From Costertonia aggregata (GTDB lineage: Bacteria > Bacteroidota > Bacteroidia > Flavobacteriales > Flavobacteriaceae), in the NCBI RefSeq assembly GCF_013402795.1, contig NZ_CP058595.1, positions 1 to 64,000 of the forward strand: a DNA stretch of 64,000 bases, in the 5' to 3' direction. Shown here one piece after another: positions 1 to 64,000 of the stretch (positions are counted from its first letter, which is position 1; each line of letters starts with the position of its first letter). Below the pieces are notes generated by a model that was not told the DNA's origin, did not search any database, and saw nothing but the letters and a program-made list of their open reading frames with translations. The translations under genes were made by a program, and so were the position numbers.

Positions 1-55
1 GTATACACTCATTTCAACTTCCTTCGTACATTAGCCATAACAATGACAACCCATA

Positions 56-1489
56 ATGTTACAAATTGAATGCATCAGCATATTTGATATGCTTAAAATA
101 GGTGTAGGCCCCTCAAGTTCACATACCCTGGGACCTTGGCGTGCCGCCGAAAGGTGGCTTGCCGAACTTAAAAAACAAAATATTTTTAATGACATTACCA
201 AAATTACGGTTCATATGTACGGTTCCCTGTCTCTCACCGGAAAAGGGCACGCTACAGACTATGCGGTGATGTTAGGATTATCGGGAGCAGATCCGGAATA
301 CATTCCCGTGACCGAAATTCATCCGTTGGTTCAAAAAATAAAGGAAACGCATATGCTGTGCCTGGGAAATGAAAAAGAAATATCCTTTGATCCCGAAACA
401 GATATGGTTTACAATAAAAAATTTCTTCCCTTTCATGCCAACGGTTTAAAGTTTGAGGCACTATTATCAAACGGCAAGAAGAAATCGGAAACCTATTATT
501 CCATCGGTGGTGGTTTTGTTGTGGTTGAAGAGAGAAAGCGGGCCAAGCATAAGGCGGCGGCATTTAAAACCTTCCCGTTTCCTGTTCAGAAAGGGACGGA
601 GCTTTTACAATTCTGCGCCCAAGAAAACAAAAGCATCTCCGAATTGGTTCTTGAAAACGAACGTTCGCTCAGAACCGATGCCCAGATAGATGCCGAAATA
701 CAAAGGATTTGGAGCACTATGCTAGAATGCATGTACACAGGTTGCCATACCGAGGGGAAGCTGCCCGGTGGACTTAATGTGAAACGAAGGGCTTTTGAAA
801 TGCATCAAAACTTAATGGGCTCTGTACCTTACACCACTCCAGAAGAATGGTTGCTATCCATACGCCAGACCGAAGTGAAATTCCGGCAAATCCTTAAATG
901 GGTAAGTTGTTTCGCCTTGAGCGTAAATGAAGTAAATGCGTCTTTAGGTCGTGTGGTAACCGCTCCCACGAATGGCAGCGCAGGTGTTATCCCTGCAGTA
1001 TTAATGTATTACATGGTCATTGAAAATCACGCTGGAAATTTTGAACACGTTAAGCAGTTTCTTTTGGTAGCGGGCGAAATAGGCAGCATCTTTAAAAAAG
1101 GGGCCACAATATCTGCCGCTATGGGCGGTTGCCAAGCAGAAATTGGCGTATCGTCGGCAATGGCTGCCGGGGCATTAACAGAGTTATTGGGAGGTACTCC
1201 CGAACAAGTGCTCATGGCCGCGGAGATTGCCATGGAACATCATTTGGGATTAACATGTGACCCTATCGGCGGGTTGGTACAAATACCTTGTATCGAGCGA
1301 AACTCAATGGGAGCCATAAAAGCCATAAACGCGGCAGAATTGGCATTGGACTCAGATCCAGCCGAAGCTAAAGTGCCTTTGGACAAAGTGGTACAGACCA
1401 TGTGGGAAACCGCCAAGGATATGAATTCCAAATACAAGGAAACTTCAGAAGGTGGTTTGGCCGTAGGCGTGTTCTTGAGTGATTGTTGA
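56..1489 (+). CDS. sdaA: L-serine ammonia-lyase, iron-sulfur type
   Basis: Deaminates L-serine to pyruvate and ammonia in the cytoplasm. The single chain carries both domains: the beta domain with PSSSHT at residues 19-24 and the catalytic alpha domain from about residue 200. Cysteines C359, C401 and C412 have spacings of 42 and 11, the same as the three 4Fe-4S ligands I recall from the Legionella enzyme, and the last residue is also a cysteine (C477), as in that enzyme, where the C-terminal cysteine caps the cluster. At 477 aa it is slightly longer than the usual 450-460. The start ATG has no clear Shine-Dalgarno sequence; the family normally begins at about the fifth residue here, so the first residues are less certain. 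The next gene converges on it 16 bases away. Confidence 0.96.
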
Positions 1490-1505
1490 TAGCAATGGCC
1501 TAATT

Positions 1506-1961
1506 CTACTGGCAACCCTCTTTTCTTCTCGTATCTATCAAATAGATAATCTTCCATTTACCATTTCGTCTGATAAGCTGAAAAGAGTTCACCCCGCAGT
1601 GGTGCAACTGCCCATTGAGCCAAAACTCGTAGGGCGCCCAAACATTGGCCATATCGCCATCAATCTGTATCGAAAAGGATTTTATGTTCTCTTTGAATTT
1701 TATTGAGTCCGGTATATTTGCTATTGATGCTATAAATTTTGAAAAATCTTCGGTTTTTACCTCGGTTTCCCCATTATGGTCTTTTCCCAAGGTCTGTAAA
1801 ATCATTTCATTGTGAACGGTTTTTTTAATGGTAATCGAATCCTGCCCATGAAATCCATCAAAAAAAGTCTCAATAGTCTCTTGAATCAATTTTTCTTCAG
1901 ATGTTTGGGCGGATATACCTCCCAAAACAAAAAAAAGTGTGCAGGTAATGTATAGTTTCAT
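1506..1961 (-). CDS. secreted NTF2-like (SnoaL-type) protein
   Basis: A 151-residue protein with an N-terminal signal peptide (hydrophobic segment ending near GGISAQ, residues 14-19). The mature part, about 130 residues, has the helix-then-sheet layout of NTF2-like cone folds: an N-terminal helix resembling those annotated as nuclear transport factor 2 or putative lumazine-binding proteins, and a C-terminal WKI-I-L-DTRRK strand. These proteins are exported in Bacteroidota and their ligand is usually unknown; I can assign no reaction. It is a single gene convergent with sdaA and divergent from panB, with 109 bases between it and panB. Confidence 0.75.
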   Translation of the reverse strand: MKLYITCTLFFVLGGISAQTSEEKLIQETIETFFDGFHGQDSITIKKTVHNEMILQTLGKDHNGETEVKTEDFSKFIASIANIPDSIKFKENIKSFSIQIDGDMANVWAPYEFWLNGQLHHCGVNSFQLIRRNGKWKIIYLIDTRRKEGCQ

Positions 1962-2070
1962 ATCAATGTTTTAAGTAACCAAAGTAAGTTTTTCTTGTAA
2001 CTATCTAATTATCAAACCAACCGGACAATCCTACAAAATCCTTACATTTAACACTTCAAATATAAAATAA

Positions 2071-2889
2071 ATGTCAGTCGCTAAAAAAGAGTACAAAAGG
2101 GTTACCGTAAAATCACTTGTTGACATGAAACAGCACGGTGAAAAAATCTCTATGCTTACCGCCTATGATTATTCAATGGCCAAAATTGTGGATGCCGCCA
2201 ACGTGGATGTTATTCTTGTAGGTGATTCTGCGAGTAACGTAATGGCGGGCCATGAGACCACCTTACCCATTACATTGGACCAAATGATATATCATGCAAC
2301 ATCGGTAATACGAGCAGTACAACGTGCCCTTGTGGTAGTTGATATACCGTTTGGCAGTTACCAAAGTGATCCAAAGGAAGCATTACGTTCCGCCATCCGG
2401 ATCATGAAAGAAAGTGGCGCCCATGCCGTAAAAGTAGAGGGTGGCGAAGAAATAAAAGAATCTATCAAAAGAATTTTAAATGCAGGGATTCCGGTTATGG
2501 GGCACTTGGGCCTTACACCGCAATCCATTTATAAATTTGGCACATACACGGTAAGGGCCAAAGAAGAACAAGAAGCGGAGAAACTAAAGGCAGAAGCCAA
2601 ACTTTTGGAGAAATGGGGCTGTTTTGCCATAGTATTGGAGAAAATACCTGCCGAACTGGCAAAAGAAGTAGCATCAAGTGTCAGCATACCCGTTATAGGT
2701 ATCGGTGCGGGTAATGGTGTTGATGGGCAAGTGTTGGTAGTACACGACCTATTGGGCATGACACACGAATTTAATCCTCGTTTTTTACGTAGGTACATGA
2801 ACTTATACGAAGAAATGGGCAGCGCCATATCCCAATACGTCACCGATGTGAAAAGTAAGGACTTTCCCAATAATGAGGAGCAGTACTGA
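2071..2889 (+). CDS. panB: 3-methyl-2-oxobutanoate hydroxymethyltransferase
   Basis: First committed step of pantothenate synthesis: transfers a hydroxymethyl group from methylene-tetrahydrofolate to alpha-ketoisovalerate to give ketopantoate. The 272-residue length is typical. Expected metal and active-site residues are visible: D52 in VGDS, D91 in [10 protein letters not shown]123 in KVEGG and E190 in [21 protein letters not shown] lies near the C terminus. It leads a plus-strand run with lspA and a pseudouridine synthase. Two further coenzyme A genes, coaE and coaBC, lie 48-55 kb away in the same window, not in this operon. Confidence 0.97.
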
Positions 2890-2913
2890 GTTGTATAGTT
2901 GATTGATGGTCAG

Positions 2914-3408
2914 ATGAAAAATAGCATGTTAAAAAAACTGTGGATAGTTTTATTGGTGGCACTCAATATAGGCTGTGATCAAGTTTCTAAAGAGATTGTT
3001 CGCGATACCGTATTGCCCATGGAATATATTCAGGTTGCAGGCGATTATTTTATTTTGACAAACGTAGAAAATACGGGTGCCATGTTGGGTTTTGGTCAGG
3101 ATTTCACACCCATTATCAAACTTATTTTCTTGCAAGCATTACCCGTTTTGGTGTTGTGTATTCTTTTGATCAATATTTTAATGAAAAAGAATTTAGAAAA
3201 AGCTTCCATTTTGGCATTTGCCTTCGTTATCGGTGGTGGTATCGGTAATTTGATCGATAGAATCGCATATGGTTCAGTAACTGATTTTTTTCAGATAAAA
3301 CTGGGCTTTTTTAAAACAGGCATCTTTAACATGGCCGATGTATCGGTTACGGTAGGTGTACTATTGATTTTGTTTTTAAGCATAAGGCACGAAAAAATTA
3401 TTTTGTAG
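2914..3408 (+). CDS. lspA: lipoprotein signal peptidase (signal peptidase II)
   Basis: Inner-membrane aspartyl protease that removes the signal peptide from prolipoproteins, a heavily used activity here given how many lipoproteins the window encodes. Four hydrophobic segments are present. The two catalytic aspartates lie in the conserved boxes GNLIDRI-(4 residues)-VTDFF and FNMADVSV. The frame is open from a TTG at 2899; I chose the ATG at 2914, and a further ATG at 2926 sits closest to the first membrane helix and is equally possible. It follows panB by under 40 bases, and its TAG overlaps the GTG start of the next gene by one base, suggesting translational coupling. Confidence 0.94.
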   Translation: MKNSMLKKLWIVLLVALNIGCDQVSKEIVRDTVLPMEYIQVAGDYFILTNVENTGAMLGFGQDFTPIIKLIFLQALPVLVLCILLINILMKKNLEKASILAFAFVIGGGIGNLIDRIAYGSVTDFFQIKLGFFKTGIFNMADVSVTVGVLLILFLSIRHEKIIL

Positions 3409-4103
3409 TGGGGAGAAAAATCATTTCCACGCCGCAAAATCTTCAGGTAATCTATGAAGACAATCATTTGATTGCTATAAACAAACGCCCCGGAGATATT
3501 GTTCAAGGTGACAAAACGGGTGACGTTCCCTTGAGTGAAGTGGTCAAGCAATACCTTAAAATAAAATACGACAAGCCGGGCAATGTGTATTTGGGTGTTG
3601 CCCATAGGTTGGATAGGCCCACCTCGGGCATTGTCGTTTTTTCTAAAACGTCAAAAGCGCTGCCAAGATTAAATAAACTGTTCGCTGAAAAAGAAGCTCA
3701 GAAAACCTACTGGGCCATAGTGAAGACCTTGCCCAAAGAACATAGTGGAACATTGGTACACTGGCTCAAACGAAACCCGAAACAAAATAAGTCGTATGCT
3801 TATGCGAACGAAACAAAAGATAGTAAAAAAGCAATTTTGGAATACACTGTCATCAAAAAGTTGGATAATTACACCCTTTTGGAAATTGACCTAAAGACAG
3901 GTCGGCACCACCAAATACGTTCCCAATTGTCTTTTATAGGCTCCCCGATAAAAGGAGACCTTAAATATGGCTTTGATAGAAGTAATCCCGACGGAAGTAT
4001 ACATTTACATGCGAGAAAACTTTCATTTATACATCCCATAAAAAAAGAAAAAATAGAACTTATGGCCCCTGTGCCCAAGGATGTTATTTGGAACGCTTGT
4101 TAA
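3408..4103 (+). CDS. RluA-family pseudouridine synthase
   Basis: Isomerises uridine to pseudouridine in RNA. The core catalytic motif HRLDRPTSG is at residues 66-74 with the nucleophile D69, followed by the TGRHHQIR box typical of the RluA branch. There is no N-terminal S4 domain, so the 231-residue protein is the compact form common in Flavobacteriia; the rRNA or tRNA target cannot be told from sequence. The start is a GTG overlapping the lspA stop codon by one base, and no in-frame ATG follows before the core fold, so GTG is very probably used. Confidence 0.92.
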   Translation: MGRKIISTPQNLQVIYEDNHLIAINKRPGDIVQGDKTGDVPLSEVVKQYLKIKYDKPGNVYLGVAHRLDRPTSGIVVFSKTSKALPRLNKLFAEKEAQKTYWAIVKTLPKEHSGTLVHWLKRNPKQNKSYAYANETKDSKKAILEYTVIKKLDNYTLLEIDLKTGRHHQIRSQLSFIGSPIKGDLKYGFDRSNPDGSIHLHARKLSFIHPIKKEKIELMAPVPKDVIWNAC

Positions 4104-4192
4104 TTATTGCTTACTTTGGCATGCCTTTATTCGTGAGGGTTTTCAGATAAGAAAAACCATATTTTGGCTTACTTCATTAAACACTATACCAA

Positions 4193-4720
4193 ATGAAAAG
4201 AATGCTTGTAATATTATGTATGATGCTCATTGCTTCCTGCAGCAGCTACAACTCTGTAGATACTTTTTATAACGCTCATAAAAACGATAACAAAGTAACC
4301 GCAGTTAGGGTACCCCAGTTTATGTTGACCATGATAAGCGGCATCTCTCCCGAAATGAAAGCCATTGTAGGCAACACAAAGGATTTGAGATATATGCAAT
4401 TTCCCAGTACCACACCTTCGAGAACTCAATTTCTGAATGAACAAATGAACGGTATCACCGGAAACTCGTTCATAGAGGTCTTTCGTAAGAACGATAGGTT
4501 GAAACGTAATGTGGTGTCCATTCGTGAAAAGCGAAATACCGTTAAGGAAATCCTTATTTATAACAATAATAATGTTAGCGGCTCTTTTTTGTATTTTAAT
4601 GGGAATTTTGACCCTGTAAAAGTTAGGGAAATGGCAAAAAACGAGCAGTTTCGTACTCTGGGCGATGGGCTTATCGGCCAATTTGGCTCAGGAACGCCTG
4701 GGGTTATCAATAATCGATAA
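4193..4720 (+). CDS. DUF4252-type lipoprotein
   Basis: A 175-residue exported lipoprotein with a signal peptide and lipobox LIASC (acylated cysteine C16). The rest agrees with the Bacteroidota DUF4252 family: small, mixed alpha/beta, with a conserved central stretch and a C-terminal region ending in LGDGLIGQFG. The function of the family is unknown. It lies 89 bases after the pseudouridine synthase gene, so it may have its own promoter. It converges with the next gene, leaving 14 bases and no hairpin between them. Confidence 0.78.
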   Translation: MKRMLVILCMMLIASCSSYNSVDTFYNAHKNDNKVTAVRVPQFMLTMISGISPEMKAIVGNTKDLRYMQFPSTTPSRTQFLNEQMNGITGNSFIEVFRKNDRLKRNVVSIREKRNTVKEILIYNNNNVSGSFLYFNGNFDPVKVREMAKNEQFRTLGDGLIGQFGSGTPGVINNR

Positions 4721-4734
4721 TGCACTATTTTGCC

Positions 4735-6279
4735 TTAGCGTTGTTGGGCCATGGCCTTTTCCCGTATAATTTGTGCTACCGGTTTGTTCTTTAGATGGCT
4801 TTCTAACCAAGAAATAATATCTAGATACAAAAATGCTCTTTTTTCGTACGGGTGATGTTCATACTTTTTGAGTTCGGTATGCAATTTTTGGAATTGATCC
4901 CGTAATTCGTGGGGATAAATATCGCCCAGATTCCTTAAAAATTTTATCATTTCCTTTTGAACCGCATGCAAATCGTTCATTTTAAGCAAAAATTTATAGG
5001 TGCTTTTCAATTGTACTTCCAGATGGTAATCCATTCCCGCCTCATAATGCGCTACTAAGCTAAGCACACGGGCAAAACACATTAAGTCTTCTCGCATTTT
5101 CAAGTTCTTGTTGTTAATGATTTTCTTTAGGTATTGAATACAGGTCTTATTATCGCCTACCCCAAAATATAGGCAGGCAATCTTATAGTAGAATACCATA
5201 ATATGATGCTCGTCTATGCGCTGCCTGTGCTTGTTTATACCATATTCAATGATTTTCACCAAATACAAACCTTTTTCAAAAGTACCTTCCAAAAAATGAA
5301 GGTTCAATTTATTTGAGTTGATGTAAAGAAAAGCCAATGAGGTCACGTTATCGTTTTTGGGAAAGGCCTTACTCTCCACCATTTTCTCTAGAGCTTCGAG
5401 CGTTTCTTTAAATTGAGAGCTATATTTTACATAAAACAATGATTCCAACAAGTAGTGGTTTCCTTTTAGGAAAAATACCGGGTTCAATGAAATCATTTCT
5501 TTTTGCTCGTAAAAAAGATCTACCCACTTGCTGGAATATTTGTAGCAAGAAAGAAAATCCTGAACCAAAAAGCTGTACCAAAGTTGTGCCTTGTACAGCC
5601 ATAATTTCTCACGAAAGCCCAAATCCGCTAATCGATACTTTGGCATATGCGCTTTAAAGTAGCGTTCTACCTTTATATAATCCTCATCACTGCGAACATA
5701 GCCCACTTTCAACATCATACCGTACAATTGCAAAGAAAGGTTTGATAGCTTGCTGGTCATCACATTTTGGGCCGAAAGCTCCTTCGCCTGTATCGCCAGC
5801 TCGTCCGCTCTATCGGGAATACTCCGGGTTATGTATTGCGTTTCTATGATTTTTTCAAGTTCTACGATCTCATAGGCAATGTTCTTTTCTTCGCTCTCTA
5901 TGGCATGGGTCTTGGCCTTGTCCAATATTTTTAAGCTTTGCTTGTAGAGTCCTTTTTGGTACAGAATCGTAGCGAAATCCAATTGCTCACGTATTTGTAC
6001 CCTATCGTTTTGGTTTACGGGATTTAATCGTAGACTCACCAAAATCTGCTTATATAAATGAGCTTTGAGGTTGGACAATTGTGATTTTTTGACAATCCCG
6101 CTATCTAAAATAATCTTCTCGTCATATGCTTTTACCTTGTCCAAAAGATTGAACAAAGACAAGAATTTTGCATCGGTATTTACCCCCAAACGCCCAACAT
6201 AAAGTTTAAACTGTCGCTTTTCAGACTTTGAAAGAGATTTTATCAGAACAAACAATGCATCTTTATGGGCATTCGTCAT
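4735..6279 (-). CDS. conserved helical-repeat protein of unknown function
   Basis: A 514-residue protein without signal peptide or membrane segment, rich in amphipathic helices. It starts with a lysine-rich helix (IKSLSKSEKRQFKLYVG) and continues with degenerate tetratricopeptide-like pairs, for example around residues 110-150 and 350-400. It resembles long uncharacterised cytoplasmic proteins found as single genes in many Flavobacteriia. A scaffolding or protein-binding role fits the repeat architecture, but that is inference; I see no catalytic motif. It is divergent from leuA with about 144 bases between the start codons. Confidence 0.75.
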   Translation of the reverse strand: MTNAHKDALFVLIKSLSKSEKRQFKLYVGRLGVNTDAKFLSLFNLLDKVKAYDEKIILDSGIVKKSQLSNLKAHLYKQILVSLRLNPVNQNDRVQIREQLDFATILYQKGLYKQSLKILDKAKTHAIESEEKNIAYEIVELEKIIETQYITRSIPDRADELAIQAKELSAQNVMTSKLSNLSLQLYGMMLKVGYVRSDEDYIKVERYFKAHMPKYRLADLGFREKLWLYKAQLWYSFLVQDFLSCYKYSSKWVDLFYEQKEMISLNPVFFLKGNHYLLESLFYVKYSSQFKETLEALEKMVESKAFPKNDNVTSLAFLYINSNKLNLHFLEGTFEKGLYLVKIIEYGINKHRQRIDEHHIMVFYYKIACLYFGVGDNKTCIQYLKKIINNKNLKMREDLMCFARVLSLVAHYEAGMDYHLEVQLKSTYKFLLKMNDLHAVQKEMIKFLRNLGDIYPHELRDQFQKLHTELKKYEHHPYEKRAFLYLDIISWLESHLKNKPVAQIIREKAMAQQR

Positions 6280-6339
6280 CGTAAAAAAAGTGGTTTAAAT
6301 GATTGTTTATCAGTATATTTAACCTTGTTCAAATTCACT

Positions 6340-6407
6340 TAACTTTGTAAAAAAAAATACTAACACTAGGCTATTAAACCTACTACCCATATATTCGTGT
6401 AGGTTTA
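6340..6407 (+). promoter_or_regulatory. leuA leader: -7 box and stem-loop
   Basis: A TAACTTTG box at 6340-6347 matches the Bacteroidota -7 consensus TAnnTTTG, though no good TTTG -33 element is placed correctly. The leader then contains a perfect 9-bp inverted repeat, TAAACCTAC at 6375-6383 and GTAGGTTTA at 6399-6407, with a 15-base loop, ending 16 bases before the leuA ATG. No T-run follows, so it is not a simple terminator; it could affect leuA translation or be a binding site. Confidence 0.4.
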
Positions 6408-6423
6408 CTAAAACTATAAAATA

Positions 6424-7596
6424 ATGAGTAAAGATAGCGTACAAATTTTTGATACCACACTTAGGGACGGAGAACAGGTGCCAGGGTGCAAATTAGATAC
6501 GGAACAAAAATTAGTCATTGCCGAACGCTTAAACGAATTAGGGGTAGATATCATTGAAGCTGGTTTTCCCATTTCTAGCCCTGGGGATTTCAGGTCGGTC
6601 GATGAAATTTCCAAATTGGTAAAAGATGTGGTTGTTTGCGGATTGACGCGTGCTGTAAAGAAAGATATTGATGTTGCGGCCGAAGCTCTAAAAAATGCGG
6701 AAAGACCAAGAATTCATACAGGTATCGGTACTTCCGAATCACATATAAAATTCAAGTTCAATTCAAATAAAGAAGCGATTATAGAAAAAGCCGTAGCTGC
6801 CGTTAGCCATGCCAAAACCTATGTAGAAGATGTAGAATTCTTCGCAGAAGATGCCGGGCGAACCGATAATGAATTTTTGGCCAGAGTCTGTGAGGCCGTC
6901 ATAGAGGCCGGAGCGACTGTGTTGAATATACCTGACACCACAGGTTATTGTTTGCCAGAGGAATATGGGGCAAAAATAAAATATTTAAAGGAAAACGTTA
7001 CCGGTATCCACAAGGCAACGCTTTCCTGTCATTGTCATAACGATTTGGGCCTAGCTACGGCAAACTCTATCGCCGGGGTCGTAAATGGTGCCCGTCAAAT
7101 AGAATGTACCATCAATGGGATAGGTGAACGTGCCGGCAACACTTCGTTGGAAGAAGTGGTTATGATTCTGAGACAACATCCATCGTTGGGGCTTGACACC
7201 CGTATCAACAGCAAATTATTGTTTGACACCAGCAAGATGGTCTCCCAAAAAATGGGCATGATCGTGCAACCCAACAAAGCCATAGTAGGGGCCAATGCCT
7301 TTGCGCACAGTTCGGGCATTCATCAAGACGGTGTAATAAAGCACAGGGAAACCTATGAAATCATAGACCCCGAAGATGTTGGCGTAAACGAATCATCAAT
7401 AATCTTAACAGCAAGAAGTGGTAGGGCGGCATTGGCCTACCGTGCAAAAATCGTGGGTTACGAATTGACCAAAATTCAGTTGGATACCGTATATCAAGAA
7501 TTTTTAAAGTTTGCCGATACCAAAAAAGAAGTCATGGACGAGGATATACACCAAATCATCGATACCAGCAATATAGATATTGAAAGTTTAGCCTAA
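6424..7596 (+). CDS. leuA: 2-isopropylmalate synthase, short form
   Basis: Condenses acetyl-CoA with 2-oxoisovalerate, the entry step of leucine synthesis. The TIM-barrel signatures are clear: [13 protein letters not shown] at the N terminus, [22 protein letters not shown] and [13 protein letters not shown]. At 390 residues it ends just after the catalytic and linker regions and lacks the roughly 120-residue C-terminal domain that gives leucine feedback inhibition in enzymes such as the 520-residue E. coli form. It stops directly before leuB with no remnant of that domain, so the short length is native, not a frameshift. A related claisen-type role such as citramalate synthase is possible, but [12 protein letters not shown] and the leuB neighbour favour LeuA. 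Confidence 0.9.
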
Positions 7597-8715
7597 ATGA
7601 AATTGAAAATAGCCCTTTTGGAAGGGGACGGCATAGGGCCAGAAGTTGTCGCACAAGCCGTAAAATGCCTACAAGCTGTCGAAGAGACTTTTAACCATCA
7701 GTTTTCTTACGAAAATGCCCTTATCGGTGCAGCGGCCATAGATAAAAAGGGCACCCCCTTGCCAAACGATACCTTGGGATTATGCAAAAAATCCGATGCC
7801 ATATTGTTCGGTGCCATTGGCTCACCCAAATATGATGATGATCCCGACACACAAGTACGGCCCGAACAAGGGCTCTTGAGATTACGCGAAGAGCTAGGCC
7901 TGTTTGCCAATATAAGGCCTGTAAAAGTATTCCCCACACTTATTGACAGATCTCCACTTAAAAAGGAAATTATCAATACCACCGATTTTATCATTTACAG
8001 GGAACTTACCGGGGGTATTTATTTTGGTGAAAAAAAATTGAGCGATGACGGTTCAGTAGCCTCTGATTTATGCGAGTATTCCGAAAAAGAAATCAACCGT
8101 ATCACCCATTTGGCATTCAAAGCGGCCAAAACAAGAAGAAAAAAACTCACCCTGGTAGATAAGGCCAATGTGCTGGAGTCTTCGCGACTTTGGCGCAGAG
8201 TAGTGGCCAAGGTTGGTGAGAGCTATCCAGAGGTTATGTTGGACTTTCTTTTTGTTGATAATGCGGCGATGCAAATCGTTTTGAACCCAAGCCAATTTGA
8301 TGTTATTCTTACCGAAAACCTGTTCGGGGACATACTTTCCGACGAAAGTAGTGTCATCGGCGGTTCCATAGGACTTTTGCCTTCTGCATCAATAGGAAGT
8401 GAATACGCCATGTTCGAGCCTATTCATGGTTCTTACCCGCAGGCAGAAGGAAAAGATATCGCCAATCCTATTGCATGTATCTTTTCTGCGGCCATGTTAC
8501 TTGAACATTTTGGCCTTAAAGAAGAATCAAAAGCTGTAATCAGGGCCGTAAACAAATCGCTAAAGAACAACTTCGTGACACCAGACCTGAACAAAAAAAG
8601 CAAGTATGGTACAAATCATGTAGGGGATTTTATCGCAGGTAATATCGTGGATGCCGATGACATTTTAAACCTTAACGATGAAAATATAGGCTTGGGAAAA
8701 TCTACTATAATCTAA
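7597..8715 (+). CDS. leuB: 3-isopropylmalate dehydrogenase
   Basis: NAD-dependent oxidative decarboxylation of 3-isopropylmalate to 2-oxoisocaproate, the third leucine step. The 372-residue chain has the family landmarks: LEGDGIGPEV at the start, ELTGGIYFG, the DKANVL box, and the C-terminal GSIGLLPSAS and EPIHGSYP. The ATG follows the leuA stop with no spacer, so the two are certainly cotranscribed and probably coupled. leuC and leuD (isopropylmalate isomerase) are not in this window and must lie elsewhere. It converges on the next gene 5 bases away. Confidence 0.97.
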   Translation: MKLKIALLEGDGIGPEVVAQAVKCLQAVEETFNHQFSYENALIGAAAIDKKGTPLPNDTLGLCKKSDAILFGAIGSPKYDDDPDTQVRPEQGLLRLREELGLFANIRPVKVFPTLIDRSPLKKEIINTTDFIIYRELTGGIYFGEKKLSDDGSVASDLCEYSEKEINRITHLAFKAAKTRRKKLTLVDKANVLESSRLWRRVVAKVGESYPEVMLDFLFVDNAAMQIVLNPSQFDVILTENLFGDILSDESSVIGGSIGLLPSASIGSEYAMFEPIHGSYPQAEGKDIANPIACIFSAAMLLEHFGLKEESKAVIRAVNKSLKNNFVTPDLNKKSKYGTNHVGDFIAGNIVDADDILNLNDENIGLGKSTII

Positions 8716-8720
8716 GGCAT

Positions 8721-9944
8721 TCATTCGTTCAACAATATAGTTACGAATTCGCTGAACTCTTTTTTGAACGCTATATGTTTCTCACCGGTAGCAGGTCCAT
8801 TAAAGCCCGTATGTATTTTTCTGACTTCTCCATTTTTATCTATAAATATAGTGGTAGGATATGAAAGTATGTGGTTTAACATAGGTAATTTTTCTTGGGC
8901 TTTTGCCTTGTCAGCGGTACCGTACTGTGCCAAAAGAATAGGATAAGGCACCCCAATCCTCTTTTGTAACCTTTCAATACTTTTGAAAGCGGCTTCTTTT
9001 GTTTTTGCATATTCAAAAGCCAATGCAACCACTTTTAGGTCATCGTTTTGATTGCTTTTTAGGTATTTGGTATAAAATTTGGTTTCATCCAGACAATTGG
9101 GGCACCATGTACCCATAATCTGTACTAAAACCACCTTGTTCTTAAACGCTTCATCTTGTAGGGAGACCATATCGCCCTCGACATTGGGAAAGGAAAACGC
9201 CAAGGTATCATACCCTTCTTTCAAAAACGTTAGGGAATTGGCATCGGGCAATTCAAAAGTATCATCTCTTTTGGCAACAAAGGATTCTCGTGAATGGTTG
9301 CCGGAATAAAAGATACCATTGAGTGTACTGTCAGAAACTTTGGCCGTGAACAAAAAAGCATGTGCCCCGTCAAAAGCAGAAAGTTTTAGGGAATCCCCAT
9401 CGACTATGCCCTCCAAATATCTGTAATCTCCGGTGGTCGTCCGAAACGTTCCTGTCACCTTATCTCCCTTTTGTTCAAAGATTCCTTTCCCCAAGTAGCT
9501 ATCTGGCGTATTGGGCAGAAATTCGGTTTTCCAAATACCATTAACATCTTTGTTTGATGAACCCTTGTTTTTAAATCGGTAGGATACATTATGATAAGCC
9601 TTAAATGGCACTACCCTGTCCAAACTTTCTTTGATGAAACTACCGGTAATCACATTTTTGTTGAATGTACCGGCCAAGTAACCTTCGAACACTGGAGCTT
9701 TTATAAATATGGAATCGTTTTTTACTTCGATTTCATCTACTTGAATTACTTCGTCCGCATTATAAATCTCTATTTTATAGTGGCTTTCATTGTCCTTTAT
9801 CAATTTAAAGTTAAAAGGCAATACTTCTGTATCGGTAATTTCCAGTTCTGTCAACCACATACCTTCTGAAAGCGTTTTTTTCTCGACATCGGAACATGAA
9901 AAAAACAGTAAGGGCAATAATATAACAAATAAGAATCGTGACAT
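8721..9944 (-). CDS. TlpA-like thioredoxin-domain lipoprotein
   Basis: Exported thiol-disulfide protein. I place the start at the ATG at 9944 (407 aa), because the 15 codons upstream precede a normal signal peptide with lipobox LLFFSC. The N-terminal 260 or so residues form two similar beta-rich segments (each with a GxW or GTF strand pattern). The C-terminal 150 residues are a thioredoxin fold with active site GTWCPNC and the cis-proline region SYPTTIFIDKNGEV. Likely a periplasm-facing reductase. CPNC resembles the CxxC of TlpA/ResA relatives. It is convergent with leuB. Confidence 0.88.
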   Translation of the reverse strand: MSRFLFVILLPLLFFSCSDVEKKTLSEGMWLTELEITDTEVLPFNFKLIKDNESHYKIEIYNADEVIQVDEIEVKNDSIFIKAPVFEGYLAGTFNKNVITGSFIKESLDRVVPFKAYHNVSYRFKNKGSSNKDVNGIWKTEFLPNTPDSYLGKGIFEQKGDKVTGTFRTTTGDYRYLEGIVDGDSLKLSAFDGAHAFLFTAKVSDSTLNGIFYSGNHSRESFVAKRDDTFELPDANSLTFLKEGYDTLAFSFPNVEGDMVSLQDEAFKNKVVLVQIMGTWCPNCLDETKFYTKYLKSNQNDDLKVVALAFEYAKTKEAAFKSIERLQKRIGVPYPILLAQYGTADKAKAQEKLPMLNHILSYPTTIFIDKNGEVRKIHTGFNGPATGEKHIAFKKEFSEFVTILLNE

Positions 9945-10045
9945 ATCTATTTTTAATCCGTTGAAAGATTTAATCTGAATACAAAACATCGAAATAACGA
10001 TAAAAACCTTACACTAAGAAATAAAATAATTACGATGCCATGGCT

Positions 10046-10077
10046 ATTGAATCTATTGGACCATTGTTTTATCTTTG
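10046..10077 (+). promoter_or_regulatory. candidate promoter of pheT
   Basis: ATTG at 10046-10049 (one mismatch to the -33 TTTG) is followed after 20 bases by TATCTTTG at 10070-10077, a full match to the Bacteroidota -7 box TAnnTTTG. The pheT ATG is 19 bases downstream, leaving a short leader. Confidence 0.55.
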
Positions 10078-10096
10078 AGCTCTTTAAAACTAACCG

Positions 10097-12520
10097 ATGA
10101 AAATTTCCTATAACTGGTTAAAACAGTTTATTACCATTGACTGGGCCGCTGAGCAAACTGCGGAACTATTGACTGATCTGGGTTTGGAGGTAGAAGGCAT
10201 ATCTACTTTTGAATCTGTTCAAGGCGGACTGCAAGGTGTCGTTGTAGGTCATGTTCTTACCTGTGAAAAGCATCCCAATGCCGATAAGTTAAAACTAACG
10301 ACCGTAGATATAGGTCAGGAAACTCCCGTACAAATCGTATGCGGTGCTCCAAACGTTGATATAGGGCAAAAAGTACCTGTAGCCACTATTGGGACCACAT
10401 TATATTCCACAGAAGGTGAAGCGTGGAAAATCAAAAAAGGAAAGATCCGTGGGGAGGAAAGCCACGGCATGATATGTGCTGAAGATGAATTGGGCCTTGG
10501 CGAGAATCACGACGGTATCATGGTACTTTCTGACAATCTAACACCCGGCACACCATGCTCGGAGGTTTTTCAAATTGAAAACGATGAGGTTTTTGAAATA
10601 GGATTGACCCCAAATCGTGCCGATGCCATGAGCCATTATGGTGTTGCCAGAGATTTAAAAGCGGGGCTGATACAAAAAGAGCAGTTCAAGGAACTGATAA
10701 CGCCTTCTGCCAGTAATTTTCATATTGAAAACCGGTCTTTAAAAATAGATGTTGATGTATTGGACAACGAGTTGGCTCCTAGATATTCTGGAGTTACCCT
10801 TAGCGACCTTATCGTGCAACCCTCACCGGATTGGTTAAAAAACAGGTTAAGGGCAATAGGCCTAAAACCGATAAACAACATCGTTGATGCCACCAATTAT
10901 GTGTTACATGAATTGGGGCAGCCCCTACATGCGTTTGATGCGAACAAAATAAAGGGAAACAAAATATTGGTGCGAACATTGCCAAAAGGTACAAAGTTTA
11001 CGACTTTGGATGGCATTGACAGGGAACTTCACGAGGATGATTTAATGATATGCGATGCGGAAAAACCAATGTGTATCGCAGGAGTTTTTGGTGGGTTACA
11101 TTCCGGGGTTACCGAAAATACTACATCTATTTTCTTGGAAAGCGCGTATTTTAATCCAGTATCCATAAGAAAAACAGCAAAAAGGCATGGTTTGAATACC
11201 GATGCCTCTTTTCGTTTTGAAAGAGGAATAGATATCAACAACGTCGAGTATGCCTTGAGAAGAGCTGCTATTTTAATAAAGGAAATCGCCGGCGGCGATA
11301 TTACTTCAGATATCGTTGACCTGTACCCCAATAAGGTCAGGGATTATGAGGTGTTTTTAACTTTTGAAAAAATAAATTCCCTTGTTGGTCAGGAAATTCC
11401 GAAAGACACTATAAAATCTATTTTAACATCACTGGAAATAAAGGTAAAAAACGTTACGGAATCTGGTTTGGGCCTTACCATACCCTTTTACAGGGTAGAC
11501 GTACAGAGAGAAGTTGATGTTATCGAAGAAATTCTCAGGGTATATGGGTATAACAACATCCATTTTAAAGAAAAATTGAACGCTTCCATAGCGCCGACAT
11601 CAAAATTTGAAGACTATAAGCTTCAAAATGTCATAGGTGACCTGTTGGCGTCTCAGGGTTATTTTGAGATACTGTCAAATAGCCTAACCAACCCGGAATA
11701 TCATGAACTATTGAACGATCGCGATACACAATGTGTAACGATGCTCAACCCATTGAGTAACGACCTGTCCGTTTTAAGAAAATCGATATTGTTTACAGGG
11801 TTGGAGGCACTATCCTACAACCTGAACCGAAAAAAACAGAATCTTCGATTTTTTGAATTTGGGAAAACCTATCACACTTTAAACAATGATTATGTAGAAC
11901 AAAAGCATTTAAGTTTGCTTGTTACGGGAGAAAGAAATAACGAAAGTTGGTTAACAAAGCCTAAAAAATCAGATTTTTTCTTCTTGAAGGCAACCGTTGA
12001 AAATATTTTGAACCGCTTGGGTATTAAAGATTTTTCTACTCACCCCTATGAAAGCAAAACACTTTCCGAAGGCATTTTGTTTAAGCAGGGCAAAAAAAAC
12101 CTAGTGGAATTTGGAATCGTAAAAAGTGGTTTGTCAAAAAAGTTTGATATTAAAAAAGAAGTTTTGTTTGCCGATTTTGATTGGGACAATGTATTGGAAT
12201 TTGCCAAAGAAAACCGGATTAAATTCAAAAATATATCCAAACATCCAGAAGTTAAACGTGATTTTGCCCTTTTACTCAACGAGAACATCAGTTATAAATC
12301 CATTCATGATTGCGCTTTCGAAACGGAACGCCATTTGTTGAAACAAGTAAATCTGTTTGATGTTTACACCGGGAACAAATTACCAAAGGGCAAAAAGTCA
12401 TATGCCATAAGCTTTACTTTACAAGATGACAATAAAACATTGACTGATAAGCATATAGACAAAATCATGAATAAGCTGCAAAGAAAATTTGAAGCCGATT
12501 TTGGTGCCGAACTCAGATAA
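10097..12520 (+). CDS. pheT: phenylalanyl-tRNA synthetase beta chain
   Basis: Beta subunit of the heterotetrameric PheRS that charges tRNA-Phe. Domain order is complete over 807 residues: N-terminal tRNA-binding OB fold (about 40-150, with CEKHPNADKLKLTTVDIG), B3/B4 editing region, B5 domain, the catalytic-core-like region (ASQGYFEILSNSL and LRFFEFGKTY) and the C-terminal ferredoxin-like anticodon-binding domain (KHPEVKRDFALLL). The alpha-chain gene pheS is not in the window, which is usual for Flavobacteriia, where the two are unlinked. The gene stands alone, convergent with the fasciclin gene five bases later. Confidence 0.97.
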   Translation: MKISYNWLKQFITIDWAAEQTAELLTDLGLEVEGISTFESVQGGLQGVVVGHVLTCEKHPNADKLKLTTVDIGQETPVQIVCGAPNVDIGQKVPVATIGTTLYSTEGEAWKIKKGKIRGEESHGMICAEDELGLGENHDGIMVLSDNLTPGTPCSEVFQIENDEVFEIGLTPNRADAMSHYGVARDLKAGLIQKEQFKELITPSASNFHIENRSLKIDVDVLDNELAPRYSGVTLSDLIVQPSPDWLKNRLRAIGLKPINNIVDATNYVLHELGQPLHAFDANKIKGNKILVRTLPKGTKFTTLDGIDRELHEDDLMICDAEKPMCIAGVFGGLHSGVTENTTSIFLESAYFNPVSIRKTAKRHGLNTDASFRFERGIDINNVEYALRRAAILIKEIAGGDITSDIVDLYPNKVRDYEVFLTFEKINSLVGQEIPKDTIKSILTSLEIKVKNVTESGLGLTIPFYRVDVQREVDVIEEILRVYGYNNIHFKEKLNASIAPTSKFEDYKLQNVIGDLLASQGYFEILSNSLTNPEYHELLNDRDTQCVTMLNPLSNDLSVLRKSILFTGLEALSYNLNRKKQNLRFFEFGKTYHTLNNDYVEQKHLSLLVTGERNNESWLTKPKKSDFFFLKATVENILNRLGIKDFSTHPYESKTLSEGILFKQGKKNLVEFGIVKSGLSKKFDIKKEVLFADFDWDNVLEFAKENRIKFKNISKHPEVKRDFALLLNENISYKSIHDCAFETERHLLKQVNLFDVYTGNKLPKGKKSYAISFTLQDDNKTLTDKHIDKIMNKLQRKFEADFGAELR

Positions 12521-12525
12521 TGTTC

Positions 12526-13089
12526 TTACATCCTTTTAGGAAGGATAACACTATCGATTACGTGGATTACACCATTACATTGGTTGGCATCGGCCTGGGT
12601 AATTTTTGCTGTATTGCCCGTATTATCGGTCAAAATAATATCTAACCCTTTCATTGTAGCCGTAAGTATATCTCCCTGTACCGTTGTGAAAGTGGCCTTT
12701 CCTTTACCGCGACACATGGCCTTTAATATACTTGATGCCGATAAGTTACCAGCAACGATATGATATGTTAGTACGGCATGTAGTTCTTTTTTATTTTCTG
12801 GAAGCAGTAATGCTTTCATCGTATCCTTGGGTATTTTACCAAAGGCAACATCCGAAGGTGCAAACACCGTAAAAGGTCCGCTTTCATCCAAAACATCTTC
12901 CAAATCGGCAGCCTTTACAGCAGCCAATAGCGTTTTATGGTTCTTTGAAGCTTCTGTATTTTGGCTTATTGATTTTTCTGGATTCATACTTCTTTCAAGT
13001 GTTCTTGAATCCGATTGGGATTGTGCACAAATTGTAGCTAGACAAAAAAATAATGCTAAGGCTAAGGGGGAGTTTGCCAAATCTTTCAT
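12526..13089 (-). CDS. secreted fasciclin (FAS1) domain protein
   Basis: A 187-residue exported protein: signal peptide over residues 1-24, a short polar linker, and one FAS1 domain over about 50-185. The FAS1 hallmarks are present: FTVFAPSDVAFGKIP (H1 box), the central YHIV motif, and the C-terminal NGVIHVIDSVILP (H2 box). FAS1 proteins mediate adhesion or ligand binding at the cell surface. No lipobox or sorting domain is visible, so it is probably soluble periplasmic or secreted. Single gene convergent with pheT. Confidence 0.92.
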   Translation of the reverse strand: MKDLANSPLALALFFCLATICAQSQSDSRTLERSMNPEKSISQNTEASKNHKTLLAAVKAADLEDVLDESGPFTVFAPSDVAFGKIPKDTMKALLLPENKKELHAVLTYHIVAGNLSASSILKAMCRGKGKATFTTVQGDILTATMKGLDIILTDNTGNTAKITQADANQCNGVIHVIDSVILPKRM

Positions 13090-13294
13090 GTTTTAGGTAA
13101 TTTTGGGGATTATACGCAAATCATCGATAAAATGCATAAAAACATCGACAATATACAACTAATACGTAGTCAAGCAAGGAGTCAGATATGCGGTTTATAG
13201 AAATTAACAAAAAATTAACAAATTGATTTCTTAAACAAGAATTGATTCAAGTGTATGATTTCATTAAATTTATGTATTGCTAAAAGAAGAAGAG

Positions 13295-14014
13295 ATGTTA
13301 TTTGAACAAACAAACTTAGAAAACAAGCTTTTTAAGCTTCGTGAAAAAAAAGGAAATCAAGCTCAAATCCTCAGAGACGTTTCCGATTTATTAAAAAGTG
13401 CAGGTATTCAGGATAATCGAATCCAAAAAAACATCAAAATAGGAAAAGGTTCCGATTACAACAATTTCACCTTTGATTTATTGGAAACCGATAACATATA
13501 TCATATTGATCAAATAAAGGAGCTTTGTATAGATTATCGGTTGCGTTTCTTGAATTCCAAGTACTTTAAAGGAAAAATTCCTGAAGAGGCAATCGCCAAA
13601 ATAAAGGATTTGGAAAATATGCACGATATTGAATTGAAAGGATTCAAGATTGTCGCACCCTCAAAACTCTTTAAACTTGAGGATAAAGACGACCCATTGT
13701 TGTTTGCTCCTATTGGCAATGAATACTTTTATCTTATTCATAAATGGGGCAATGACCTTCACCCTTTGCGAAAGTTGTTAATGTGGCCTTTTAAAGGTAT
13801 AATAAACCTTACTGCACTGGTATTCGTGATAAGTTATTTCGCGACCCTTCTTGTTCCAGAAGGTTTGTTTTCCAAAAGTAGTTCTACGGCAGAATTCTGG
13901 ATCGTTTATTTTTTTATGTTTAAATGTATTGCATCGGTAGTCATTTTTTACGGTTTTGCGCTAGGAAAAAACTTTAATCCTGCTATTTGGAACAGTAAAT
14001 ATTTTAATGCGTAA
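13295..14014 (+). CDS. membrane protein of unknown function, two C-terminal helices
   Basis: I do not recognise this 239-residue protein. The frame is open from a TTG at 13277 but the ATG at 13295 follows a purine-rich AAAAGAAGAAGAG and is the better start. The first 150 or so residues are polar: a charged helical N terminus and a compact mixed domain with PSKLFKLEDKDDPLLFAPIG. Two membrane helices follow (about 171-193 and 203-229), so the N-terminal domain probably faces the cytoplasm. It is flanked by a 200-base AT-rich gap upstream and by the interrupted lipoprotein frame downstream, with no operon partner. Confidence 0.7.
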   Translation: MLFEQTNLENKLFKLREKKGNQAQILRDVSDLLKSAGIQDNRIQKNIKIGKGSDYNNFTFDLLETDNIYHIDQIKELCIDYRLRFLNSKYFKGKIPEEAIAKIKDLENMHDIELKGFKIVAPSKLFKLEDKDDPLLFAPIGNEYFYLIHKWGNDLHPLRKLLMWPFKGIINLTALVFVISYFATLLVPEGLFSKSSSTAEFWIVYFFMFKCIASVVIFYGFALGKNFNPAIWNSKYFNA

Positions 14015-14049
14015 CACAAATGTATCTTTTAGGTTTACACATGTAACGT

Positions 14050-14250
14050 TTATTTCTGTGTAATAGATACATCATAGGGTATGCCGTCTAAATCAAAATT
14101 ATCCAAAAATTGGGGCAAATCCCCTAGTTTGATGCGCAGTAAGCCTCCCCTATTTGGATTATTGGATTTTATATAGCCAATAAGTAGAAGGTTATTGCCT
14201 GCATCGTGTGAAACAAAAGCAGTAGTACCTATTTTAAATTGAAACTTTAT
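14050..14250 (-). pseudogene. in-frame 3' continuation of the propeller-like lipoprotein
   Basis: Reading on past the TAA at 14251-14253 in the same frame gives 66 further sense codons before a second TAA at 14050-14052. The translated piece looks like real protein: it includes FVSHDAGNNLLLIGYIKSN and ends NFDLDGIPYDVSITQK, the kind of strand-turn pattern that closes a propeller. No start codon makes it a separate gene. It is best read as the cut-off C terminus of the gene to its right, lost by a single nonsense change or by a base-calling error. Confidence 0.65.
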
Positions 14251-15183
14251 TTATTCCTCTGTCAAAAAACGGTCGTATATATATAACGTGTTCGTATTAG
14301 AGGTGAAGTCGTAAATGGCGGGGATGTCATCCAATCGGTTATTCGTTACCATTGGTTTTGCGTAATACATTTTTCCATCTATATCATAATGAACAAGATT
14401 GGACAACCCAAATTTTGGTTCTATACCTTCGTTATATCGTACTGTGGAGATATTGACCAAAGTATTGGTATCCAATATGGTATGTAAGTCAGCATAAGCC
14501 ACTAAAATATTGCCGTCTGAATGCTTTGTGATTTTTTGAACATTTGGTCCCATTTCCATTTCATGAATAAATTCATTACGGTCAGTGTCCAACACCATTA
14601 ATTTGTTTTTCCCTTCGTTTTCATCTAGCACTAGGATAAAAAGCCGATTTTGGGATACTACCATATGCTGCGGCCTACACTCCATGGGAACATCAGGTGT
14701 GTTGAGCGAGTTGTTTTCCAAATCTACAATTCTAAGAAAAAAGCTCCTTTGTTCGAATACATCCGGTAATTGATAGGCTAAATATAAAGTTCCTTCTGAA
14801 TAAGCGATTGCTTTTGTTTCTTGTTCACAATTCATATCAGCCGTAAAGACGGGAAAACTATCATATGAATCTATTTCAGCATTATATAATGTGACCCGGC
14901 GACCACAGTTTGCGGTTTTTGTGTAAAAACCATAACTAAAACCGTCTTTATAATGTAGTAACGGATTTTCCAATTCAACAAAATTACTTTCGGAGGGGTT
15001 ACGGGTAAGCACCTCTAAACTTGCGTTTAACAGCACATTATCCAGATTTCCGTTTTTGGTCAGTAAAACCGAATAATTGGCATCTACACTTTCTTGTTCA
15101 ATACCTTCTTGATTGTCTTTTGGTTTGGTACAGGTAATAAGGAATAATGCCAAAAAGGCACAACATAGTCTGTAGGTTTGCAT
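14251..15183 (-). CDS. propeller-like lipoprotein, probably truncated
   Basis: A 310-residue exported lipoprotein. I prefer the ATG at 15183 over the upstream one at 15207, because it starts directly at the signal peptide with lipobox LITC. The mature chain has recurring strand pairs of about 45 residues (for example AIAYSEGTLYLAYQLPD, MVVSQNRLFILVLDE, ITKHSDGNILVAYADL), consistent with a beta-propeller; no catalytic motif is visible. It ends at a TAA after FLTEE, yet the same frame stays open for 66 sense codons beyond, so the protein is likely missing its last blade. Its start is 32 bases after the ABC-F stop on the same strand, so the two may be cotranscribed. Confidence 0.75.
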   Translation of the reverse strand: MQTYRLCCAFLALFLITCTKPKDNQEGIEQESVDANYSVLLTKNGNLDNVLLNASLEVLTRNPSESNFVELENPLLHYKDGFSYGFYTKTANCGRRVTLYNAEIDSYDSFPVFTADMNCEQETKAIAYSEGTLYLAYQLPDVFEQRSFFLRIVDLENNSLNTPDVPMECRPQHMVVSQNRLFILVLDENEGKNKLMVLDTDRNEFIHEMEMGPNVQKITKHSDGNILVAYADLHTILDTNTLVNISTVRYNEGIEPKFGLSNLVHYDIDGKMYYAKPMVTNNRLDDIPAIYDFTSNTNTLYIYDRFLTEE

Positions 15184-15215
15184 AACATTGCGATTTGGGT
15201 TGCACAATACTTAAC

Positions 15216-16844
15216 TTAAGCGGGTACAGCGTACATTTTTTCACGCTGTTCCCTGATAGTCTTGTCAGACATATATTCATCAAACGTTAAATACCTATCA
15301 ATGTTGCCTTTAGGGGTAAGTTCTATAATCCTGTTTGCTACCGTTTGGGCAAACTCGTGATCGTGTGTGGTGAGCATCACCGTACCCTTGAAGTTTTTGA
15401 GGGAATTGTTGAACGCGGTAATACTCTCCAGATCCAAGTGATTGGTTGGCTCGTCCAACATTAAGACATTGGCACGTAGCATCATCATTCTACTGAGCAT
15501 GCACCTAACCTTTTCCCCACCGGAAAGCACTGTACATTTTTTAAGAGCCTCCTCGCCGCTGAACAACATTTTGCCCAAAAAACCACGAATGTGGACTTCT
15601 TCACGCTCTTCCTCGGTTTTTGCCCACTGTCTCAACCAATCTACCAAGTTTATGTTTTCTTCAAAATAATCCGAGTTATCGGCTGGTAAGTAAGATTGGT
15701 TCGTGGTTACTCCCCATTGAAATTTTCCGGAATCCGCTTCTTTTTTTCCATTTATGATTTCGTAGAAAGCCGTTGTAGCCCTGGAGTCTCTTGAGATTAT
15801 TGCGACCTTGTCCCCTTTTGCCAAATTAATGTTGACGTTCTGGAACAAGATATCCCCGTCTTCTGATGTTGAACCTAATGCTTCAATATTCAGAATTTGG
15901 TCACCGGCCTCTCTTTCCCTTTCAAAAATAATTGCGGGGTATCTTCTGCTTGAGGGCTTAATGTCATCTATCTTTAATTTGTCCAACATTTTTTTTCGAG
16001 AGGTAGCTTGCTTGCTTTTGGCAACATTGGCACTAAACCGCCTGATGAACTCTTGAAGCTCTTTGGCCTTTTCGTCCGCTTTTTTGTTTTGTTGCGCCCT
16101 TTGACGAGCGGCCAGTTGGCTGCTCTCATACCAAAAAGTGTAGTTACCGGAATAAAAATTGAGTTTCCCAAAATCAATATCGGCAATATGGGTACATACG
16201 GCATCCAAAAAGTGACGGTCATGCGATACAACGATTACCGTATTATCATAATTTGCCAAAAAATTCTCTAGCCAACCTATGGTTTCATAATCCAAGTCAT
16301 TGGTAGGCTCATCCATTATCAAAACATCTGGGTTTCCAAATAGGGTTTGTGCCAAAAGAACCCGTACCTTAAGTTTGGAATCCATATCGGCCATTGTGGT
16401 ATAGTGCAAGTCCTCTGATATACCCAGGTTAGATAGCATAGCAGCGGCGTCGCTATCAGCGTTCCAACCGTTCATTTCCTCAAACTTGACTTGAAGTTCA
16501 CCTATTTTATCGGCATTCTCGTCGGTATAATCGGCATATAATGCATCTATCTCCTTTTTAATGGCAAACAATGGTTTGTTGCCCATTACTACAGTTTCCA
16601 AAACAGTAAACTCATCATATGCATTATGGTCTTGCTCTAAAATGGACATTCGTTTTCCGGGTTCTAAATGAACGTGGCCTGATGTAGGCTCGATCTGCCC
16701 AGATATAATCTTCAAAAAAGTAGACTTTCCAGCACCGTTGGCCCCTATAACCCCATAACAATTTCCTTGAGTAAAGGATACATTTACTTCATCAAAAAGA
16801 ACTCTTTTTCCAAACTGAACCGACAAATTAGATACTGAAAGCAT
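15216..16844 (-). CDS. ABC-F family ATPase (YbiT-like)
   Basis: Soluble twin-ATPase protein of the ribosome-associated ABC-F class, 542 residues, without membrane segments. NBD1 has a normal Walker A (GANGAGKST, 34-42) and Walker B (LIMDEPTNDLD), but its signature region reads DSKLKVRVLLAQ instead of LSGGQ. NBD2 has a normal LSGGEKVR signature (about 440) and DEPTNHLD, but its Walker A position (about 344-358) reads ISRDSRATT with no glycine-rich loop or lysine. The linker between the domains is charged and helical, as in translation-factor ABC-Fs. Resistance-type members cannot be excluded, but overall layout is closest to YbiT. Confidence 0.9.
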   Translation of the reverse strand: MLSVSNLSVQFGKRVLFDEVNVSFTQGNCYGVIGANGAGKSTFLKIISGQIEPTSGHVHLEPGKRMSILEQDHNAYDEFTVLETVVMGNKPLFAIKKEIDALYADYTDENADKIGELQVKFEEMNGWNADSDAAAMLSNLGISEDLHYTTMADMDSKLKVRVLLAQTLFGNPDVLIMDEPTNDLDYETIGWLENFLANYDNTVIVVSHDRHFLDAVCTHIADIDFGKLNFYSGNYTFWYESSQLAARQRAQQNKKADEKAKELQEFIRRFSANVAKSKQATSRKKMLDKLKIDDIKPSSRRYPAIIFEREREAGDQILNIEALGSTSEDGDILFQNVNINLAKGDKVAIISRDSRATTAFYEIINGKKEADSGKFQWGVTTNQSYLPADNSDYFEENINLVDWLRQWAKTEEEREEVHIRGFLGKMLFSGEEALKKCTVLSGGEKVRCMLSRMMMLRANVLMLDEPTNHLDLESITAFNNSLKNFKGTVMLTTHDHEFAQTVANRIIELTPKGNIDRYLTFDEYMSDKTIREQREKMYAVPA

Positions 16845-16966
16845 ATTCTTTGTTTAATTTTTTGCAAAAATAGGCAAAATTAAGCCTGAAAACCAATTAC
16901 CGACATAAGGTATGATCTTGGCGAAAGCTGCAGGTATTGTGATATATTTTAACTCCCCATTAACAG

Positions 16967-16994
16967 GTTGTGCCTCACGGGTTTCATAGCTTTG
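16967..16994 (+). promoter_or_regulatory. candidate promoter of the 17.0 kb lipoprotein gene
   Basis: GTTG at 16967-16970 and TAGCTTTG at 16987-16994 are spaced by 16 bases. The second is a full match to the Bacteroidota -7 box; the first is a weak, slightly close -33 element. The start codon is 27 bases further on. Confidence 0.4.
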
Positions 16995-17021
16995 TTTTAG
17001 ACAATAGACTTAAATTATTGT

Positions 17022-18410
17022 ATGAATAGAATTTTACTTTTTCTATTTCTTCCTTTAGTAATTTGTTGTAGCGAAGAAGAAAAAAAATCCCCCACTGTTT
17101 TTTTTGCTGGTGAGATAGTAAACCCGACAAGTGAGTATGTTGTTCTATACAAGGACGATGTCATTATAGATTCTGCCAAGTTAGATACGGATAACAGATT
17201 TGCCTTTACATTAAACTCCATTAACGAGGGGCTACACCATTTTTCCCACAGTCCCGAACTACAATACATATATTTGGAACATAACGATAGTATCCAAATT
17301 AGGCTCAATACGATTGATTTTGACGAATCTCTCGTGTTTTCAGGAACCAACGGAGACATCAACAACTTTCTCATAAACATGTTTTTGACCAATGAAGATG
17401 AACAATATTTAATAAAAAACTCTTATTGTCGCCTTGAGCCTGAAGCATTTGATGCAAAGCTGGACTCACTTAAGGAGCTCAAAATAAACGAATTAAAAGA
17501 TTTACAAACCGAAATTACACTTTCTAAAGGAGCTTTGGAAATGGCCAACGCCAGTATTGACTATAATTACTTTATTTATAAAGAATTGTACCCTTTTTAT
17601 CATAAGAGACGTAACGGTGAAAATACTCTACATCCTGTGTCAAAGGACTTTTACTCTTACAGAAAAGATATTGATTACGAGGGGAAGAACCTCACCTATT
17701 TGAGACCCTACTACAATTTCATGCTCTGGCATTTCGAAAACTTATCATTTATGGAATGTAAGGAATATTGTTCCACACACGATAAAAAAGTAAAGAACAA
17801 ACTTCATTTTAACACCCATAAACTGCGAATTATAGATAGCCTGGCCAAAGGAAAAGAGTTAAGGGACAACCTTTTTAGAAATGTTGCGGTAGATTACTTG
17901 CTAAAGGTACACGACAAGCAAGAAAACAATGAAGCATTTATAAGTGAATTCCACAAATTTTCTAAAAACAACAAACACATAGCTGAGATAGATAGTCTGT
18001 ACATTGGCATTAAAAATATACAACCTGCCAATAAAATACCCAACCTTATGGTTGTTGATGTAGATGGAAACACTAAATCTTTACAGGAAATCTCCAAAGG
18101 AAAAAAAGTTGTGTTCTATTTTTGGTCGGCAACCAACAAACGGCATTTCAACAATGTGGTGGCCCGTGTTGCGAACCTAACAGAAACCTATCCTGACCAT
18201 ACTTTTGTGGGTATTAATCTGCGAACCGACGATTTACGTTGGAAAACTATGATAGGCTCCCATAAATTAAATCCCGAAACCCAATTTAGAGCTACAGATT
18301 ACAGAGATTTGGAACAAACCCTAATGGTCTTTAATGATCGTAACAAAAGTGTCATCGCAGAAGACGGTATAATAGTAGACGCGTTTGCCAATCTGTACAA
18401 ATCTTTTTGA
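17022..18410 (+). CDS. lipoprotein with thioredoxin-like fold lacking cysteines
   Basis: A 462-residue exported lipoprotein: signal peptide with a cysteine at the cleavage point (LVICCSEEE), then an N-terminal beta-rich segment of about 100 residues of the kind seen before TlpA-like domains in Bacteroidota, a long helical middle (about 130-330) and a C-terminal thioredoxin-like domain starting near IPNLMVVDVDGNTKSL. At the place of the usual WCxxC the sequence reads FWSATNKRHFNN, so no redox dithiol is present. It should therefore not act as an oxidoreductase; a binding or structural role is inference. Confidence 0.75.
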   Translation: MNRILLFLFLPLVICCSEEEKKSPTVFFAGEIVNPTSEYVVLYKDDVIIDSAKLDTDNRFAFTLNSINEGLHHFSHSPELQYIYLEHNDSIQIRLNTIDFDESLVFSGTNGDINNFLINMFLTNEDEQYLIKNSYCRLEPEAFDAKLDSLKELKINELKDLQTEITLSKGALEMANASIDYNYFIYKELYPFYHKRRNGENTLHPVSKDFYSYRKDIDYEGKNLTYLRPYYNFMLWHFENLSFMECKEYCSTHDKKVKNKLHFNTHKLRIIDSLAKGKELRDNLFRNVAVDYLLKVHDKQENNEAFISEFHKFSKNNKHIAEIDSLYIGIKNIQPANKIPNLMVVDVDGNTKSLQEISKGKKVVFYFWSATNKRHFNNVVARVANLTETYPDHTFVGINLRTDDLRWKTMIGSHKLNPETQFRATDYRDLEQTLMVFNDRNKSVIAEDGIIVDAFANLYKSF

Positions 18411-18422
18411 AACGTATACATG

Positions 18423-18449
18423 AAAAAACCCTTGAAATACAAGGGCTTT
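18423..18449 (-). terminator. terminator of the transaldolase gene
   Basis: CCCTTG (18429-18434) and CAAGGG (18440-18445) form a 6-bp stem with a 5-base loop. On the minus strand the stem is followed by six T. It can also serve the plus-strand gene ending at 18410, though the T-run on that side is short. Confidence 0.75.
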
Positions 18450-18473
18450 CTATTTGTCTGAGCTGCTCGTTGT

Positions 18474-19127
18474 TCAATTGCCTTTTTTATAATCTGCCAA
18501 GAATTTCTCAAGGCCAATATCCGTTAATGGGTGTTTTAGTAGACCCTCGATTGAAGACAATGGTCCCGTCATTACATCGGCACCAATTTTTGCACAATCG
18601 ATAACGTGCATCGTATGACGTACCGAAGCTGCTAAAATCTGCGTCTCGAACGCATAGTTATCGTAAACGTGCCTTATTTCTGAAATAAGGTTCAATCCAT
18701 CCGTAGAAATATCATCTAATCTTCCGATAAAAGGAGAAACATAGGTTGCACCAGCTTTTGCGGCCAAAAGGGCTTGACCTACCGAGAAGACCAAAGTACA
18801 ATTGGTGTGGATACCCTTGTCCGAAAAATATTTTAGAGCCTTGACACCATCCTTGATCATTGGGATTTTCACAACGATTTGATCATGGAGTTCTGCCAAC
18901 TCCTCCCCTTCCTTGATCATGCCTTCAAAATCTGTAGCGATTACTTCTGCAGACACATCACCTTCTACGATGTTACAGATATCTACATAATGCTTCAAAA
19001 TATTATTTCTTCCGCCTATCCCCTCCTTTGCCATAAGAGAAGGGTTTGTGGTAACGCCATCCAAGACCCCAAGTGCCTGTGCTTCTTTAATCTGTTCCAA
19101 ATTGGCCGTATCAATAAAAAATTTCAT
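18474..19127 (-). CDS. fsa: small transaldolase / fructose-6-phosphate aldolase family
   Basis: Class I Schiff-base TIM-barrel enzyme of the short 215-220 residue type. The N terminus [16 protein letters not shown], the GVTTNPSL box and the Schiff-base lysine K87 in VVKIPM are all present. The short family includes both true transaldolases of the pentose phosphate pathway and fructose-6-phosphate aldolases, and the sequence alone does not cleanly separate them; in Bacteroidota it usually serves as transaldolase. It ends at a clear minus-strand terminator. The SDR gene upstream is 39 bases away on the same strand and may be cotranscribed. Confidence 0.93.
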
Positions 19128-19166
19128 AAGTCGTTATTTTGTATGTTTTGTTTAGATATAGTAAAG

Positions 19167-19976
19167 CTACAATTTATAGTGGTTCAATAGTAATTTCTCA
19201 TATATTTTATCGGGTAATATCTTCTTTAACAAAAGTGAAAACCTTTGCATAAAAGCCCCTACCTTATAGTGTACTTTTGGGTTTTTGGCATGTATTATGC
19301 GAAGAACCGTTTTAGCGACAAGCTCGGGGCTTTGGGCCCTGTCCACATCATCGTTTATCATCTGTAAGGTCCTTTCGTAAGCAGAGGCATATGCAGATGC
19401 CTCAACGACAGGTGCATGATAACGGCCTGCTGCGATATTTGTAGCGAAATCCCCCGGGGCCAAGCTGGTAACCTTTACACCAAAATCTTTGGTTTCCATG
19501 CGTAAGGTCTCGGTCAAGATATTCAAGGCACCTTTGACGGCAGAATATATACCGCGGTAGGGAAGCCCCATATAACCAGCAATTGAGGTAATGTTTATAA
19601 TTAATCCGGACTGCTGCTTCCTCATTTGCGGTAAAACCGCTTTTACCATATGCAATGGCCCGTTAAAATTAGTGTCAAATGCCTTTAGAACTTCTTCGTG
19701 CGGTGTTTCTTCCAATGCGCCCGTAATACCTATACCTGCATTGTTTATCAACACATCCAAGGTCTCTTCTTTGGATAAAAGTATGCTTATCGCCTTATGT
19801 ATGGTCTCCGTTCGAGTGACATCCAACTCCAACAATGAAAAAGCCTTAAAATCGGGATAATTGTATTTATTTCGTGTAGTACCGTAAACGACAAAACCTT
19901 TCGATTTGAGATAGATTCCTATGGATTTTCCGATCCCGGATGAACCTCCCGTAATCAGCACTACTTTTCGTTTCAT
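19167..19976 (-). CDS. short-chain dehydrogenase/reductase
   Basis: Classical SDR with a Rossmann fold, 269 residues. The cofactor loop TGGSSGIG (9-16), the structural NNAG (78-81) and the catalytic S131, Y144 and K148 (YSAVK) are all intact. The C-terminal 40 residues are basic and hydrophobic (FMQRFSLLLKKILPDKIYEKLL), as in members that associate with membranes or lipid substrates. The substrate is unknown. It starts 79 bases downstream of the SRP RNA on the same strand. Confidence 0.92.
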   Translation of the reverse strand: MKRKVVLITGGSSGIGKSIGIYLKSKGFVVYGTTRNKYNYPDFKAFSLLELDVTRTETIHKAISILLSKEETLDVLINNAGIGITGALEETPHEEVLKAFDTNFNGPLHMVKAVLPQMRKQQSGLIINITSIAGYMGLPYRGIYSAVKGALNILTETLRMETKDFGVKVTSLAPGDFATNIAAGRYHAPVVEASAYASAYERTLQMINDDVDRAQSPELVAKTVLRIIHAKNPKVHYKVGAFMQRFSLLLKKILPDKIYEKLLLNHYKL

Positions 19977-20054
19977 AAATACGTTCGACTTTTGTGCAAA
20001 GAAACGAATAATTTACAGGACAATATAATAGCGTAAAGCTTGACCATGGGGTAC

Positions 20055-20155
20055 AAAAAAAGGCAAGCTACCTACATCGCACCGCTACAACCACATACCC
20101 TTGCTGCGTTCCCACCCTGGGGGATTCTGCAGGAGCTGGTCGTGTAGGACTTGCC
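20055..20155 (-). ncRNA. ffs: small signal recognition particle RNA (4.5S type)
   Basis: On the minus strand the terminal arms GGCAAG and CTTGCC (20150-20155 with 20062-20067) pair, giving a hairpin RNA of about 94 bases. The apex holds the SRP core: GTG, a GGAA tetraloop and CGC, followed by the AGCA asymmetric bulge, within GGGTGGGAACGCAGCAAGGG. Seven T residues follow the 3' arm (20055-20061), giving a terminator. The RNA pairs with Ffh for cotranslational membrane targeting. Exact ends are inferred from the pairing. Confidence 0.87.
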
Positions 20156-20247
20156 AAGTGCAAATATAAGACCTTTAAATGTTTTGCCAATCGTTTTAGA
20201 ATGTAATTTTTATGGGTTACCTTGCTTTGTAAAATCAAGAACATATC

Positions 20248-21294
20248 ATGAGTTTTGCTAAGTTTTTCGCATTCAGTTCAATAGCTATTCTTTTTGTTGC
20301 CTGTGGTGGAGGCGCCGTTGAAACTTCACAACTTTTCAATATCCAATTAGAGGGCAAGTCCAATCAATTTAAACAAAACCAAACCGTAGGTATTTCTATC
20401 AAAAACAAAAAAAACAAAACTATACAAAGTGTTATTTACACTATTGATGGCAAAGAGTTAGAAGTTGTAAATGACAAGATTACATTTGATGTACAAAAAC
20501 TGGGCAATAAAATTCTTAAAGCAAAGATTGATTACGACGATACATCGGGCGAAATAACCAAAAAAATCAAAATCCTATCCAACAAAGCCCCAGAAATATA
20601 TACCTACGAGGTCTTGAACGAATACCCTCACGATACAAAGTCGTTTACGCAAGGGCTCGAATTTCATAATGACACATTATATGAGGGCACCGGTAAAAAG
20701 GGAAAATCAGTTCTGCGAAAAATCAACTATAAAACAGGAGAAATTTTACGAGAAGTAAAGTTGGCCAGCACCATTTTCGGGGAAGGAATTACCATATTGA
20801 ACGATAAGATATACCAGTTAAGCTGGCAAAGTGGCATTGGGTTCGTCTACAATTTATCTGACCTAAAAAAATTGGATAATTTTAATTACGGTCAAAGTAA
20901 AGAAGGTTGGGGACTTACCAATAACGGAAAACAATTAATCAAAAGTGACGGTACCGAAAAAATATGGTTTCTTGACCCAAACACCTTAATCGAAGAAGGT
21001 TATATTGAAACCGTTACCAATTCCTCTATTTTCAATAAGGCAAATGAACTGGAGTATGTTGATGGTAAAATTTATGCCAATGTATGGCAAAAAGAAAGTA
21101 TGATGATAATCAACGCCGAAAACGGAGCCATAACCGGAGTAGTGAATTTTGGCGGACTTAAAAATAAATTGGGTAATACCGAGGCGGCCGATGTATTGAA
21201 CGGCATAGCCTATCACCCGGAAAGAAAAACTTTTTTTGTGACCGGAAAATATTGGGACAGACTTTTCGAGGTCAATATCTTTAAAAGACAGTAG
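20248..21294 (+). CDS. glutaminyl-peptide cyclotransferase, plant/bacterial type, lipoprotein
   Basis: Converts N-terminal glutamine of proteins to pyroglutamate in the cell envelope. Signal peptide with lipobox ILFVAC (C19). The C-terminal 230 residues (from about YEVLNEYPHDTKSFTQGLEF) have the repeated strand motifs of the five-bladed propeller QC fold: SFTQGL, GEGITIL, WGLT, NELEYVDGKIYANVW and the NGIAYHPE closing box. About 85 residues between the lipidated cysteine and that domain form an extra beta-rich, Ig-like segment. The following thioesterase ATG touches its stop codon, so the two are cotranscribed. Confidence 0.9.
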   Translation: MSFAKFFAFSSIAILFVACGGGAVETSQLFNIQLEGKSNQFKQNQTVGISIKNKKNKTIQSVIYTIDGKELEVVNDKITFDVQKLGNKILKAKIDYDDTSGEITKKIKILSNKAPEIYTYEVLNEYPHDTKSFTQGLEFHNDTLYEGTGKKGKSVLRKINYKTGEILREVKLASTIFGEGITILNDKIYQLSWQSGIGFVYNLSDLKKLDNFNYGQSKEGWGLTNNGKQLIKSDGTEKIWFLDPNTLIEEGYIETVTNSSIFNKANELEYVDGKIYANVWQKESMMIINAENGAITGVVNFGGLKNKLGNTEAADVLNGIAYHPERKTFFVTGKYWDRLFEVNIFKRQ

Positions 21295-21684
21295 ATGGAA
21301 ACATACTCCAAATCCATTAAAGTTGTTGAAGGCGACCTAGACGATTTACACCATGTAAACAACGTGCGCTATGTACAATGGATGCAGGATATCGCTAAGG
21401 AACACTGGCAAACCAAAGCCCCGGCATCTGTAAAAAAAGGAGTAGCCTGGGTTGTTCTGAGCCATACGATACAATATAAAGGGGCTGCAAAACTTGGCGA
21501 TACCATTATGGCCAAAACGTATATTTCCAAAACAGATGGTGCAGTTTCTACCCGTGTTGTGGAAATGCACGACAAAGAAACCGAAAAACTTTTGGTACGC
21601 TCCCAAACGGAATGGTGTCTTTTAAATGCGGATAACATGAGGCCCATGAGAATTTCATCGGCCATAGAAAACGTTTTCATTTAA
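21295..21684 (+). CDS. acyl-CoA thioesterase, 4HBT hot-dog fold
   Basis: A 129-residue single hot-dog domain. The N-terminal VEGDLDDLHHVNNVRYVQWMQDI region matches the 4-hydroxybenzoyl-CoA thioesterase/FatA-like class; the catalytic acidic residue (D in GDLDDLHHVNN) and the downstream strand HTIQYKGAAKLGDTI are in place. It hydrolyses acyl-CoA or acyl-ACP; chain-length preference cannot be read from sequence. The start codon abuts the stop of the glutaminyl cyclotransferase gene and the next gene follows after 19 bases, giving a three-gene unit. Confidence 0.88.
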   Translation: METYSKSIKVVEGDLDDLHHVNNVRYVQWMQDIAKEHWQTKAPASVKKGVAWVVLSHTIQYKGAAKLGDTIMAKTYISKTDGAVSTRVVEMHDKETEKLLVRSQTEWCLLNADNMRPMRISSAIENVFI

Positions 21685-21703
21685 GTGATCTAAAAAATAA
21701 CAC

Positions 21704-23248
21704 ATGCTAAAGTATTTTGGTATGATACTAACGGTATTGGTTTTTGTATTGGGGAATTCTTGCAGAAAGGATTTTCAATATCAAAACAGTGCCGGTAATC
21801 TTCAATTTTCCAAGGACACGGTGTATTTGGATACGGTTTTTACAAACATCGGCAGCAGCACCTATTCCTTTAAAGTCTATAATACAAGCAATACAGATAT
21901 CCAAATACCATCGGTGCGTTTGGGGGAAGGCCAGGAAAGTAAATATCGGTTGAACGTAAACGGCAAGGCCGGAAAGGAATTTAACAATGTCCCCATTCTC
22001 GCAAAAGATAGTATGTTCGTTTTCGTGGAAACTACTTTTGATATCGCACCTACCAACGAATCTACTTTTTTATATACCGATGATATTTTGTTTGATTCAG
22101 GTAGTCTTGAACAAAAAGTACCCTTGGTGACATTGGTGAAAGATGCTGTTTTTTTATACCCGAATACGTTGGCGAATGGCACCAAAGAGACACTTCCTAT
22201 TGGTTTGGATGACAATGGAAACGAAATAAGGGTAGAGGGTTTCGTACTTGAAGACAATCAGTTGAATTTTACCAATGAAAGACCATATGTCATATATGGG
22301 TATGCAGCGGTGACGGGAGGCAAAACACTGACCATAGAAGCTGGGACGCGGGTACATTTTCATAAAGATTCCGGAATCTTGGTAGCCCAAGAAAGTTCCC
22401 TAAAAATTAACGGTACATTGAGTATGGATAAGGAAGTTCTTGAAAATGAAGTGATTTTTGAAGGCGATAGGCTAGAGCCGGAATTTTCCAATGTTCCCGG
22501 ACAATGGGGTATTATTTGGCTGGCTCGTGGTAGCATCGCCAATGAAATAAATCACCTAACCATCAAAAACGCTACCGTTGGTATTTTGGCCGAAGGCAAC
22601 GATACTGCTGTCGCTCCTACCTTGACCATTAAAAATACCCAAATTTATAACAGCTCCAATACGAACTTATGGGGTCGCACCGCTACAATTGTTGGTGAGA
22701 ATCTGGTTTTGGGCAATGCCGGGGTCAATGCCCTGCATTGTAACCTTGGCGGGGATTATTCTTTTAAGCACTGTACTATAGCAAATTATTGGAACGAGGG
22801 CTTTAGGACTACGGCGGCATTACAAATAGACAATTTTTTAAATATGGATTCCAGCGGATCCTCAGGTGCAGACTTGGTACAGGCAGGTTTTACAAATTGT
22901 ATTATTGACGGCAATACCGATATTGAATTGTTTTTGAACGGCAACAATAGCAATACATTCAATTATGGCTTTACAAGCTGCCTAATAAAATTTCAAGATA
23001 GTAGCAACCTATTTGCGAACAATCCTTTCTATGATTTTCAAAATACCACGATTTATCAATCGGTCGTACGCAATGCAACTATTGCTTTTATAAATACCTC
23101 AAAACAAGATTTTAGATTGCTTGATACATCTGCTGCGATAGACCTTGCGGACCCCAACATCGCATCTGAAATACCATTTGATATCCTTGGTCAAGACCGT
23201 ACCGTTTCTCCCGATATTGGCGCTTATGAATATGAGGGTGAAAATTAG
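21704..23248 (+). CDS. surface lipoprotein with parallel beta-helix
   Basis: A 514-residue exported protein with signal peptide and cysteine at the lipobox (LGNSC). An N-terminal Ig-like half (about 30-160) is followed by repeats with the turn pattern of a right-handed parallel beta-helix (ITGGK..., LTIKNATVGI, FKHCTIANYW, FTNCIIDGN, FTSCLIKF). The C terminus reads ILGQDRTVSPDIGAYEYEG, the closing motif I associate with choice-of-anchor-Q proteins. Ligand unknown; polysaccharide or surface binding would fit the fold but is inference. It ends the three-gene unit that a terminator closes. Confidence 0.78.
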   Translation: MLKYFGMILTVLVFVLGNSCRKDFQYQNSAGNLQFSKDTVYLDTVFTNIGSSTYSFKVYNTSNTDIQIPSVRLGEGQESKYRLNVNGKAGKEFNNVPILAKDSMFVFVETTFDIAPTNESTFLYTDDILFDSGSLEQKVPLVTLVKDAVFLYPNTLANGTKETLPIGLDDNGNEIRVEGFVLEDNQLNFTNERPYVIYGYAAVTGGKTLTIEAGTRVHFHKDSGILVAQESSLKINGTLSMDKEVLENEVIFEGDRLEPEFSNVPGQWGIIWLARGSIANEINHLTIKNATVGILAEGNDTAVAPTLTIKNTQIYNSSNTNLWGRTATIVGENLVLGNAGVNALHCNLGGDYSFKHCTIANYWNEGFRTTAALQIDNFLNMDSSGSSGADLVQAGFTNCIIDGNTDIELFLNGNNSNTFNYGFTSCLIKFQDSSNLFANNPFYDFQNTTIYQSVVRNATIAFINTSKQDFRLLDTSAAIDLADPNIASEIPFDILGQDRTVSPDIGAYEYEGEN

Positions 23249-23310
23249 CTTTTGCCCGTTTTGTAAGAAATTTCTATATAAAACCCTTCATTTTCAATGA
23301 TTTAGGTATA

Positions 23311-23338
23311 AAAACCGTAAAAAAAGTACGGTTTTTTT
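23311..23338 (+). terminator. rho-independent terminator
   Basis: Perfect 9-bp stem AAAACCGTA (23311-23319) with TACGGTTTT (23327-23335), 7-base loop, then a T-run to 23338. It closes the cyclotransferase-thioesterase-lipoprotein unit. Confidence 0.85.
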
Positions 23339-23389
23339 GAAGTCTGTTCTCAAAATCTATGACTAATTTGCAGACGAGGATTTCAAGAA

Positions 23390-24121
23390 ATGGAGTATAC
23401 CTATACCATCATAGATTCTAACGCTTCTTCAAATTTGCAGTTGCAGCATTTTTTGGAGGAGTATGGTGATTTCAATTTAGCCTCCTTATCCAAAAATAGC
23501 ACCAGTGGTATAAACGATATTCTCAAATTTTCGCCCGATCTGGTTTTTATCAATCTTAATGAAAAAGCGCCCGAATATTTTCAAATGGTGATAGAACTTC
23601 ATCAATACTTGAACAAACTTCCCGTTTTTATTGGGATATCAAAAACCAAAGACCATGCTTATCAAGCCATAAAAAATAACTTTTTTGATTATTGGTTACA
23701 GCCTTATAACGAGCTTGATATTCGAAAATCCCTATTGCGTCTCAAAAAAAATATGCCCAAAGAAGAAGAGGCGGCCACTATCTGCTTAAAATCATATAAA
23801 GATTTTCATTATTTGGACACGAGTGAAATCCTTTATTTACGGGCCGATAACAATGCTACCGATTTTATAATGAAAGATGGGAATACGATAAGTGCATTTA
23901 AGACGTTAAAGACTTTTGAAACGCAATTGCCCAAAAACTTTGTACGCATACACCAAAGTTATATTCTGAATACGGACTATGTTTCACGTATCAGCTACGG
24001 TAAATCGGTATGTACCTTAAAATTGAACAAACAACAATTGCCTTTTTCCAAATCTTACCGAGAAAATATTGACGGATTAAAAAAAATACTTTCAAAAAAG
24101 TCGTTATCCACACTTAATTAA
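23390..24121 (+). CDS. LytTR-family regulator with degenerate receiver domain
   Basis: A 243-residue DNA-binding protein. Residues 1-115 align in layout with a response-regulator receiver: a strand with DSN (9-11), DLVFINL (50-56) and FFDYWLQPY (98-106). The phosphoacceptor aspartate is asparagine (N55), the second acidic position of the pocket is lost and the conserved lysine is glutamine (Q104), so phosphorylation is unlikely. Residues 130-235 are a LytTR domain, with YLRADNNATDFIM and FVRIHQSYILN, which binds DNA through beta strands. It has no adjacent sensor of the LytS type; the histidine kinase pair that follows uses its own regulator. Confidence 0.88.
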   Translation: MEYTYTIIDSNASSNLQLQHFLEEYGDFNLASLSKNSTSGINDILKFSPDLVFINLNEKAPEYFQMVIELHQYLNKLPVFIGISKTKDHAYQAIKNNFFDYWLQPYNELDIRKSLLRLKKNMPKEEEAATICLKSYKDFHYLDTSEILYLRADNNATDFIMKDGNTISAFKTLKTFETQLPKNFVRIHQSYILNTDYVSRISYGKSVCTLKLNKQQLPFSKSYRENIDGLKKILSKKSLSTLN

Positions 24122-24270
24122 TAGAATTCTCGCAGATTGCTATAGCTCACTCGTATTTTACTACCGCTTACTAGCAACTTTCAATATTGACCGTATTTTC
24201 TTACTTGCCGTAGTACTTTAGCAGTAACAAAAAACCCTCGAAATATTAATTTATTAAATCAAAATTACAC

Positions 24271-24438
24271 ATGAAAAAAGCAGTAAGTATTTTAGCATTG
24301 GCATTATTATCAATAGGATTATTCTCCTGCGAAGCTGAAAACAATGTAGATGAAACACAAGCCTTATATGAGTTGGACACCAACGCTACGGATGGTGAGA
24401 TAACTGAGGATGCAGAACGGGAAAGTGGTAATGATTAA
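24271..24438 (+). CDS. small acidic lipoprotein, 55 residues
   Basis: An ATG at 24271 opens a frame of 55 codons ending in TAA at 24436-24438. The protein has a lysine pair, a hydrophobic stretch (ILALALLSIGLF) and a lipobox-like FSC, so it is a lipoprotein. The mature part is about 36 residues and strongly acidic (around ten D or E residues). It is followed by its own terminator and sits between the LytTR gene and the histidine kinase. It has no recognisable domain; a signal, ligand or surface peptide role is speculation from position. Confidence 0.75.
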   Translation: MKKAVSILALALLSIGLFSCEAENNVDETQALYELDTNATDGEITEDAERESGND

Positions 24439-24460
24439 TTTGTAACATATAAATGAAACT

Positions 24461-24494
24461 AAAAAGCCTTGAATGTATATTCAGGGCTTTTTTT
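24461..24494 (+). terminator. rho-independent terminator
   Basis: AAAAAGCCTTGAAT (24461-24474) pairs with ATTCAGGGCTTTTT (24479-24492), with one G-U pair and a 4-base loop, then T residues to 24494. It closes the small lipoprotein gene. Confidence 0.85.
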
Positions 24495-24498
24495 ATTA

Positions 24499-24517
24499 AA
24501 TTAGTATATTACTAATT
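24499..24517. promoter_or_regulatory. 19-bp palindrome upstream of the histidine kinase
   Basis: AATTAGTA (24499-24506), spacer TAT, TACTAATT (24510-24517): a perfect 8-bp inverted repeat ending six bases before the kinase ATG. Being fully AT-rich it is a weaker claim, but its symmetry and place between a terminator and a start codon suit an operator. Confidence 0.4.
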
Positions 24518-24523
24518 CAATAT

Positions 24524-26623
24524 ATGCCCTTGACCCAAACCAATAAACATAAACCTTTTTTAATTGTATTATTAATCATATGCTGTAGTTTGTATTTTGG
24601 TTGTGAACCCAAACAGGAGGCCACCACTGCTAAAAACACAGTAGATATGGACAGTATTTCCAAATGGGTAGATGAGATTAAAAATACTAAAATTGATTCC
24701 AACGATAGGGAGGTACAGTATAACAAGGCTTTCAAAAATGCCGATAATCTCGGAAACGATACTTTAAAGACCAAATATTATTCCGAACTATCCTTAGCCT
24801 TTTTAAAGTTAAGAGATTCATTATTCTTTAGAAAAGCAAACAACAGAACTTTAGAATTCGCAAAAACCATAAAAGATTCCAACATACTAGCAGCTGCTCA
24901 TTGGGATTTGGGGCTTTTTCTTAAAAGAAATAATGTTACCGATAGTGCGTTTTATCACTACCGCGAGGCACAACAGCTCTATGAAAATCTAGGCAAAAGT
25001 TCAAATTCTGGAAGCATGATGCGGAACATGGCCATCCTACAATCTGATATCAGGGATTATACTGGGAGCGAGGTATCGGGAATAAAAGCCTTGGAAATTC
25101 TTAAACCCTTAAATAATCATAAGCAACTGTACAATACCTATAACCATTTGGGCATAGTCGCCAATGCGCTGGGCGAGTATGACAGGGCCTTGGATTATCA
25201 TCAACAGGCCAAATTGCATTTAAATAAATTAAAAAATAAAGACAGATACGTTTATGGCCACTTAAATAATGTTGGATCCGTTTACAAAGAAAAAGGGGAC
25301 TATAAAAAAGCCATAGAGAATTTTAAGATTATCGTAGATAATGATAGTCTAAAAAAACAAGCTTCAAGCACCTATGCCTTTGCTTTGAACAATTTAGCGG
25401 AATCCCGTATGAAGCTCAATGACACAGTAGGCATTTACAAACAACTCAATGAAGCCTTGAAAATTAGAAATAGCTCAGAAGATTTACGCGGGCTTTCGGT
25501 TACATATCACGATCTGGCCGATTATATGCTTTTAAGGGAAGATACTGTAAAAGCTATGGGGTATGCCGAAAAAGCCAAGGAATATTCCATAAAAAGCGAT
25601 AATAATAAACGCCTATTAAAGACCTGGCAGCTCATGGCGCGATTAGAACCGGAAAAAGCGGTGGCTTACACTCAAAAATATGTTACCCTTAACGATAGTC
25701 TACAACAAGTAGAACGGCGAGAACGTAACAAATTTGCACGCATACAGTTTGAAACCGAGGAAACCGAAGCTGAAAATGCTCTTTTGGCCAAACAACGGCA
25801 AATGTGGATTGGTATTGCAGTGGGCGTACTCGCCCTGGCTTTTTCGATATTCGTCATCATATCGCAAAGAGTAAAAAACCAACGGTTAAAATTTGAACAA
25901 CAACAGCAAGAAAGCAATCAAGAAATCTTTAACTTGCTATTGGCGCAGGGGGAAAAGGTCGAAGAGGGAAAAAAATCCGAACAAAAACGGATTTCCGAAG
26001 AACTTCACGATGGTGTATTGGGCCAATTGTTGGGCATACGTTTGATTTTGTCCAGCCTTAATAAAAAAAATGATGAGGAAACCATTGAGAAAAGAGCGGA
26101 ATTTATTGGACAGTTGCAAGGTGTCGCTACCGAGGTAAGGGCCATATCGCATGCGTTGAGCGATGCGGCCTACCAAAAAATCCATAATTTCACCAACGCC
26201 ATTCATGAATTGGTAGACAGCATTAGCGCTTCGGCACAAATAGCATGCTCTTTTCGATACGATGACACATTGGATTGGGATAGTTTACAGGGAGAAGCCA
26301 AAATCAATATATACAGAATTGTACAAGAAAGTCTACAAAATTGCGTTAAACATGCAGCATGTGACACTATTCTGGTAAATTTTGAAAATAGTGACGAAAA
26401 AGTCGTAATTTTAATTAAAGATGATGGTAAAGGCTTTAACCAACAAAAAGGGAAAAAAGGAATAGGTCTAAAAAATATTACCTCTAGAATTGAAAAAATC
26501 AAGGGGACGTTTTCTATTGAAAGTGAATTGGGCAAAGGCACCAAAGTAGTTTTAGAAATACCTTTGGAAGACAACCAAAACAGTATAAAGGAAGAAACAA
26601 CACCATTAGCGAAAGGAGCATAA
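24524..26623 (+). CDS. TPR-containing sensor histidine kinase (HisKA_3 type)
   Basis: A 699-residue membrane kinase. It starts with a signal segment with a cysteine (LYFGCEPKQ, possible lipobox), followed by tetratricopeptide repeats over about 50-400 (for example YNHLGIVANALGEYDRALDYHQQA) that should lie in the periplasm. One membrane helix spans about 427-445, then a coiled coil and the NarL-class dimerisation helix EELHDGVLGQLLGIRL with phospho-acceptor H495, and an HATPase_c domain with the N box NCVKHA and G box GIGLKNITSRI. It phosphorylates the regulator encoded two bases downstream of its stop. The signal is unknown. Confidence 0.93.
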   Translation: MPLTQTNKHKPFLIVLLIICCSLYFGCEPKQEATTAKNTVDMDSISKWVDEIKNTKIDSNDREVQYNKAFKNADNLGNDTLKTKYYSELSLAFLKLRDSLFFRKANNRTLEFAKTIKDSNILAAAHWDLGLFLKRNNVTDSAFYHYREAQQLYENLGKSSNSGSMMRNMAILQSDIRDYTGSEVSGIKALEILKPLNNHKQLYNTYNHLGIVANALGEYDRALDYHQQAKLHLNKLKNKDRYVYGHLNNVGSVYKEKGDYKKAIENFKIIVDNDSLKKQASSTYAFALNNLAESRMKLNDTVGIYKQLNEALKIRNSSEDLRGLSVTYHDLADYMLLREDTVKAMGYAEKAKEYSIKSDNNKRLLKTWQLMARLEPEKAVAYTQKYVTLNDSLQQVERRERNKFARIQFETEETEAENALLAKQRQMWIGIAVGVLALAFSIFVIISQRVKNQRLKFEQQQQESNQEIFNLLLAQGEKVEEGKKSEQKRISEELHDGVLGQLLGIRLILSSLNKKNDEETIEKRAEFIGQLQGVATEVRAISHALSDAAYQKIHNFTNAIHELVDSISASAQIACSFRYDDTLDWDSLQGEAKINIYRIVQESLQNCVKHAACDTILVNFENSDEKVVILIKDDGKGFNQQKGKKGIGLKNITSRIEKIKGTFSIESELGKGTKVVLEIPLEDNQNSIKEETTPLAKGA

Positions 26624-26625
26624 AT

Positions 26626-27306
26626 ATGGAAGATTCAAAAAAAGTATTGCGTATTTTGGCCGTTGATGACCATACCATGATAACGCTAGGTTACAAGTAT
26701 ACTTTAGAAGGAGCCGATTTTGAGGATTATGAGGTCAAAATGGAAATCGCCAATACGTATGAACTGGGCAAGAAAAAAATCGAAAATTCGGTCAGGGGCG
26801 TTCGTTACCATATGATAATGTTGGATATTCAGTTATCGCACGGGAAAGATGCGCCACTAAAAACCGGAGAGCAACTGGGACTGCTTGCCAGGGAAATCGT
26901 TCCCAATTCAAAAGTGGTGTTCATGTCGTCTTACAGTGACAACTATCGCATAAACCAACTCACGGCAACCGTGAACCCAGATGGTTATTTGGTTAAGGAC
27001 GAAGTAGATGAACTAACTTTAAAAGCCATGCTTGAAACCGTCATGGGATCGGACATACCCTACTATACGGCCAGTGCTCTTTTTGCCATACGAAAAAAAT
27101 TGGCCAATTCGCACATGATCGATGAGTTGGACAAAAAAATTCTTTACAGATTATCACTTGGTGAAAAAACAAAAGACATGAAGGGGATAGAAGTTTCTAT
27201 AACCACTATTGAGAAAAGAAAACGAAATATGAAAGCGATGTTCGGTATAGAAAAAGAGAATGATTTAGCCTTGATTGCAGAAGCCAAAAACAGGGGTTTT
27301 ATTTAG
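26626..27306 (+). CDS. response regulator, NarL/LuxR type
   Basis: Partner of the TPR kinase. The receiver domain (1-135) is intact: D14-D15, phosphoacceptor D67 in MLDIQLS, and K124 in YLVKDE. The C-terminal 65 residues are a helix-turn-helix in the position of a LuxR-type domain (ILYRLSLGEKTKDMKGIEVSITTIEKRKRNMKAMF, about 169-203), diverged from the classic GerE pattern, ending in AEAKNRGFI. It starts two bases after the kinase stop codon, so the pair is one operon, and a terminator closes it 70 bases later. Confidence 0.92.
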   Translation: MEDSKKVLRILAVDDHTMITLGYKYTLEGADFEDYEVKMEIANTYELGKKKIENSVRGVRYHMIMLDIQLSHGKDAPLKTGEQLGLLAREIVPNSKVVFMSSYSDNYRINQLTATVNPDGYLVKDEVDELTLKAMLETVMGSDIPYYTASALFAIRKKLANSHMIDELDKKILYRLSLGEKTKDMKGIEVSITTIEKRKRNMKAMFGIEKENDLALIAEAKNRGFI

Positions 27307-27369
27307 TATTTTTACTACAAATTTTATAAATCACTCAAAATCAGCAATTTATTTTTTTTAAAGGGAACG

Positions 27370-27398
27370 AAAACCGTACTTTTTTTGCGGTTTTTTTT
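27370..27398 (+). terminator. terminator after the kinase/regulator pair
   Basis: AAAACCG (27370-27376) pairs with CGGTTTT (27388-27394) around an 11-base loop, and eight T follow the CGG. It resembles the terminator at 23311 in sequence. Confidence 0.78.
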
Positions 27399-27415
27399 AA
27401 CCTCTCCTATTTTTG
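27384..27415 (+). promoter_or_regulatory. promoter of the 27.5 kb gene, overlapping a terminator
   Basis: TTTG (27384-27387), 20-base spacer, TATTTTTG (27408-27415): a full match to the Bacteroidota promoter consensus at normal spacing. The -33 element falls in the loop of the preceding terminator. A second TATTTTTG follows 12 bases later. The start codon of the next gene is 43 bases beyond the first box. Confidence 0.6.
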
Positions 27416-27458
27416 TATATAATATTTTTGTAGCGAGTACTAATCAAACCTTGTTCCT

Positions 27459-28118
27459 ATGCCGCTACACTTGGACAGTTTTAAGAATAACCAGCAATTT
27501 GATTTCAACTACAATGTAAGATTAGAAGGCCTACCTAATTTTATTAAATCGTTGGAAAAGCATTTATTTTCCAATGTCGTTGTTCGTAGTGTCCCTAAAA
27601 ATGACGATGTTGTACACTTGGTTATCGAGGCACACTGTAACTTTGAACTTTCTGAAACCGTTGCCCATATAAACAACGGTATTTGGGGCAATACATTTGA
27701 TTTAAAAAACACCTCTTTCTTTTTAAAAGCACTTACCGATTTAAGAAGTAAGAATATACAATCAATAGATATTGATGAGTTTACTATTCTCTTGGAAGAT
27801 ACTTCACTCATAATAAATAAAATTTATGAACAAAGTATTCCCGACCAATTAGAAAATATATTACAAGAACTGGCAAACAACTATATATACCTAACCAAAG
27901 GTGAAACCGAAGTACCCTTTGAAATATACGTCCCGGTTTTTGAAGAAAACATTATAGAATCGGATGCGACTTTGATAAAGATTGAAACCGATACAAACAA
28001 AAAAGTGGATTACTTTAGTTTTTGGGGGTTGTATTTTTACTCTCAAGAAGATGCCGTAATCTATGATTTGGCGAACAAGTCTATTGTCTATGCTGACCTG
28101 TATATGCTGAACCATTGA
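27459..28118 (+). CDS. protein of unknown function
   Basis: I do not recognise this 219-residue protein. It has no signal peptide, membrane helix or repeated motif. It is soluble, acidic and mixed alpha/beta, with hydrophobic stretches typical of a globular core (VVHLVIEAHCNFEL, YVPVFEE, VDYFSFWGLYF). It has its own well-formed promoter, lies just after the kinase/regulator operon and converges with glyA. A target or accessory of the preceding signalling genes is possible by position alone. Confidence 0.7.
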   Translation: MPLHLDSFKNNQQFDFNYNVRLEGLPNFIKSLEKHLFSNVVVRSVPKNDDVVHLVIEAHCNFELSETVAHINNGIWGNTFDLKNTSFFLKALTDLRSKNIQSIDIDEFTILLEDTSLIINKIYEQSIPDQLENILQELANNYIYLTKGETEVPFEIYVPVFEENIIESDATLIKIETDTNKKVDYFSFWGLYFYSQEDAVIYDLANKSIVYADLYMLNH

Positions 28119-28122
28119 TTTT

Positions 28123-28163
28123 TAATGGAAAATCGATATGATAGGGCTATCGATTTTCCATTA
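28123..28163. repeat. perfect 16-bp inverted repeat between convergent genes
   Basis: TAATGGAAAATCGATA (28123-28138) and its exact reverse complement (28148-28163) enclose a 9-base loop. The right arm covers the last codons and stop of glyA; the left arm lies just past the stop of the 27.5 kb gene. No T-run follows on either side, but the stem itself is long enough to stop or protect both transcripts. Confidence 0.7.
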
Positions 28164-29451
28164 GCGGCATTTCTGCCTCAGTATTGAATAAAGGCTTGGA
28201 AGCCATCATTTCATTTACTTTACGCTTGACTTCTTTGATTTTATTTTCATCATCGGGGTTGGTCAATACTTCATCTATTAAATCCACTATAATTTTCATA
28301 TCGCTTGCCTTGAGCCCTCTTGTGGTAATCGCGGGGGTCCCAAAGCGTATCCCAGAGGTAACAAAAGGGGATTTGTCATCAAAAGGGACCATGTTTTTGT
28401 TTGCCGTAATATCGGCTTTTACCAATGCTTTTTCGGCATCTTTTCCCGTAATATTTTTATTTCTCAAATCAATGAGCATCATGTGGTTGTCTGTCCCGCC
28501 AGAGATAATCTTGTAATCTTTGGCAACAAAAGCTGAAGCCATCGCAGCGGCATTTTCTTTTACTTGAAGCATATAGGCCAAAAAATCATCCGATAACGCT
28601 TCGCCAAAAGCAATCGCTTTTGCGGCTATAATATGTTCTAGGGGACCGCCTTGGTTTCCGGGAAATACCGCTAAATCAAGCAGCGCCGACATTTTCCTAA
28701 GATTACCGTTTTTTAAACGAATACCAAAAGGGTTTTCAAAATCCTCGCCCATTAGTATCAACCCACCTCTAGGTCCTCGCAAAGTTTTGTGTGTAGTGGT
28801 CGTCACGATGTGGCAATGGGGAATCGGGTCGTTCAGAATACCTTTGGCGATAAGTCCCGAAGGGTGTGAGATATCGGCCAAAAGTATGGCGTTAACGCTA
28901 TCAGCAATTTCCCGAAATCTTTCAAAATCCATATCACGGGAATAGGCGGACGCACCTGCGATAATCATTTTGGGCTTTTCTTTAGTAGCGATTTCCTGAA
29001 TCTTATCATAATCCAAAACACCGGTATCCTCCTCTACCCCATAAAAGACAGGATGGTACAGCCTACCCGAAAAATTAACGGGAGAGCCGTGCGTTAGATG
29101 TCCGCCATGCGACAAATCAAATCCTAGAATGGTATCACCGGGCTTTAAACAAGCATGATATACCGCTGCATTGGCCTGTGAACCGGAATGTGGTTGAACA
29201 TTGGCATAAACGGCGCCAAATAAGGCTTTAGCACGATCGATCGCCAATTGCTCAACCTTATCGACAACTTCACACCCACCGTAATAGCGTTTACCCGGAT
29301 AGCCCTCGGCATACTTATTCGTTAACACGGATCCCGCTGCTTCCATAACTTGCGGACTCGTAAAGTTTTCGGAGGCAATAAGTTCAATCCCATTAATTTG
29401 GCGTTCACCTTCGGCAGCTATTAAGTCAAAAATTTCGTTGTCTCTTTTCAT
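28147..29451 (-). CDS. glyA: serine hydroxymethyltransferase
   Basis: PLP enzyme that interconverts serine and glycine while charging tetrahydrofolate with a one-carbon unit. 434 residues; [12 protein letters not shown], the [11 protein letters not shown] substrate region, the cofactor-binding HSGSQAN and the Schiff-base lysine K222 in [14 protein letters not shown] are all present. Single gene. Its stop codon lies inside the 16-bp inverted repeat at 28148-28163. Together with panB it belongs to one-carbon metabolism, but there is no linkage. Confidence 0.97.
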
Positions 29452-29561
29452 AGTTGTCCATTCTGTTAAATGATACCGCTAAAATACGAATTGCACGTCT
29501 TTAATTAATATAAAATAATATATTTGATACCATATTTATCAAACATAAATTAACAATATAC

Positions 29562-30851
29562 ATGCCTGCTAAAACTAACGATCCCGCAAAGAAAACATGG
29601 CTGCCAGTACCACTGCATTCAGATTTCCCCATACAAAACATACCCTTTGGTGTATTTCTTACCCGTGAAGACGTAATAACCATAGGAACACGTATCGGAG
29701 ACCATGCCATTGACTTGGGCGCTTTACATCAATTGGGGTATTTTGAGGGCATTCCCTTGACCGATGATATTTTTCTGCAGGATACGCTGAATGATTTTAT
29801 TTCCGACGGAAAAAAAACATGGCGTTTGGTTCGGAACAGGATCAGTGAGATTTTTGACAAGAACAATGCAACGTTACAACATAACGAAGAGCATAAAAAA
29901 ATAGTTCTTTTCACTATGGATGAGATAGAAATGCAATTGCCCGTTTTGATTGGCGATTATACAGATTTCTATTCCAGTAAGGAACATGCCACCAATGTAG
30001 GGAAAATGTTTCGTGATCCCGAAAATGCCCTTTTGCCCAACTGGCTGCACATTCCCGTAGGCTATCATGGTAGAAGTTCAACCATAGTGCCCTCTGGAAC
30101 TCCTATTTACAGACCTATTGGGCAAACATTTCCCAAAGGAGCGGAAACCCCCGTTTTTGGCCCGTCAAAATTGGTCGATTTTGAATTGGAAATGGCTTTT
30201 ATAACAACAGATGCCAATGTGTTGGGAGAATCCATTCCTGTTGATGAAGCGGAAGACTATATTTTTGGAATGGTATTGTTTAATGATTGGAGTGCCCGGG
30301 ATATTCAAAAATGGGAATATGTGCCCTTAGGGCCATTCTTGGCGAAAAGCTTTGCCTCCTCTATATCACCATGGATCGTTACCATGGATGCCTTGGAACC
30401 CTTTCGTGTGGAAAGCCCTAAACAAGAACCAACGCCAATGCCCTATTTACAACAAAATGGAAAAAAGAGTTTTGATATCCATTTACAGGTAGATATTGCC
30501 CCGGAGAACGATGAGCCTACCACAGTTTCGAAATCCAATTTTAAATACATGTACTGGACCATGGCCCAACAATTGGCGCACCACACCATAAACGGCTGCA
30601 AGATCAACAGTGGCGATATGATGGGAAGCGGTACAATCTCTGGACCAACATCGGATTCCTACGGTTCTATGCTCGAATTGGCATGGCAGGGTACAAAACC
30701 GTTGACCTTAAAAAATGGACAGACCCGAAAATTTATTGAAGACGGCGATACGGTAACCATAAAAGGACATTGTGAGAAAAACGGTATCCGTATCGGTTTT
30801 GGAGAAGTTTCCTCTAAGCTTTTACCACCATTTAAATCAAAAACAAAATAA
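29562..30851 (+). CDS. fahA: fumarylacetoacetase
   Basis: Last step of tyrosine/homogentisate degradation: hydrolyses fumarylacetoacetate to fumarate and acetoacetate. 429 residues with the FAH N-terminal domain (about 20-120) and the catalytic barrel. Landmarks: GDYTDFYSSKEHATNVG, LPNWLHIPVGYHGRSS with the catalytic histidine, FELEMAF with metal ligands, FNDWSARDIQKWEY and GSGTISGPTSDSYGSMLEL. No other tyrosine catabolism gene is adjacent; homogentisate dioxygenase is not in this window. Confidence 0.95.
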   Translation: MPAKTNDPAKKTWLPVPLHSDFPIQNIPFGVFLTREDVITIGTRIGDHAIDLGALHQLGYFEGIPLTDDIFLQDTLNDFISDGKKTWRLVRNRISEIFDKNNATLQHNEEHKKIVLFTMDEIEMQLPVLIGDYTDFYSSKEHATNVGKMFRDPENALLPNWLHIPVGYHGRSSTIVPSGTPIYRPIGQTFPKGAETPVFGPSKLVDFELEMAFITTDANVLGESIPVDEAEDYIFGMVLFNDWSARDIQKWEYVPLGPFLAKSFASSISPWIVTMDALEPFRVESPKQEPTPMPYLQQNGKKSFDIHLQVDIAPENDEPTTVSKSNFKYMYWTMAQQLAHHTINGCKINSGDMMGSGTISGPTSDSYGSMLELAWQGTKPLTLKNGQTRKFIEDGDTVTIKGHCEKNGIRIGFGEVSSKLLPPFKSKTK

Positions 30852-31195
30852 ATCACTACGGTTTCAAAATCCATAGTTTTGAAAAAAGAATAAATTTCTT
30901 TTTTAGCGAACAGCCGGTCATTCCGAACGGGGCACAAAGAGAAATCTTATTAAGTTATTTCTGGCCGATTCATACCTTGATCTGTTGAAATCATAACATC
31001 ATTTTGAATTTAGACAAACTAAAAACAGCCACAATCAAATTGAGGGGTTCTGACCGTTAACCGGTGTATATAAAATAATCAAACAACACTACGTTTACCG
31101 GTATTTATACGATGTTTTTATCTTTTGCGTTATGGTTCTTAGCGATTTTGGCACGCTATTGGGACTATATGCGACTAACCATAAAACTAAACATC
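30852..31195. other. 344-base gap without a gene
   Basis: It holds an AT-rich inverted repeat at about 30881-30905 (AAAAAAGAA and TTCTTTTTT) that may end the fahA transcript, a repeat-like segment at 30917-30954, and a weakly coding-like extension from 31112 into the next gene that I reject as the true start. Otherwise I see nothing. Confidence 0.5.
30917..30954. repeat. likely interspersed-repeat fragment
   Basis: GTCATTCCGAACGG, then after a GC-rich gap GAAATCTTATTAAG. The two blocks resemble the intergenic repeat seen in many flavobacterial genomes (GTCATTCCGAAC... followed by GAATCT...). I recognise only this copy, so repeat status rests on memory of such elements. Confidence 0.4.
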
Positions 31196-32380
31196 ATGAA
31201 AAAAGCATTACTTTACAGTATCGTATTGGTAATTTTCATCTCTTGCGGAGGAGTGAAAAAAACCCAGGAAGCCCTCAATAGTGGTAATTATAGCACAGCT
31301 ATAGATAAGGCCATTGTAAATTTGGTAGAGAACAAAACCAAAAAAGGACATCAAGACTACATAATATTGTTGGAAGAGGCCTTTAAAAAGAATACCGAAA
31401 GAGAGCTTCAAAAAATAAACTTTTTAAATAAAGACGGCAATCCGGCAAATTTTGAGACCATATTTAATAGTTACAGCAACTTAAAGGACATTCAGCAAAG
31501 AATACGCCCTTTACTACCGTTACGAATCTATGAAGAAAACAGAAATGCGAAATTTTCGTTTCAAAACTATGATGAAAAAATAATCACCGCAAAAATCGAG
31601 CTGTCCGATTATTTATATGATAATGCGACCAACTTGTTGGCCAACGCATCCGAAAAGGTTGATTATAGAAGAGCTTATGATGATTTCACCTATTTGGAAA
31701 AATTGAATCCCGGATATTCCGATACCAAACAAAAAATCGAGGAAGCTTACGCCAAAGGATTGGATTATGTAAAGGTGAAAATGGTAAATGATACCGAGCA
31801 GATCATCCCGGCAAGATTGGAAGAGGATTTATTGAATTTCAACACATATGGATTGAACAATCTTTGGACCGAATACCATAGCAACCCAAATGATAAAATA
31901 AACTATGATTACGAAATGGAAGTTGCCTTTAGGGGTATTGACATTTCTCCCGAACAAGTAAGGGAAAAACAAATCTCAAAAGAAAGACAAATCAAAGACG
32001 GTTATACATACGCTACCGATAATGATGGCAACGTTGTAAAAGATAGTCTGGGCAACAAGATAAAAATTGATAAGTTCAAAACGGTACGGTGTGATTTTTA
32101 CCAATTTACACAGTTTAAATCGGCACAGGTAACAGGAAATGTCGTATTCAAGGATTTAAGAACAAAACAGCAAGTCAATACATATCCATTATCCAGTGGG
32201 TTTGTTTTTGAACATGTATACGCCAATTATGACGGCGATAAAAGAGCTTTGGAAAACGACCTGATTTCATTGTTACAGTTGGCCGCGGTACCTTTTCCCA
32301 GTAACGAACAAATGGTGTTTGATGCAGGTGAGGATTTAAAAGCTCGTTTAAAACAGATTATTACAAGTCAAAACTTCTAA
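31196..32380 (+). CDS. lipoprotein with N-terminal helical repeats
   Basis: Exported lipoprotein of 394 residues. The frame opens at 31112, but the ATG at 31196 begins a standard signal peptide with lipobox VIFISC, so I use it. The next 170 residues are amphipathic helices with TPR-like spacing (TAIDKAIVNL, EALNSGNYSTAID, YDDFTYLEKLNPGYSDTK). The C-terminal half is beta-rich and ends in a helical LIQL-rich segment. I do not recognise a family; a periplasmic scaffold role would be inference. A strong palindromic terminator follows. Confidence 0.75.
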   Translation: MKKALLYSIVLVIFISCGGVKKTQEALNSGNYSTAIDKAIVNLVENKTKKGHQDYIILLEEAFKKNTERELQKINFLNKDGNPANFETIFNSYSNLKDIQQRIRPLLPLRIYEENRNAKFSFQNYDEKIITAKIELSDYLYDNATNLLANASEKVDYRRAYDDFTYLEKLNPGYSDTKQKIEEAYAKGLDYVKVKMVNDTEQIIPARLEEDLLNFNTYGLNNLWTEYHSNPNDKINYDYEMEVAFRGIDISPEQVREKQISKERQIKDGYTYATDNDGNVVKDSLGNKIKIDKFKTVRCDFYQFTQFKSAQVTGNVVFKDLRTKQQVNTYPLSSGFVFEHVYANYDGDKRALENDLISLLQLAAVPFPSNEQMVFDAGEDLKARLKQIITSQNF

Positions 32381-32381
32381 C

Positions 32382-32408
32382 AAAAAGCCCTGGTACCAGG
32401 GCTTTTTT
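32382..32408. terminator. bidirectional terminator
   Basis: AAAAAGCCCTGGT joined to its exact reverse complement (32382-32407), a 26-bp perfect palindrome centred on GGTACC, flanked by A and T runs on the two sides. It serves the plus-strand lipoprotein gene and the minus-strand ytxJ, whose stop codon is inside it. Confidence 0.9.
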
Positions 32409-32802
32409 ATAGGTATTTCTTTAAATCAACTTCACTTATGGCTCCGTGCGAAGTATGAAATACTGCCGTACCGTTTTTTATGATGAGTAATTGTGGAGAT
32501 TGATGCATTACTTGAAATGTATACCCCGTTTCGTCAGACACTTCCCTATTTTGGTGTAAGTCCAAAAAATAGAAGTCCATTTGATTCTCTTCCAGATCGT
32601 AAGAACGGGTAAACATGTTCAATACCATCCTACTTATGCCGCAAGTGGTCGAATGCTTGAATATTACTTGTGTTTTCCCTTTGGATTTTATCTCGATTTC
32701 CTGTAATTGGTCCAAAGACGTCAAAGGAATCCAAGAAATGCGTTTTTCTTCCTCTTTTTCGGTCGCATTGGTATTCCCGAACATATTTTTGAACAATCCC
32801 AT
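32407..32802 (-). CDS. ytxJ: bacillithiol system redox-active protein YtxJ
   Basis: A 131-residue thioredoxin-fold protein of the YtxJ family linked to bacillithiol, the low-molecular-weight thiol of many Bacteroidota and Firmicutes. The active site is KHSTTCGIS with one cysteine (about residue 54), followed by FYFLDLHQNR and the cis-proline region HQSPQLLI. It likely resolves mixed disulfides as a monothiol protein in the cytoplasm; direct biochemical proof of family function is limited. It shares a terminator with the gene to its left and is divergent from clpB, another stress gene. Confidence 0.88.
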   Translation of the reverse strand: MGLFKNMFGNTNATEKEEEKRISWIPLTSLDQLQEIEIKSKGKTQVIFKHSTTCGISRMVLNMFTRSYDLEENQMDFYFLDLHQNREVSDETGYTFQVMHQSPQLLIIKNGTAVFHTSHGAISEVDLKKYL

Positions 32803-32840
32803 TACACACTTTATTTTTATACTAGGTCGTAGACTTTGAC

Positions 32841-32921
32841 CAACCTTACAATCTGCCGTATTGTCTTGTTATTATTGAGATTAGCAGACATTTTGTCTGT
32901 CTTTTTTACTTGGTAAGGTTG
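32841..32921 (+). promoter_or_regulatory. structured leader of clpB
   Basis: A 9-bp inverted repeat, CAACCTTAC (32841-32849) with GTAAGGTTG (32913-32921), encloses an inner hairpin CAGACA-TTT-TGTCTG (32885-32899) followed by TCTTTTTT, the layout of an intrinsic terminator 65 bases before the clpB ATG. TCTGC at 32852-32856 could pair instead with GCAGA at 32884-32888 and break the hairpin. A regulatory leader is possible; an operator for a heat-shock regulator is the simpler alternative. Confidence 0.4.
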
Positions 32922-32972
32922 TTGAAATACATGTTGCAAAACTAATAAGATATTCTTTAAAATATAAATTCA

Positions 32973-35573
32973 ATGAATCCTAATAATTTTACGATAAAAT
33001 CACAAGAGGCCATACAACAAGCACAAATGGTTGCGCAAAGTATGGAGCATCAACAAATAGAAAACGAGCATCTTTTTAAAGCCATTACCGAAGTTGATGA
33101 GAACGTTTTACCATTTATCCTAAACAAACTGAACGTTAATGGTATAATGGTGAATCAAATTTTGGATAAGGAGCTGCAAAGCTTTCCAAAAGTCTCCGGT
33201 GGGGAGATGATGTTTTCCAAAGAGGCAGGTAAAACCTTGAACGAAGCCAATATCATAGCCAAAAAAATGGATGACGAATACGTGTCAATCGAACATCTAG
33301 TAATGGCCCTGCTCAAATCAAAAAGTAAGATCGCCCAAATATTGAAAGACCAAGGTGTATCAGAGCAAGGGCTGACCAAAGCCGTTGAAGAACTTAGAAG
33401 AGGAGGCAAAGTAACTTCGCAAAGTGCTGAGGAAACCTATAACTCCCTTAATAAATATGCGAAAAACCTTAATGAACTTGCCGATAGTGGTAAGCTAGAC
33501 CCAGTAATTGGCCGCGATGAAGAAATTCGCCGAATACTTCAGATACTTTCACGAAGAACAAAGAACAATCCCATGCTGGTCGGTGAACCTGGCGTTGGTA
33601 AAACCGCGATAGCCGAAGGTTTGGCCCATAGAATCGTGCAAGGCGATGTTCCCGAAAACCTAAAGGATAAAACCATTTTTTCTCTGGATATGGGAGCATT
33701 GATAGCAGGTGCTAAATACAAAGGCGAGTTCGAGGAACGCTTAAAGGCTGTCATCAAGGAAGTAACCACATCAGACGGGGATATCGTACTTTTTATTGAC
33801 GAAATACACACACTCGTAGGTGCTGGTGGTGGGCAAGGTGCCATGGATGCCGCCAACATTTTAAAACCTGCTTTGGCCAGGGGCGAGCTACGGGCGATTG
33901 GGGCCACTACCCTAGATGAGTATCAAAAATATTTTGAGAAAGACAAAGCTTTGGAGCGTAGGTTTCAAAAGGTCATGGTAGATGAACCGGATACAGAGAG
34001 CGCCATCTCTATATTACGGGGCATTAAAGAAAAATACGAAGCACACCATAAGGTAAGGATAAAGGACGAGGCGGTCATCGCGGCCGTTGAACTTTCCCAA
34101 CGCTATATCACCAACCGTTTTTTACCGGACAAGGCCATAGATTTAATGGATGAGGCCGCTTCAAAACTTCGTATGGAAATCAATTCAAAACCAGAGGAAT
34201 TGGATGTTTTGGACAGAAAAATAATGCAGCTCGAAATTGAAATCGAAGCCATTAAGCGTGAAGACGATACCGCTAAACTGAAATCCTTGAACATTGACCT
34301 CGCAAATCTAAAGGAAGAACGAAATGAAATCTTTGCGAAATGGGAAAGCGAAAAAACAGTAGTAGACAATATCCAAAAGACCAAACATGACATAGAGGAA
34401 TTTAAATTGGAAGCGGAACGGGCAGAGCGTAATGGTGATTATGGCAAAGTGGCCGAATTGCGCTATGGAAAAATCAAGGAAGCCCAAGAAAAATTGGAAT
34501 CCCTCCAAAACGAAATGCTGAAACAGCAAGAGGGCGATACCCTTATCAAGGAAGAAGTCACCAATGAGGACATTGCTGAAGTTGTTGCAAAATGGACAGG
34601 GATTCCCGTTACCAAAATGCTGCAGTCCGAACGGGAAAAATTATTAAAGCTAGAGGAAGTACTACACAAGAGAGTGGTCGGCCAAGAAGAGGGCATTCAG
34701 GCTGTTTCCGATGCCATTAGACGCAGTCGTGCCGGACTTCAAGATACCAAAAAACCCATAGGCTCTTTCCTTTTTCTAGGAACGACCGGTGTGGGAAAAA
34801 CCGAACTGGCAAAGACTCTGGCCTCTTATTTGTTCGATGATGAGAATGCCATGACCCGAATAGACATGAGCGAATATCAAGAAAGGCACTCAGTCAGTAG
34901 ATTGGTAGGAGCCCCTCCAGGGTATGTAGGTTATGATGAAGGTGGGCAACTTACAGAGGCCGTAAGGCGCAGACCCTATTCCGTAGTGCTATTGGACGAA
35001 ATTGAAAAAGCCCACCCAGATACATTCAATATACTGTTACAGGTTTTGGACGAAGGCAGGTTGACCGATAACAAAGGTAGGGTCGCCGATTTTAAAAATA
35101 CCATTATCATCATGACCAGTAATATGGGAAGCCATATTATCCAAGAGAAATTTGAAAACAATAGCGATATTCATAGTGCGACAGAAGCATCAAGGATTGA
35201 AGTGCTCGGCTTACTGCGAAAAACCATACGGCCAGAATTTTTGAACCGTATCGACGATATCATCATGTTCACGCCACTGAGCAAAAAAGACATCGAACAA
35301 ATAGTTAAATTACAATTAGAGCAACTAAAACGCATGGTAGCCAAGCAAAACATCACTATCGATGCGACAGATGAGGCTATAAATTATTTGGCCGATAAAG
35401 GGTATGACCCACAATATGGCGCCAGACCCATAAAGAGAACAATACAGAAAGAAGTGCTGAACAATTTGTCCAAAGAATTGTTGAGTGGCAACATAAAATC
35501 GGAAAGTATTGTTCTTATAGATTCTTTTGATAATGAATTGGTATTTAGAAATCAAAACGAACTGGTAAACTAA
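32973..35573 (+). CDS. clpB: ATP-dependent chaperone ClpB
   Basis: Hexameric disaggregase that works with DnaK to resolubilise aggregated proteins after heat. 866 residues in the usual order: N domain ([13 protein letters not shown], 1-145), NBD1 with Walker [11 protein letters not shown] near residue 204, a coiled-coil middle domain (about 405-535) that distinguishes ClpB from ClpA, NBD2 with [10 protein letters not shown] near 603 and [14 protein letters not shown], and the C-terminal domain with [11 protein letters not shown]. The conserved [10 protein letters not shown] stretch is present. The leader carries hairpin structures that may be regulatory. Confidence 0.97.
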
Positions 35574-35623
35574 AAGGTTTTGGTTTATATCACTACAATT
35601 TAATTATACATATTGATTACCCT

Positions 35624-35657
35624 AAAAGAGCATCTATAAATTGATGCTCTTTTTTTT
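35624..35657 (+). terminator. terminator of clpB
   Basis: An 11-bp perfect stem, AAAAGAGCATC (35624-35634) with GATGCTCTTTT (35643-35653), loop of 8 bases, T-run to 35657. Confidence 0.9.
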
Positions 35658-35666
35658 GATGATATT

Positions 35667-35685
35667 TATACCATACAGTATATAC
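35667..35685. promoter_or_regulatory. candidate operator upstream of the TetR gene
   Basis: TATAC-N6-GTATA (35667-35682), overlapped by the palindrome GTATATAC (35678-35685). It lies 30 bases before the regulator's ATG, where a TetR protein would bind its own promoter. Only 5-bp arms, AT-rich, so weak. Confidence 0.3.
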
Positions 35686-35714
35686 TTTTTTTATATTCGT
35701 ATAAAATATTGTGC

Positions 35715-36311
35715 ATGCCGACCAAAGCCGAAAAAACAACCTCATACATTATAGAAACGGTTGCTCCCGTGTTCAACAAGCATGGTTATGTAGGCACGAG
35801 TATGAGCGACCTTACCGATGCCACAGGTTTGACCAAAGGTGCCCTGTATGGCAATTTCGAGAACAAAGAGGCTTTGGCCCTATCCGCTTTTGAGTTCAAC
35901 AGTAAAATTTTATTGAACAAGCTAGACGAAGTATTGAATGTCGAGGGAAATTCGCTTACCAAGATTTTTGCACTGACCAAGTTTTACAAATACTACGATG
36001 TTTTTACGATTGAAATGGGAGGCTGTCCTGTTCTTAATGTTGGTGTTGACGCTCAAAACAATAACGAACTTTTGGCAGCGGCCGTTAAGGAAACCGTTAA
36101 AACAATTGAGGGGAAAATAGCCTTGGTGCTTGAAAATGGCGTAAACAGCAATGAAATCAAAATCCCCGTAACGCCCTTACAATTTGCCAAACAACTTTTT
36201 ACCATGGTCCAAGGTGCCATCGCAATGTCTACCCTGACCAGAGACCGAAAATATTTGGTAAATACCATCGCGTACCTTGATCAGTTAATCAACAAAGAGA
36301 TAAAAAAATAA
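35715..36311 (+). CDS. TetR-family transcriptional regulator
   Basis: 198 residues from the ATG at 35715; a TTG two codons upstream is not needed. Residues 1-60 hold the TetR helix-turn-helix (GTSMSDLTDATGLTKGALYGNFENKEAL). The ligand domain carries the pattern FTIEMGGCPVLNVGVDAQNNN, typical of the TetR branch with a C-terminal dimerisation helix pair. Ligand unknown. No obvious target transporter is adjacent; the nearest gene on the same strand is a histidine phosphatase, 74 bases on. Confidence 0.92.
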   Translation: MPTKAEKTTSYIIETVAPVFNKHGYVGTSMSDLTDATGLTKGALYGNFENKEALALSAFEFNSKILLNKLDEVLNVEGNSLTKIFALTKFYKYYDVFTIEMGGCPVLNVGVDAQNNNELLAAAVKETVKTIEGKIALVLENGVNSNEIKIPVTPLQFAKQLFTMVQGAIAMSTLTRDRKYLVNTIAYLDQLINKEIKK

Positions 36312-36385
36312 TATCATACATACTTTTTCAAAAAGCTCACTGTTAATGATATAGCAATGTCATGTTTAATCCAAACCATAAGAAA

Positions 36386-36934
36386 ATGAAAGCGTTACAG
36401 TATTTTTTTATAGGCCTCTTTTTTTTGGGCTTGAACAGCTGTAAGGAAGATGAAAAAATTCCAGCACCTGTAGAGGAAACAGTATCTACCTTTTATTTGA
36501 TCAGACATGCCGAAAAAGATAGAAGCGACCCAGAAAACGCAGACCCCGAACTTACCCAAAAAGGTTTGGGAAGAGCCATGCACTGGGCCGAAATTTTAGA
36601 TGACGTAGTACTTGACGCCATATACTCAACGGATTATGAAAGAACGTCGATGACGGCAGCGCCAACATCGGTAAAAAAAGATATTGATGTCACCTATTAT
36701 ACTCCAGCACAGATTGATATTGAAGAATTCAAAAAAACACATGCGGGCCAAAACGTCTTGATCGTAGGGCATAGTAACACCACTCCGGATTTTGTAAATA
36801 AATTGCTTGGAGAAGAAAAATATTCCCCGATGGAAGATGACGATAACGGGAGTTTGTTTATTGTGCAACTTGTAGGTGATAAAGCCTTTGACACAAGGCT
36901 TCGTTTTAATTGTAACTGTATCCAAAATCCATAA
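36386..36934 (+). CDS. exported histidine phosphatase family protein
   Basis: A 182-residue protein from the ATG at 36386, where a signal peptide with lipobox LGLNSC begins; the ATG at 36362 would add an unneeded extension. The phosphatase core has the RHG-type motif LIRHAEKD with the phospho-accepting histidine and the second histidine in IVGHSNTTP. The motif uses RHAEK rather than RHG, as in the SixA-like branch. Substrate unknown. The C terminus FNCNC is unusual in carrying two closely spaced cysteines. Confidence 0.85.
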   Translation: MKALQYFFIGLFFLGLNSCKEDEKIPAPVEETVSTFYLIRHAEKDRSDPENADPELTQKGLGRAMHWAEILDDVVLDAIYSTDYERTSMTAAPTSVKKDIDVTYYTPAQIDIEEFKKTHAGQNVLIVGHSNTTPDFVNKLLGEEKYSPMEDDDNGSLFIVQLVGDKAFDTRLRFNCNCIQNP

Positions 36935-36967
36935 AAAGGAGCCAAACCCTTATTATCCGAAGGTGTT

Positions 36968-37000
36968 CTTGAACAAATCTATTTTTTGTTCCTATTTTTG
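36968..37000 (+). promoter_or_regulatory. candidate smpB promoter
   Basis: CTTG (36968-36971) and TATTTTTG (36993-37000) with a 21-base spacer match the Bacteroidota consensus with one mismatch at -33. The ATG of smpB is only 5 bases after the -7 box. Confidence 0.5.
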
Positions 37001-37005
37001 CAGCA

Positions 37006-37470
37006 ATGGTTCAGCAAAATATCAATATAAAAAACAAAAGGGCTAGGTTTGATTATGAACTTTTGGGTAAGTATACCGCAGGTATCGTTTTATCCGGAAC
37101 CGAAATAAAATCCATTCGCCAAAGCAAGGCATCCATCTCGGAAAGTTTCTGCGAATTCAACTACCGCGGCGAGCTTTTTATCATAAACATGCAAATTGAC
37201 GAATATTCCCATGGTAGCCATTACAATCATAAACCAAAGGCGGAACGTAAATTGCTATTGAACAAAAGAGAACTCAAAAAACTGGAGAAAGAAGTTAAAA
37301 ATTCCGGTTTGACCATAATCCCTTTAAATCTTTTTTTAAACGATAGAGGACTGGCAAAACTCAATATAGCTTTGGCAAAGGGTAAAAAACTATATGACAA
37401 AAGAGATACGATAAAAGATAGGGACAATAAGCGAAATTTGGACCGTATTAAAAAGAGTTTCAATAATTGA
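37006..37470 (+). CDS. smpB: SsrA-binding protein
   Basis: Binds tmRNA and brings it to stalled ribosomes for trans-translation. 154 residues with the full family pattern: [32 protein letters not shown] at the start, the [19 protein letters not shown] box and the C-terminal lysine-rich [16 protein letters not shown] tail. tmRNA itself is not in the window. The gene follows a promoter so closely that the transcript may have almost no leader. Confidence 0.96.
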
Positions 37471-37554
37471 GCGGTTTTTTTGACCATCATCATACAATGA
37501 ACAAAACCGGTATTTACAATATCGTATCATTGGTAAACGTAACCGACCACACAT

Positions 37555-40026
37555 ATGGATAAGACCAAATACCTGTTTGCATTTCTTTCCCTTTTTTCAT
37601 TTCAACTGGTTAAAGCTCAAATACAAGGCGAAGTTACCGATGTTAACGGTAAACCCCTCTCTTTTGTAAACATTTACCTAGAAGGCAGTACAACGGGCAC
37701 TACTTCAAACGATGATGGGTTTTATAAATTGAATGTTGACGAAGTAGGTACTTTTACCATCGTTTTTAAATATTTAGGCTATACAACCCAAAAAAAGACC
37801 TTGGATATAAAAGCTTTTCCCACGCTTTTGAACATTGTATTGGAAGAAGAAACCGTAACGTTGGATGCCGTAGACGTCAATGCATCTGAAAATCCGGCCA
37901 ATAGCATAATACGTAATGCCATCGCCAAAAGAAAACAATATCTAAAAAAAATTGAAGCCTACACGGCCGATTTTTATTCAAAGGGATTAATAAAGATAAA
38001 GGAAGCTCCCGAAAAAATATTGGGTCAAGATTTAGGCGATTTTGGAGGCGGGTTGGACTCAACCCGATCTGGAATTATCTATCTATCCGAAACCATATCC
38101 AAAATAGCCAAGAATAAAAAGGAGTACAAAGAAACCATCGTAGCATCCAAAGTAAGCGGCGATGACAATGGCTTTAGTTTTAACAATGCTTCAGATGTTG
38201 ATTTTTCTTATTACAAAAACACGATAGCGCTGGGCAACCAATTGATCTCGCCTATAGCCGATAACGCATTTAGTTATTACAGATATAAATTGTTGGGTAC
38301 TTTTTATGACGACAATAAAAATCTCATCAACCAAATACAGGTCATCCCCAAAAGAGCAAAAGACAAAGTCTTTACGGGAACCATCTACATCGTAGAAGAT
38401 CAATGGGCCATTTACGCGACGGACCTATCGGTTACGGGAGAACAGGCACAGTTATTGGCCGTTGATTCATTATTTATAAAACAAAGCTTTAATTACTCAA
38501 CTACCGATAGTATTTGGGTAAAAGTCTTGCAAAGTATCGATTTTCAATATGGTTTCTTTGGAATAAAAGGCGACGGTAGGTTTACGGCCGGTTACAAAAA
38601 TTATAGTTTTGAACCCAACTTTGATAAAAAAACCTTTGGTAATGCTGTTGTAAGCTTTGAAAAGGAAGCCAATAAAAAAGACAGTGTTTTTTGGAACGGG
38701 GTACGGCCCGTACCATTGACTTTGGAAGAAAATATTGACTATACCGTGAAAGATAGTGTACAGGTTATCCGAAAATCACAAAAATATCTTGATTCGGTCG
38801 ATAGGAAAGAAAATAAATTCAAATTAAGCTCATTATTGTTTGGGTATACTTATTCCAACACGTTCAAAAAACGTTTTTATACCTTGGAGAGCCCGTTAGG
38901 GAAAACTTGGTTCAATACTGTACAAGGTTGGCATAGCGGTATTGGTCTCGACTATTTGACCTATGACGAAGAAAAAGGGACCAGGTTCAATATCAACGGT
39001 AGTTTTGATTATGGTTTTTCCGACCATGTATTTAGGCCTTTGGGCGAAATATCCTATCGCTTTAACAACTTTTCCAGGCCCTATTTACAAGTAAGAGGTG
39101 GCAACGAACTACTTCAGTTCAATAACAACAATCCCATAACCACATTTGGGAACACCATAGCATCACTTTTTTTTGAGAACAATTTCGCCAAATTTTATAG
39201 CAAGACCTTTGCCAGTATATTTTATTCCGAAGAGATTACCAATGGTATCTATTTATTTTCCGATATTGCATATGAGGACCGTAAGCCCGTTTTTAATACG
39301 ACAGATTATGTGATTTTTGGAGACAATGACGACCCATATCTTTCCAACAACCCTTTAGATCCTCTAGATTTTACGAATGCCGCCATTGACGAACACACCA
39401 TTTTCAAGTTCAATCTCAACGCAAGAATTCGTTTTGGTCAAAAATATTTGGACTATCCCGATGGCAAGTTCAATCTGTTCAGTAACAAATACCCAGTTTT
39501 GTTTTTAGGATATGAAAAGGGATTTGCCGCTAATAACCCGGCTTATAATTACGATCAATTAAAAATCAGGGTAACTCAAAACCTCACTTTTGCGGATAAA
39601 GGAGAGTTTAGCTATAACCTAAGGGCTGGGACTTTTTTGAATGCCGATGATATCTCGTTTGTAGATTATCAACATTTTAACGGGAACGGTACCAGGATCA
39701 CGTGGGGAGACAGGTATATGAACTCTTTTCTTTTATTGCCCTATTACAATTTCAGTACAAACAAAAATTATATAGAGGCCCATACGGAGTACAATTTCAA
39801 AGGATTTATCATGGGAAAGATACCGTTGTTGAACAAGCTGAATTCTAACCTTTTACTGACTGGTAAGTTATTATCTACAAGCAACAATCAACCTTATTCC
39901 GAGTTTGGTATTGGTCTGGGAAATCTAGGCTGGAAAAAATTCAGGTTTTTTAGAATAGGTTATGCCCAAAACCATTTTAACGGCGAAGTGTTCAAAAGTT
40001 ATAATCTAGGATTACAGTTTAATTAA
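37555..40026 (+). CDS. DUF5686 outer-membrane protein with carboxypeptidase-like regulatory domain
   Basis: An 823-residue envelope protein: signal peptide over residues 1-21, an N-terminal CarboxypepD_reg-like beta domain (about 22-100, with GEVTDVNGKPLSFVNIYLEG), then a long DUF5686-type region ending in alternating aromatic strands (FRFFRIGYAQNHFNG) that suggest a barrel-like outer-membrane part. This layout is common in flavobacteria and often lies outside known SusCD clusters. No TonB plug or SusD partner is here. Function unknown. Confidence 0.85.
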   Translation: MDKTKYLFAFLSLFSFQLVKAQIQGEVTDVNGKPLSFVNIYLEGSTTGTTSNDDGFYKLNVDEVGTFTIVFKYLGYTTQKKTLDIKAFPTLLNIVLEEETVTLDAVDVNASENPANSIIRNAIAKRKQYLKKIEAYTADFYSKGLIKIKEAPEKILGQDLGDFGGGLDSTRSGIIYLSETISKIAKNKKEYKETIVASKVSGDDNGFSFNNASDVDFSYYKNTIALGNQLISPIADNAFSYYRYKLLGTFYDDNKNLINQIQVIPKRAKDKVFTGTIYIVEDQWAIYATDLSVTGEQAQLLAVDSLFIKQSFNYSTTDSIWVKVLQSIDFQYGFFGIKGDGRFTAGYKNYSFEPNFDKKTFGNAVVSFEKEANKKDSVFWNGVRPVPLTLEENIDYTVKDSVQVIRKSQKYLDSVDRKENKFKLSSLLFGYTYSNTFKKRFYTLESPLGKTWFNTVQGWHSGIGLDYLTYDEEKGTRFNINGSFDYGFSDHVFRPLGEISYRFNNFSRPYLQVRGGNELLQFNNNNPITTFGNTIASLFFENNFAKFYSKTFASIFYSEEITNGIYLFSDIAYEDRKPVFNTTDYVIFGDNDDPYLSNNPLDPLDFTNAAIDEHTIFKFNLNARIRFGQKYLDYPDGKFNLFSNKYPVLFLGYEKGFAANNPAYNYDQLKIRVTQNLTFADKGEFSYNLRAGTFLNADDISFVDYQHFNGNGTRITWGDRYMNSFLLLPYYNFSTNKNYIEAHTEYNFKGFIMGKIPLLNKLNSNLLLTGKLLSTSNNQPYSEFGIGLGNLGWKKFRFFRIGYAQNHFNGEVFKSYNLGLQFN

Positions 40027-40664
40027 TTCTTGTTTTCCAATAAAGGAACAAAACGAAAAGAGCCAAATTCCTCTTTTTCAAATGCTTTATCGGATTTTCT
40101 GATAAAAAGAGTCATCGTCTGCTCCTCTACACCAACCGGGATAACGAGCCTACCCCCTACTTTTAATTGGGACAATAAAGGTTTTGGTACTTCAGGGGCA
40201 CCGGCGGTAACGATAATACCGTCAAAGGGAGCTTCATCTGGCAGGCCTTTATAACCATCGCCAAAAATTATTTTTTTAGGTCTATACCCCATTTTTTTGA
40301 AAAAAAGACTGGTTTTTTTGAACAGTTCCAGTTGGCGTTCTACGGTATATACTTTTGCCCCGCATTTTAACAGAACGGCAGTTTGATAACCGCTACCTGT
40401 ACCAATTTCCAAAACTTTAGTATTGGCCCCAAGTGCCAAAAGTTCTGTCTGAAAGGCTACGGTATACGGCTGTGAAATAGTTTGTTCAGCGCCTATGGGA
40501 AAGGCTTTATCTTGATATGCATGAGCCTCAAAACTACTGTCCAAAAATAAATGCCTCGGCACCGCACGAATGGCATCAAGTACTTTTTTATGGGTTATGC
40601 CCTTGGTCACGAGCAGATTGGCCAATTGGTTACGCATACCCTTGTGTTTGAATGTATCGTTCAA
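40023..40664 (-). CDS. pcm: protein-L-isoaspartate O-methyltransferase
   Basis: Repairs isoaspartyl residues by SAM-dependent methylation. 213 residues; the SAM-binding motif VLEIGTGSGYQTAVLL, the N-terminal LFLDSSFEAHAYQDKAFPIGAEQTISQPYTVA and the C-terminal LVIPVGV are those of the family. Its last bases overlap the end of the DUF5686 gene by four bases, tail to tail. It is divergent from the oxidoreductase with a 162-base gap that contains a TATTTTTG box for that gene at 40801. Confidence 0.95.
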   Translation of the reverse strand: MNDTFKHKGMRNQLANLLVTKGITHKKVLDAIRAVPRHLFLDSSFEAHAYQDKAFPIGAEQTISQPYTVAFQTELLALGANTKVLEIGTGSGYQTAVLLKCGAKVYTVERQLELFKKTSLFFKKMGYRPKKIIFGDGYKGLPDEAPFDGIIVTAGAPEVPKPLLSQLKVGGRLVIPVGVEEQTMTLFIRKSDKAFEKEEFGSFRFVPLLENKN

Positions 40665-40826
40665 TATTTTGGTTTTTGGTTACTTCAAAGTTAGGAAAGT
40701 CAACAAGAAGTTAAAAACACAAAACAGCACTATTGAAAACTATTTTTTCTTGAGGCATAACATATAAACGCATAAACTTCAATACTCGACAAACTATCCT
40801 TATTTTTGATACAAACTGAAAAAATT

Positions 40827-41786
40827 ATGCTTAAAGTAGGTGTTTTGGGAGCAGGACATTTGGGGAAAATCCACCTTCGTTTACTTAACGAGTCACTCAA
40901 ATATGAACTGATCGGTTTTTATGATGCCGATGAGATCAACGGTAAGGATGTTGCGGCGGAATTTGGGTATACGTATTATGATAACATCAATGACTTGATT
41001 CATGCTGCCGATGTAGTCGATATAGTTACCCCTACCCTTTCCCATTTTGATTGTGCACAAAAGGCCATGAAAAAGGGAAAACATATCTTCATTGAAAAAC
41101 CCATCACGAACACCCTCGAAGAAGCCGAAGAATTATTGATTCTGGAAAAGGAGTACAACGTTAAGGGGCAAGTGGGCCATGTAGAACGTTTTAATCCTGC
41201 TTTTACGGCCGTAAAGAATCAGATAGATAATCCCATGTTTATTGAAACGCATAGGTTGGCCGAATTCAACCCAAGGGGTACCGATGTTCCCGTAGTGCTG
41301 GATTTGATGATACACGACATAGATGCCATTTTGAGCGTAGTAAATTCTGATGTGAAACAAATAAATGCCAGTGGCGTTTCGGTAATCAGCAAATCTCCGG
41401 ACATCGCCAATGCCCGAATCGAATTCGTGAACGGATGTGTCGCAAATTTGACCGCTAGCAGAATATCCTTGAAAAACATGCGCAAATCCAGATTTTTTCA
41501 ACAGGATGCTTACATATCGGTAGATTTTTTGGAGAAAAAGGTAGAGGTTGTAAAAATGAAAGATGCGCCCACCGATCCAGGAGAATTTGACATGGTCTTA
41601 CAAAATGCGGAAGGAGAAAAAAAACAGATCTATTTCGAAAACCCTAAAATTGAGGCCAATAATGCCATTTTAGATGAATTGGAAACCTTTGCAGACGCCA
41701 TACAAAATGACACAGAACCGGTTGTTTCCTTAAAACAGGGAACACAAGCATTGCGTATTGCACTGCAGATCATAGATTCATTTTGA
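40827..41786 (+). CDS. Gfo/Idh/MocA-family oxidoreductase
   Basis: NAD(P)-dependent sugar or inositol-type dehydrogenase, 320 residues. The frame opens at a TTG at 40806, but the ATG at 40827 starts directly with the Rossmann loop GVLGAGHLGKIH. The conserved EKPITNTLEEAEEL is the usual family motif with the catalytic-site lysine. Substrate unknown. A Bacteroidota -7 box (TATTTTTG at 40801-40808) lies 18 bases upstream of the start. It begins a plus-strand run of eight genes. Confidence 0.9.
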   Translation: MLKVGVLGAGHLGKIHLRLLNESLKYELIGFYDADEINGKDVAAEFGYTYYDNINDLIHAADVVDIVTPTLSHFDCAQKAMKKGKHIFIEKPITNTLEEAEELLILEKEYNVKGQVGHVERFNPAFTAVKNQIDNPMFIETHRLAEFNPRGTDVPVVLDLMIHDIDAILSVVNSDVKQINASGVSVISKSPDIANARIEFVNGCVANLTASRISLKNMRKSRFFQQDAYISVDFLEKKVEVVKMKDAPTDPGEFDMVLQNAEGEKKQIYFENPKIEANNAILDELETFADAIQNDTEPVVSLKQGTQALRIALQIIDSF

Positions 41787-41863
41787 GCAGTGGGCAAAGC
41801 ATATAACAACCTCGGTTATCAAGTAAAATCATCACATATTTTTCATAAATAATTTTTTGAACA

Positions 41864-42751
41864 ATGAAACATATTGCAGTAATAGGTGCGGGAACTATGG
41901 GAAACGGCATCGCACACGTTTTTGCCCAAAAAGGGTATAACGTACGTTTGATCGATATTTCAGAAGCATCTTTGAAAAAAGGCATGGCCACCATTGGTAA
42001 AAATTTGGATAGGATGGTCGCCAAAGAAAAAATATCGGAAACAGACAAATCCAATACTTTGTCGCATATTTCATCCTTTACCCAGTTGGAAAAAGGGGTG
42101 GCCGATGTTGATTTGGTGGTCGAAGCTGCGACCGAAAATATTGCCCTAAAGCTTGAAATATTCAAGCAGTTAGACGATGTTTGTGCGGAAAACACGATTC
42201 TTGCCACAAACACATCGTCCATTTCAATCACACAAATAGCGGCAGTTACCCAAAGACCCAAAAAGGTTATCGGGATGCACTTTATGAACCCGGTACCCAT
42301 CATGCAATTGGTAGAGATCATACGCGGTTACAGTACTTCGAATGAAGTTACGGCAACCATAATGCAAGTATCCCGAGATTTGGGTAAAACCCCTACGGAA
42401 GTAAACGATTACCCTGGGTTTGTGGCCAATCGCATATTAATGCCTATGCTGAATGAAGCTATCGAAACGCTATACCATGGTGTCGCAGGTGTTGTAGAAA
42501 TCGATACGGTAATGAAATTGGGAATGGGGCACCCTATGGGGCCATTGCAATTGGCCGATTTCATTGGTTTGGATGTTTGCCTATCTATTCTAAACGTAAT
42601 GTATGACGGTTTCAAAAACCCAAAATATTCACCATGCCCGCTACTCGTAAATATGGTAATGGCAGGAAAACTGGGTGTAAAATCCGGCGAGGGGTTCTAC
42701 GACTACGCAACATCCAGAAAAGCGGAGGTTGTCTCCAAACAATTTGTGTAG
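41864..42751 (+). CDS. hbd: 3-hydroxyacyl-CoA dehydrogenase
   Basis: NAD-dependent oxidation of 3-hydroxyacyl-CoA (3-hydroxybutyryl-CoA type). 295 residues with GAGTMGNGIA, the catalytic H139 in GMHFMNPVPIMQLVEII, E151 and the C-terminal dimer-forming helices with MGPLQLADFIGLDV. Single-domain length distinguishes it from multifunctional FadJ proteins. It follows the oxidoreductase by 77 bases and precedes DUF1015 by six, in a run typical of flavobacteria. Confidence 0.95.
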   Translation: MKHIAVIGAGTMGNGIAHVFAQKGYNVRLIDISEASLKKGMATIGKNLDRMVAKEKISETDKSNTLSHISSFTQLEKGVADVDLVVEAATENIALKLEIFKQLDDVCAENTILATNTSSISITQIAAVTQRPKKVIGMHFMNPVPIMQLVEIIRGYSTSNEVTATIMQVSRDLGKTPTEVNDYPGFVANRILMPMLNEAIETLYHGVAGVVEIDTVMKLGMGHPMGPLQLADFIGLDVCLSILNVMYDGFKNPKYSPCPLLVNMVMAGKLGVKSGEGFYDYATSRKAEVVSKQFV

Positions 42752-42757
42752 CTGGCT

Positions 42758-43993
42758 ATGGCTATCATTAAACCGTTCAAAGCCATAAGGCCGGCAAAGG
42801 ATAAGGTCGCATTTGTAGCCTCCCGTTCATACGAGGAATATTCAAAAAAAGAATTAAAAGCGGAATTAAGCTATAACCCGTTTTCCTTTTTACACATTAT
42901 AAATCCTGGGTTTAAGTTTGACAAACATGTTTCAGGACAAGAGCGCTTTACGTTGGTACACAATCGCTATATGGAATTTTTGGAGGAAAACGTATTAATG
43001 AAAGATGTCGCGGATAGCTTTTATCTTTATAAAATTGAAAAGGACGATTTTTCCTGTTATGGCTTATTTTGTGCAACAAGCGTATCCGACTATAAAAACA
43101 ATACCATAAAAAAACACGAAGATACCATACACCGTAGAGAGTTGATATTTTCAAATTATTTGGAGACCGTAAAGTTCAATGCAGAACCGGTTTTGATGAC
43201 GTACACCGATAATGATACCATTTCCCAAATATTAAATGCAGAAACCCATAAAATACCTGAATATCATTTTACCACAAAAGATAAGATAACCCATAGCCTA
43301 TGGTGTATATCGGAAAAGGATATCGTTACCAGATTACAAGAACAATTCAATGCTATCGATACACTGTACATAGCAGACGGTCATCATAGAAGTGCCTCCT
43401 CTGTATTATTTGCGGAAACATCGCAGAAAAAAAACCGGAAACATACGGGTAAAGAACCTTATAATTTTTTTATGAGCTACCTTATTCCAGAATCACAAAT
43501 ACAGATATTTGAATTTAACCGAATGGTCAAAGACCTAAATGGACTCACCAAAGAAGAACTATTGATAAAGCTAGATGCTTGTTTCAGGATTGAAAACAAA
43601 GGAGACATCTTGTACAAACCAACCAAGAAACACCATTTCAGTATGTATTTGGACGGTGAGTTTTACTCACTGTACTTACGAAGACAAGTATGGCATTTCA
43701 CCAATGCATTGAGTAAGTTGGATACGCAAATACTGTACAAAACCATATTGGAGCCCATACTGGGTATAAAAGATCTGCGAAACGATCGCCGTATACATTA
43801 CGGCTATGGTAAACATAATGTGATAAAAATGAAGGATGAAATAGATGAGGGCAATTTTGCCATTGGTTTTAGTCTTGTTCCCATTACTGTTTCAGAAATC
43901 AAGGCAATTGCCGATGCCGGTTTGGTAATGCCGCCAAAGAGTACATACATAGAGCCTAAACTTAGAAGTGGTTTGGCCATTTATGAATTATAA
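42758..43993 (+). CDS. DUF1015-family protein
   Basis: A 411-residue cytoplasmic protein of the DUF1015 family: opening PFKAIRPAKDKVAFVASRSYEEYSK, the hallmark YIADGHHRSASS in the middle, and the C-terminal GLVMPPKSTYIEPKLRSGL. Its role is unresolved. The position next to the acyl-CoA dehydrogenase and YggS genes is common in Bacteroidota and may mean only co-expression. Confidence 0.9.
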   Translation: MAIIKPFKAIRPAKDKVAFVASRSYEEYSKKELKAELSYNPFSFLHIINPGFKFDKHVSGQERFTLVHNRYMEFLEENVLMKDVADSFYLYKIEKDDFSCYGLFCATSVSDYKNNTIKKHEDTIHRRELIFSNYLETVKFNAEPVLMTYTDNDTISQILNAETHKIPEYHFTTKDKITHSLWCISEKDIVTRLQEQFNAIDTLYIADGHHRSASSVLFAETSQKKNRKHTGKEPYNFFMSYLIPESQIQIFEFNRMVKDLNGLTKEELLIKLDACFRIENKGDILYKPTKKHHFSMYLDGEFYSLYLRRQVWHFTNALSKLDTQILYKTILEPILGIKDLRNDRRIHYGYGKHNVIKMKDEIDEGNFAIGFSLVPITVSEIKAIADAGLVMPPKSTYIEPKLRSGLAIYEL

Positions 43994-43996
43994 TTA

Positions 43997-44662
43997 ATGG
44001 AAATGTCAATACAGAACAATATACAAACCCTAAAAAAATCTTTACCGGACCATGTTACCCTAGTGGCGGTATCAAAAACCAAACCGATAGCAGATCTTAG
44101 AAAAGCGTATGATGCTGGTCAATTGATTTTCGGCGAGAACAAAATTCAGGAAATGACCCAAAAATGGGAAGAAATGCCCAAAGAAATCCAATGGCACATG
44201 ATAGGACATGTACAGCGTAATAAGGTCAAGTACATGGCCGAATATGTTGACCTAATCCATGGGGTAGATTCTTTAAAACTGTTAAAGGAAATTGACAAAC
44301 AGGCCAAAAAACACGATAGGGTAATCAACTGTTTATTACAGATACATATCGCCGAGGAGGATACTAAATTTGGCTTGGATGAAAAAGAAGTGTTCGCATT
44401 GATACACTCCGAAGAATTTCATCAGCTTAAAAATATAAAGATAACGGGGTTGATGGGCATGGCAACATTTACCGATGACAAAACGCAAGTGAGAAGAGAG
44501 TTTAAAAACTTAAAATCATTATTTGACCAAACCAAAGGAACCCTAAAAGATATTTCGGTCTTATCAATGGGAATGAGCGGGGACTATAAAATCGCCATTG
44601 AGGAAGGTAGTACTATGGTACGTATTGGAAGTAGTATCTTTGGGGCTCGCAACTTCGATTAA
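43997..44662 (+). CDS. yggS: YggS-family PLP homeostasis protein
   Basis: Single-domain PLP-binding TIM-barrel protein, 221 residues, of the alanine-racemase-like fold that buffers free PLP in the cytoplasm. The cofactor lysine K27 lies in VAVSKTKP; the HMIGHVQRNKV, GLMGMATF and MGMSGDYKIAI boxes are complete, and the last strand has RIGSSIFGAR. It begins three bases after the DUF1015 stop codon. Confidence 0.94.
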   Translation: MEMSIQNNIQTLKKSLPDHVTLVAVSKTKPIADLRKAYDAGQLIFGENKIQEMTQKWEEMPKEIQWHMIGHVQRNKVKYMAEYVDLIHGVDSLKLLKEIDKQAKKHDRVINCLLQIHIAEEDTKFGLDEKEVFALIHSEEFHQLKNIKITGLMGMATFTDDKTQVRREFKNLKSLFDQTKGTLKDISVLSMGMSGDYKIAIEEGSTMVRIGSSIFGARNFD

Positions 44663-44684
44663 CTTTTAAAACCAATCGTATATT

Positions 44685-46046
44685 TTGTACACCATACTGG
44701 ATATAGAGACCACAGGAGGAAAATATAATGAGGAAGGAATAACGGAAATCGCCATTCATAAGTTTGATGGTCACGATGTGGTAGACAAATTTATTAGCCT
44801 TGTCAATCCTGAAAAAGAGATTCAACCTTTTGTGGTAAAACTAACGGGTATCAACAATAAAATGTTGCGAACAGCCCCTAAGTTCCACGAAGTGGCCAAA
44901 CGTATTGTAGAGATAACCCATGATACCGTTTTGGTGGCACATAACGCACAATTTGATTATAGAATCCTTAGAACGGAATTCAGGCGATTGGGCTATAATT
45001 TTGAACGCAAGACCTTATGCACGGTAGATTTGTCGAAAAAATTGATTCCCGAAGCCGAATCCCACAGTCTGGGCAAATTGGTGCGCTCCCTTGGGATTCC
45101 TGTAAGTGATCGTCACAGGGCCAATGGGGATGCATTGGCTACGTTACAGTTATTTAAATTATTGCTTTCCAAAGATTCCGACAAATGCATTGTCAAAGAG
45201 GTCATCCGCAAAGAGACCCATGGCGAACTATCGGAGAGACAGTTGGATATTGTAGAATCCCTACCTTCTGAAACAGGGTTATATTATATGCACAACAAGG
45301 ATGGAGAAATCATTTTTTTGGGAAAAAGCACTAATCTTAAGAAAAGGGTAAACCAGCACTTTACCAAAGCGGGACATCGTGCAAGAACGATTCAAAAAGA
45401 AACAAAAAAAGTTACTTTTGAGAAAACCGGTAGTGAATTGGTCGCGATTTTAAAAGAAAACGAGGAACTGCTTAGAAACAAACCAAAATTTAATCCCAAT
45501 AATTACAAAAGACTTTTTTCTTATGGCATCTATGAAACAACAAACGAAAAAGGTTATGTGGTGCTAAAGGCACGGAAAATAAAGGGGCATGAAAAGAGTC
45601 TTATGACTTTCAACAGCTTAGTAGCCGCAGAAAACTTCATACATAAAATAGTAGAGGAATTTAACCTTTGCGGTAAACTCAACGACACCCCGCAGGCAAA
45701 AAGACAGTGTTCGCGGTACGGCTCGGGCAAGTGTTACGGGGCATGTATCGATAAAGAAGATGTTGAAACCTACAACGAAAGGGCAAAAGCATCGATACAA
45801 AAGCATAGTATAACAAACAAGAACGTTATTTTGGTGGACAAGGGTAGGGAAATTGGAGAATATAGTGCCATTCTAGTCAAAAATGGAAATTTTCAAGGAT
45901 TGGGGTTTTACAATCTGAATCATCAAATCAATAATATTCATATCTTGGAATCTATAATAACCCCAATGATAGGTAATGCCAATACCACACATATTATAGA
46001 AACCTATCTTAGGAAAAACCGTATAATTAAGGTCTTGGAACTATAA
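44685..46046 (+). CDS. DEDDh exonuclease fused to GIY-YIG nuclease
   Basis: A 453-residue fusion: residues 1-165 are a DnaQ-like 3'-5' exonuclease (LDIETTG, HNAQFDYRIL, HRANGDALATLQL), and residues 190-290 or so a UvrC/Cho-like GIY-YIG endonuclease (ETGLYYMHNKDGEI, STNLKKRVNQHF, ENEELLRNKPKFNPNNY). The C-terminal 160 residues follow the UvrC-like pattern (CSRYGSGKCYGACIDKE). The start is TTG: an in-frame stop at 44667 leaves no ATG before the motif MYTILDIETTG. Role in DNA repair or nucleic-acid degradation is inferred from domains. Confidence 0.88.
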   Translation: MYTILDIETTGGKYNEEGITEIAIHKFDGHDVVDKFISLVNPEKEIQPFVVKLTGINNKMLRTAPKFHEVAKRIVEITHDTVLVAHNAQFDYRILRTEFRRLGYNFERKTLCTVDLSKKLIPEAESHSLGKLVRSLGIPVSDRHRANGDALATLQLFKLLLSKDSDKCIVKEVIRKETHGELSERQLDIVESLPSETGLYYMHNKDGEIIFLGKSTNLKKRVNQHFTKAGHRARTIQKETKKVTFEKTGSELVAILKENEELLRNKPKFNPNNYKRLFSYGIYETTNEKGYVVLKARKIKGHEKSLMTFNSLVAAENFIHKIVEEFNLCGKLNDTPQAKRQCSRYGSGKCYGACIDKEDVETYNERAKASIQKHSITNKNVILVDKGREIGEYSAILVKNGNFQGLGFYNLNHQINNIHILESIITPMIGNANTTHIIETYLRKNRIIKVLEL

Positions 46047-46055
46047 TCATACAAA

Positions 46056-46901
46056 TTGGAAAAGAACAATATCAAAAAAGGTTGGAAAAACAGGGTTCAT
46101 GAAATTATTTATGAAGCTGATACACCTTTGGGCAAATGGTTCGATATTGTCCTGTTCATCCTCATAATCATAAGCGTAATACTGGTAATGCTCGAAAGTG
46201 TGGACGAAATCGATACAAAGTACCACAAACAGCTTTTGGTAATGGAATGGATAGTGACCATATTTTTCACCATAGAATATATCGCTAGGGTAATAAGCAT
46301 ACACAAGCCTTTTAAATATATATTTAGTTTTTATGGTATAGTGGATTTTCTCTCGACCATACCACTCTATATCTCCTATATTTTTGCAGGTTCACAGGTA
46401 TTATTGGCCGTGAGGGCCTTTAGGCTATTGCGTATTTTCAGGATTTTAAAGCTGGTGAAGTTTCTGGGCGAGGCATCGCAATTAAAACAGGCGCTCAAGG
46501 CCAGTAGGGCGAAAATAGCCGTTTTTATTTATGTGGTCTTGATTTTATCGGTTATCATGGGAACAATTATGTATCTAATTGAAGATGATGATGCTGGGTT
46601 TACCAGTATTCCCAGAAGTATATATTGGACCATAGTAACATTAACTACGGTAGGTTATGGTGATATCGCCCCGCAGACCAATTTAGGCCAATTTATAGCT
46701 ACTGCCATAATGATATTGGGCTACGGTATCATAGCTGTTCCTACAGGTATTGTAACCGTGGAATTTTCGAAGCAGGGAAAATCCAACGTAAAAGATGGTA
46801 AGAGCGTTGTGCATACCAGTACACAGGCCTGCCCTTCGTGCTCGGCCGAAGGACATCGGGACAATGCCAAGCATTGTTATAAATGCGGAAGTGAACTGTA
46901 A
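46056..46901 (+). CDS. voltage-sensor potassium channel with C-terminal zinc ribbon
   Basis: Six-helix channel of the Kv type, 281 residues. The S4 sensor has basic residues at every third position from R120 to K135 (RAFRLLRIFRILKLVK). The selectivity filter TLTTVGYGDI is intact, with the signature TVGYGD at 198-203. After the last helix the chain has a 45-residue tail ending in a zinc ribbon (C259-x2-C262, C274-x2-C277). The start is TTG, because the next Met is inside S1. Lack of a cyclic-nucleotide domain and the presence of the ribbon suggest an unusual cytoplasmic control element; that is inference. Its stop overlaps the miaA start by one base. Confidence 0.92.
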   Translation: MEKNNIKKGWKNRVHEIIYEADTPLGKWFDIVLFILIIISVILVMLESVDEIDTKYHKQLLVMEWIVTIFFTIEYIARVISIHKPFKYIFSFYGIVDFLSTIPLYISYIFAGSQVLLAVRAFRLLRIFRILKLVKFLGEASQLKQALKASRAKIAVFIYVVLILSVIMGTIMYLIEDDDAGFTSIPRSIYWTIVTLTTVGYGDIAPQTNLGQFIATAIMILGYGIIAVPTGIVTVEFSKQGKSNVKDGKSVVHTSTQACPSCSAEGHRDNAKHCYKCGSEL

Positions 46902-47821
46902 TGAAAAAAATACTCATTTCCGTTGTCGGCCCTACGGCCATTGGCAAGACCAAAACAGCGATTTTTTTGGCCAATTATTTTAAGACAGTAATTATATCGG
47001 CCGATTCCCGTCAATTCTATAAAGAAATGAGAATAGGCACGGCCGTACCTACAAAATCGGAGCTTGAAGCAGCTCAGCATCATTTTATCCAGCATAAAAG
47101 TATACATGACAACTACTCGGTAGGCGATTTTGAAAAAGACGCATTGGTTCTTTTAGATGTACTTTTTAAAGAACACGATGTCGTTATAATGGTGGGTGGC
47201 AGTGGACTATACGTGAATGCCGTAACAAAGGGGCTCGACGCTTTCCCCAAGGTCGACAAAGGGATTAGGGATAATCTTAATTCAGAATTACGTACCAAAG
47301 GTATTCAGGTATTGCAGCACAGACTAAAAAAACTAGATAGCGAATATTACAATACAATCGATGAGGATAATCCGCACAGGTTGATAAGAGCGCTGGAGAT
47401 ATGTATGGGTACAGGTCTCCCCTATTCTTCTTTTTTGAACAAACCTAAACCTTCAAGACTTTTTCAGGTACTAACGGTAGGATTGACCGCAGAAAGAGCA
47501 ATAGTCTACGAACGAATCAACCAAAGGGTAGATGCTATGATGACCCAAGGTCTTTTGCAGGAAGCAAAGTCACTTTATGGTCAAAAAGATTTAAACGCCC
47601 TACAGACCGTGGGCTACAAAGAGCTTTTTAATTATATTGACGGATCTTGGGAATTGGATTTTGCCATTTCTGAAATTAAAAAAAATACGAGGCGTTTCGC
47701 CAAACGGCAATTTACTTGGTTCAAAAAAAATGAAGATACCGTTTGGATAGACCATGCCGTTGAAAAAACGGATATCCTAGATGAAATCAGTTCCAAAATT
47801 CAAGAACTAAAGAACATATGA
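46901..47821 (+). CDS. miaA: tRNA dimethylallyltransferase
   Basis: Transfers a dimethylallyl group to A37 of tRNAs reading UNN codons. 306 residues with P-loop GPTAIGKTK (10-18), SADSRQFYKEM, the DxxNPxR-type box DEDNPHRLIRALEI and the C-terminal QTVGYKELFNYIDG. The start overlaps the channel stop by one base and the gluconokinase start overlaps its own stop by four, so a coupled operon. Confidence 0.96.
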   Translation: MKKILISVVGPTAIGKTKTAIFLANYFKTVIISADSRQFYKEMRIGTAVPTKSELEAAQHHFIQHKSIHDNYSVGDFEKDALVLLDVLFKEHDVVIMVGGSGLYVNAVTKGLDAFPKVDKGIRDNLNSELRTKGIQVLQHRLKKLDSEYYNTIDEDNPHRLIRALEICMGTGLPYSSFLNKPKPSRLFQVLTVGLTAERAIVYERINQRVDAMMTQGLLQEAKSLYGQKDLNALQTVGYKELFNYIDGSWELDFAISEIKKNTRRFAKRQFTWFKKNEDTVWIDHAVEKTDILDEISSKIQELKNI

Positions 47822-48303
47822 GTTCCAAAAAGTCTGTTTTTTTTGTTATGGGGGTTTCCGGTTCGGGTAAGAGTACCGTAGGTAGGTTATTAGCCAAGGT
47901 ATTGAACTGTCCGTTTTTTGATGGGGACGATTATCATCCCGAAGCCAATATAAAAAAGATGTCAGCAGGAAATCCTTTAAATGACGATGATAGAAAAACC
48001 TGGTTGAACTCGTTAAATCTGCTAGCAAAACAACATCAAAAAAAGGGAGCGGTAATTGCCTGTTCCGCATTAAAACAGTCCTACAGGCATGTACTGTCCC
48101 GTTCGCTCAATGATTCGGCAAAATTTGTATACTTAAAAGGCTCTTATAAAGAAATATCGAACCGACTTTCCCAAAGAAATGGGCATTTTATGCCCGCGGC
48201 TCTGCTACAATCACAATTTGACACCTTGGAGGAGCCCGAAGATGCCATAACGGTTTCTATACGATATTCGCCAAAAGAAATTGTTCAAAAGATTTTGAAA
48301 TAA
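47818..48303 (+). CDS. gntK: gluconokinase
   Basis: Phosphorylates gluconate to 6-phosphogluconate. 161 residues, P-loop GVSGSGKST (12-20), then the FFDGDDYHPEAN and MSAGNPLNDDDRKTWL substrate motifs and FLKGSY-type strand YLKGSY. The GHFMPAALLQSQFDTLEEPE stretch is standard. It closes the plus-strand run and is followed by a bidirectional terminator. No gluconate transporter is adjacent. Confidence 0.94.
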   Translation: MSSKKSVFFVMGVSGSGKSTVGRLLAKVLNCPFFDGDDYHPEANIKKMSAGNPLNDDDRKTWLNSLNLLAKQHQKKGAVIACSALKQSYRHVLSRSLNDSAKFVYLKGSYKEISNRLSQRNGHFMPAALLQSQFDTLEEPEDAITVSIRYSPKEIVQKILK

Positions 48304-48332
48304 AAAACCACCCCGGATCGAGTGGTTTTTTT
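48302..48332. terminator. bidirectional terminator
   Basis: AAAAACCAC (48303-48311) and GTGGTTTTT (48322-48330) form a 9-bp stem with a 10-base loop; A and T runs flank it on both sides, serving gluconokinase (plus) and the response regulator (minus). Confidence 0.85.
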
Positions 48333-48352
48333 ATTACTTGAATGGTAAGCGA

Positions 48353-49060
48353 TTAATCTGATTTAACGACCAATCTAAAACCTTCACCGTGAATGTTCAA
48401 TATTTCTACGGTATCGTCTACTTTTAGATATTTACGTAGTTTGGCGATATACACATCCATACTTCTTGAAGTGAAATAATTATCGTCGCGCCATATTTTG
48501 GTCAATGCCAGTTCTCTCGGCATCAGATCATTTTCGTGCAAAGCCAATAGTCTTAGCAATTCGTTTTCTTTTGGGGACAATTTTATCGCTTCCTCGTCTT
48601 TATATTTCAAAAATCTAAGTTTCGAATTCAAATGAAAATTACCGATCTTGAATTCAAATTGTTTACTGTCTGCAAGCGTGTTGGATGATTTTCTTTGGAG
48701 CAAAGCCTTAAGCTTCATCAAAAGCACTTCCGAATCAAAAGGTTTGTTCAGATAATCGTCCGCACCTGCTTTATATCCTTTTAGGACATCTTCTTTCATG
48801 GTTTTGGCAGTCAAGAAAACTATAGGAACTTCTTCATTTTTTTCCCGTATTTCCTTCGCCAATGTGAATCCGTCCTTATAGGGCATCATTACATCAAGGA
48901 TACAAACATCAAAATTGTCTTTCTTGAACTTTTCAAAGCCTTCCATACCATTCTTGGCAAGAGTAACATCAAAATCGTTCATAGACAGATAGTCCTTTAA
49001 CACAATTCCAAAATTTGGGTCGTCCTCGACTAAAAGTATCTTTTTATTAACTGTTTCCAT
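48353..49060 (-). CDS. response regulator, OmpR/RprY-like
   Basis: 235 residues: receiver with E12-D13-D14, phosphoacceptor D56 in CILDVMMPYKDGF, T84 and K106, then an OmpR-type winged helix (KLSPKENELLRLLALHENDLMPRELALTKIW...SRSMDVYIAKLRKYL). Sequence and genetic context (four bases after the kinase) resemble the RprXY pair of Bacteroides; that naming is by similarity. Its targets are unknown. It is the last gene of a minus-strand run and uses the terminator at 48302. Confidence 0.92.
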   Translation of the reverse strand: METVNKKILLVEDDPNFGIVLKDYLSMNDFDVTLAKNGMEGFEKFKKDNFDVCILDVMMPYKDGFTLAKEIREKNEEVPIVFLTAKTMKEDVLKGYKAGADDYLNKPFDSEVLLMKLKALLQRKSSNTLADSKQFEFKIGNFHLNSKLRFLKYKDEEAIKLSPKENELLRLLALHENDLMPRELALTKIWRDDNYFTSRSMDVYIAKLRKYLKVDDTVEILNIHGEGFRLVVKSD

Positions 49061-49064
49061 AATT

Positions 49065-50645
49065 TTAAATTAAAGGTAGTTTCACATAGAAAGTGCTTCC
49101 TTTTCCTTTTTCACTTTCCGCATAAACCTCACCTTGGTGATCATCTATTATTTTCTTTACGTAAGACAGGCCTAAACCGTGTCCTTTTACGTTATGTAGG
49201 TCCCCTGTATGTTCTCTATAAAACTTTTCAAAAACTTTTTTCAAGACCGCTTTGCTCATACCTGCACCTTGGTCCTGTATTTTTATGATGATATAATTTT
49301 TTGCTATCTCAGTATATACATCAATTTTAGGTGCTTCAGGGGAATATTTTACCGCATTGTCCAATATATTTACCAATACATTGGTAAAATGCATATCGTT
49401 TGCCAAAACATCTGAACGTTGTGCATCTAGGTGGGTATTTACATAACCGCCCCTATCTGCAACTATTAGTTCTACATGTGTTACCGCATCGGTTATTATG
49501 TCGTGGGCATCTACCCTATCCTTACTGATATCCAGCTGGTTTTTCTCCAGTTTTGATATCCTTAAAACGTTTTCCACTTGGGCATGCATACGCTTATTCT
49601 CATCACGTATCATTCGTAAATAGCGAAAAACTTTATCCTTATCCTCTATTATTCTTGGATTTTTTATGGCTTCTACCGCCAAATTAATGGTCGCAATAGG
49701 TGTTTTGAATTCGTGCGTCATATTGTTGATAAAATCTGATTTGATCTCGGAAATCTGTTTTTGCTTTATCAACTGATAAATGGCACTGGAATAGGCAATG
49801 ACAATTATCAAAGTGAACATAAGCGACAATATGGCCATACCCAAAATAGACTGCCACAAAAATTTCTTTTTCTTGGGAAAAGAAATCAAGAGCGAAAAAT
49901 TACTTCTTCCCTCACTATCCGAAAAAATAGGCGACTTATAAAGTGTGGTATTGGCAAACCTGAATTTATCCGATTTTATTTTGGTAGGTAAACCTTTACT
50001 GTAAATACCATACTCGTAATCTATATCAATCCCTTTTTCTTTAAGTTCCCTATCCAAACGCAATTCAATCTCTTGTGTCGACACTCTTTTATGAATGGGT
50101 ACTTTCTTGGCAAACTCTCTGTACACGTCATTATATGCAGCTTTTTCTACAGAAGTTAGCCCCCCTATTTTTTCAAGTTTTTGTATCGGCGTTAGCTTAT
50201 ATCCTTTACCATCAAGTCCAAAATCTTCTTTATACGTTGTTTTGGTACGTTTACTTATAAAATTTTTAATTGTCGTAGTGTCACTATCACTACCATTGTC
50301 AAAGAACGTAGACGCTATATTGTAATCCTCTTCCAAAATACCGTGGGAATACGCCAATATCTCGTTGGTGTTAATATCCCGGTCAATAAAAAAAATACTG
50401 CTGGCATGGGAAGATTTTACTTCCCCAACACTATCTTTAAGACTTATGAACCTATTGGAGTAATCCCTCATTTCCCTATCTTCAATTTTCTCGATAACCC
50501 TGTCCAGAACTTCGGACACTGTATTGGAAAATTGATTTTCCTTATCATCAAACGATTGTTTGATCCAATAGCCTTGAACAAAAATTATTCCTATTAGGGA
50601 TAAACTCATTAAGATAACCAGAAGAAGGAATAGTTTCTTGTTCAT
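49065..50645 (-). CDS. sensor histidine kinase, RprX-like
   Basis: 526-residue membrane kinase: helix 1 at about 6-28, a periplasmic sensor domain of about 230 residues, helix 2 at about 264-291, then HisKA with phospho-accepting H311 in INNMTHEFKTPIATI, and HATPase_c with the N box NILDNAVKYSP and the G boxes DQGAGMSKAVLKKVF and GHGLGLSYV. The signal is unknown. It is four bases upstream of its regulator. In the RprX lineage of Bacteroidota the signal is also not settled. Confidence 0.93.
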   Translation of the reverse strand: MNKKLFLLLVILMSLSLIGIIFVQGYWIKQSFDDKENQFSNTVSEVLDRVIEKIEDREMRDYSNRFISLKDSVGEVKSSHASSIFFIDRDINTNEILAYSHGILEEDYNIASTFFDNGSDSDTTTIKNFISKRTKTTYKEDFGLDGKGYKLTPIQKLEKIGGLTSVEKAAYNDVYREFAKKVPIHKRVSTQEIELRLDRELKEKGIDIDYEYGIYSKGLPTKIKSDKFRFANTTLYKSPIFSDSEGRSNFSLLISFPKKKKFLWQSILGMAILSLMFTLIIVIAYSSAIYQLIKQKQISEIKSDFINNMTHEFKTPIATINLAVEAIKNPRIIEDKDKVFRYLRMIRDENKRMHAQVENVLRISKLEKNQLDISKDRVDAHDIITDAVTHVELIVADRGGYVNTHLDAQRSDVLANDMHFTNVLVNILDNAVKYSPEAPKIDVYTEIAKNYIIIKIQDQGAGMSKAVLKKVFEKFYREHTGDLHNVKGHGLGLSYVKKIIDDHQGEVYAESEKGKGSTFYVKLPLI

Positions 50646-50727
50646 CTATTCGTAAAATTAGAAATTAAACATCTATAGGAATGTGTGTTTAACCAAACCT
50701 TAACAAAAATGTTAAAATTCCGTACCC

Positions 50728-51312
50728 CTAGCAATAGTCAAGGAGAGCGTTATGTATGGCCTTTACTTTTTGATGGGTTTCCGCTAAATTGGAGTTCTCT
50801 ATGACATAATCTGCCATCTGAATTTTTTTTGAATCGGGCCATTGATTTTTTATTCGTGCCACAACATTTTCTATGGGCACATTGTCCCTTTTCATAACTC
50901 TTTGAATTCTAGATTCTTGAGGTGCTGTCACTAAAATTATCCTGTCATAAAAATCGTGAGTACCGTTCTCAAAAATTATGGCAGCTTCTTGAACAACATA
51001 CGGGGCTTTTTGTTTTGCCGACCAAGCCTTAAAGTGCTTTCTTACAGCAGGATGTACAATTTTGTTTAACTTTTTCAACATTTCCCTATCCTTGAAAACT
51101 ATGTCGGAAATTAAGGTTTTGTTTAACTTTTCGTCTTTAAATGCCTCAACACCAAAAAGCGAAATGAGCTCTTTCTTAATTTTTTTGGAAGAACGCATCA
51201 ATTTTTTCGCCTCTTTATCAGATACATAAACGGGTACATTCAGCTTTTTGAACATTTTGGCCACGGTACTCTTTCCGCTACCAATACCACCGGTAAGTCC
51301 TACTGTTATCAT
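50728..51312 (-). CDS. coaE: dephospho-CoA kinase
   Basis: Last step of coenzyme A synthesis: phosphorylates the 3'-OH of dephospho-CoA. 194 residues with P-loop GLTGGIGSGKSTVAK, the VYVSDKEAKKL acidic motif and IRQWPDSKKIQMAD-type region (KNQWPDSKKIQMADYVIEN). It overlaps the YbbR gene by four bases and ends 82 bases before the kinase gene. coaBC is about 6 kb upstream on the same strand but in a different unit. Confidence 0.96.
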   Translation of the reverse strand: MITVGLTGGIGSGKSTVAKMFKKLNVPVYVSDKEAKKLMRSSKKIKKELISLFGVEAFKDEKLNKTLISDIVFKDREMLKKLNKIVHPAVRKHFKAWSAKQKAPYVVQEAAIIFENGTHDFYDRIILVTAPQESRIQRVMKRDNVPIENVVARIKNQWPDSKKIQMADYVIENSNLAETHQKVKAIHNALLDYC

Positions 51313-52265
51313 TGGCGTTTCAATATATATTCTACCTCTACATCCAAGGGTCTGGCACTATGCAATCCTTTAGGGCTTTTGACCAAGTTGACCCTAAGGA
51401 GTTTGTTGGAATGGTCGTTGATCGAATTATAATCGACTACCAATTTAAAATCAGAAGTCTCCAGCTTTTTTAACTGCTCTATCTTGGCCTTGCACAATAT
51501 TGATATCACATTGGGAAACGTTCGCAATTCCACATCTTTTGGAAGGTTGATGACCGTAACGGGAACATCTATCACCTTTTCGGAAAAACGTACCACTTTA
51601 CCTGTGACCTTAACTTTTTGCTCCGATAGTTTTACAAATTTTAATCCGTTCGATTTTGAAAGCGCCATTTTTTCAGAAAAACTCGAAGTTACATCGGTCA
51701 GAAGCTTTTTTTCGGTACGTATGTTGCTTATGGTATCAATATCTTCTTTTAGCCCCGTAATCGTTACACTATCGGGAGTTACCCTCAACGAGTTTTCCAG
51801 CATGAAATTCTGTGCCAGATCAACCATTAACCTTGGTACAACAGGCACCTTTTTTTTGTAAAGTCTCTTGAACTTAAAAAAGAGCGTATCACTGTCCATT
51901 TCAATGAGTTCCATGGTGTTGGACAATTGCCGCTCAATCTGTTTTCTATATTCCTGTTGCGGAACAAAGTAGGTGAAACCTTTGGTTTTTACCTTATCCA
52001 AATCAATACGTATTTTCTTATTCTTAAAATTGAAGCCCAAAAACTGAAAACCGCTGGCCCTTAATTTGACATCTACCATTTCTTTAGGGGTATTTACCAA
52101 TAGTAAAGTATCTGGTGCGTTTATGTAGGATAAATCAAAGGTTGCTGAACTTGTATATGATTCAGACAATTTACTAACAAACCATGCCGCACCGGAACAC
52201 AACAAAAAAAGTAGAAAAATTTTCACTTTCCTACGGTCAAGTCTTTTTTTAATGCGGTTTATCAC
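51309..52265 (-). CDS. YbbR-like domain protein
   Basis: 318 residues: one membrane helix at about 15-33 (VKIFLLFLLCSGAAWFVSKL), then extended beta-rich repeats with spacing of the YbbR type (VPVTVINLPKDVEL and VPVVPRLMVDLAQ). In Firmicutes YbbR-family CdaR regulates a diadenylate cyclase, but no cyclase gene is here and the function in Bacteroidota is unclear. Overlaps of four bases with both the glycosyltransferase and coaE genes indicate one operon. Confidence 0.82.
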   Translation of the reverse strand: MINRIKKRLDRRKVKIFLLFLLCSGAAWFVSKLSESYTSSATFDLSYINAPDTLLLVNTPKEMVDVKLRASGFQFLGFNFKNKKIRIDLDKVKTKGFTYFVPQQEYRKQIERQLSNTMELIEMDSDTLFFKFKRLYKKKVPVVPRLMVDLAQNFMLENSLRVTPDSVTITGLKEDIDTISNIRTEKKLLTDVTSSFSEKMALSKSNGLKFVKLSEQKVKVTGKVVRFSEKVIDVPVTVINLPKDVELRTFPNVISILCKAKIEQLKKLETSDFKLVVDYNSINDHSNKLLRVNLVKSPKGLHSARPLDVEVEYILKRQ

Positions 52266-53275
52266 ACTGTTTTTGTTTTAAAAAATAGTTTTGGAAAAAT
52301 TTCTTTGGGCTGCTTATGGCTAAAGTTAACCAAGAAAGCTGATTTTAAAAAACCGTATCCATACCCATAAAACTGGATCATTACCGCCACCAAGGATAAG
52401 AACGCAATGACCAAACTTTTATTCTTGAAAAGCGAATCGAAAAAGAGAAGCACAAAATAAATAGCGTAACCCAAGAGAGGCCAAATTATACCAAAAAACA
52501 CCAATACTGTCGAAACCAAAAATCCAAAACAAAATAAAGTAGGAAACCAATAAGTAAACTTGGCGGTCGTAGGGTGCCACTTATTCAATATTGGGCGTAC
52601 CATACCGAACTTATGTACCTGAATGAAAAATTTATTCCAATCAATACGGCGTTTATGGTACACAAAGGCATTCGACAACAACTTGGTACGAAAACCTTTG
52701 TTCCACATACGAATCGTAAGATCTGGATCCTCACCGGGGTGAATATTACCGTACCCTCCGGTAGCAGTGAATGCTTTTTTGGAAATTCCCATATTAAAAC
52801 TACGTGGCTGAAATTTATCCACGCTTTTTTTGCTCCCCCGAATACCTCCGGTCGTCCAAAATGAGGTCATGGCATAATTAATGGCCTTTTGTACCGCACT
52901 GAATGAAGTATGGGCCGCATCCGGGCCGCCGTAGCAATCCACATAATCCGTAGAAAGCGATCTTGAAACGGTCTCCAAATAATGGGGTGGTAGAATACAA
53001 TCGGAATCCAACACGATAAAATAATTCCCTTTAGCCCGGCGCATACCGTAATTTCTGGAATCTCCAGGGCCAGAATTTTCCTTTTCCAAATAGGTAACGT
53101 TCAATGTATTGGAAAAGCCTTCAACTACCCCTTTAGCACTTTTCGTAGACCCATCCTCGATTATTACAACTTCGTAAGGCTTTGTATACGTTTGTTCCGT
53201 TAGACTTTCAAGAAGCTCCTTAATCTCCTCGGGCCTATTGAATACCGGAATGATAAATGAAAAATATAAATCCAT
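52262..53275 (-). CDS. family 2 glycosyltransferase with C-terminal membrane helices
   Basis: 337 residues from the ATG at 53275; an upstream ATG at 53290 is possible but adds only five residues. GT-A fold with FSFIIPVFNRP, IIEDGST, the DxD motif in VLDSDC and the acceptor-side EDPDLTIRMW. Three hydrophobic segments follow (about 240-310), anchoring it to the inner membrane. The donor and product are not evident: an envelope polysaccharide or lipid-linked sugar is likely. Overlaps the YbbR gene by four bases. Confidence 0.9.
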   Translation of the reverse strand: MDLYFSFIIPVFNRPEEIKELLESLTEQTYTKPYEVVIIEDGSTKSAKGVVEGFSNTLNVTYLEKENSGPGDSRNYGMRRAKGNYFIVLDSDCILPPHYLETVSRSLSTDYVDCYGGPDAAHTSFSAVQKAINYAMTSFWTTGGIRGSKKSVDKFQPRSFNMGISKKAFTATGGYGNIHPGEDPDLTIRMWNKGFRTKLLSNAFVYHKRRIDWNKFFIQVHKFGMVRPILNKWHPTTAKFTYWFPTLFCFGFLVSTVLVFFGIIWPLLGYAIYFVLLFFDSLFKNKSLVIAFLSLVAVMIQFYGYGYGFLKSAFLVNFSHKQPKEIFPKLFFKTKTV

Positions 53276-53286
53276 TACAGCCATAT

Positions 53287-53320
53287 ACAAAAAAAGCCAT
53301 CCTACACATCGGATGGCTTT
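53287..53320 (-). terminator. terminator of the fabI unit
   Basis: AAAGCCATCC (53293-53302) and GGATGGCTTT (53311-53320) make a perfect 10-bp stem with an 8-base loop; on the minus strand a T-run follows (53287-53295). Confidence 0.88.
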
Positions 53321-53336
53321 CTTATGTTATTCATTT

Positions 53337-54149
53337 TTATTTCGAAAACTCATCGATAACTTCTTGGCTAACGCCAACATTGCTGAACCCGCCATCATGG
53401 AAGAGGTTTTGCATGGTCACTTTTTTTGTCAAATCCGAAAACAAGGAAACCGTATAATCGGCACAGTCCTGAGCACTTGCATTGCCCAAAGGCGACATTT
53501 TTTCGGCATAGCTGATAAAGCCATCAAACCCTTTTACACCTTGACCCGCAGTGGTCGGCGTAGGTGACTGGGAAATGGTATTGACGCGTACTTTTTTCTC
53601 TTTTCCAAAAAAGTATCCAAAGCTCCTCGCAACAGATTCCAGATATGCCTTATTGTCGGCCATATCGTTATAATCCGGAAAAGTGCGTTGCGCCGCCATG
53701 TAGGTAAGGGCGACTATACTGCCCCATTCGTTCATGGCATCGGCTTTATATAAACTCTGCATAACTTTATGGAATGACAGTGCAGATACGTCCCAACCCT
53801 TGGTCGTGAAATCATATTTTTCATCGGTATAGGCTCGCCCTTTGCGAACATTTACCGACATTCCGATGGAATGGAGTACAAAATCCAGTTTGCCTCCGAG
53901 CATCTCTGTTGATTTTGCTACCAAATTATTCAAATCTTCCTCACTGGTGGCATCGGCAGGAACTATTTCAGAACCGGTTTTTTTGGCCAATTCGTTTATT
54001 TGCCCCATTCGCATGGCAATAGGTGCATTGGTCAAAACAAAAGTTCCGCCTTCGGCGTGTACCCTTTCAGCCGTTTTCCAAGCGATGGAATTCTCGTCCA
54101 ACGCTCCAAAAATAATTCCCCTTTTTCCTTTTAGTAGATTGTATGCCAT
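53337..54149 (-). CDS. fabI: enoyl-[acyl-carrier-protein] reductase, NADH type
   Basis: Last reduction step of the fatty acid elongation cycle. 270 residues with the FabI layout: IIFGALDENSIAWK cofactor loop, catalytic Y150, Y160 and K167 (TYMAAQRTFPDYNDMADNKA), and the substrate loop DGGFSNVG. The catalytic spacing matches E. coli FabI shifted by four. Target of the triclosan-type inhibitors in this class. Gene closes the bamD-rpoZ-coaBC-DUF4835-recN-fabI series and ends at a terminator. Confidence 0.97.
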   Translation of the reverse strand: MAYNLLKGKRGIIFGALDENSIAWKTAERVHAEGGTFVLTNAPIAMRMGQINELAKKTGSEIVPADATSEEDLNNLVAKSTEMLGGKLDFVLHSIGMSVNVRKGRAYTDEKYDFTTKGWDVSALSFHKVMQSLYKADAMNEWGSIVALTYMAAQRTFPDYNDMADNKAYLESVARSFGYFFGKEKKVRVNTISQSPTPTTAGQGVKGFDGFISYAEKMSPLGNASAQDCADYTVSLFSDLTKKVTMQNLFHDGGFSNVGVSQEVIDEFSK

Positions 54150-54245
54150 GTGTTTTTGGTTTCTATAGTTAAATTGATTTCAAAGATATTAAAATAAGTT
54201 GGCAGTGTTTTATAGATGTTCATTATCCATTGGTACAACCCGTCA

Positions 54246-55898
54246 CTAGTTCAAAAGTTCCTTTGCGTGGGCCATAGCAGAATCTGACAATGACTTTCCT
54301 CCCAACATTTCGGCCAGTTCAACTATTCTTTCATTCTTAGATAGTTGTTTCATCTTAGTATGTGTACTCTCGCCATCATCTTCTTTATATACCTTATAAT
54401 GGTTGTCCCCTTTTGAGGCTACTTGTGGCAAATGTGTAATCGAGAAAACCTGCATAGTACGGCTCATTTGATGCATAATCTCTCCCATTTGGTTGGAGAT
54501 TTCGCCCGAAACACCAGTATCGATCTCATCAAACATCATCGTGGGCAATTGCTCATATTTAGTAAGTATAGATTTAATGGTCAACATAATACGGGATAAC
54601 TCGCCACCGGAAGCCACTTTTTTAAGCTCACCGTAACTTCCCCCTTTATTGGCCGAAAACAAAAACACCAAATCATCGGTACCGCTGCTCTTGAATTCCG
54701 ATACTTTTTCCAAAGCTATCTTGAATGTAGCATTGGGCATGCCCAACATAGAAAGTTTCTCTGCCAATTGCTTTTGTAAAACAGGAATTACTTTAGCACG
54801 ATTTGTGTGCAAAGTGCTGGCCGTAGTAGTAAGCTCTTTTTCCAGTGTTTTGATCTCTGCTTCTTTTTTTGTGATTTGCGATGTTATATTTTCGCTGGCA
54901 TCGACTTTTTGGGCCAGTTCTTCTTTGATCTTAAGCAAATCTTCGATACTCTGTACAGCATGTTTTTTCTGCAAATCGTACAATAGCTGCAATTTTCCGT
55001 TGACTTCTTCCAAAAGATTGGGATCCGCCTCTAGGGTACTTTCCAAGGATTGCAGTTCGTCGGCAATATCGTCGATTTCCAAAAAAACCGACTGAATTCT
55101 TTCGTTCAAGCTATTATAGCTATTACCATAAGTCGATAGCCTATTGGAAACCACTTTCAATTCGGTCAAAAGATTCACGATCCCGATTTGTTCGTCGTTT
55201 AAAAGCTGATGTCCTTTGGAAAGTTGTTCCATAATGGTTTCTACATTGGACAACTGCTCGTAGTGTTCTTCCAACTCTTCTAGAACCCCTGCTTTTAATG
55301 GGGCAGATTCCAGTTCTTTCAATAAAAAACTGTTATAATCAAGCTCTTTTAATGAGTTTTGTTGAAATTGCTCCATTTCTTCCAGTTCACCATGGGCTTT
55401 TCTATAGATTTTGAGAATAGATCGATACTCTTTCAATACTGGTGTATTGTTCGCCAATGCATCGATAACCTTGAGCTGAAAGTCGTTGTCGGTCAATTGA
55501 AGTGTTTGGTGTTGCGAATGCACATCTATAAGCCTGTTTCCCAATTTTGACAAAATGCCCAAGGTAATCGGGGTATCGTTTATAAATGCCCTTGATTTTC
55601 CACTGGGCAGAATCTCCCTGCGAATTATGGTCTTTGGTTCATAATCCAAATCATTATCGGAAAAAAAGGATTTCAGGTGGTATTCCTCTATCGAAAATTC
55701 AGCCTCGATGATACACTTTTCATCGGTATTTCGTAAAGCGGATAAGTCGGCCCGTTTGCCCAAAACCAATGACAGGCCGCCCAACAAAATGGATTTTCCC
55801 GCTCCGGTCTCACCGGTAATAATGGTAAAGCCTTGGCCAAAAGAAACATTCAATTGGTCAATTAAGGCATAATTTTTTATAGAAAGGTTCGTTAGCAA
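54246..55898 (-). CDS. recN: DNA repair protein RecN
   Basis: SMC-like ATPase that acts in double-strand-break repair. 550 residues: N-terminal ATPase half with GETGAGKSILL, two long coiled-coil regions (about 150-390), and the C-terminal half with VASGGELSRIMLTIK and FDEIDTGVSG (Walker B and signature). Length is normal. Starts 58 bases after the DUF4835 stop and its end precedes the fabI start by about 97 bases, so fabI may have a further promoter. Confidence 0.96.
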   Translation of the reverse strand: MLTNLSIKNYALIDQLNVSFGQGFTIITGETGAGKSILLGGLSLVLGKRADLSALRNTDEKCIIEAEFSIEEYHLKSFFSDNDLDYEPKTIIRREILPSGKSRAFINDTPITLGILSKLGNRLIDVHSQHQTLQLTDNDFQLKVIDALANNTPVLKEYRSILKIYRKAHGELEEMEQFQQNSLKELDYNSFLLKELESAPLKAGVLEELEEHYEQLSNVETIMEQLSKGHQLLNDEQIGIVNLLTELKVVSNRLSTYGNSYNSLNERIQSVFLEIDDIADELQSLESTLEADPNLLEEVNGKLQLLYDLQKKHAVQSIEDLLKIKEELAQKVDASENITSQITKKEAEIKTLEKELTTTASTLHTNRAKVIPVLQKQLAEKLSMLGMPNATFKIALEKVSEFKSSGTDDLVFLFSANKGGSYGELKKVASGGELSRIMLTIKSILTKYEQLPTMMFDEIDTGVSGEISNQMGEIMHQMSRTMQVFSITHLPQVASKGDNHYKVYKEDDGESTHTKMKQLSKNERIVELAEMLGGKSLSDSAMAHAKELLN

Positions 55899-55955
55899 TA
55901 GTCAAATAATTATTGCCGTAAAGATAATTGATCTAACAAGGGAAAAAAATGGACA

Positions 55956-56846
55956 TCAATATTTTATTGCGCTCCATTCACTGGCATAAAACGGGGCTAC
56001 CTTGTTCAAGGTTTCTTTAAGCTTGACAATATCGACCTTGGGACCATCTGAGAAAATGTTCTGTATTTCTTCGGACTTGGCGTCAAAAAAAGTCTGTATC
56101 AAAAAAGCGTTCGGTCGCCTACTGATCAAGGTTTCAAACAATTTTAGGGAACCGGCGATTATCTGCTTTCCCGTACTATTATTATCGGCCATAATATCCA
56201 TACCCTTTCTGTGATAGTTGTACATGGCAATCCTGTATTCCCTAAAAGTGTTGGACAATAGATTGTCTACCAAAATAAAACGTGTACGGTTATCGGTAGC
56301 TGAATTCCAGTCTCCAAAACCGGAGCCTTGTGCCTGGCCTACGATATCCTGGGCTTTTTTATAAAAATCGGTGCCACCTTCCAAAGCAAACGTATCGGCA
56401 TCTAGCCCCAACATTAAATAAACGTAATATGAAATGACACCTACCAAATTAGAATCAAATCGGTTTTCATTATATATCAGTGGTTGAAATTCAATATACT
56501 CAAAATTGAATTTATCATCTTTATAATTGAAAATAGGTGTCTCGTATGATGTGTTGAATACCGGTCTAGAGGATTGTAACTGTATACTGGCTTCAAATCT
56601 ATTGGAATCAAACTTGGTTACCGTAATGAACATTCGCGCATTTATACGCTCGTTTTCCTTATAAATTTTATTGGTCCATTTGGTTTTGTTCACAAAATCG
56701 TTAAGTGAACGCTCCAATGTTTTAAAAATCTGCTGATTGGTTTGGCTCACTTGATCTGCGTTTACGGTAACGGTACAATTAAGTTCCTGTGACGTTACGG
56801 ATAATGTAAAAACAAAAAATAATGTAAAAAAAAACGCTCTACGCAT
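55956..56846 (-). CDS. DUF4835-family secreted protein
   Basis: 296 residues with a signal peptide (1-20, VTSQELNC) followed by the DUF4835 pattern typical of Bacteroidota: CTVTVNADQVSQTNQQIFKTLERSLNDFVNKTKW, then FNYEYIEFQPLIYNE-like and IQNIFSDGPK segments. Often next to coaBC in this phylum. Role unknown, although members have been linked to gliding and secretion gene sets by neighbourhood only. Its start overlaps the coaBC end by eight bases. Confidence 0.88.
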   Translation of the reverse strand: MRRAFFFTLFFVFTLSVTSQELNCTVTVNADQVSQTNQQIFKTLERSLNDFVNKTKWTNKIYKENERINARMFITVTKFDSNRFEASIQLQSSRPVFNTSYETPIFNYKDDKFNFEYIEFQPLIYNENRFDSNLVGVISYYVYLMLGLDADTFALEGGTDFYKKAQDIVGQAQGSGFGDWNSATDNRTRFILVDNLLSNTFREYRIAMYNYHRKGMDIMADNNSTGKQIIAGSLKLFETLISRRPNAFLIQTFFDAKSEEIQNIFSDGPKVDIVKLKETLNKVAPFYASEWSAIKY

Positions 56847-58044
56847 TTGTGTGTGCTATGATTTCATTCCAAATATCCAAAGCAACATCGGCCTTGCTCT
56901 TTAGTTCAAACGTTTTAATATCAAGATTCTTATCTATGAACGCTATTTTATTCGTAGCTGTGCCAAAACCGGCACCGTAATCGTTCAGTGAGTTTAAAAC
57001 AATCGCATCCAAGTTTTTTCTTTGGAGCTTACCCTTGGCATTTTCAACTTCGTTTTCGGTTTCCAAGGCAAAGCCCACTAAATATTGCCGTTGTTTTTTT
57101 TCGCCCAAAGAAAATAGAATGTCCTTATTTTTCACCAGGGTAATAGCCAGCTCATCGTCTTTCTTCTTAATTTTCTCATCAGCTATGGTCTTAGGCCTGT
57201 AATCGGCAACAGCTGCGGCACATATGGCAAAATCAACCGATTCATAGCTTTTGTGTGCAGCTTTGTACATTTCGTCAGCAGAGGTAACCCGCTCGATCGT
57301 AACAGAACTATGAGTTAATTCCAAATGGGAAGGACCGGAAACAAGCAATACTTCGGCTCCTAGATCAGCTGCCCTTTTGGCCAGTTCAAAACCCATTTTC
57401 CCGGAAGAATGGTTGCCAATAAAGCGCACTGGGTCAATAGCTTCATAGGTAGGCCCGGCCGTTATCAAAACCTTCTTCCCAAAAAGTGGAAGCCCTTTCG
57501 AAAAATGGTCTTGTAAAAATGTGACAATATCCTCGGGTTCGGCCATGCGGCCTTCGCCATGCAACCCACTGGCCAACTCACCAGAGGTGGCAGGAATCAT
57601 AATGTTACCAAAGGACTGTAATTTGTCAAAAGACGCTAGGGAAGACGGGTGCTTATACATGTCTAAGTCCATCGCTGGAGCAAAGAAAACCGTACACTTT
57701 GCGGATAGATAAGTGGCCAACAGGAGATTATCGCAGGTACCGTTGGCCATTTTTGACAGTGTGTTGGCCGTTGCCGGTGCTATAACCATTACATCGGCCC
57801 AAAGCCCCAATTCTACATGATTGTTCCAATCCAAAGAATTTTCATCCTGACTCACAAAAGATGTCAATACCGGATTCTTGGAAAGTGTTGCAAGGGTCAG
57901 CGGTGAGACAAAAGAGCCGGCACTATCTGTTAAAATAACCTTAACATGGGCACCAGCCTTAATCAACAAGCGAACCAAAAAAGTAGTTTTGTAAGCAGCT
58001 ATACCTCCCGTTATACCTAGAAGGATATTTTTACCGCTCAACAT
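56839..58044 (-). CDS. coaBC: phosphopantothenoylcysteine decarboxylase / synthase
   Basis: Bifunctional flavoprotein of coenzyme A synthesis, 401 residues. The CoaC half (about 1-190) has the flavin-binding GITGGIAAYK and APATANTLSKMANG; the CoaB half has AGPTYEAIDPVRFIGNHSSGKMG (synthase P-site) and AVADYRP. It joins cysteine to phosphopantothenate and then decarboxylates it. Ends eight bases into DUF4835 and starts two bases after the rpoZ stop codon. Confidence 0.96.
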   Translation of the reverse strand: MLSGKNILLGITGGIAAYKTTFLVRLLIKAGAHVKVILTDSAGSFVSPLTLATLSKNPVLTSFVSQDENSLDWNNHVELGLWADVMVIAPATANTLSKMANGTCDNLLLATYLSAKCTVFFAPAMDLDMYKHPSSLASFDKLQSFGNIMIPATSGELASGLHGEGRMAEPEDIVTFLQDHFSKGLPLFGKKVLITAGPTYEAIDPVRFIGNHSSGKMGFELAKRAADLGAEVLLVSGPSHLELTHSSVTIERVTSADEMYKAAHKSYESVDFAICAAAVADYRPKTIADEKIKKKDDELAITLVKNKDILFSLGEKKQRQYLVGFALETENEVENAKGKLQRKNLDAIVLNSLNDYGAGFGTATNKIAFIDKNLDIKTFELKSKADVALDIWNEIIAHTNA

Positions 58045-58046
58045 GA

Positions 58047-58373
58047 CTATGCGTCCTTTTCTGTATTCCTGTAGTATATTTTATCCTCTAACCATTCGAT
58101 AACGGCCATGGCGTGGGGTTTTGGCAACTTTTCGTAAAACTTGGAAACTTCAATTTGTTCCTTGTTTTCAAAAACTTCCTCTAAACTGTCACTGTAGGTG
58201 GCAAATTCCTCTAACTTTTCCAAGAGCTCTTTCTTAATCTCAGAATTGATTTGTATCGCTCTTTTTGCTGTAATCGAAATTGCCTCGTAAATGTTGTCGG
58301 TCTTAACGTCGAACTCATTTTTATTAATGGTAACGGTAGATACCGGAGCTTTGGAATTTTTTAAATCGTTCAT
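58047..58373 (-). CDS. rpoZ: RNA polymerase omega subunit, flavobacterial type
   Basis: A 108-residue omega-like protein: the core DVKTDNIYEAISITAKRAIQIN is the omega motif (N-terminal helices with the NIYEA...RA pattern), extended C-terminally with ELLEKLEEFATYSDSLEEVFENKEQIEVSKFYEKLPKP... Small size and position between bamD and coaBC are conserved in this family. Stabilises the RNA polymerase assembly. Confidence 0.85.
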   Translation of the reverse strand: MNDLKNSKAPVSTVTINKNEFDVKTDNIYEAISITAKRAIQINSEIKKELLEKLEEFATYSDSLEEVFENKEQIEVSKFYEKLPKPHAMAVIEWLEDKIYYRNTEKDA

Positions 58374-58385
58374 ATGCTTGTATAA

Positions 58386-59195
58386 TTATTTGGAATAATC
58401 CTGTAATTCTTTTTCTAACTTTTCGTTCAAGTCTTCCGCCTTTTTTTCAAATTGCGTGTTCGGAAAATACTTTTTGAGGTTTAGATATGCGGCCTTGGCG
58501 TTTTGTAGCCTTTCTTTCTTTTTATTGGGCGTACTGTTCAGGGCCAAATTGGTAGAAGCCTCAAATTTGTAGTACAGAGCGTCTTCCCTGTATACGGATC
58601 CGGGAAAATCAGTGACAAAATTATCGAATGCAGCAATAGCGGAAATCAAGCGCTGGTAGTCCCAAGCCCCTATTTTATCAAACTGTTTGGCGATTTCGAG
58701 TGCTTTCTTCTCTTTTTTTGTGGTCAGCTCCTTTGCCATGATATTGGCTTCGGCCAAATATTCCGAATTGGGGTAGGTATTGATAAAGGTTTGCAATTTG
58801 GAAAGCGCTTTATCGGTATCCGTTTGGTCCAAAGAATATCTTGGGGACAACATGTAGGAACTTTTGGCTCCCAAAAAAGAAGCCTGTTGCGCTTTGTCGC
58901 TTTTTGGATAGGACTTTATGAAACGTTCAAATTGATAGCCTGCCAGATAGTAGTCTTTTTTCTGAAAATATGAATCCGCAAAAAAGAACATGACCCGCTC
59001 TCCTTGAGGCTTTCCTATATATTTGGGTGCTATTTGTTCAAACAAACGGTTAGCTCTCTTAAAATCACCTTCATCGTAAAATTTTTCCGCCATTTCATAT
59101 TTCGCCTTAACATCTTCGTTTTTAAGTACTTTTTGGTACTCGCTACAGGATGTTAAAACCAAAGACGCCAGAGATAAAAAAAGAAGTTTTCGCAT
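58386..59195 (-). CDS. bamD: outer membrane assembly factor BamD
   Basis: Lipoprotein component of the BAM complex that inserts outer-membrane proteins. 269 residues from the ATG at 59195 (the frame opens four codons earlier): signal peptide with lipobox VLTSC, then tetratricopeptide-like repeats YEMAEKFYDEGDFKRANRLFEQI, ADSYFQKKDYYLAGYQFERFIKSYP and others. The C-terminal region is basic and helical. First gene of the seven-gene housekeeping run. Confidence 0.93.
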   Translation of the reverse strand: MRKLLFLSLASLVLTSCSEYQKVLKNEDVKAKYEMAEKFYDEGDFKRANRLFEQIAPKYIGKPQGERVMFFFADSYFQKKDYYLAGYQFERFIKSYPKSDKAQQASFLGAKSSYMLSPRYSLDQTDTDKALSKLQTFINTYPNSEYLAEANIMAKELTTKKEKKALEIAKQFDKIGAWDYQRLISAIAAFDNFVTDFPGSVYREDALYYKFEASTNLALNSTPNKKKERLQNAKAAYLNLKKYFPNTQFEKKAEDLNEKLEKELQDYSK

Positions 59196-59333
59196 TTTTA
59201 AAAACATTTTGCAAAATTAGGTATTACAAATGGATATAAAAAACATTTTAACTTCCGAAAATAGCGGGTAGTTGTGGGTTTAACAACCCTTTTGGCTAAC
59301 ATTTAACGTTAATCCCAAAATTTAACGAATACC

Positions 59334-60224
59334 TTACACACTCACCTTGACAAAAGGTTTGATAGCCTCTGAGATTTTTTCTTTCAAAATATTTGAGGCT
59401 TCTACCAAGGGAAGACGAACGGTTGCCGAAGAAAGCCCTAAGGTTTCGAATACTGTTTTTATGCCTGCGGGATTCCCCTCTTCAAAAATAAGTTCCATCA
59501 ACTCTGTAAGTTGATAGTGGGTTTGATAAGCACTTTCTTGTTCGCCATTGAGCCCACTACGAACCATTTTTGAAAACTCGGACGGTAATCCCTGACCCAA
59601 TACCGATATAACGCCTGATCCACCTGCCAAAACCGTTGGCAAAGCTGTAATATCATCTCCCGAAATCACATGAAATCCCGTCGGCTTATGCTTGATTATT
59701 TGCATAATCTGTACCAAATCGCCTGATGCTTCTTTTACCGCAATGATATTTTCAAAATCATTTGCTAAACGCAACGTGGTTTTAGGCAAGATGTTACTGC
59801 CGGTTCTACCGGGTACATTGTACACAATAATCGGTAAAGGGGAACTTTCAGAAATTGCCTTGAAATGTTGGTAGATACCTTCTTGGGTGGGCTTATTGTA
59901 GTAAGGTGATACGGAAAGTATACCATCAAATTCCTGTAATCGTAATGTTTTCAATTCCTCACAGACCAAATGTGTATTGTTACCACCCACACCTAAAACG
60001 AGTGGCAACCTACCTGCATTTACGGTCACAACGGTATCCATCACTAATTGCTTTTCCGCTTTACCCAAGGTAACCGATTCTCCCGTAGTGCCCAATACCA
60101 CCAAATAATCAACTCCACCATCAATACTATGCGCTACGATGTTTTGCAGTGCATCAACGTCTACGGACAAATCTTTTTTAAAAGGTGTGACCAATGCTAC
60201 ACCCGTGCCGACAAACTTTTCCAT
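59334..60224 (-). CDS. dapA: 4-hydroxy-tetrahydrodipicolinate synthase
   Basis: Condenses pyruvate with aspartate semialdehyde, entry to lysine and diaminopimelate synthesis. 296 residues. T46-T47 in GTTGES, Y135, R140 and the Schiff-base K164 (IAVKEASGD) are all present at positions shifted by two or three from E. coli. It starts one base inside the end of the DUF6913 gene and there is a 138-base gap to bamD. Confidence 0.97.
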
Positions 60225-60760
60225 TATTCAATTTCGTTGAGAACGGACAAATATTTTTTCAGTTCTTTCTTAAAGGTCTTAAAATCGCTCAAAGGTGTAT
60301 TTATGATAAGATCGTTATATGCTTTATCCATCTCACCAAAACCTACTTTGATACGAGCTTTTGTCTGTAAGGTCATTAATTGCATCAACAAACTTTCAGA
60401 ATTGTAATAGTTTACCAATACATCATATTCCCGACTCAAAAACTCCAAGGCATAACTGTTTTCAATAGCCCCGTTCCACCCCAAATCCTTATCGGAGAAA
60501 ACCGGTGTGGCATATGGTGAGTTTTTGTCATAATAATTTTTATAGCCAATAATCTTGACTGCATTGGGCCTTAATTTGAACTCGTCAATAAATTCAAAAA
60601 AGAGATTTGCATCATCAAAAGAATCCAAATCCACTATACAGGCCAAAGAGGTTATCCCCTTGGAACGCATAACGGGCGGAGCAGGATGGGCAAGTGCTTC
60701 CTTCAAGAATTTTAGACCGGATTTGTATTTAAATTTATCCTTAATTCCCTTTAAAAACAT
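60224..60760 (-). CDS. DUF6913-like conserved protein
   Basis: A 178-residue cytoplasmic protein, conserved across Flavobacteriia and to my recollection annotated DUF6913. Landmarks are [22 protein letters not shown], a strand-turn pattern [34 protein letters not shown] and [17 protein letters not shown]. No signal peptide. Its stop codon overlaps the dapA start by one base. Function unknown. Confidence 0.7.
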
Positions 60761-60826
60761 GTACTTTTACATTTTTACAAATGTAAATAATATCCGTTCA
60801 ATTATATGAGCAAGATATAAAGGTTT

Positions 60827-61591
60827 ATGATTTTAAAAACACAACATTTTGTTATATTCATAACATTAATTTTAGGTTTATCCTGCAACAGAAAAGAACA
60901 ACGCCTAAGTAGCATAAGAGCCGAACAGATAGCAATAAAAGACTCCCTCCCGGAAACCGATACCATTCTGGAATTCATAACACCCTATAAAAAAAGAATA
61001 GACTACATATTGGACAGTACTTTGGCTTTTGCAGCTAAGACCATATCTAAAGATGATGGCTTGCTCAATACAACTGCGGGAAATTTGCTCGCTGATATTG
61101 TGCTTTCAGAAGCCAATCCTATTTTTAAAACGCGTACCGGAAAAAATATAGATTTTGTTCTTTTAAACCACGGTGGTATTCGCTCAATTATTTCCAAAGG
61201 GCACGTATCTGCCCGAACAGCATATGAGATAATGCCGTTTGAAAACACCGTCGTCGTTGTAGAGCTAACCGGTAAGTCGGTAAGGGAGTTGACCTCTTTT
61301 TTGATACAATCAGGACGGCCCCACCCTATCGCTGGGATACAGATTCTTTTGGACAAGAACAACGGTTTGGAATCGATAACCATACAGGGAGAACCTTTTG
61401 ATGAAAACCGTAATTACTATGTGGCCACATCAAACTATTTGGTCACTGGGGGCGACGATATGGGATTTTTTGCAGAAAAGGTCTCGGTCGTGGAGACAGA
61501 TTATCTCATCCGAAATACGATAATAGATTATTTTAAAAAAGTAGATACCATAGCACCTACCGTGGATGATCGCTTTATGAAATTGAAGTAA
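60827..61591 (+). CDS. 5'-nucleotidase C-terminal domain lipoprotein
   Basis: 254 residues: a lipoprotein signal (LILGLSC, C20) and the C-terminal, substrate-binding domain of UshA-type nucleotidases: GLLNTTAGNLLADIVL, LLNHGGIRSII, EIMPFENTVVVVELTG and the nucleobase-stacking NYLVTGGDDMG. The catalytic metallophosphatase half is the next gene, in reverse order to the single-chain enzyme. The stop overlaps that start (TAATG). The pair should act together in the periplasm or at the cell surface. Confidence 0.9.
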   Translation: MILKTQHFVIFITLILGLSCNRKEQRLSSIRAEQIAIKDSLPETDTILEFITPYKKRIDYILDSTLAFAAKTISKDDGLLNTTAGNLLADIVLSEANPIFKTRTGKNIDFVLLNHGGIRSIISKGHVSARTAYEIMPFENTVVVVELTGKSVRELTSFLIQSGRPHPIAGIQILLDKNNGLESITIQGEPFDENRNYYVATSNYLVTGGDDMGFFAEKVSVVETDYLIRNTIIDYFKKVDTIAPTVDDRFMKLK

Positions 61592-62499
61592 TGGATAGAC
61601 GAAAATTTATATCAAAAACAACGGCTTCAACGGCTTTTTTAGGCTTAGGAGGTTTTTCATTGAACTCTTGCACAGGAGCTCAAAAGCACATAACCATATT
61701 ACATACCAATGATGTGCATAGCCACGTTGATGCCTTTCCGCAAAATCACTCCAGATATCCTAACCTAGGTGGGCTTTCCCGTAGGGCCAGCTTAGTGGAA
61801 ACTATACGCAATGAAAACCCGAATACCCTGTTGTTTGATGCAGGTGATATTTTTCAGGGAACTCCCTACTTTAATTTTTACGGCGGAGAAATCGAGTTTA
61901 AACTAATGAGCATACTAAAATATGATGCCGCAACCCTTGGTAATCATGATTTTGATAATGGTATCGGTGGGCTGTTCACACAATTGCCCAATGCGAAATT
62001 TGATTTGATAACGGCCAATTATGATTTTACCAATACCGTTATGAACGGTAAAACAAAGCCTTACAAGGTTTATGTATTAAACGGACTTAGAATTGGAGTC
62101 TATGGTTTGGGAATACAATTGGAAGGTCTTGTGACCAAAAAATTATATAAGGAAACCAAATATTTAAACCCCTATGAAATTGCCTTGGACAGCGAACGCA
62201 AATTGAAAGAAGAAGAAAAATGTGATTTGATTATTTGCCTTTCCCACTTGGGTTATACTTATGAAAATGAGCAAAGGCCCAATGATCTCAAACTCGCATC
62301 AAAAACCGATTACACCAACTTGATCATAGGTGGCCATACCCATACTTTTTTGGACAAACCTACTATACGTGAAAACAGAAAAGGAAATCAGGTATTGATA
62401 AATCAAGTGGGATGTTTTGGAATCAACTTAGGTCGAATAGACTTTTATTTTGATTCAAAAAATGAGGTCAATGCGCAAGGAGTTTCCATAAAGGTTTGA
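61591..62499 (+). CDS. 5'-nucleotidase metallophosphatase domain, Tat lipoprotein
   Basis: 302 residues: Tat-type signal MDRRKFISK followed by a hydrophobic segment and lipobox LNSC (C27). The dinuclear metallophosphatase motifs are complete: HTNDVHSHVD, DAGDIFQG, LGNHDFDNG and GGHTHTFLD. It lacks the C-terminal nucleotide-binding domain, which is encoded by the gene before it. The start overlaps that gene's stop by one base, so translation is probably coupled. Confidence 0.92.
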   Translation: MDRRKFISKTTASTAFLGLGGFSLNSCTGAQKHITILHTNDVHSHVDAFPQNHSRYPNLGGLSRRASLVETIRNENPNTLLFDAGDIFQGTPYFNFYGGEIEFKLMSILKYDAATLGNHDFDNGIGGLFTQLPNAKFDLITANYDFTNTVMNGKTKPYKVYVLNGLRIGVYGLGIQLEGLVTKKLYKETKYLNPYEIALDSERKLKEEEKCDLIICLSHLGYTYENEQRPNDLKLASKTDYTNLIIGGHTHTFLDKPTIRENRKGNQVLINQVGCFGINLGRIDFYFDSKNEVNAQGVSIKV

Positions 62500-62504
62500 T
62501 AGCG

Positions 62505-62960
62505 ATGCTTTCTTTGATCAGAACAACAAATACAAATCGAGACTTTATAAAATTGGTCGTTCAACTTGATACAGATCTCGCCCAAAGGGATGGGGAAGAC
62601 CACGGTTTTTATGATCAATTCAACGGTATCGAAGGCCTAAACCATACCATTGTTGCCTATCAAAACAAAAAACCGATCGGCTGTGGTGCCCTAAAGCAAT
62701 TCGATGGTGATACCGTAGAGATAAAACGTATGTACACTGTACCCAAAGCAAGGGGCAAAGGTTTAGCGACATCAATTCTACAGGCTTTAGAGGTTTGGGC
62801 AAAAGAACTGGGGTATACCCACTGTATATTGGAAACCGGCAAAAAACAACCTGAAGCCTTGGCACTGTACAGAAAAAGTAGCTACCACATTATTCCCAAT
62901 TACGGACAATATTCAGGCATTGAAAATAGCATATGCTTTCAAAAGTGCATCAATAACTAA
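62505..62960 (+). CDS. GNAT-family N-acetyltransferase
   Basis: 151 residues from the ATG at 62505; a TTG at 62496 overlaps the preceding stop and is less likely. GNAT fold with the acetyl-CoA loop RMYTVPKARGKGLATSIL (Q/RxxGxG/A pattern), LETGKKQPEALALYRKSSY and the C-terminal strand. Substrate unknown. Ends eleven bases inside the end of the convergent gene to its right. Confidence 0.88.
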   Translation: MLSLIRTTNTNRDFIKLVVQLDTDLAQRDGEDHGFYDQFNGIEGLNHTIVAYQNKKPIGCGALKQFDGDTVEIKRMYTVPKARGKGLATSILQALEVWAKELGYTHCILETGKKQPEALALYRKSSYHIIPNYGQYSGIENSICFQKCINN

Positions 62961-63258
62961 CTTGAATTGCATAATTTAGGATTTCGTGCAGCTCCTCATC
63001 AAAATCATTTTTTGCAAACGGTCTCTTGGCCCTGCTATACCAGTACCCAGCATTATAAGCATCACCTTCAACCCTATGTAGATGGGCGTGTATCCAACTT
63101 CCAATAACCGTATTTAGGTCTTGGGCAATCTCATGTGACGCCTTCCAGTTTTTATTGGCGGCATACCATAAAGCCTGTAGGGATAGTGGCCATTCAGCAG
63201 GCGGAAATTGCTTTTGTAATGCTTCATAAAATTCCGAGTCATCGTTTAGGGTCTTCAT
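62950..63258 (-). CDS. small conserved protein of unknown function
   Basis: A 102-residue helical protein with LSLQALWYAANKNWKASHEIAQDL, GSWIHAHLHRVEGDAYNAGYWYSRA and a C-terminal acidic helix. I recall this pattern (LWY...W..AH, then WIHAxLHRxEGDxxNAxYWY) as a widely conserved small protein of unknown role. It overlaps the end of the GNAT gene by eleven bases on the opposite strand and starts 13 bases after the M23 gene stop codon. Confidence 0.75.
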   Translation of the reverse strand: MKTLNDDSEFYEALQKQFPPAEWPLSLQALWYAANKNWKASHEIAQDLNTVIGSWIHAHLHRVEGDAYNAGYWYSRAKRPFAKNDFDEELHEILNYAIQVSY

Positions 63259-63270
63259 AATAAAGGGTTT

Positions 63271-63852
63271 TTAGTTTCGTAGCCATGTATCCGGATTTAG
63301 ATAAAACATCTTTTTCCATCCTTGAACGGACACCGAATCGTACCGGCTTAAATAGGGAAAAGGGCTTGTTATGGCGTAATGCAAATGTGGTGGCTTGCCT
63401 TTTGCGTTTCCTGTGTCACCGACAGTTCCGATCAAATGACCTCTCTTTAAAGGTTTGAATATAAATGTTTTTATTTCGTCCAAATGGGCATAATAATGAA
63501 ATCGCCATTTAGGGCCTAATACCATAACGGTTTTACCGCCTTTTCCTCCTTCATGGGTGTATATGACAATACCATTGGTAGAGGCGACAACGTTGGTTCC
63601 CCTTGAAGCAAAAATATCAATTCCCTTATGGGTGATAGAAGTTCCCCAAGGGTATGCCCAAAAAGAATCCTTGTCCCAACTATTTCTTGTTGCGCCTTCG
63701 ACCGGAACGACCATTTGTTGCGGCAACGTAAAACCTATCATTAATAACAGCAAAGGAGCCCAGAACCATTTTTTGAAATATCGATATCTAAGTAAAAAAG
63801 CAAAAATAGATTTAAGGATATACCAAAATCTTCTTGTGGTATTGGTTATCAT
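63271..63852 (-). CDS. M23-family metallopeptidase
   Basis: 193 residues: a membrane anchor or signal segment at about 30-45 (WAPLLLLMIGFTLP), then a LytM-type peptidase domain. Zinc and catalytic residues lie in THKGIDIFASRGT (H and D), YYAHLDEI and HLHYAI. Likely cleaves peptidoglycan peptide bonds or cross-links in the periplasm. A Bacteroidota -7-like box (TATTTTTG on the minus strand, 63868-63875) sits 16 bases upstream of the start. Confidence 0.9.
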   Translation of the reverse strand: MITNTTRRFWYILKSIFAFLLRYRYFKKWFWAPLLLLMIGFTLPQQMVVPVEGATRNSWDKDSFWAYPWGTSITHKGIDIFASRGTNVVASTNGIVIYTHEGGKGGKTVMVLGPKWRFHYYAHLDEIKTFIFKPLKRGHLIGTVGDTGNAKGKPPHLHYAITSPFPYLSRYDSVSVQGWKKMFYLNPDTWLRN

Positions 63853-63955
63853 GTAATTGGTTTATATCAAAAATACAGAAACTATCGGTTTAGGTTAAAT
63901 GTTAAAATTTTAACTATATTGTTGACTGTGAAATACCTATCGCCTGAAATCAACA

Positions 63956-64000
63956 ATGAAATACCCATTCATCCTTTTTTTCATTAGCTGTTCTTTTTTG
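63956..64000 (+). CDS. partial CDS, signal peptide of an unknown exported protein
   Basis: An ATG at 63956 opens a frame of 15 codons that runs off the window. The encoded start, MKYPFILFFISCSFL, is a hydrophobic signal-like sequence. Nothing more can be said; the remainder is outside the window. Confidence 0.55.
   Translation, partial: MKYPFILFFISCSFL

Follow-up and report, generated by a model that had tools for sequence, protein, structure and literature searches.

The question raised by this locus is whether two short, overlapping genes encode one 5'-nucleotidase whose substrate-binding and metal-binding domains are made as separate polypeptides, carry different export signals and come together outside the inner membrane. 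The locus lies near the end of the window, the whole stretch of 64,000 nucleotides from Costertonia aggregata (contig NZ_CP058595.1) that was analysed. The preliminary description had proposed that the enzyme is split here into two genes placed in reversed order, and both points hold: each of the two open reading frames contains one complete domain, with the C-terminal domain gene ahead of the N-terminal one (Table 1). The product of the upstream gene, the C half, matches the Pfam family 5_nucleotid_C with an E-value of 4e-22, and that of the downstream gene, the N half, matches Metallophos with an E-value of 3e-17. The last A of the TAA stop codon of the C half is also the A of the ATG start codon of the N half, an overlap that possibly couples the translation of the two halves. 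The C half is laid out as a lipobox (LGLS-C20), a tether of about 25 residues, a linker-like helix spanning residues 45–63 and then the PF02872 domain. The genome consists of one contig of 3.9 Mb in which this C half is the only PF02872 match, thus leaving the N half without another obvious partner of the C-domain kind, and a TatC gene is present. Upstream of the pair lies a divergent DUF6913 gene (60224–60760), and a GNAT acetyltransferase reading frame (62496–62960) overlaps its end.

Table 1 Features of the split 5'-nucleotidase locus, in window coordinates.
Feature	Position	Strand	Remarks
C half, 5'-nucleotidase C-terminal (substrate-binding) domain gene	60827..61591	+	254 aa, PF02872
N half, dimetal metallophosphoesterase domain gene	61591..62499	+	302 aa, PF00149
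Sec-type lipoprotein signal of C half	60827..60886	+	hydrophobicity 2.29, best 14 residues
Tat-like lipoprotein signal of N half	61591..61671	+	MDRRKFIS..., hydrophobicity 1.17, SLNS-C27
TAATG, C-half stop / N-half start overlap	61589..61593	+	one shared base

Alignment of the two products to solved structures (2z1a and 3ivd) places the cut between the halves at the interdomain linker of single-chain enzymes. Residues 12–295 of the N half align on residues 9–296 of the Thermus protein 2z1a, the N part of the single-chain enzyme, while residues 48–243 of the C half align on residues 295–488 of 3ivd, the C part. Structure models, in which each half was predicted as a single chain, have a mean pLDDT of 87.8 and a TMq of 0.80 to 2z1a for the N half and of 91.5 and 0.67, respectively, for the C half, and each model also matches UshA and CD73. 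The N half displays the metal ligands D41, H43, D86, N118, H219, H249 and H251 together with the dyad H119/D122, roles that we presume from homology, and all nine residues are kept in 30/30 aligned N halves. In the C half, the positions equivalent to UshA F429 and F498 are each aromatic in 26/26 aligned sequences, of which 25 retain the GGIR arginine; the C alignment leaves out four of the 30 loci of the N alignment (L078, L079, L080 and L090), in which the start of the C half is unclear. The roles of F429, F498 and H117 in UshA are described in the available part of PMC7922932. Identity to the window protein is higher for the N halves (38–73%) than for the C halves (20–61%). The pair has in common with enzymes of the E. 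coli UshA and Thermus 2z1a type (PF00149 plus PF02872) the two domains, the dimetal ligands, the catalytic His/Asp, the aromatic base sandwich and the overall folds. In contrast to these enzymes, which are single chains with both domains on one polypeptide in N–C order, the window pair consists of two polypeptides without a covalent linker, with the gene order C then N and with different export signals. CpdB, NadN and YfkN-type nucleotidases have the same two domains and their profiles match the pair, but they are single chains and the pair stays far below the score cut-offs curated for them. The N half is also matched by the SoxB profile, with an E-value of 6e-19. SoxB, PhoX and PhoD, which are Tat-exported phosphoesterases, resemble the N half in that a twin-arginine-type signal precedes a phosphoesterase domain that binds metal; their whole enzyme is on one chain, and none is known as a split 5'-nucleotidase.

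The two-gene order was searched across Bacteroidota, and it recurs among the relatives covered. PF02872 is found in 155/296 phylum genomes, and the phylum sample comprises the 60 loci, among the matches listed, whose open frame does not exceed 383 aa, the window's own locus being excluded. A metal-half gene follows the C half on the same strand in 59 of these 60 loci, and this excludes chance as the source of the pairing. The one locus not counted as a pair (L091, genome G047) was rejected because it falls among the single-chain enzymes in the N tree. With the window included, the gap from C half to N half ranges from -23 to 614 bases and is at most 20 bases in 36/60 pairs. Named genomes scanned with the alignment of N halves gave 584 candidates, and among the best 80 of these 79 loci have a C half, in the order C then N; the exception, in Sinomicrobium oceani (L114), holds an N half with no C half within the locus. 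The named records with an N half among these best 80 of 584 include Flavobacteriaceae, Chryseobacterium, Pontibacter, Hymenobacter, Flammeovirga, Taibaiella and Saprospiraceae.

Within the window's own family, sampled as 149 genomes with one per genus and with a split-type C half called at E <1e-60, the C half is found in 110 genomes, the N half in 109, both in 109 and neither in 39. The single genome with only a C half (G416) has its match stopping 5 bases before the contig end. The halves are adjacent in the order C then N in 107 of the 109 genomes, with a median of 14 bases between the matches. Two genomes, G300 (contig C14) and G373 (C33), keep both halves 3.8 kb and 124 kb apart; thus the pair need not be adjacent, and these two would be natural cases of the halves working in trans. 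A Fisher test on the co-occurrence of the halves gives 3e-35, a value that ignores relatedness and is descriptive only. The 39 pair-less genomes comprise 21 with single-chain enzymes only, 17 without a match and one (G296) with a weak partial match. Relatives with one fused enzyme, which had been named as a counter-case to the split, do not refute it: in both trees described below they lie apart from the split rows. The single-chain proteins in the fetched loci are all in N–C order (50/50, with 0 in C–N order). That the two genes are fragments of one decayed or frameshifted enzyme has a negligible probability: nothing beyond the split itself speaks for it, and it is ruled out by the reversed order, by the separate start and export signal of each half and by the conservation of the arrangement in the phylum sample. 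Similarly, a fused product made by frameshifting or readthrough at TAATG was rejected on the export signal that the N half has of its own, on the spread of the gaps between the genes and on the two genomes in which the halves lie far apart.

The two halves of the window differ in their N-termini, as the preliminary description had stated. The N half begins with DRRKFIS followed by a weakly hydrophobic h-region and SLNS-C, a twin-arginine-like signal, while the C half has LGLS-C after a strongly hydrophobic segment, an ordinary Sec lipoprotein signal. The counter-case in which both halves follow Sec was looked for, and with a hydrophobicity of 1.17 against 2.29 in the C half the N half does not resemble a Sec substrate. 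The same contrast extends to the relatives. A twin-basic, Tat-like motif is present in 134/138 distinct split N-termini (113 RR and 21 of the RK, RS or KR types), a count that, like that for the single chains below, includes close relatives and is not one of independent cases. The remaining four N-termini are Sec-like in L051, L075 and L193 and disrupted in L170. The last of these, from Flavobacterium covae AL-02-36 (~3200–4271), has its N-half gene out of frame near the start, with the signal missing from the frame, a break that reflects either decay or a sequencing error. By sample, RR is found in 44/60 and RK or RS in 14/60 N halves of the phylum sample plus the window, and the C-then-N pairs among the best 80 of 584 named loci include 71 with RR, 7 with RK and 1 with neither, the locus without a C half having RR as well. 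The mean hydrophobicity over the best 14 residues is 1.40 for the N halves (s.d. 0.24, n=58) against 2.31 for the C halves (s.d. 0.30, n=54), averages that omit two Bacteroides-type pairs as well as four C halves whose start is unclear. Neither RR.F nor RR.Y occurs within the first 25 residues of any of the 60 C halves of the phylum sample plus the window.

Profile models of Tat signals agree in part with this division. The Pfam model PF10518 matches 6/30 N halves and 0/26 C halves, and the NCBIfam model TIGR01409 matches 11/30 N halves and is absent for the 26 C halves among the families listed (25 of 28). The window N half itself matches neither model up to E=1; this, together with the RK or RS variants of the phylum sample, which are weaker motifs than RR, counts against the Tat part of the reading. 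The presence of TatC is uninformative, since 295/296 phylum genomes have it. Judged from these N-terminal motifs, the N half would use Tat. A clear Tat-like signal was recognized by eye in 2/53 single-chain enzymes, the set including L198, L189, L024 and L032. The two are L181 (G190 C36, from the Bacteroidota sample) and L198 (a plasmid record of Leptolyngbya sp. BL0902), both Tat-like chains in N–C order, so that the split is not a precondition for Tat export. L009, whose RR precedes a stretch that is hydrophobic and Sec-like, was not counted as Tat-like; L189, L024, L027 and L198 are single chains whose C domain falls below threshold and do not enter the split count.

Lipid anchoring of both halves, also claimed at the outset, applies to the window and, among its relatives, to a minority; in the others only the C half has a lipidation cysteine. 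The C half cysteine is conserved: C20 is found in 26/26 aligned C halves, and a lipobox cysteine is recognized in 53 of 60 C halves by pattern and in 4 more by eye, with the start unclear in L080 and L090 and the cysteine absent from L071, which lies outside the 26-sequence alignment. For the N half, a lipobox cysteine is present in the window and in 4/59 pairs of the phylum sample (L037, L059, L076 and L086); a pattern match in L051 lies before the h-region and was discounted. Among the best 80 of 584 named loci, 12 N halves have such a cysteine by pattern, including those of Muricauda, Maribacter, Eudoraea and Galbibacter. The residues after the lipid cysteines (NRKEQ and TGAQK) are not acidic, which would favour the periplasmic face, judging by the surface-export signal of Bacteroidota.

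Trees of the two domains group the halves consistently. With support of 100/99, the N tree (110 N domains) brings the 61 true split rows together in a single group, and the C tree (105 C domains) does so, again at 100/99, for all of its 61 split rows; both trees are drawn midpoint-rooted, so that speaking of a clade assumes a root among the fused rows, and L198 is not included. Because of L091, the label "split" costs two changes in the N tree. Since each half groups apart from the sampled single-chain enzymes, the split looks, from these trees, like one old event. The Bacteroides-type rows (L051, L075 and L193) form one group in both trees (100/100). The N tree nests them in a supported subset of 46 rows within the split group, and the C tree places them within that group without a supported position. 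These pairs keep the order C then N, and the two Bacteroides-type N halves in the alignment have the same metal ligands as the other pairs. Their N signals are nevertheless strongly hydrophobic and of Sec type (2.1 and 2.5 for two of the set), and TatC is present in both Bacteroides-type genomes checked. Thus, the metal ligands do not determine the export route, and Tat is not essential to the split, which this branch has kept with a Sec signal. The Bacteroides finegoldii pair (L193, NZ_OY725905.1), annotated as the two genes "5'-nucleotidase" and "metallophosphatase", shares with the window its tree groups and gene order but differs in its Sec-type N signal. The simplest history suggested by the N tree would be a split with Tat first, followed by one loss of Tat. 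The B. finegoldii record is labelled "plasmid 3" and carries rplS, for ribosomal protein L19, beside the pair; it may be a mislabelled chromosomal piece.

Taken from sequence comparisons, the most probable reading, to which we give a probability of roughly 0.7, is that the pair forms a two-subunit 5'-nucleotidase of the UshA kind whose halves leave the cytoplasm by two routes and assemble outside. The near-obligate co-occurrence of the halves, the order C then N, the intact key residues and the two signal types argue for it. The C half would come first, pass through Sec unfolded and become anchored as a lipoprotein. Translated from the overlapping next gene, the N half would fold round its dimetal centre and be exported by Tat, and the halves would meet in the periplasm. 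There the C half would hold the nucleotide between its two aromatic residues and offer the phosphate to the N-half metal site. We infer both the physical assembly of the halves and the substrate. Assembly outside the inner membrane is suggested by the conserved pairing and by the behaviour of isolated domains, which lose nucleotidase activity or are inactive: in the available part of PMC8475336 the N domain of UshA, on its own, acts on ATP, ADP and pNPP and not on AMP, and in that of PMC7922932 the CpdB C domain alone is inactive.

The same work on isolated domains bears on a different reading, in which the N half works independently as a phosphodiesterase or phosphatase. The C half would then be a nucleotide-binding lipoprotein that only tunes or localises it, and no obligate heterodimer would serve as a 5'-nucleotidase. 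The isolated N domains of UshA and CpdB are active on ATP, ADP, 2',3'-cyclic nucleotides or artificial substrates in the accessible text of PMC8475336 and PMC7922932, the N halves are the more conserved of the two, and the Sinomicrobium locus lacks a C half to go with its N half. However, this reading leaves the near-perfect co-occurrence and adjacency of the halves unaccounted for, together with the retention in the C half of the base-stacking aromatics and the GGIR arginine, and it is quite unlikely. For the two-subunit enzyme, the reason for two export routes may be sought in two candidates, one being that the metal is chosen before export and the other that the folded metal half is kept from the nucleotide-binding half, so that no complete nucleotidase exists inside the cell. 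The former, which extends the cytoplasmic loading put forward in the preliminary description, would have Tat serve the loading of the right metal in the cytoplasm, the enzyme being split so that the metal half alone needs Tat. This is a doubtful proposal that nevertheless fits the Tat-like signals on the split metal half, their absence from the C half and their rarity in single-chain relatives, as well as the known Tat-exported phosphoesterases PhoX, PhoD and SoxB. It is opposed by the Bacteroides-type pairs, with the same ligands and a Sec-type signal, and by the 51/53 single-chain relatives of the same fold without a Tat-like signal, which indicate that metal loading in the periplasm is possible for this fold.

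The latter candidate, in its strong form, holds that the arrangement is a safety device, the N half leaving folded by Tat and the C half unfolded by Sec so that, on purpose, the complete nucleotidase forms only outside the cytoplasm. Tat carries folded proteins, so that a complete enzyme exported by Tat would fold inside the cell, and a cytoplasmic 5'-nucleotidase is reportedly conditionally lethal in E. coli, going by the title of a paper among the references of PMC8475336. Sending the nucleotide-binding half by Sec would keep the complete enzyme from forming there. If true, the split would make Tat export of a nucleotide-destroying enzyme tolerable across the phylum and would do the job that in E. 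coli falls to the cytoplasmic UshA inhibitor. This explanation is unlikely, and it is weakened by the two single-chain enzymes with Tat-like signals (L181 and L198), the second of which shows a single chain to be compatible with Tat. The lone UshA N domain, moreover, still cleaves ATP and ADP according to the part of PMC8475336 available.

A split, permuted 5'-nucleotidase with two export routes was not found described in the open-licence literature of PubMed Central. Neither the enzyme family nor the twin-arginine route is new; as far as that search reached, the split two-route arrangement is a new form of them. In the available part of a 2023 survey (PMC10454023), Flavobacteriia, Cytophagia, Chitinophagia, Sphingobacteriia and Saprospiria are marked "-" for ushA-like genes, under a rule of a score >150 and a query coverage >70%. 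As far as that part of the survey states its rule, separate halves would tend to miss the 70% coverage, which may explain the gap, and nucleotide-phosphorus scavenging by these Bacteroidota may be under-annotated. The pair is also of mechanistic interest. In the accessible sections of PMC8475336 and PMC8071527, catalysis by UshA requires its domains to make a large rotation about a flexible covalent linker, and a natural linker-free version would be a test of whether that linker matters. If the two-subunit reading is right, the pair would further be a compact case of one active site built from the products of two translocons.

The permuted gene order could have arisen from a gene in N–C order that was duplicated in tandem and then lost the first N and the second C domain, leaving C1–N2, with C1 gaining a new lipoprotein signal. 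Tandem duplication and loss is a standard route to permuted order, and the single origin of each half in the trees and the occurrence of neighbouring full-length copies in the phylum are consistent with it. However, the halves sit beside different sets of fused rows. In the N tree the nearest are L194, L196, L197 and L199, from Bacillota and Deinococcus, plus two rows of family f30 (100/90), and these lack a Tat-like motif; in the C tree they are 19 others, at no more than 84/70. A simple rearrangement would, moreover, give the same outcome, and the duplication route is put forward tentatively, at somewhat less than even odds. Neighbouring full-length copies are seen in two genomes: at L174 (G130 C2) two full-length 5'-nucleotidase genes lie close together, facing each other, and at G093 C15 (223350–225877) two full-length 5'-nucleotidase matches lie on the same strand. 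Gene pairs of these kinds are possible starting material for a permuted pair.
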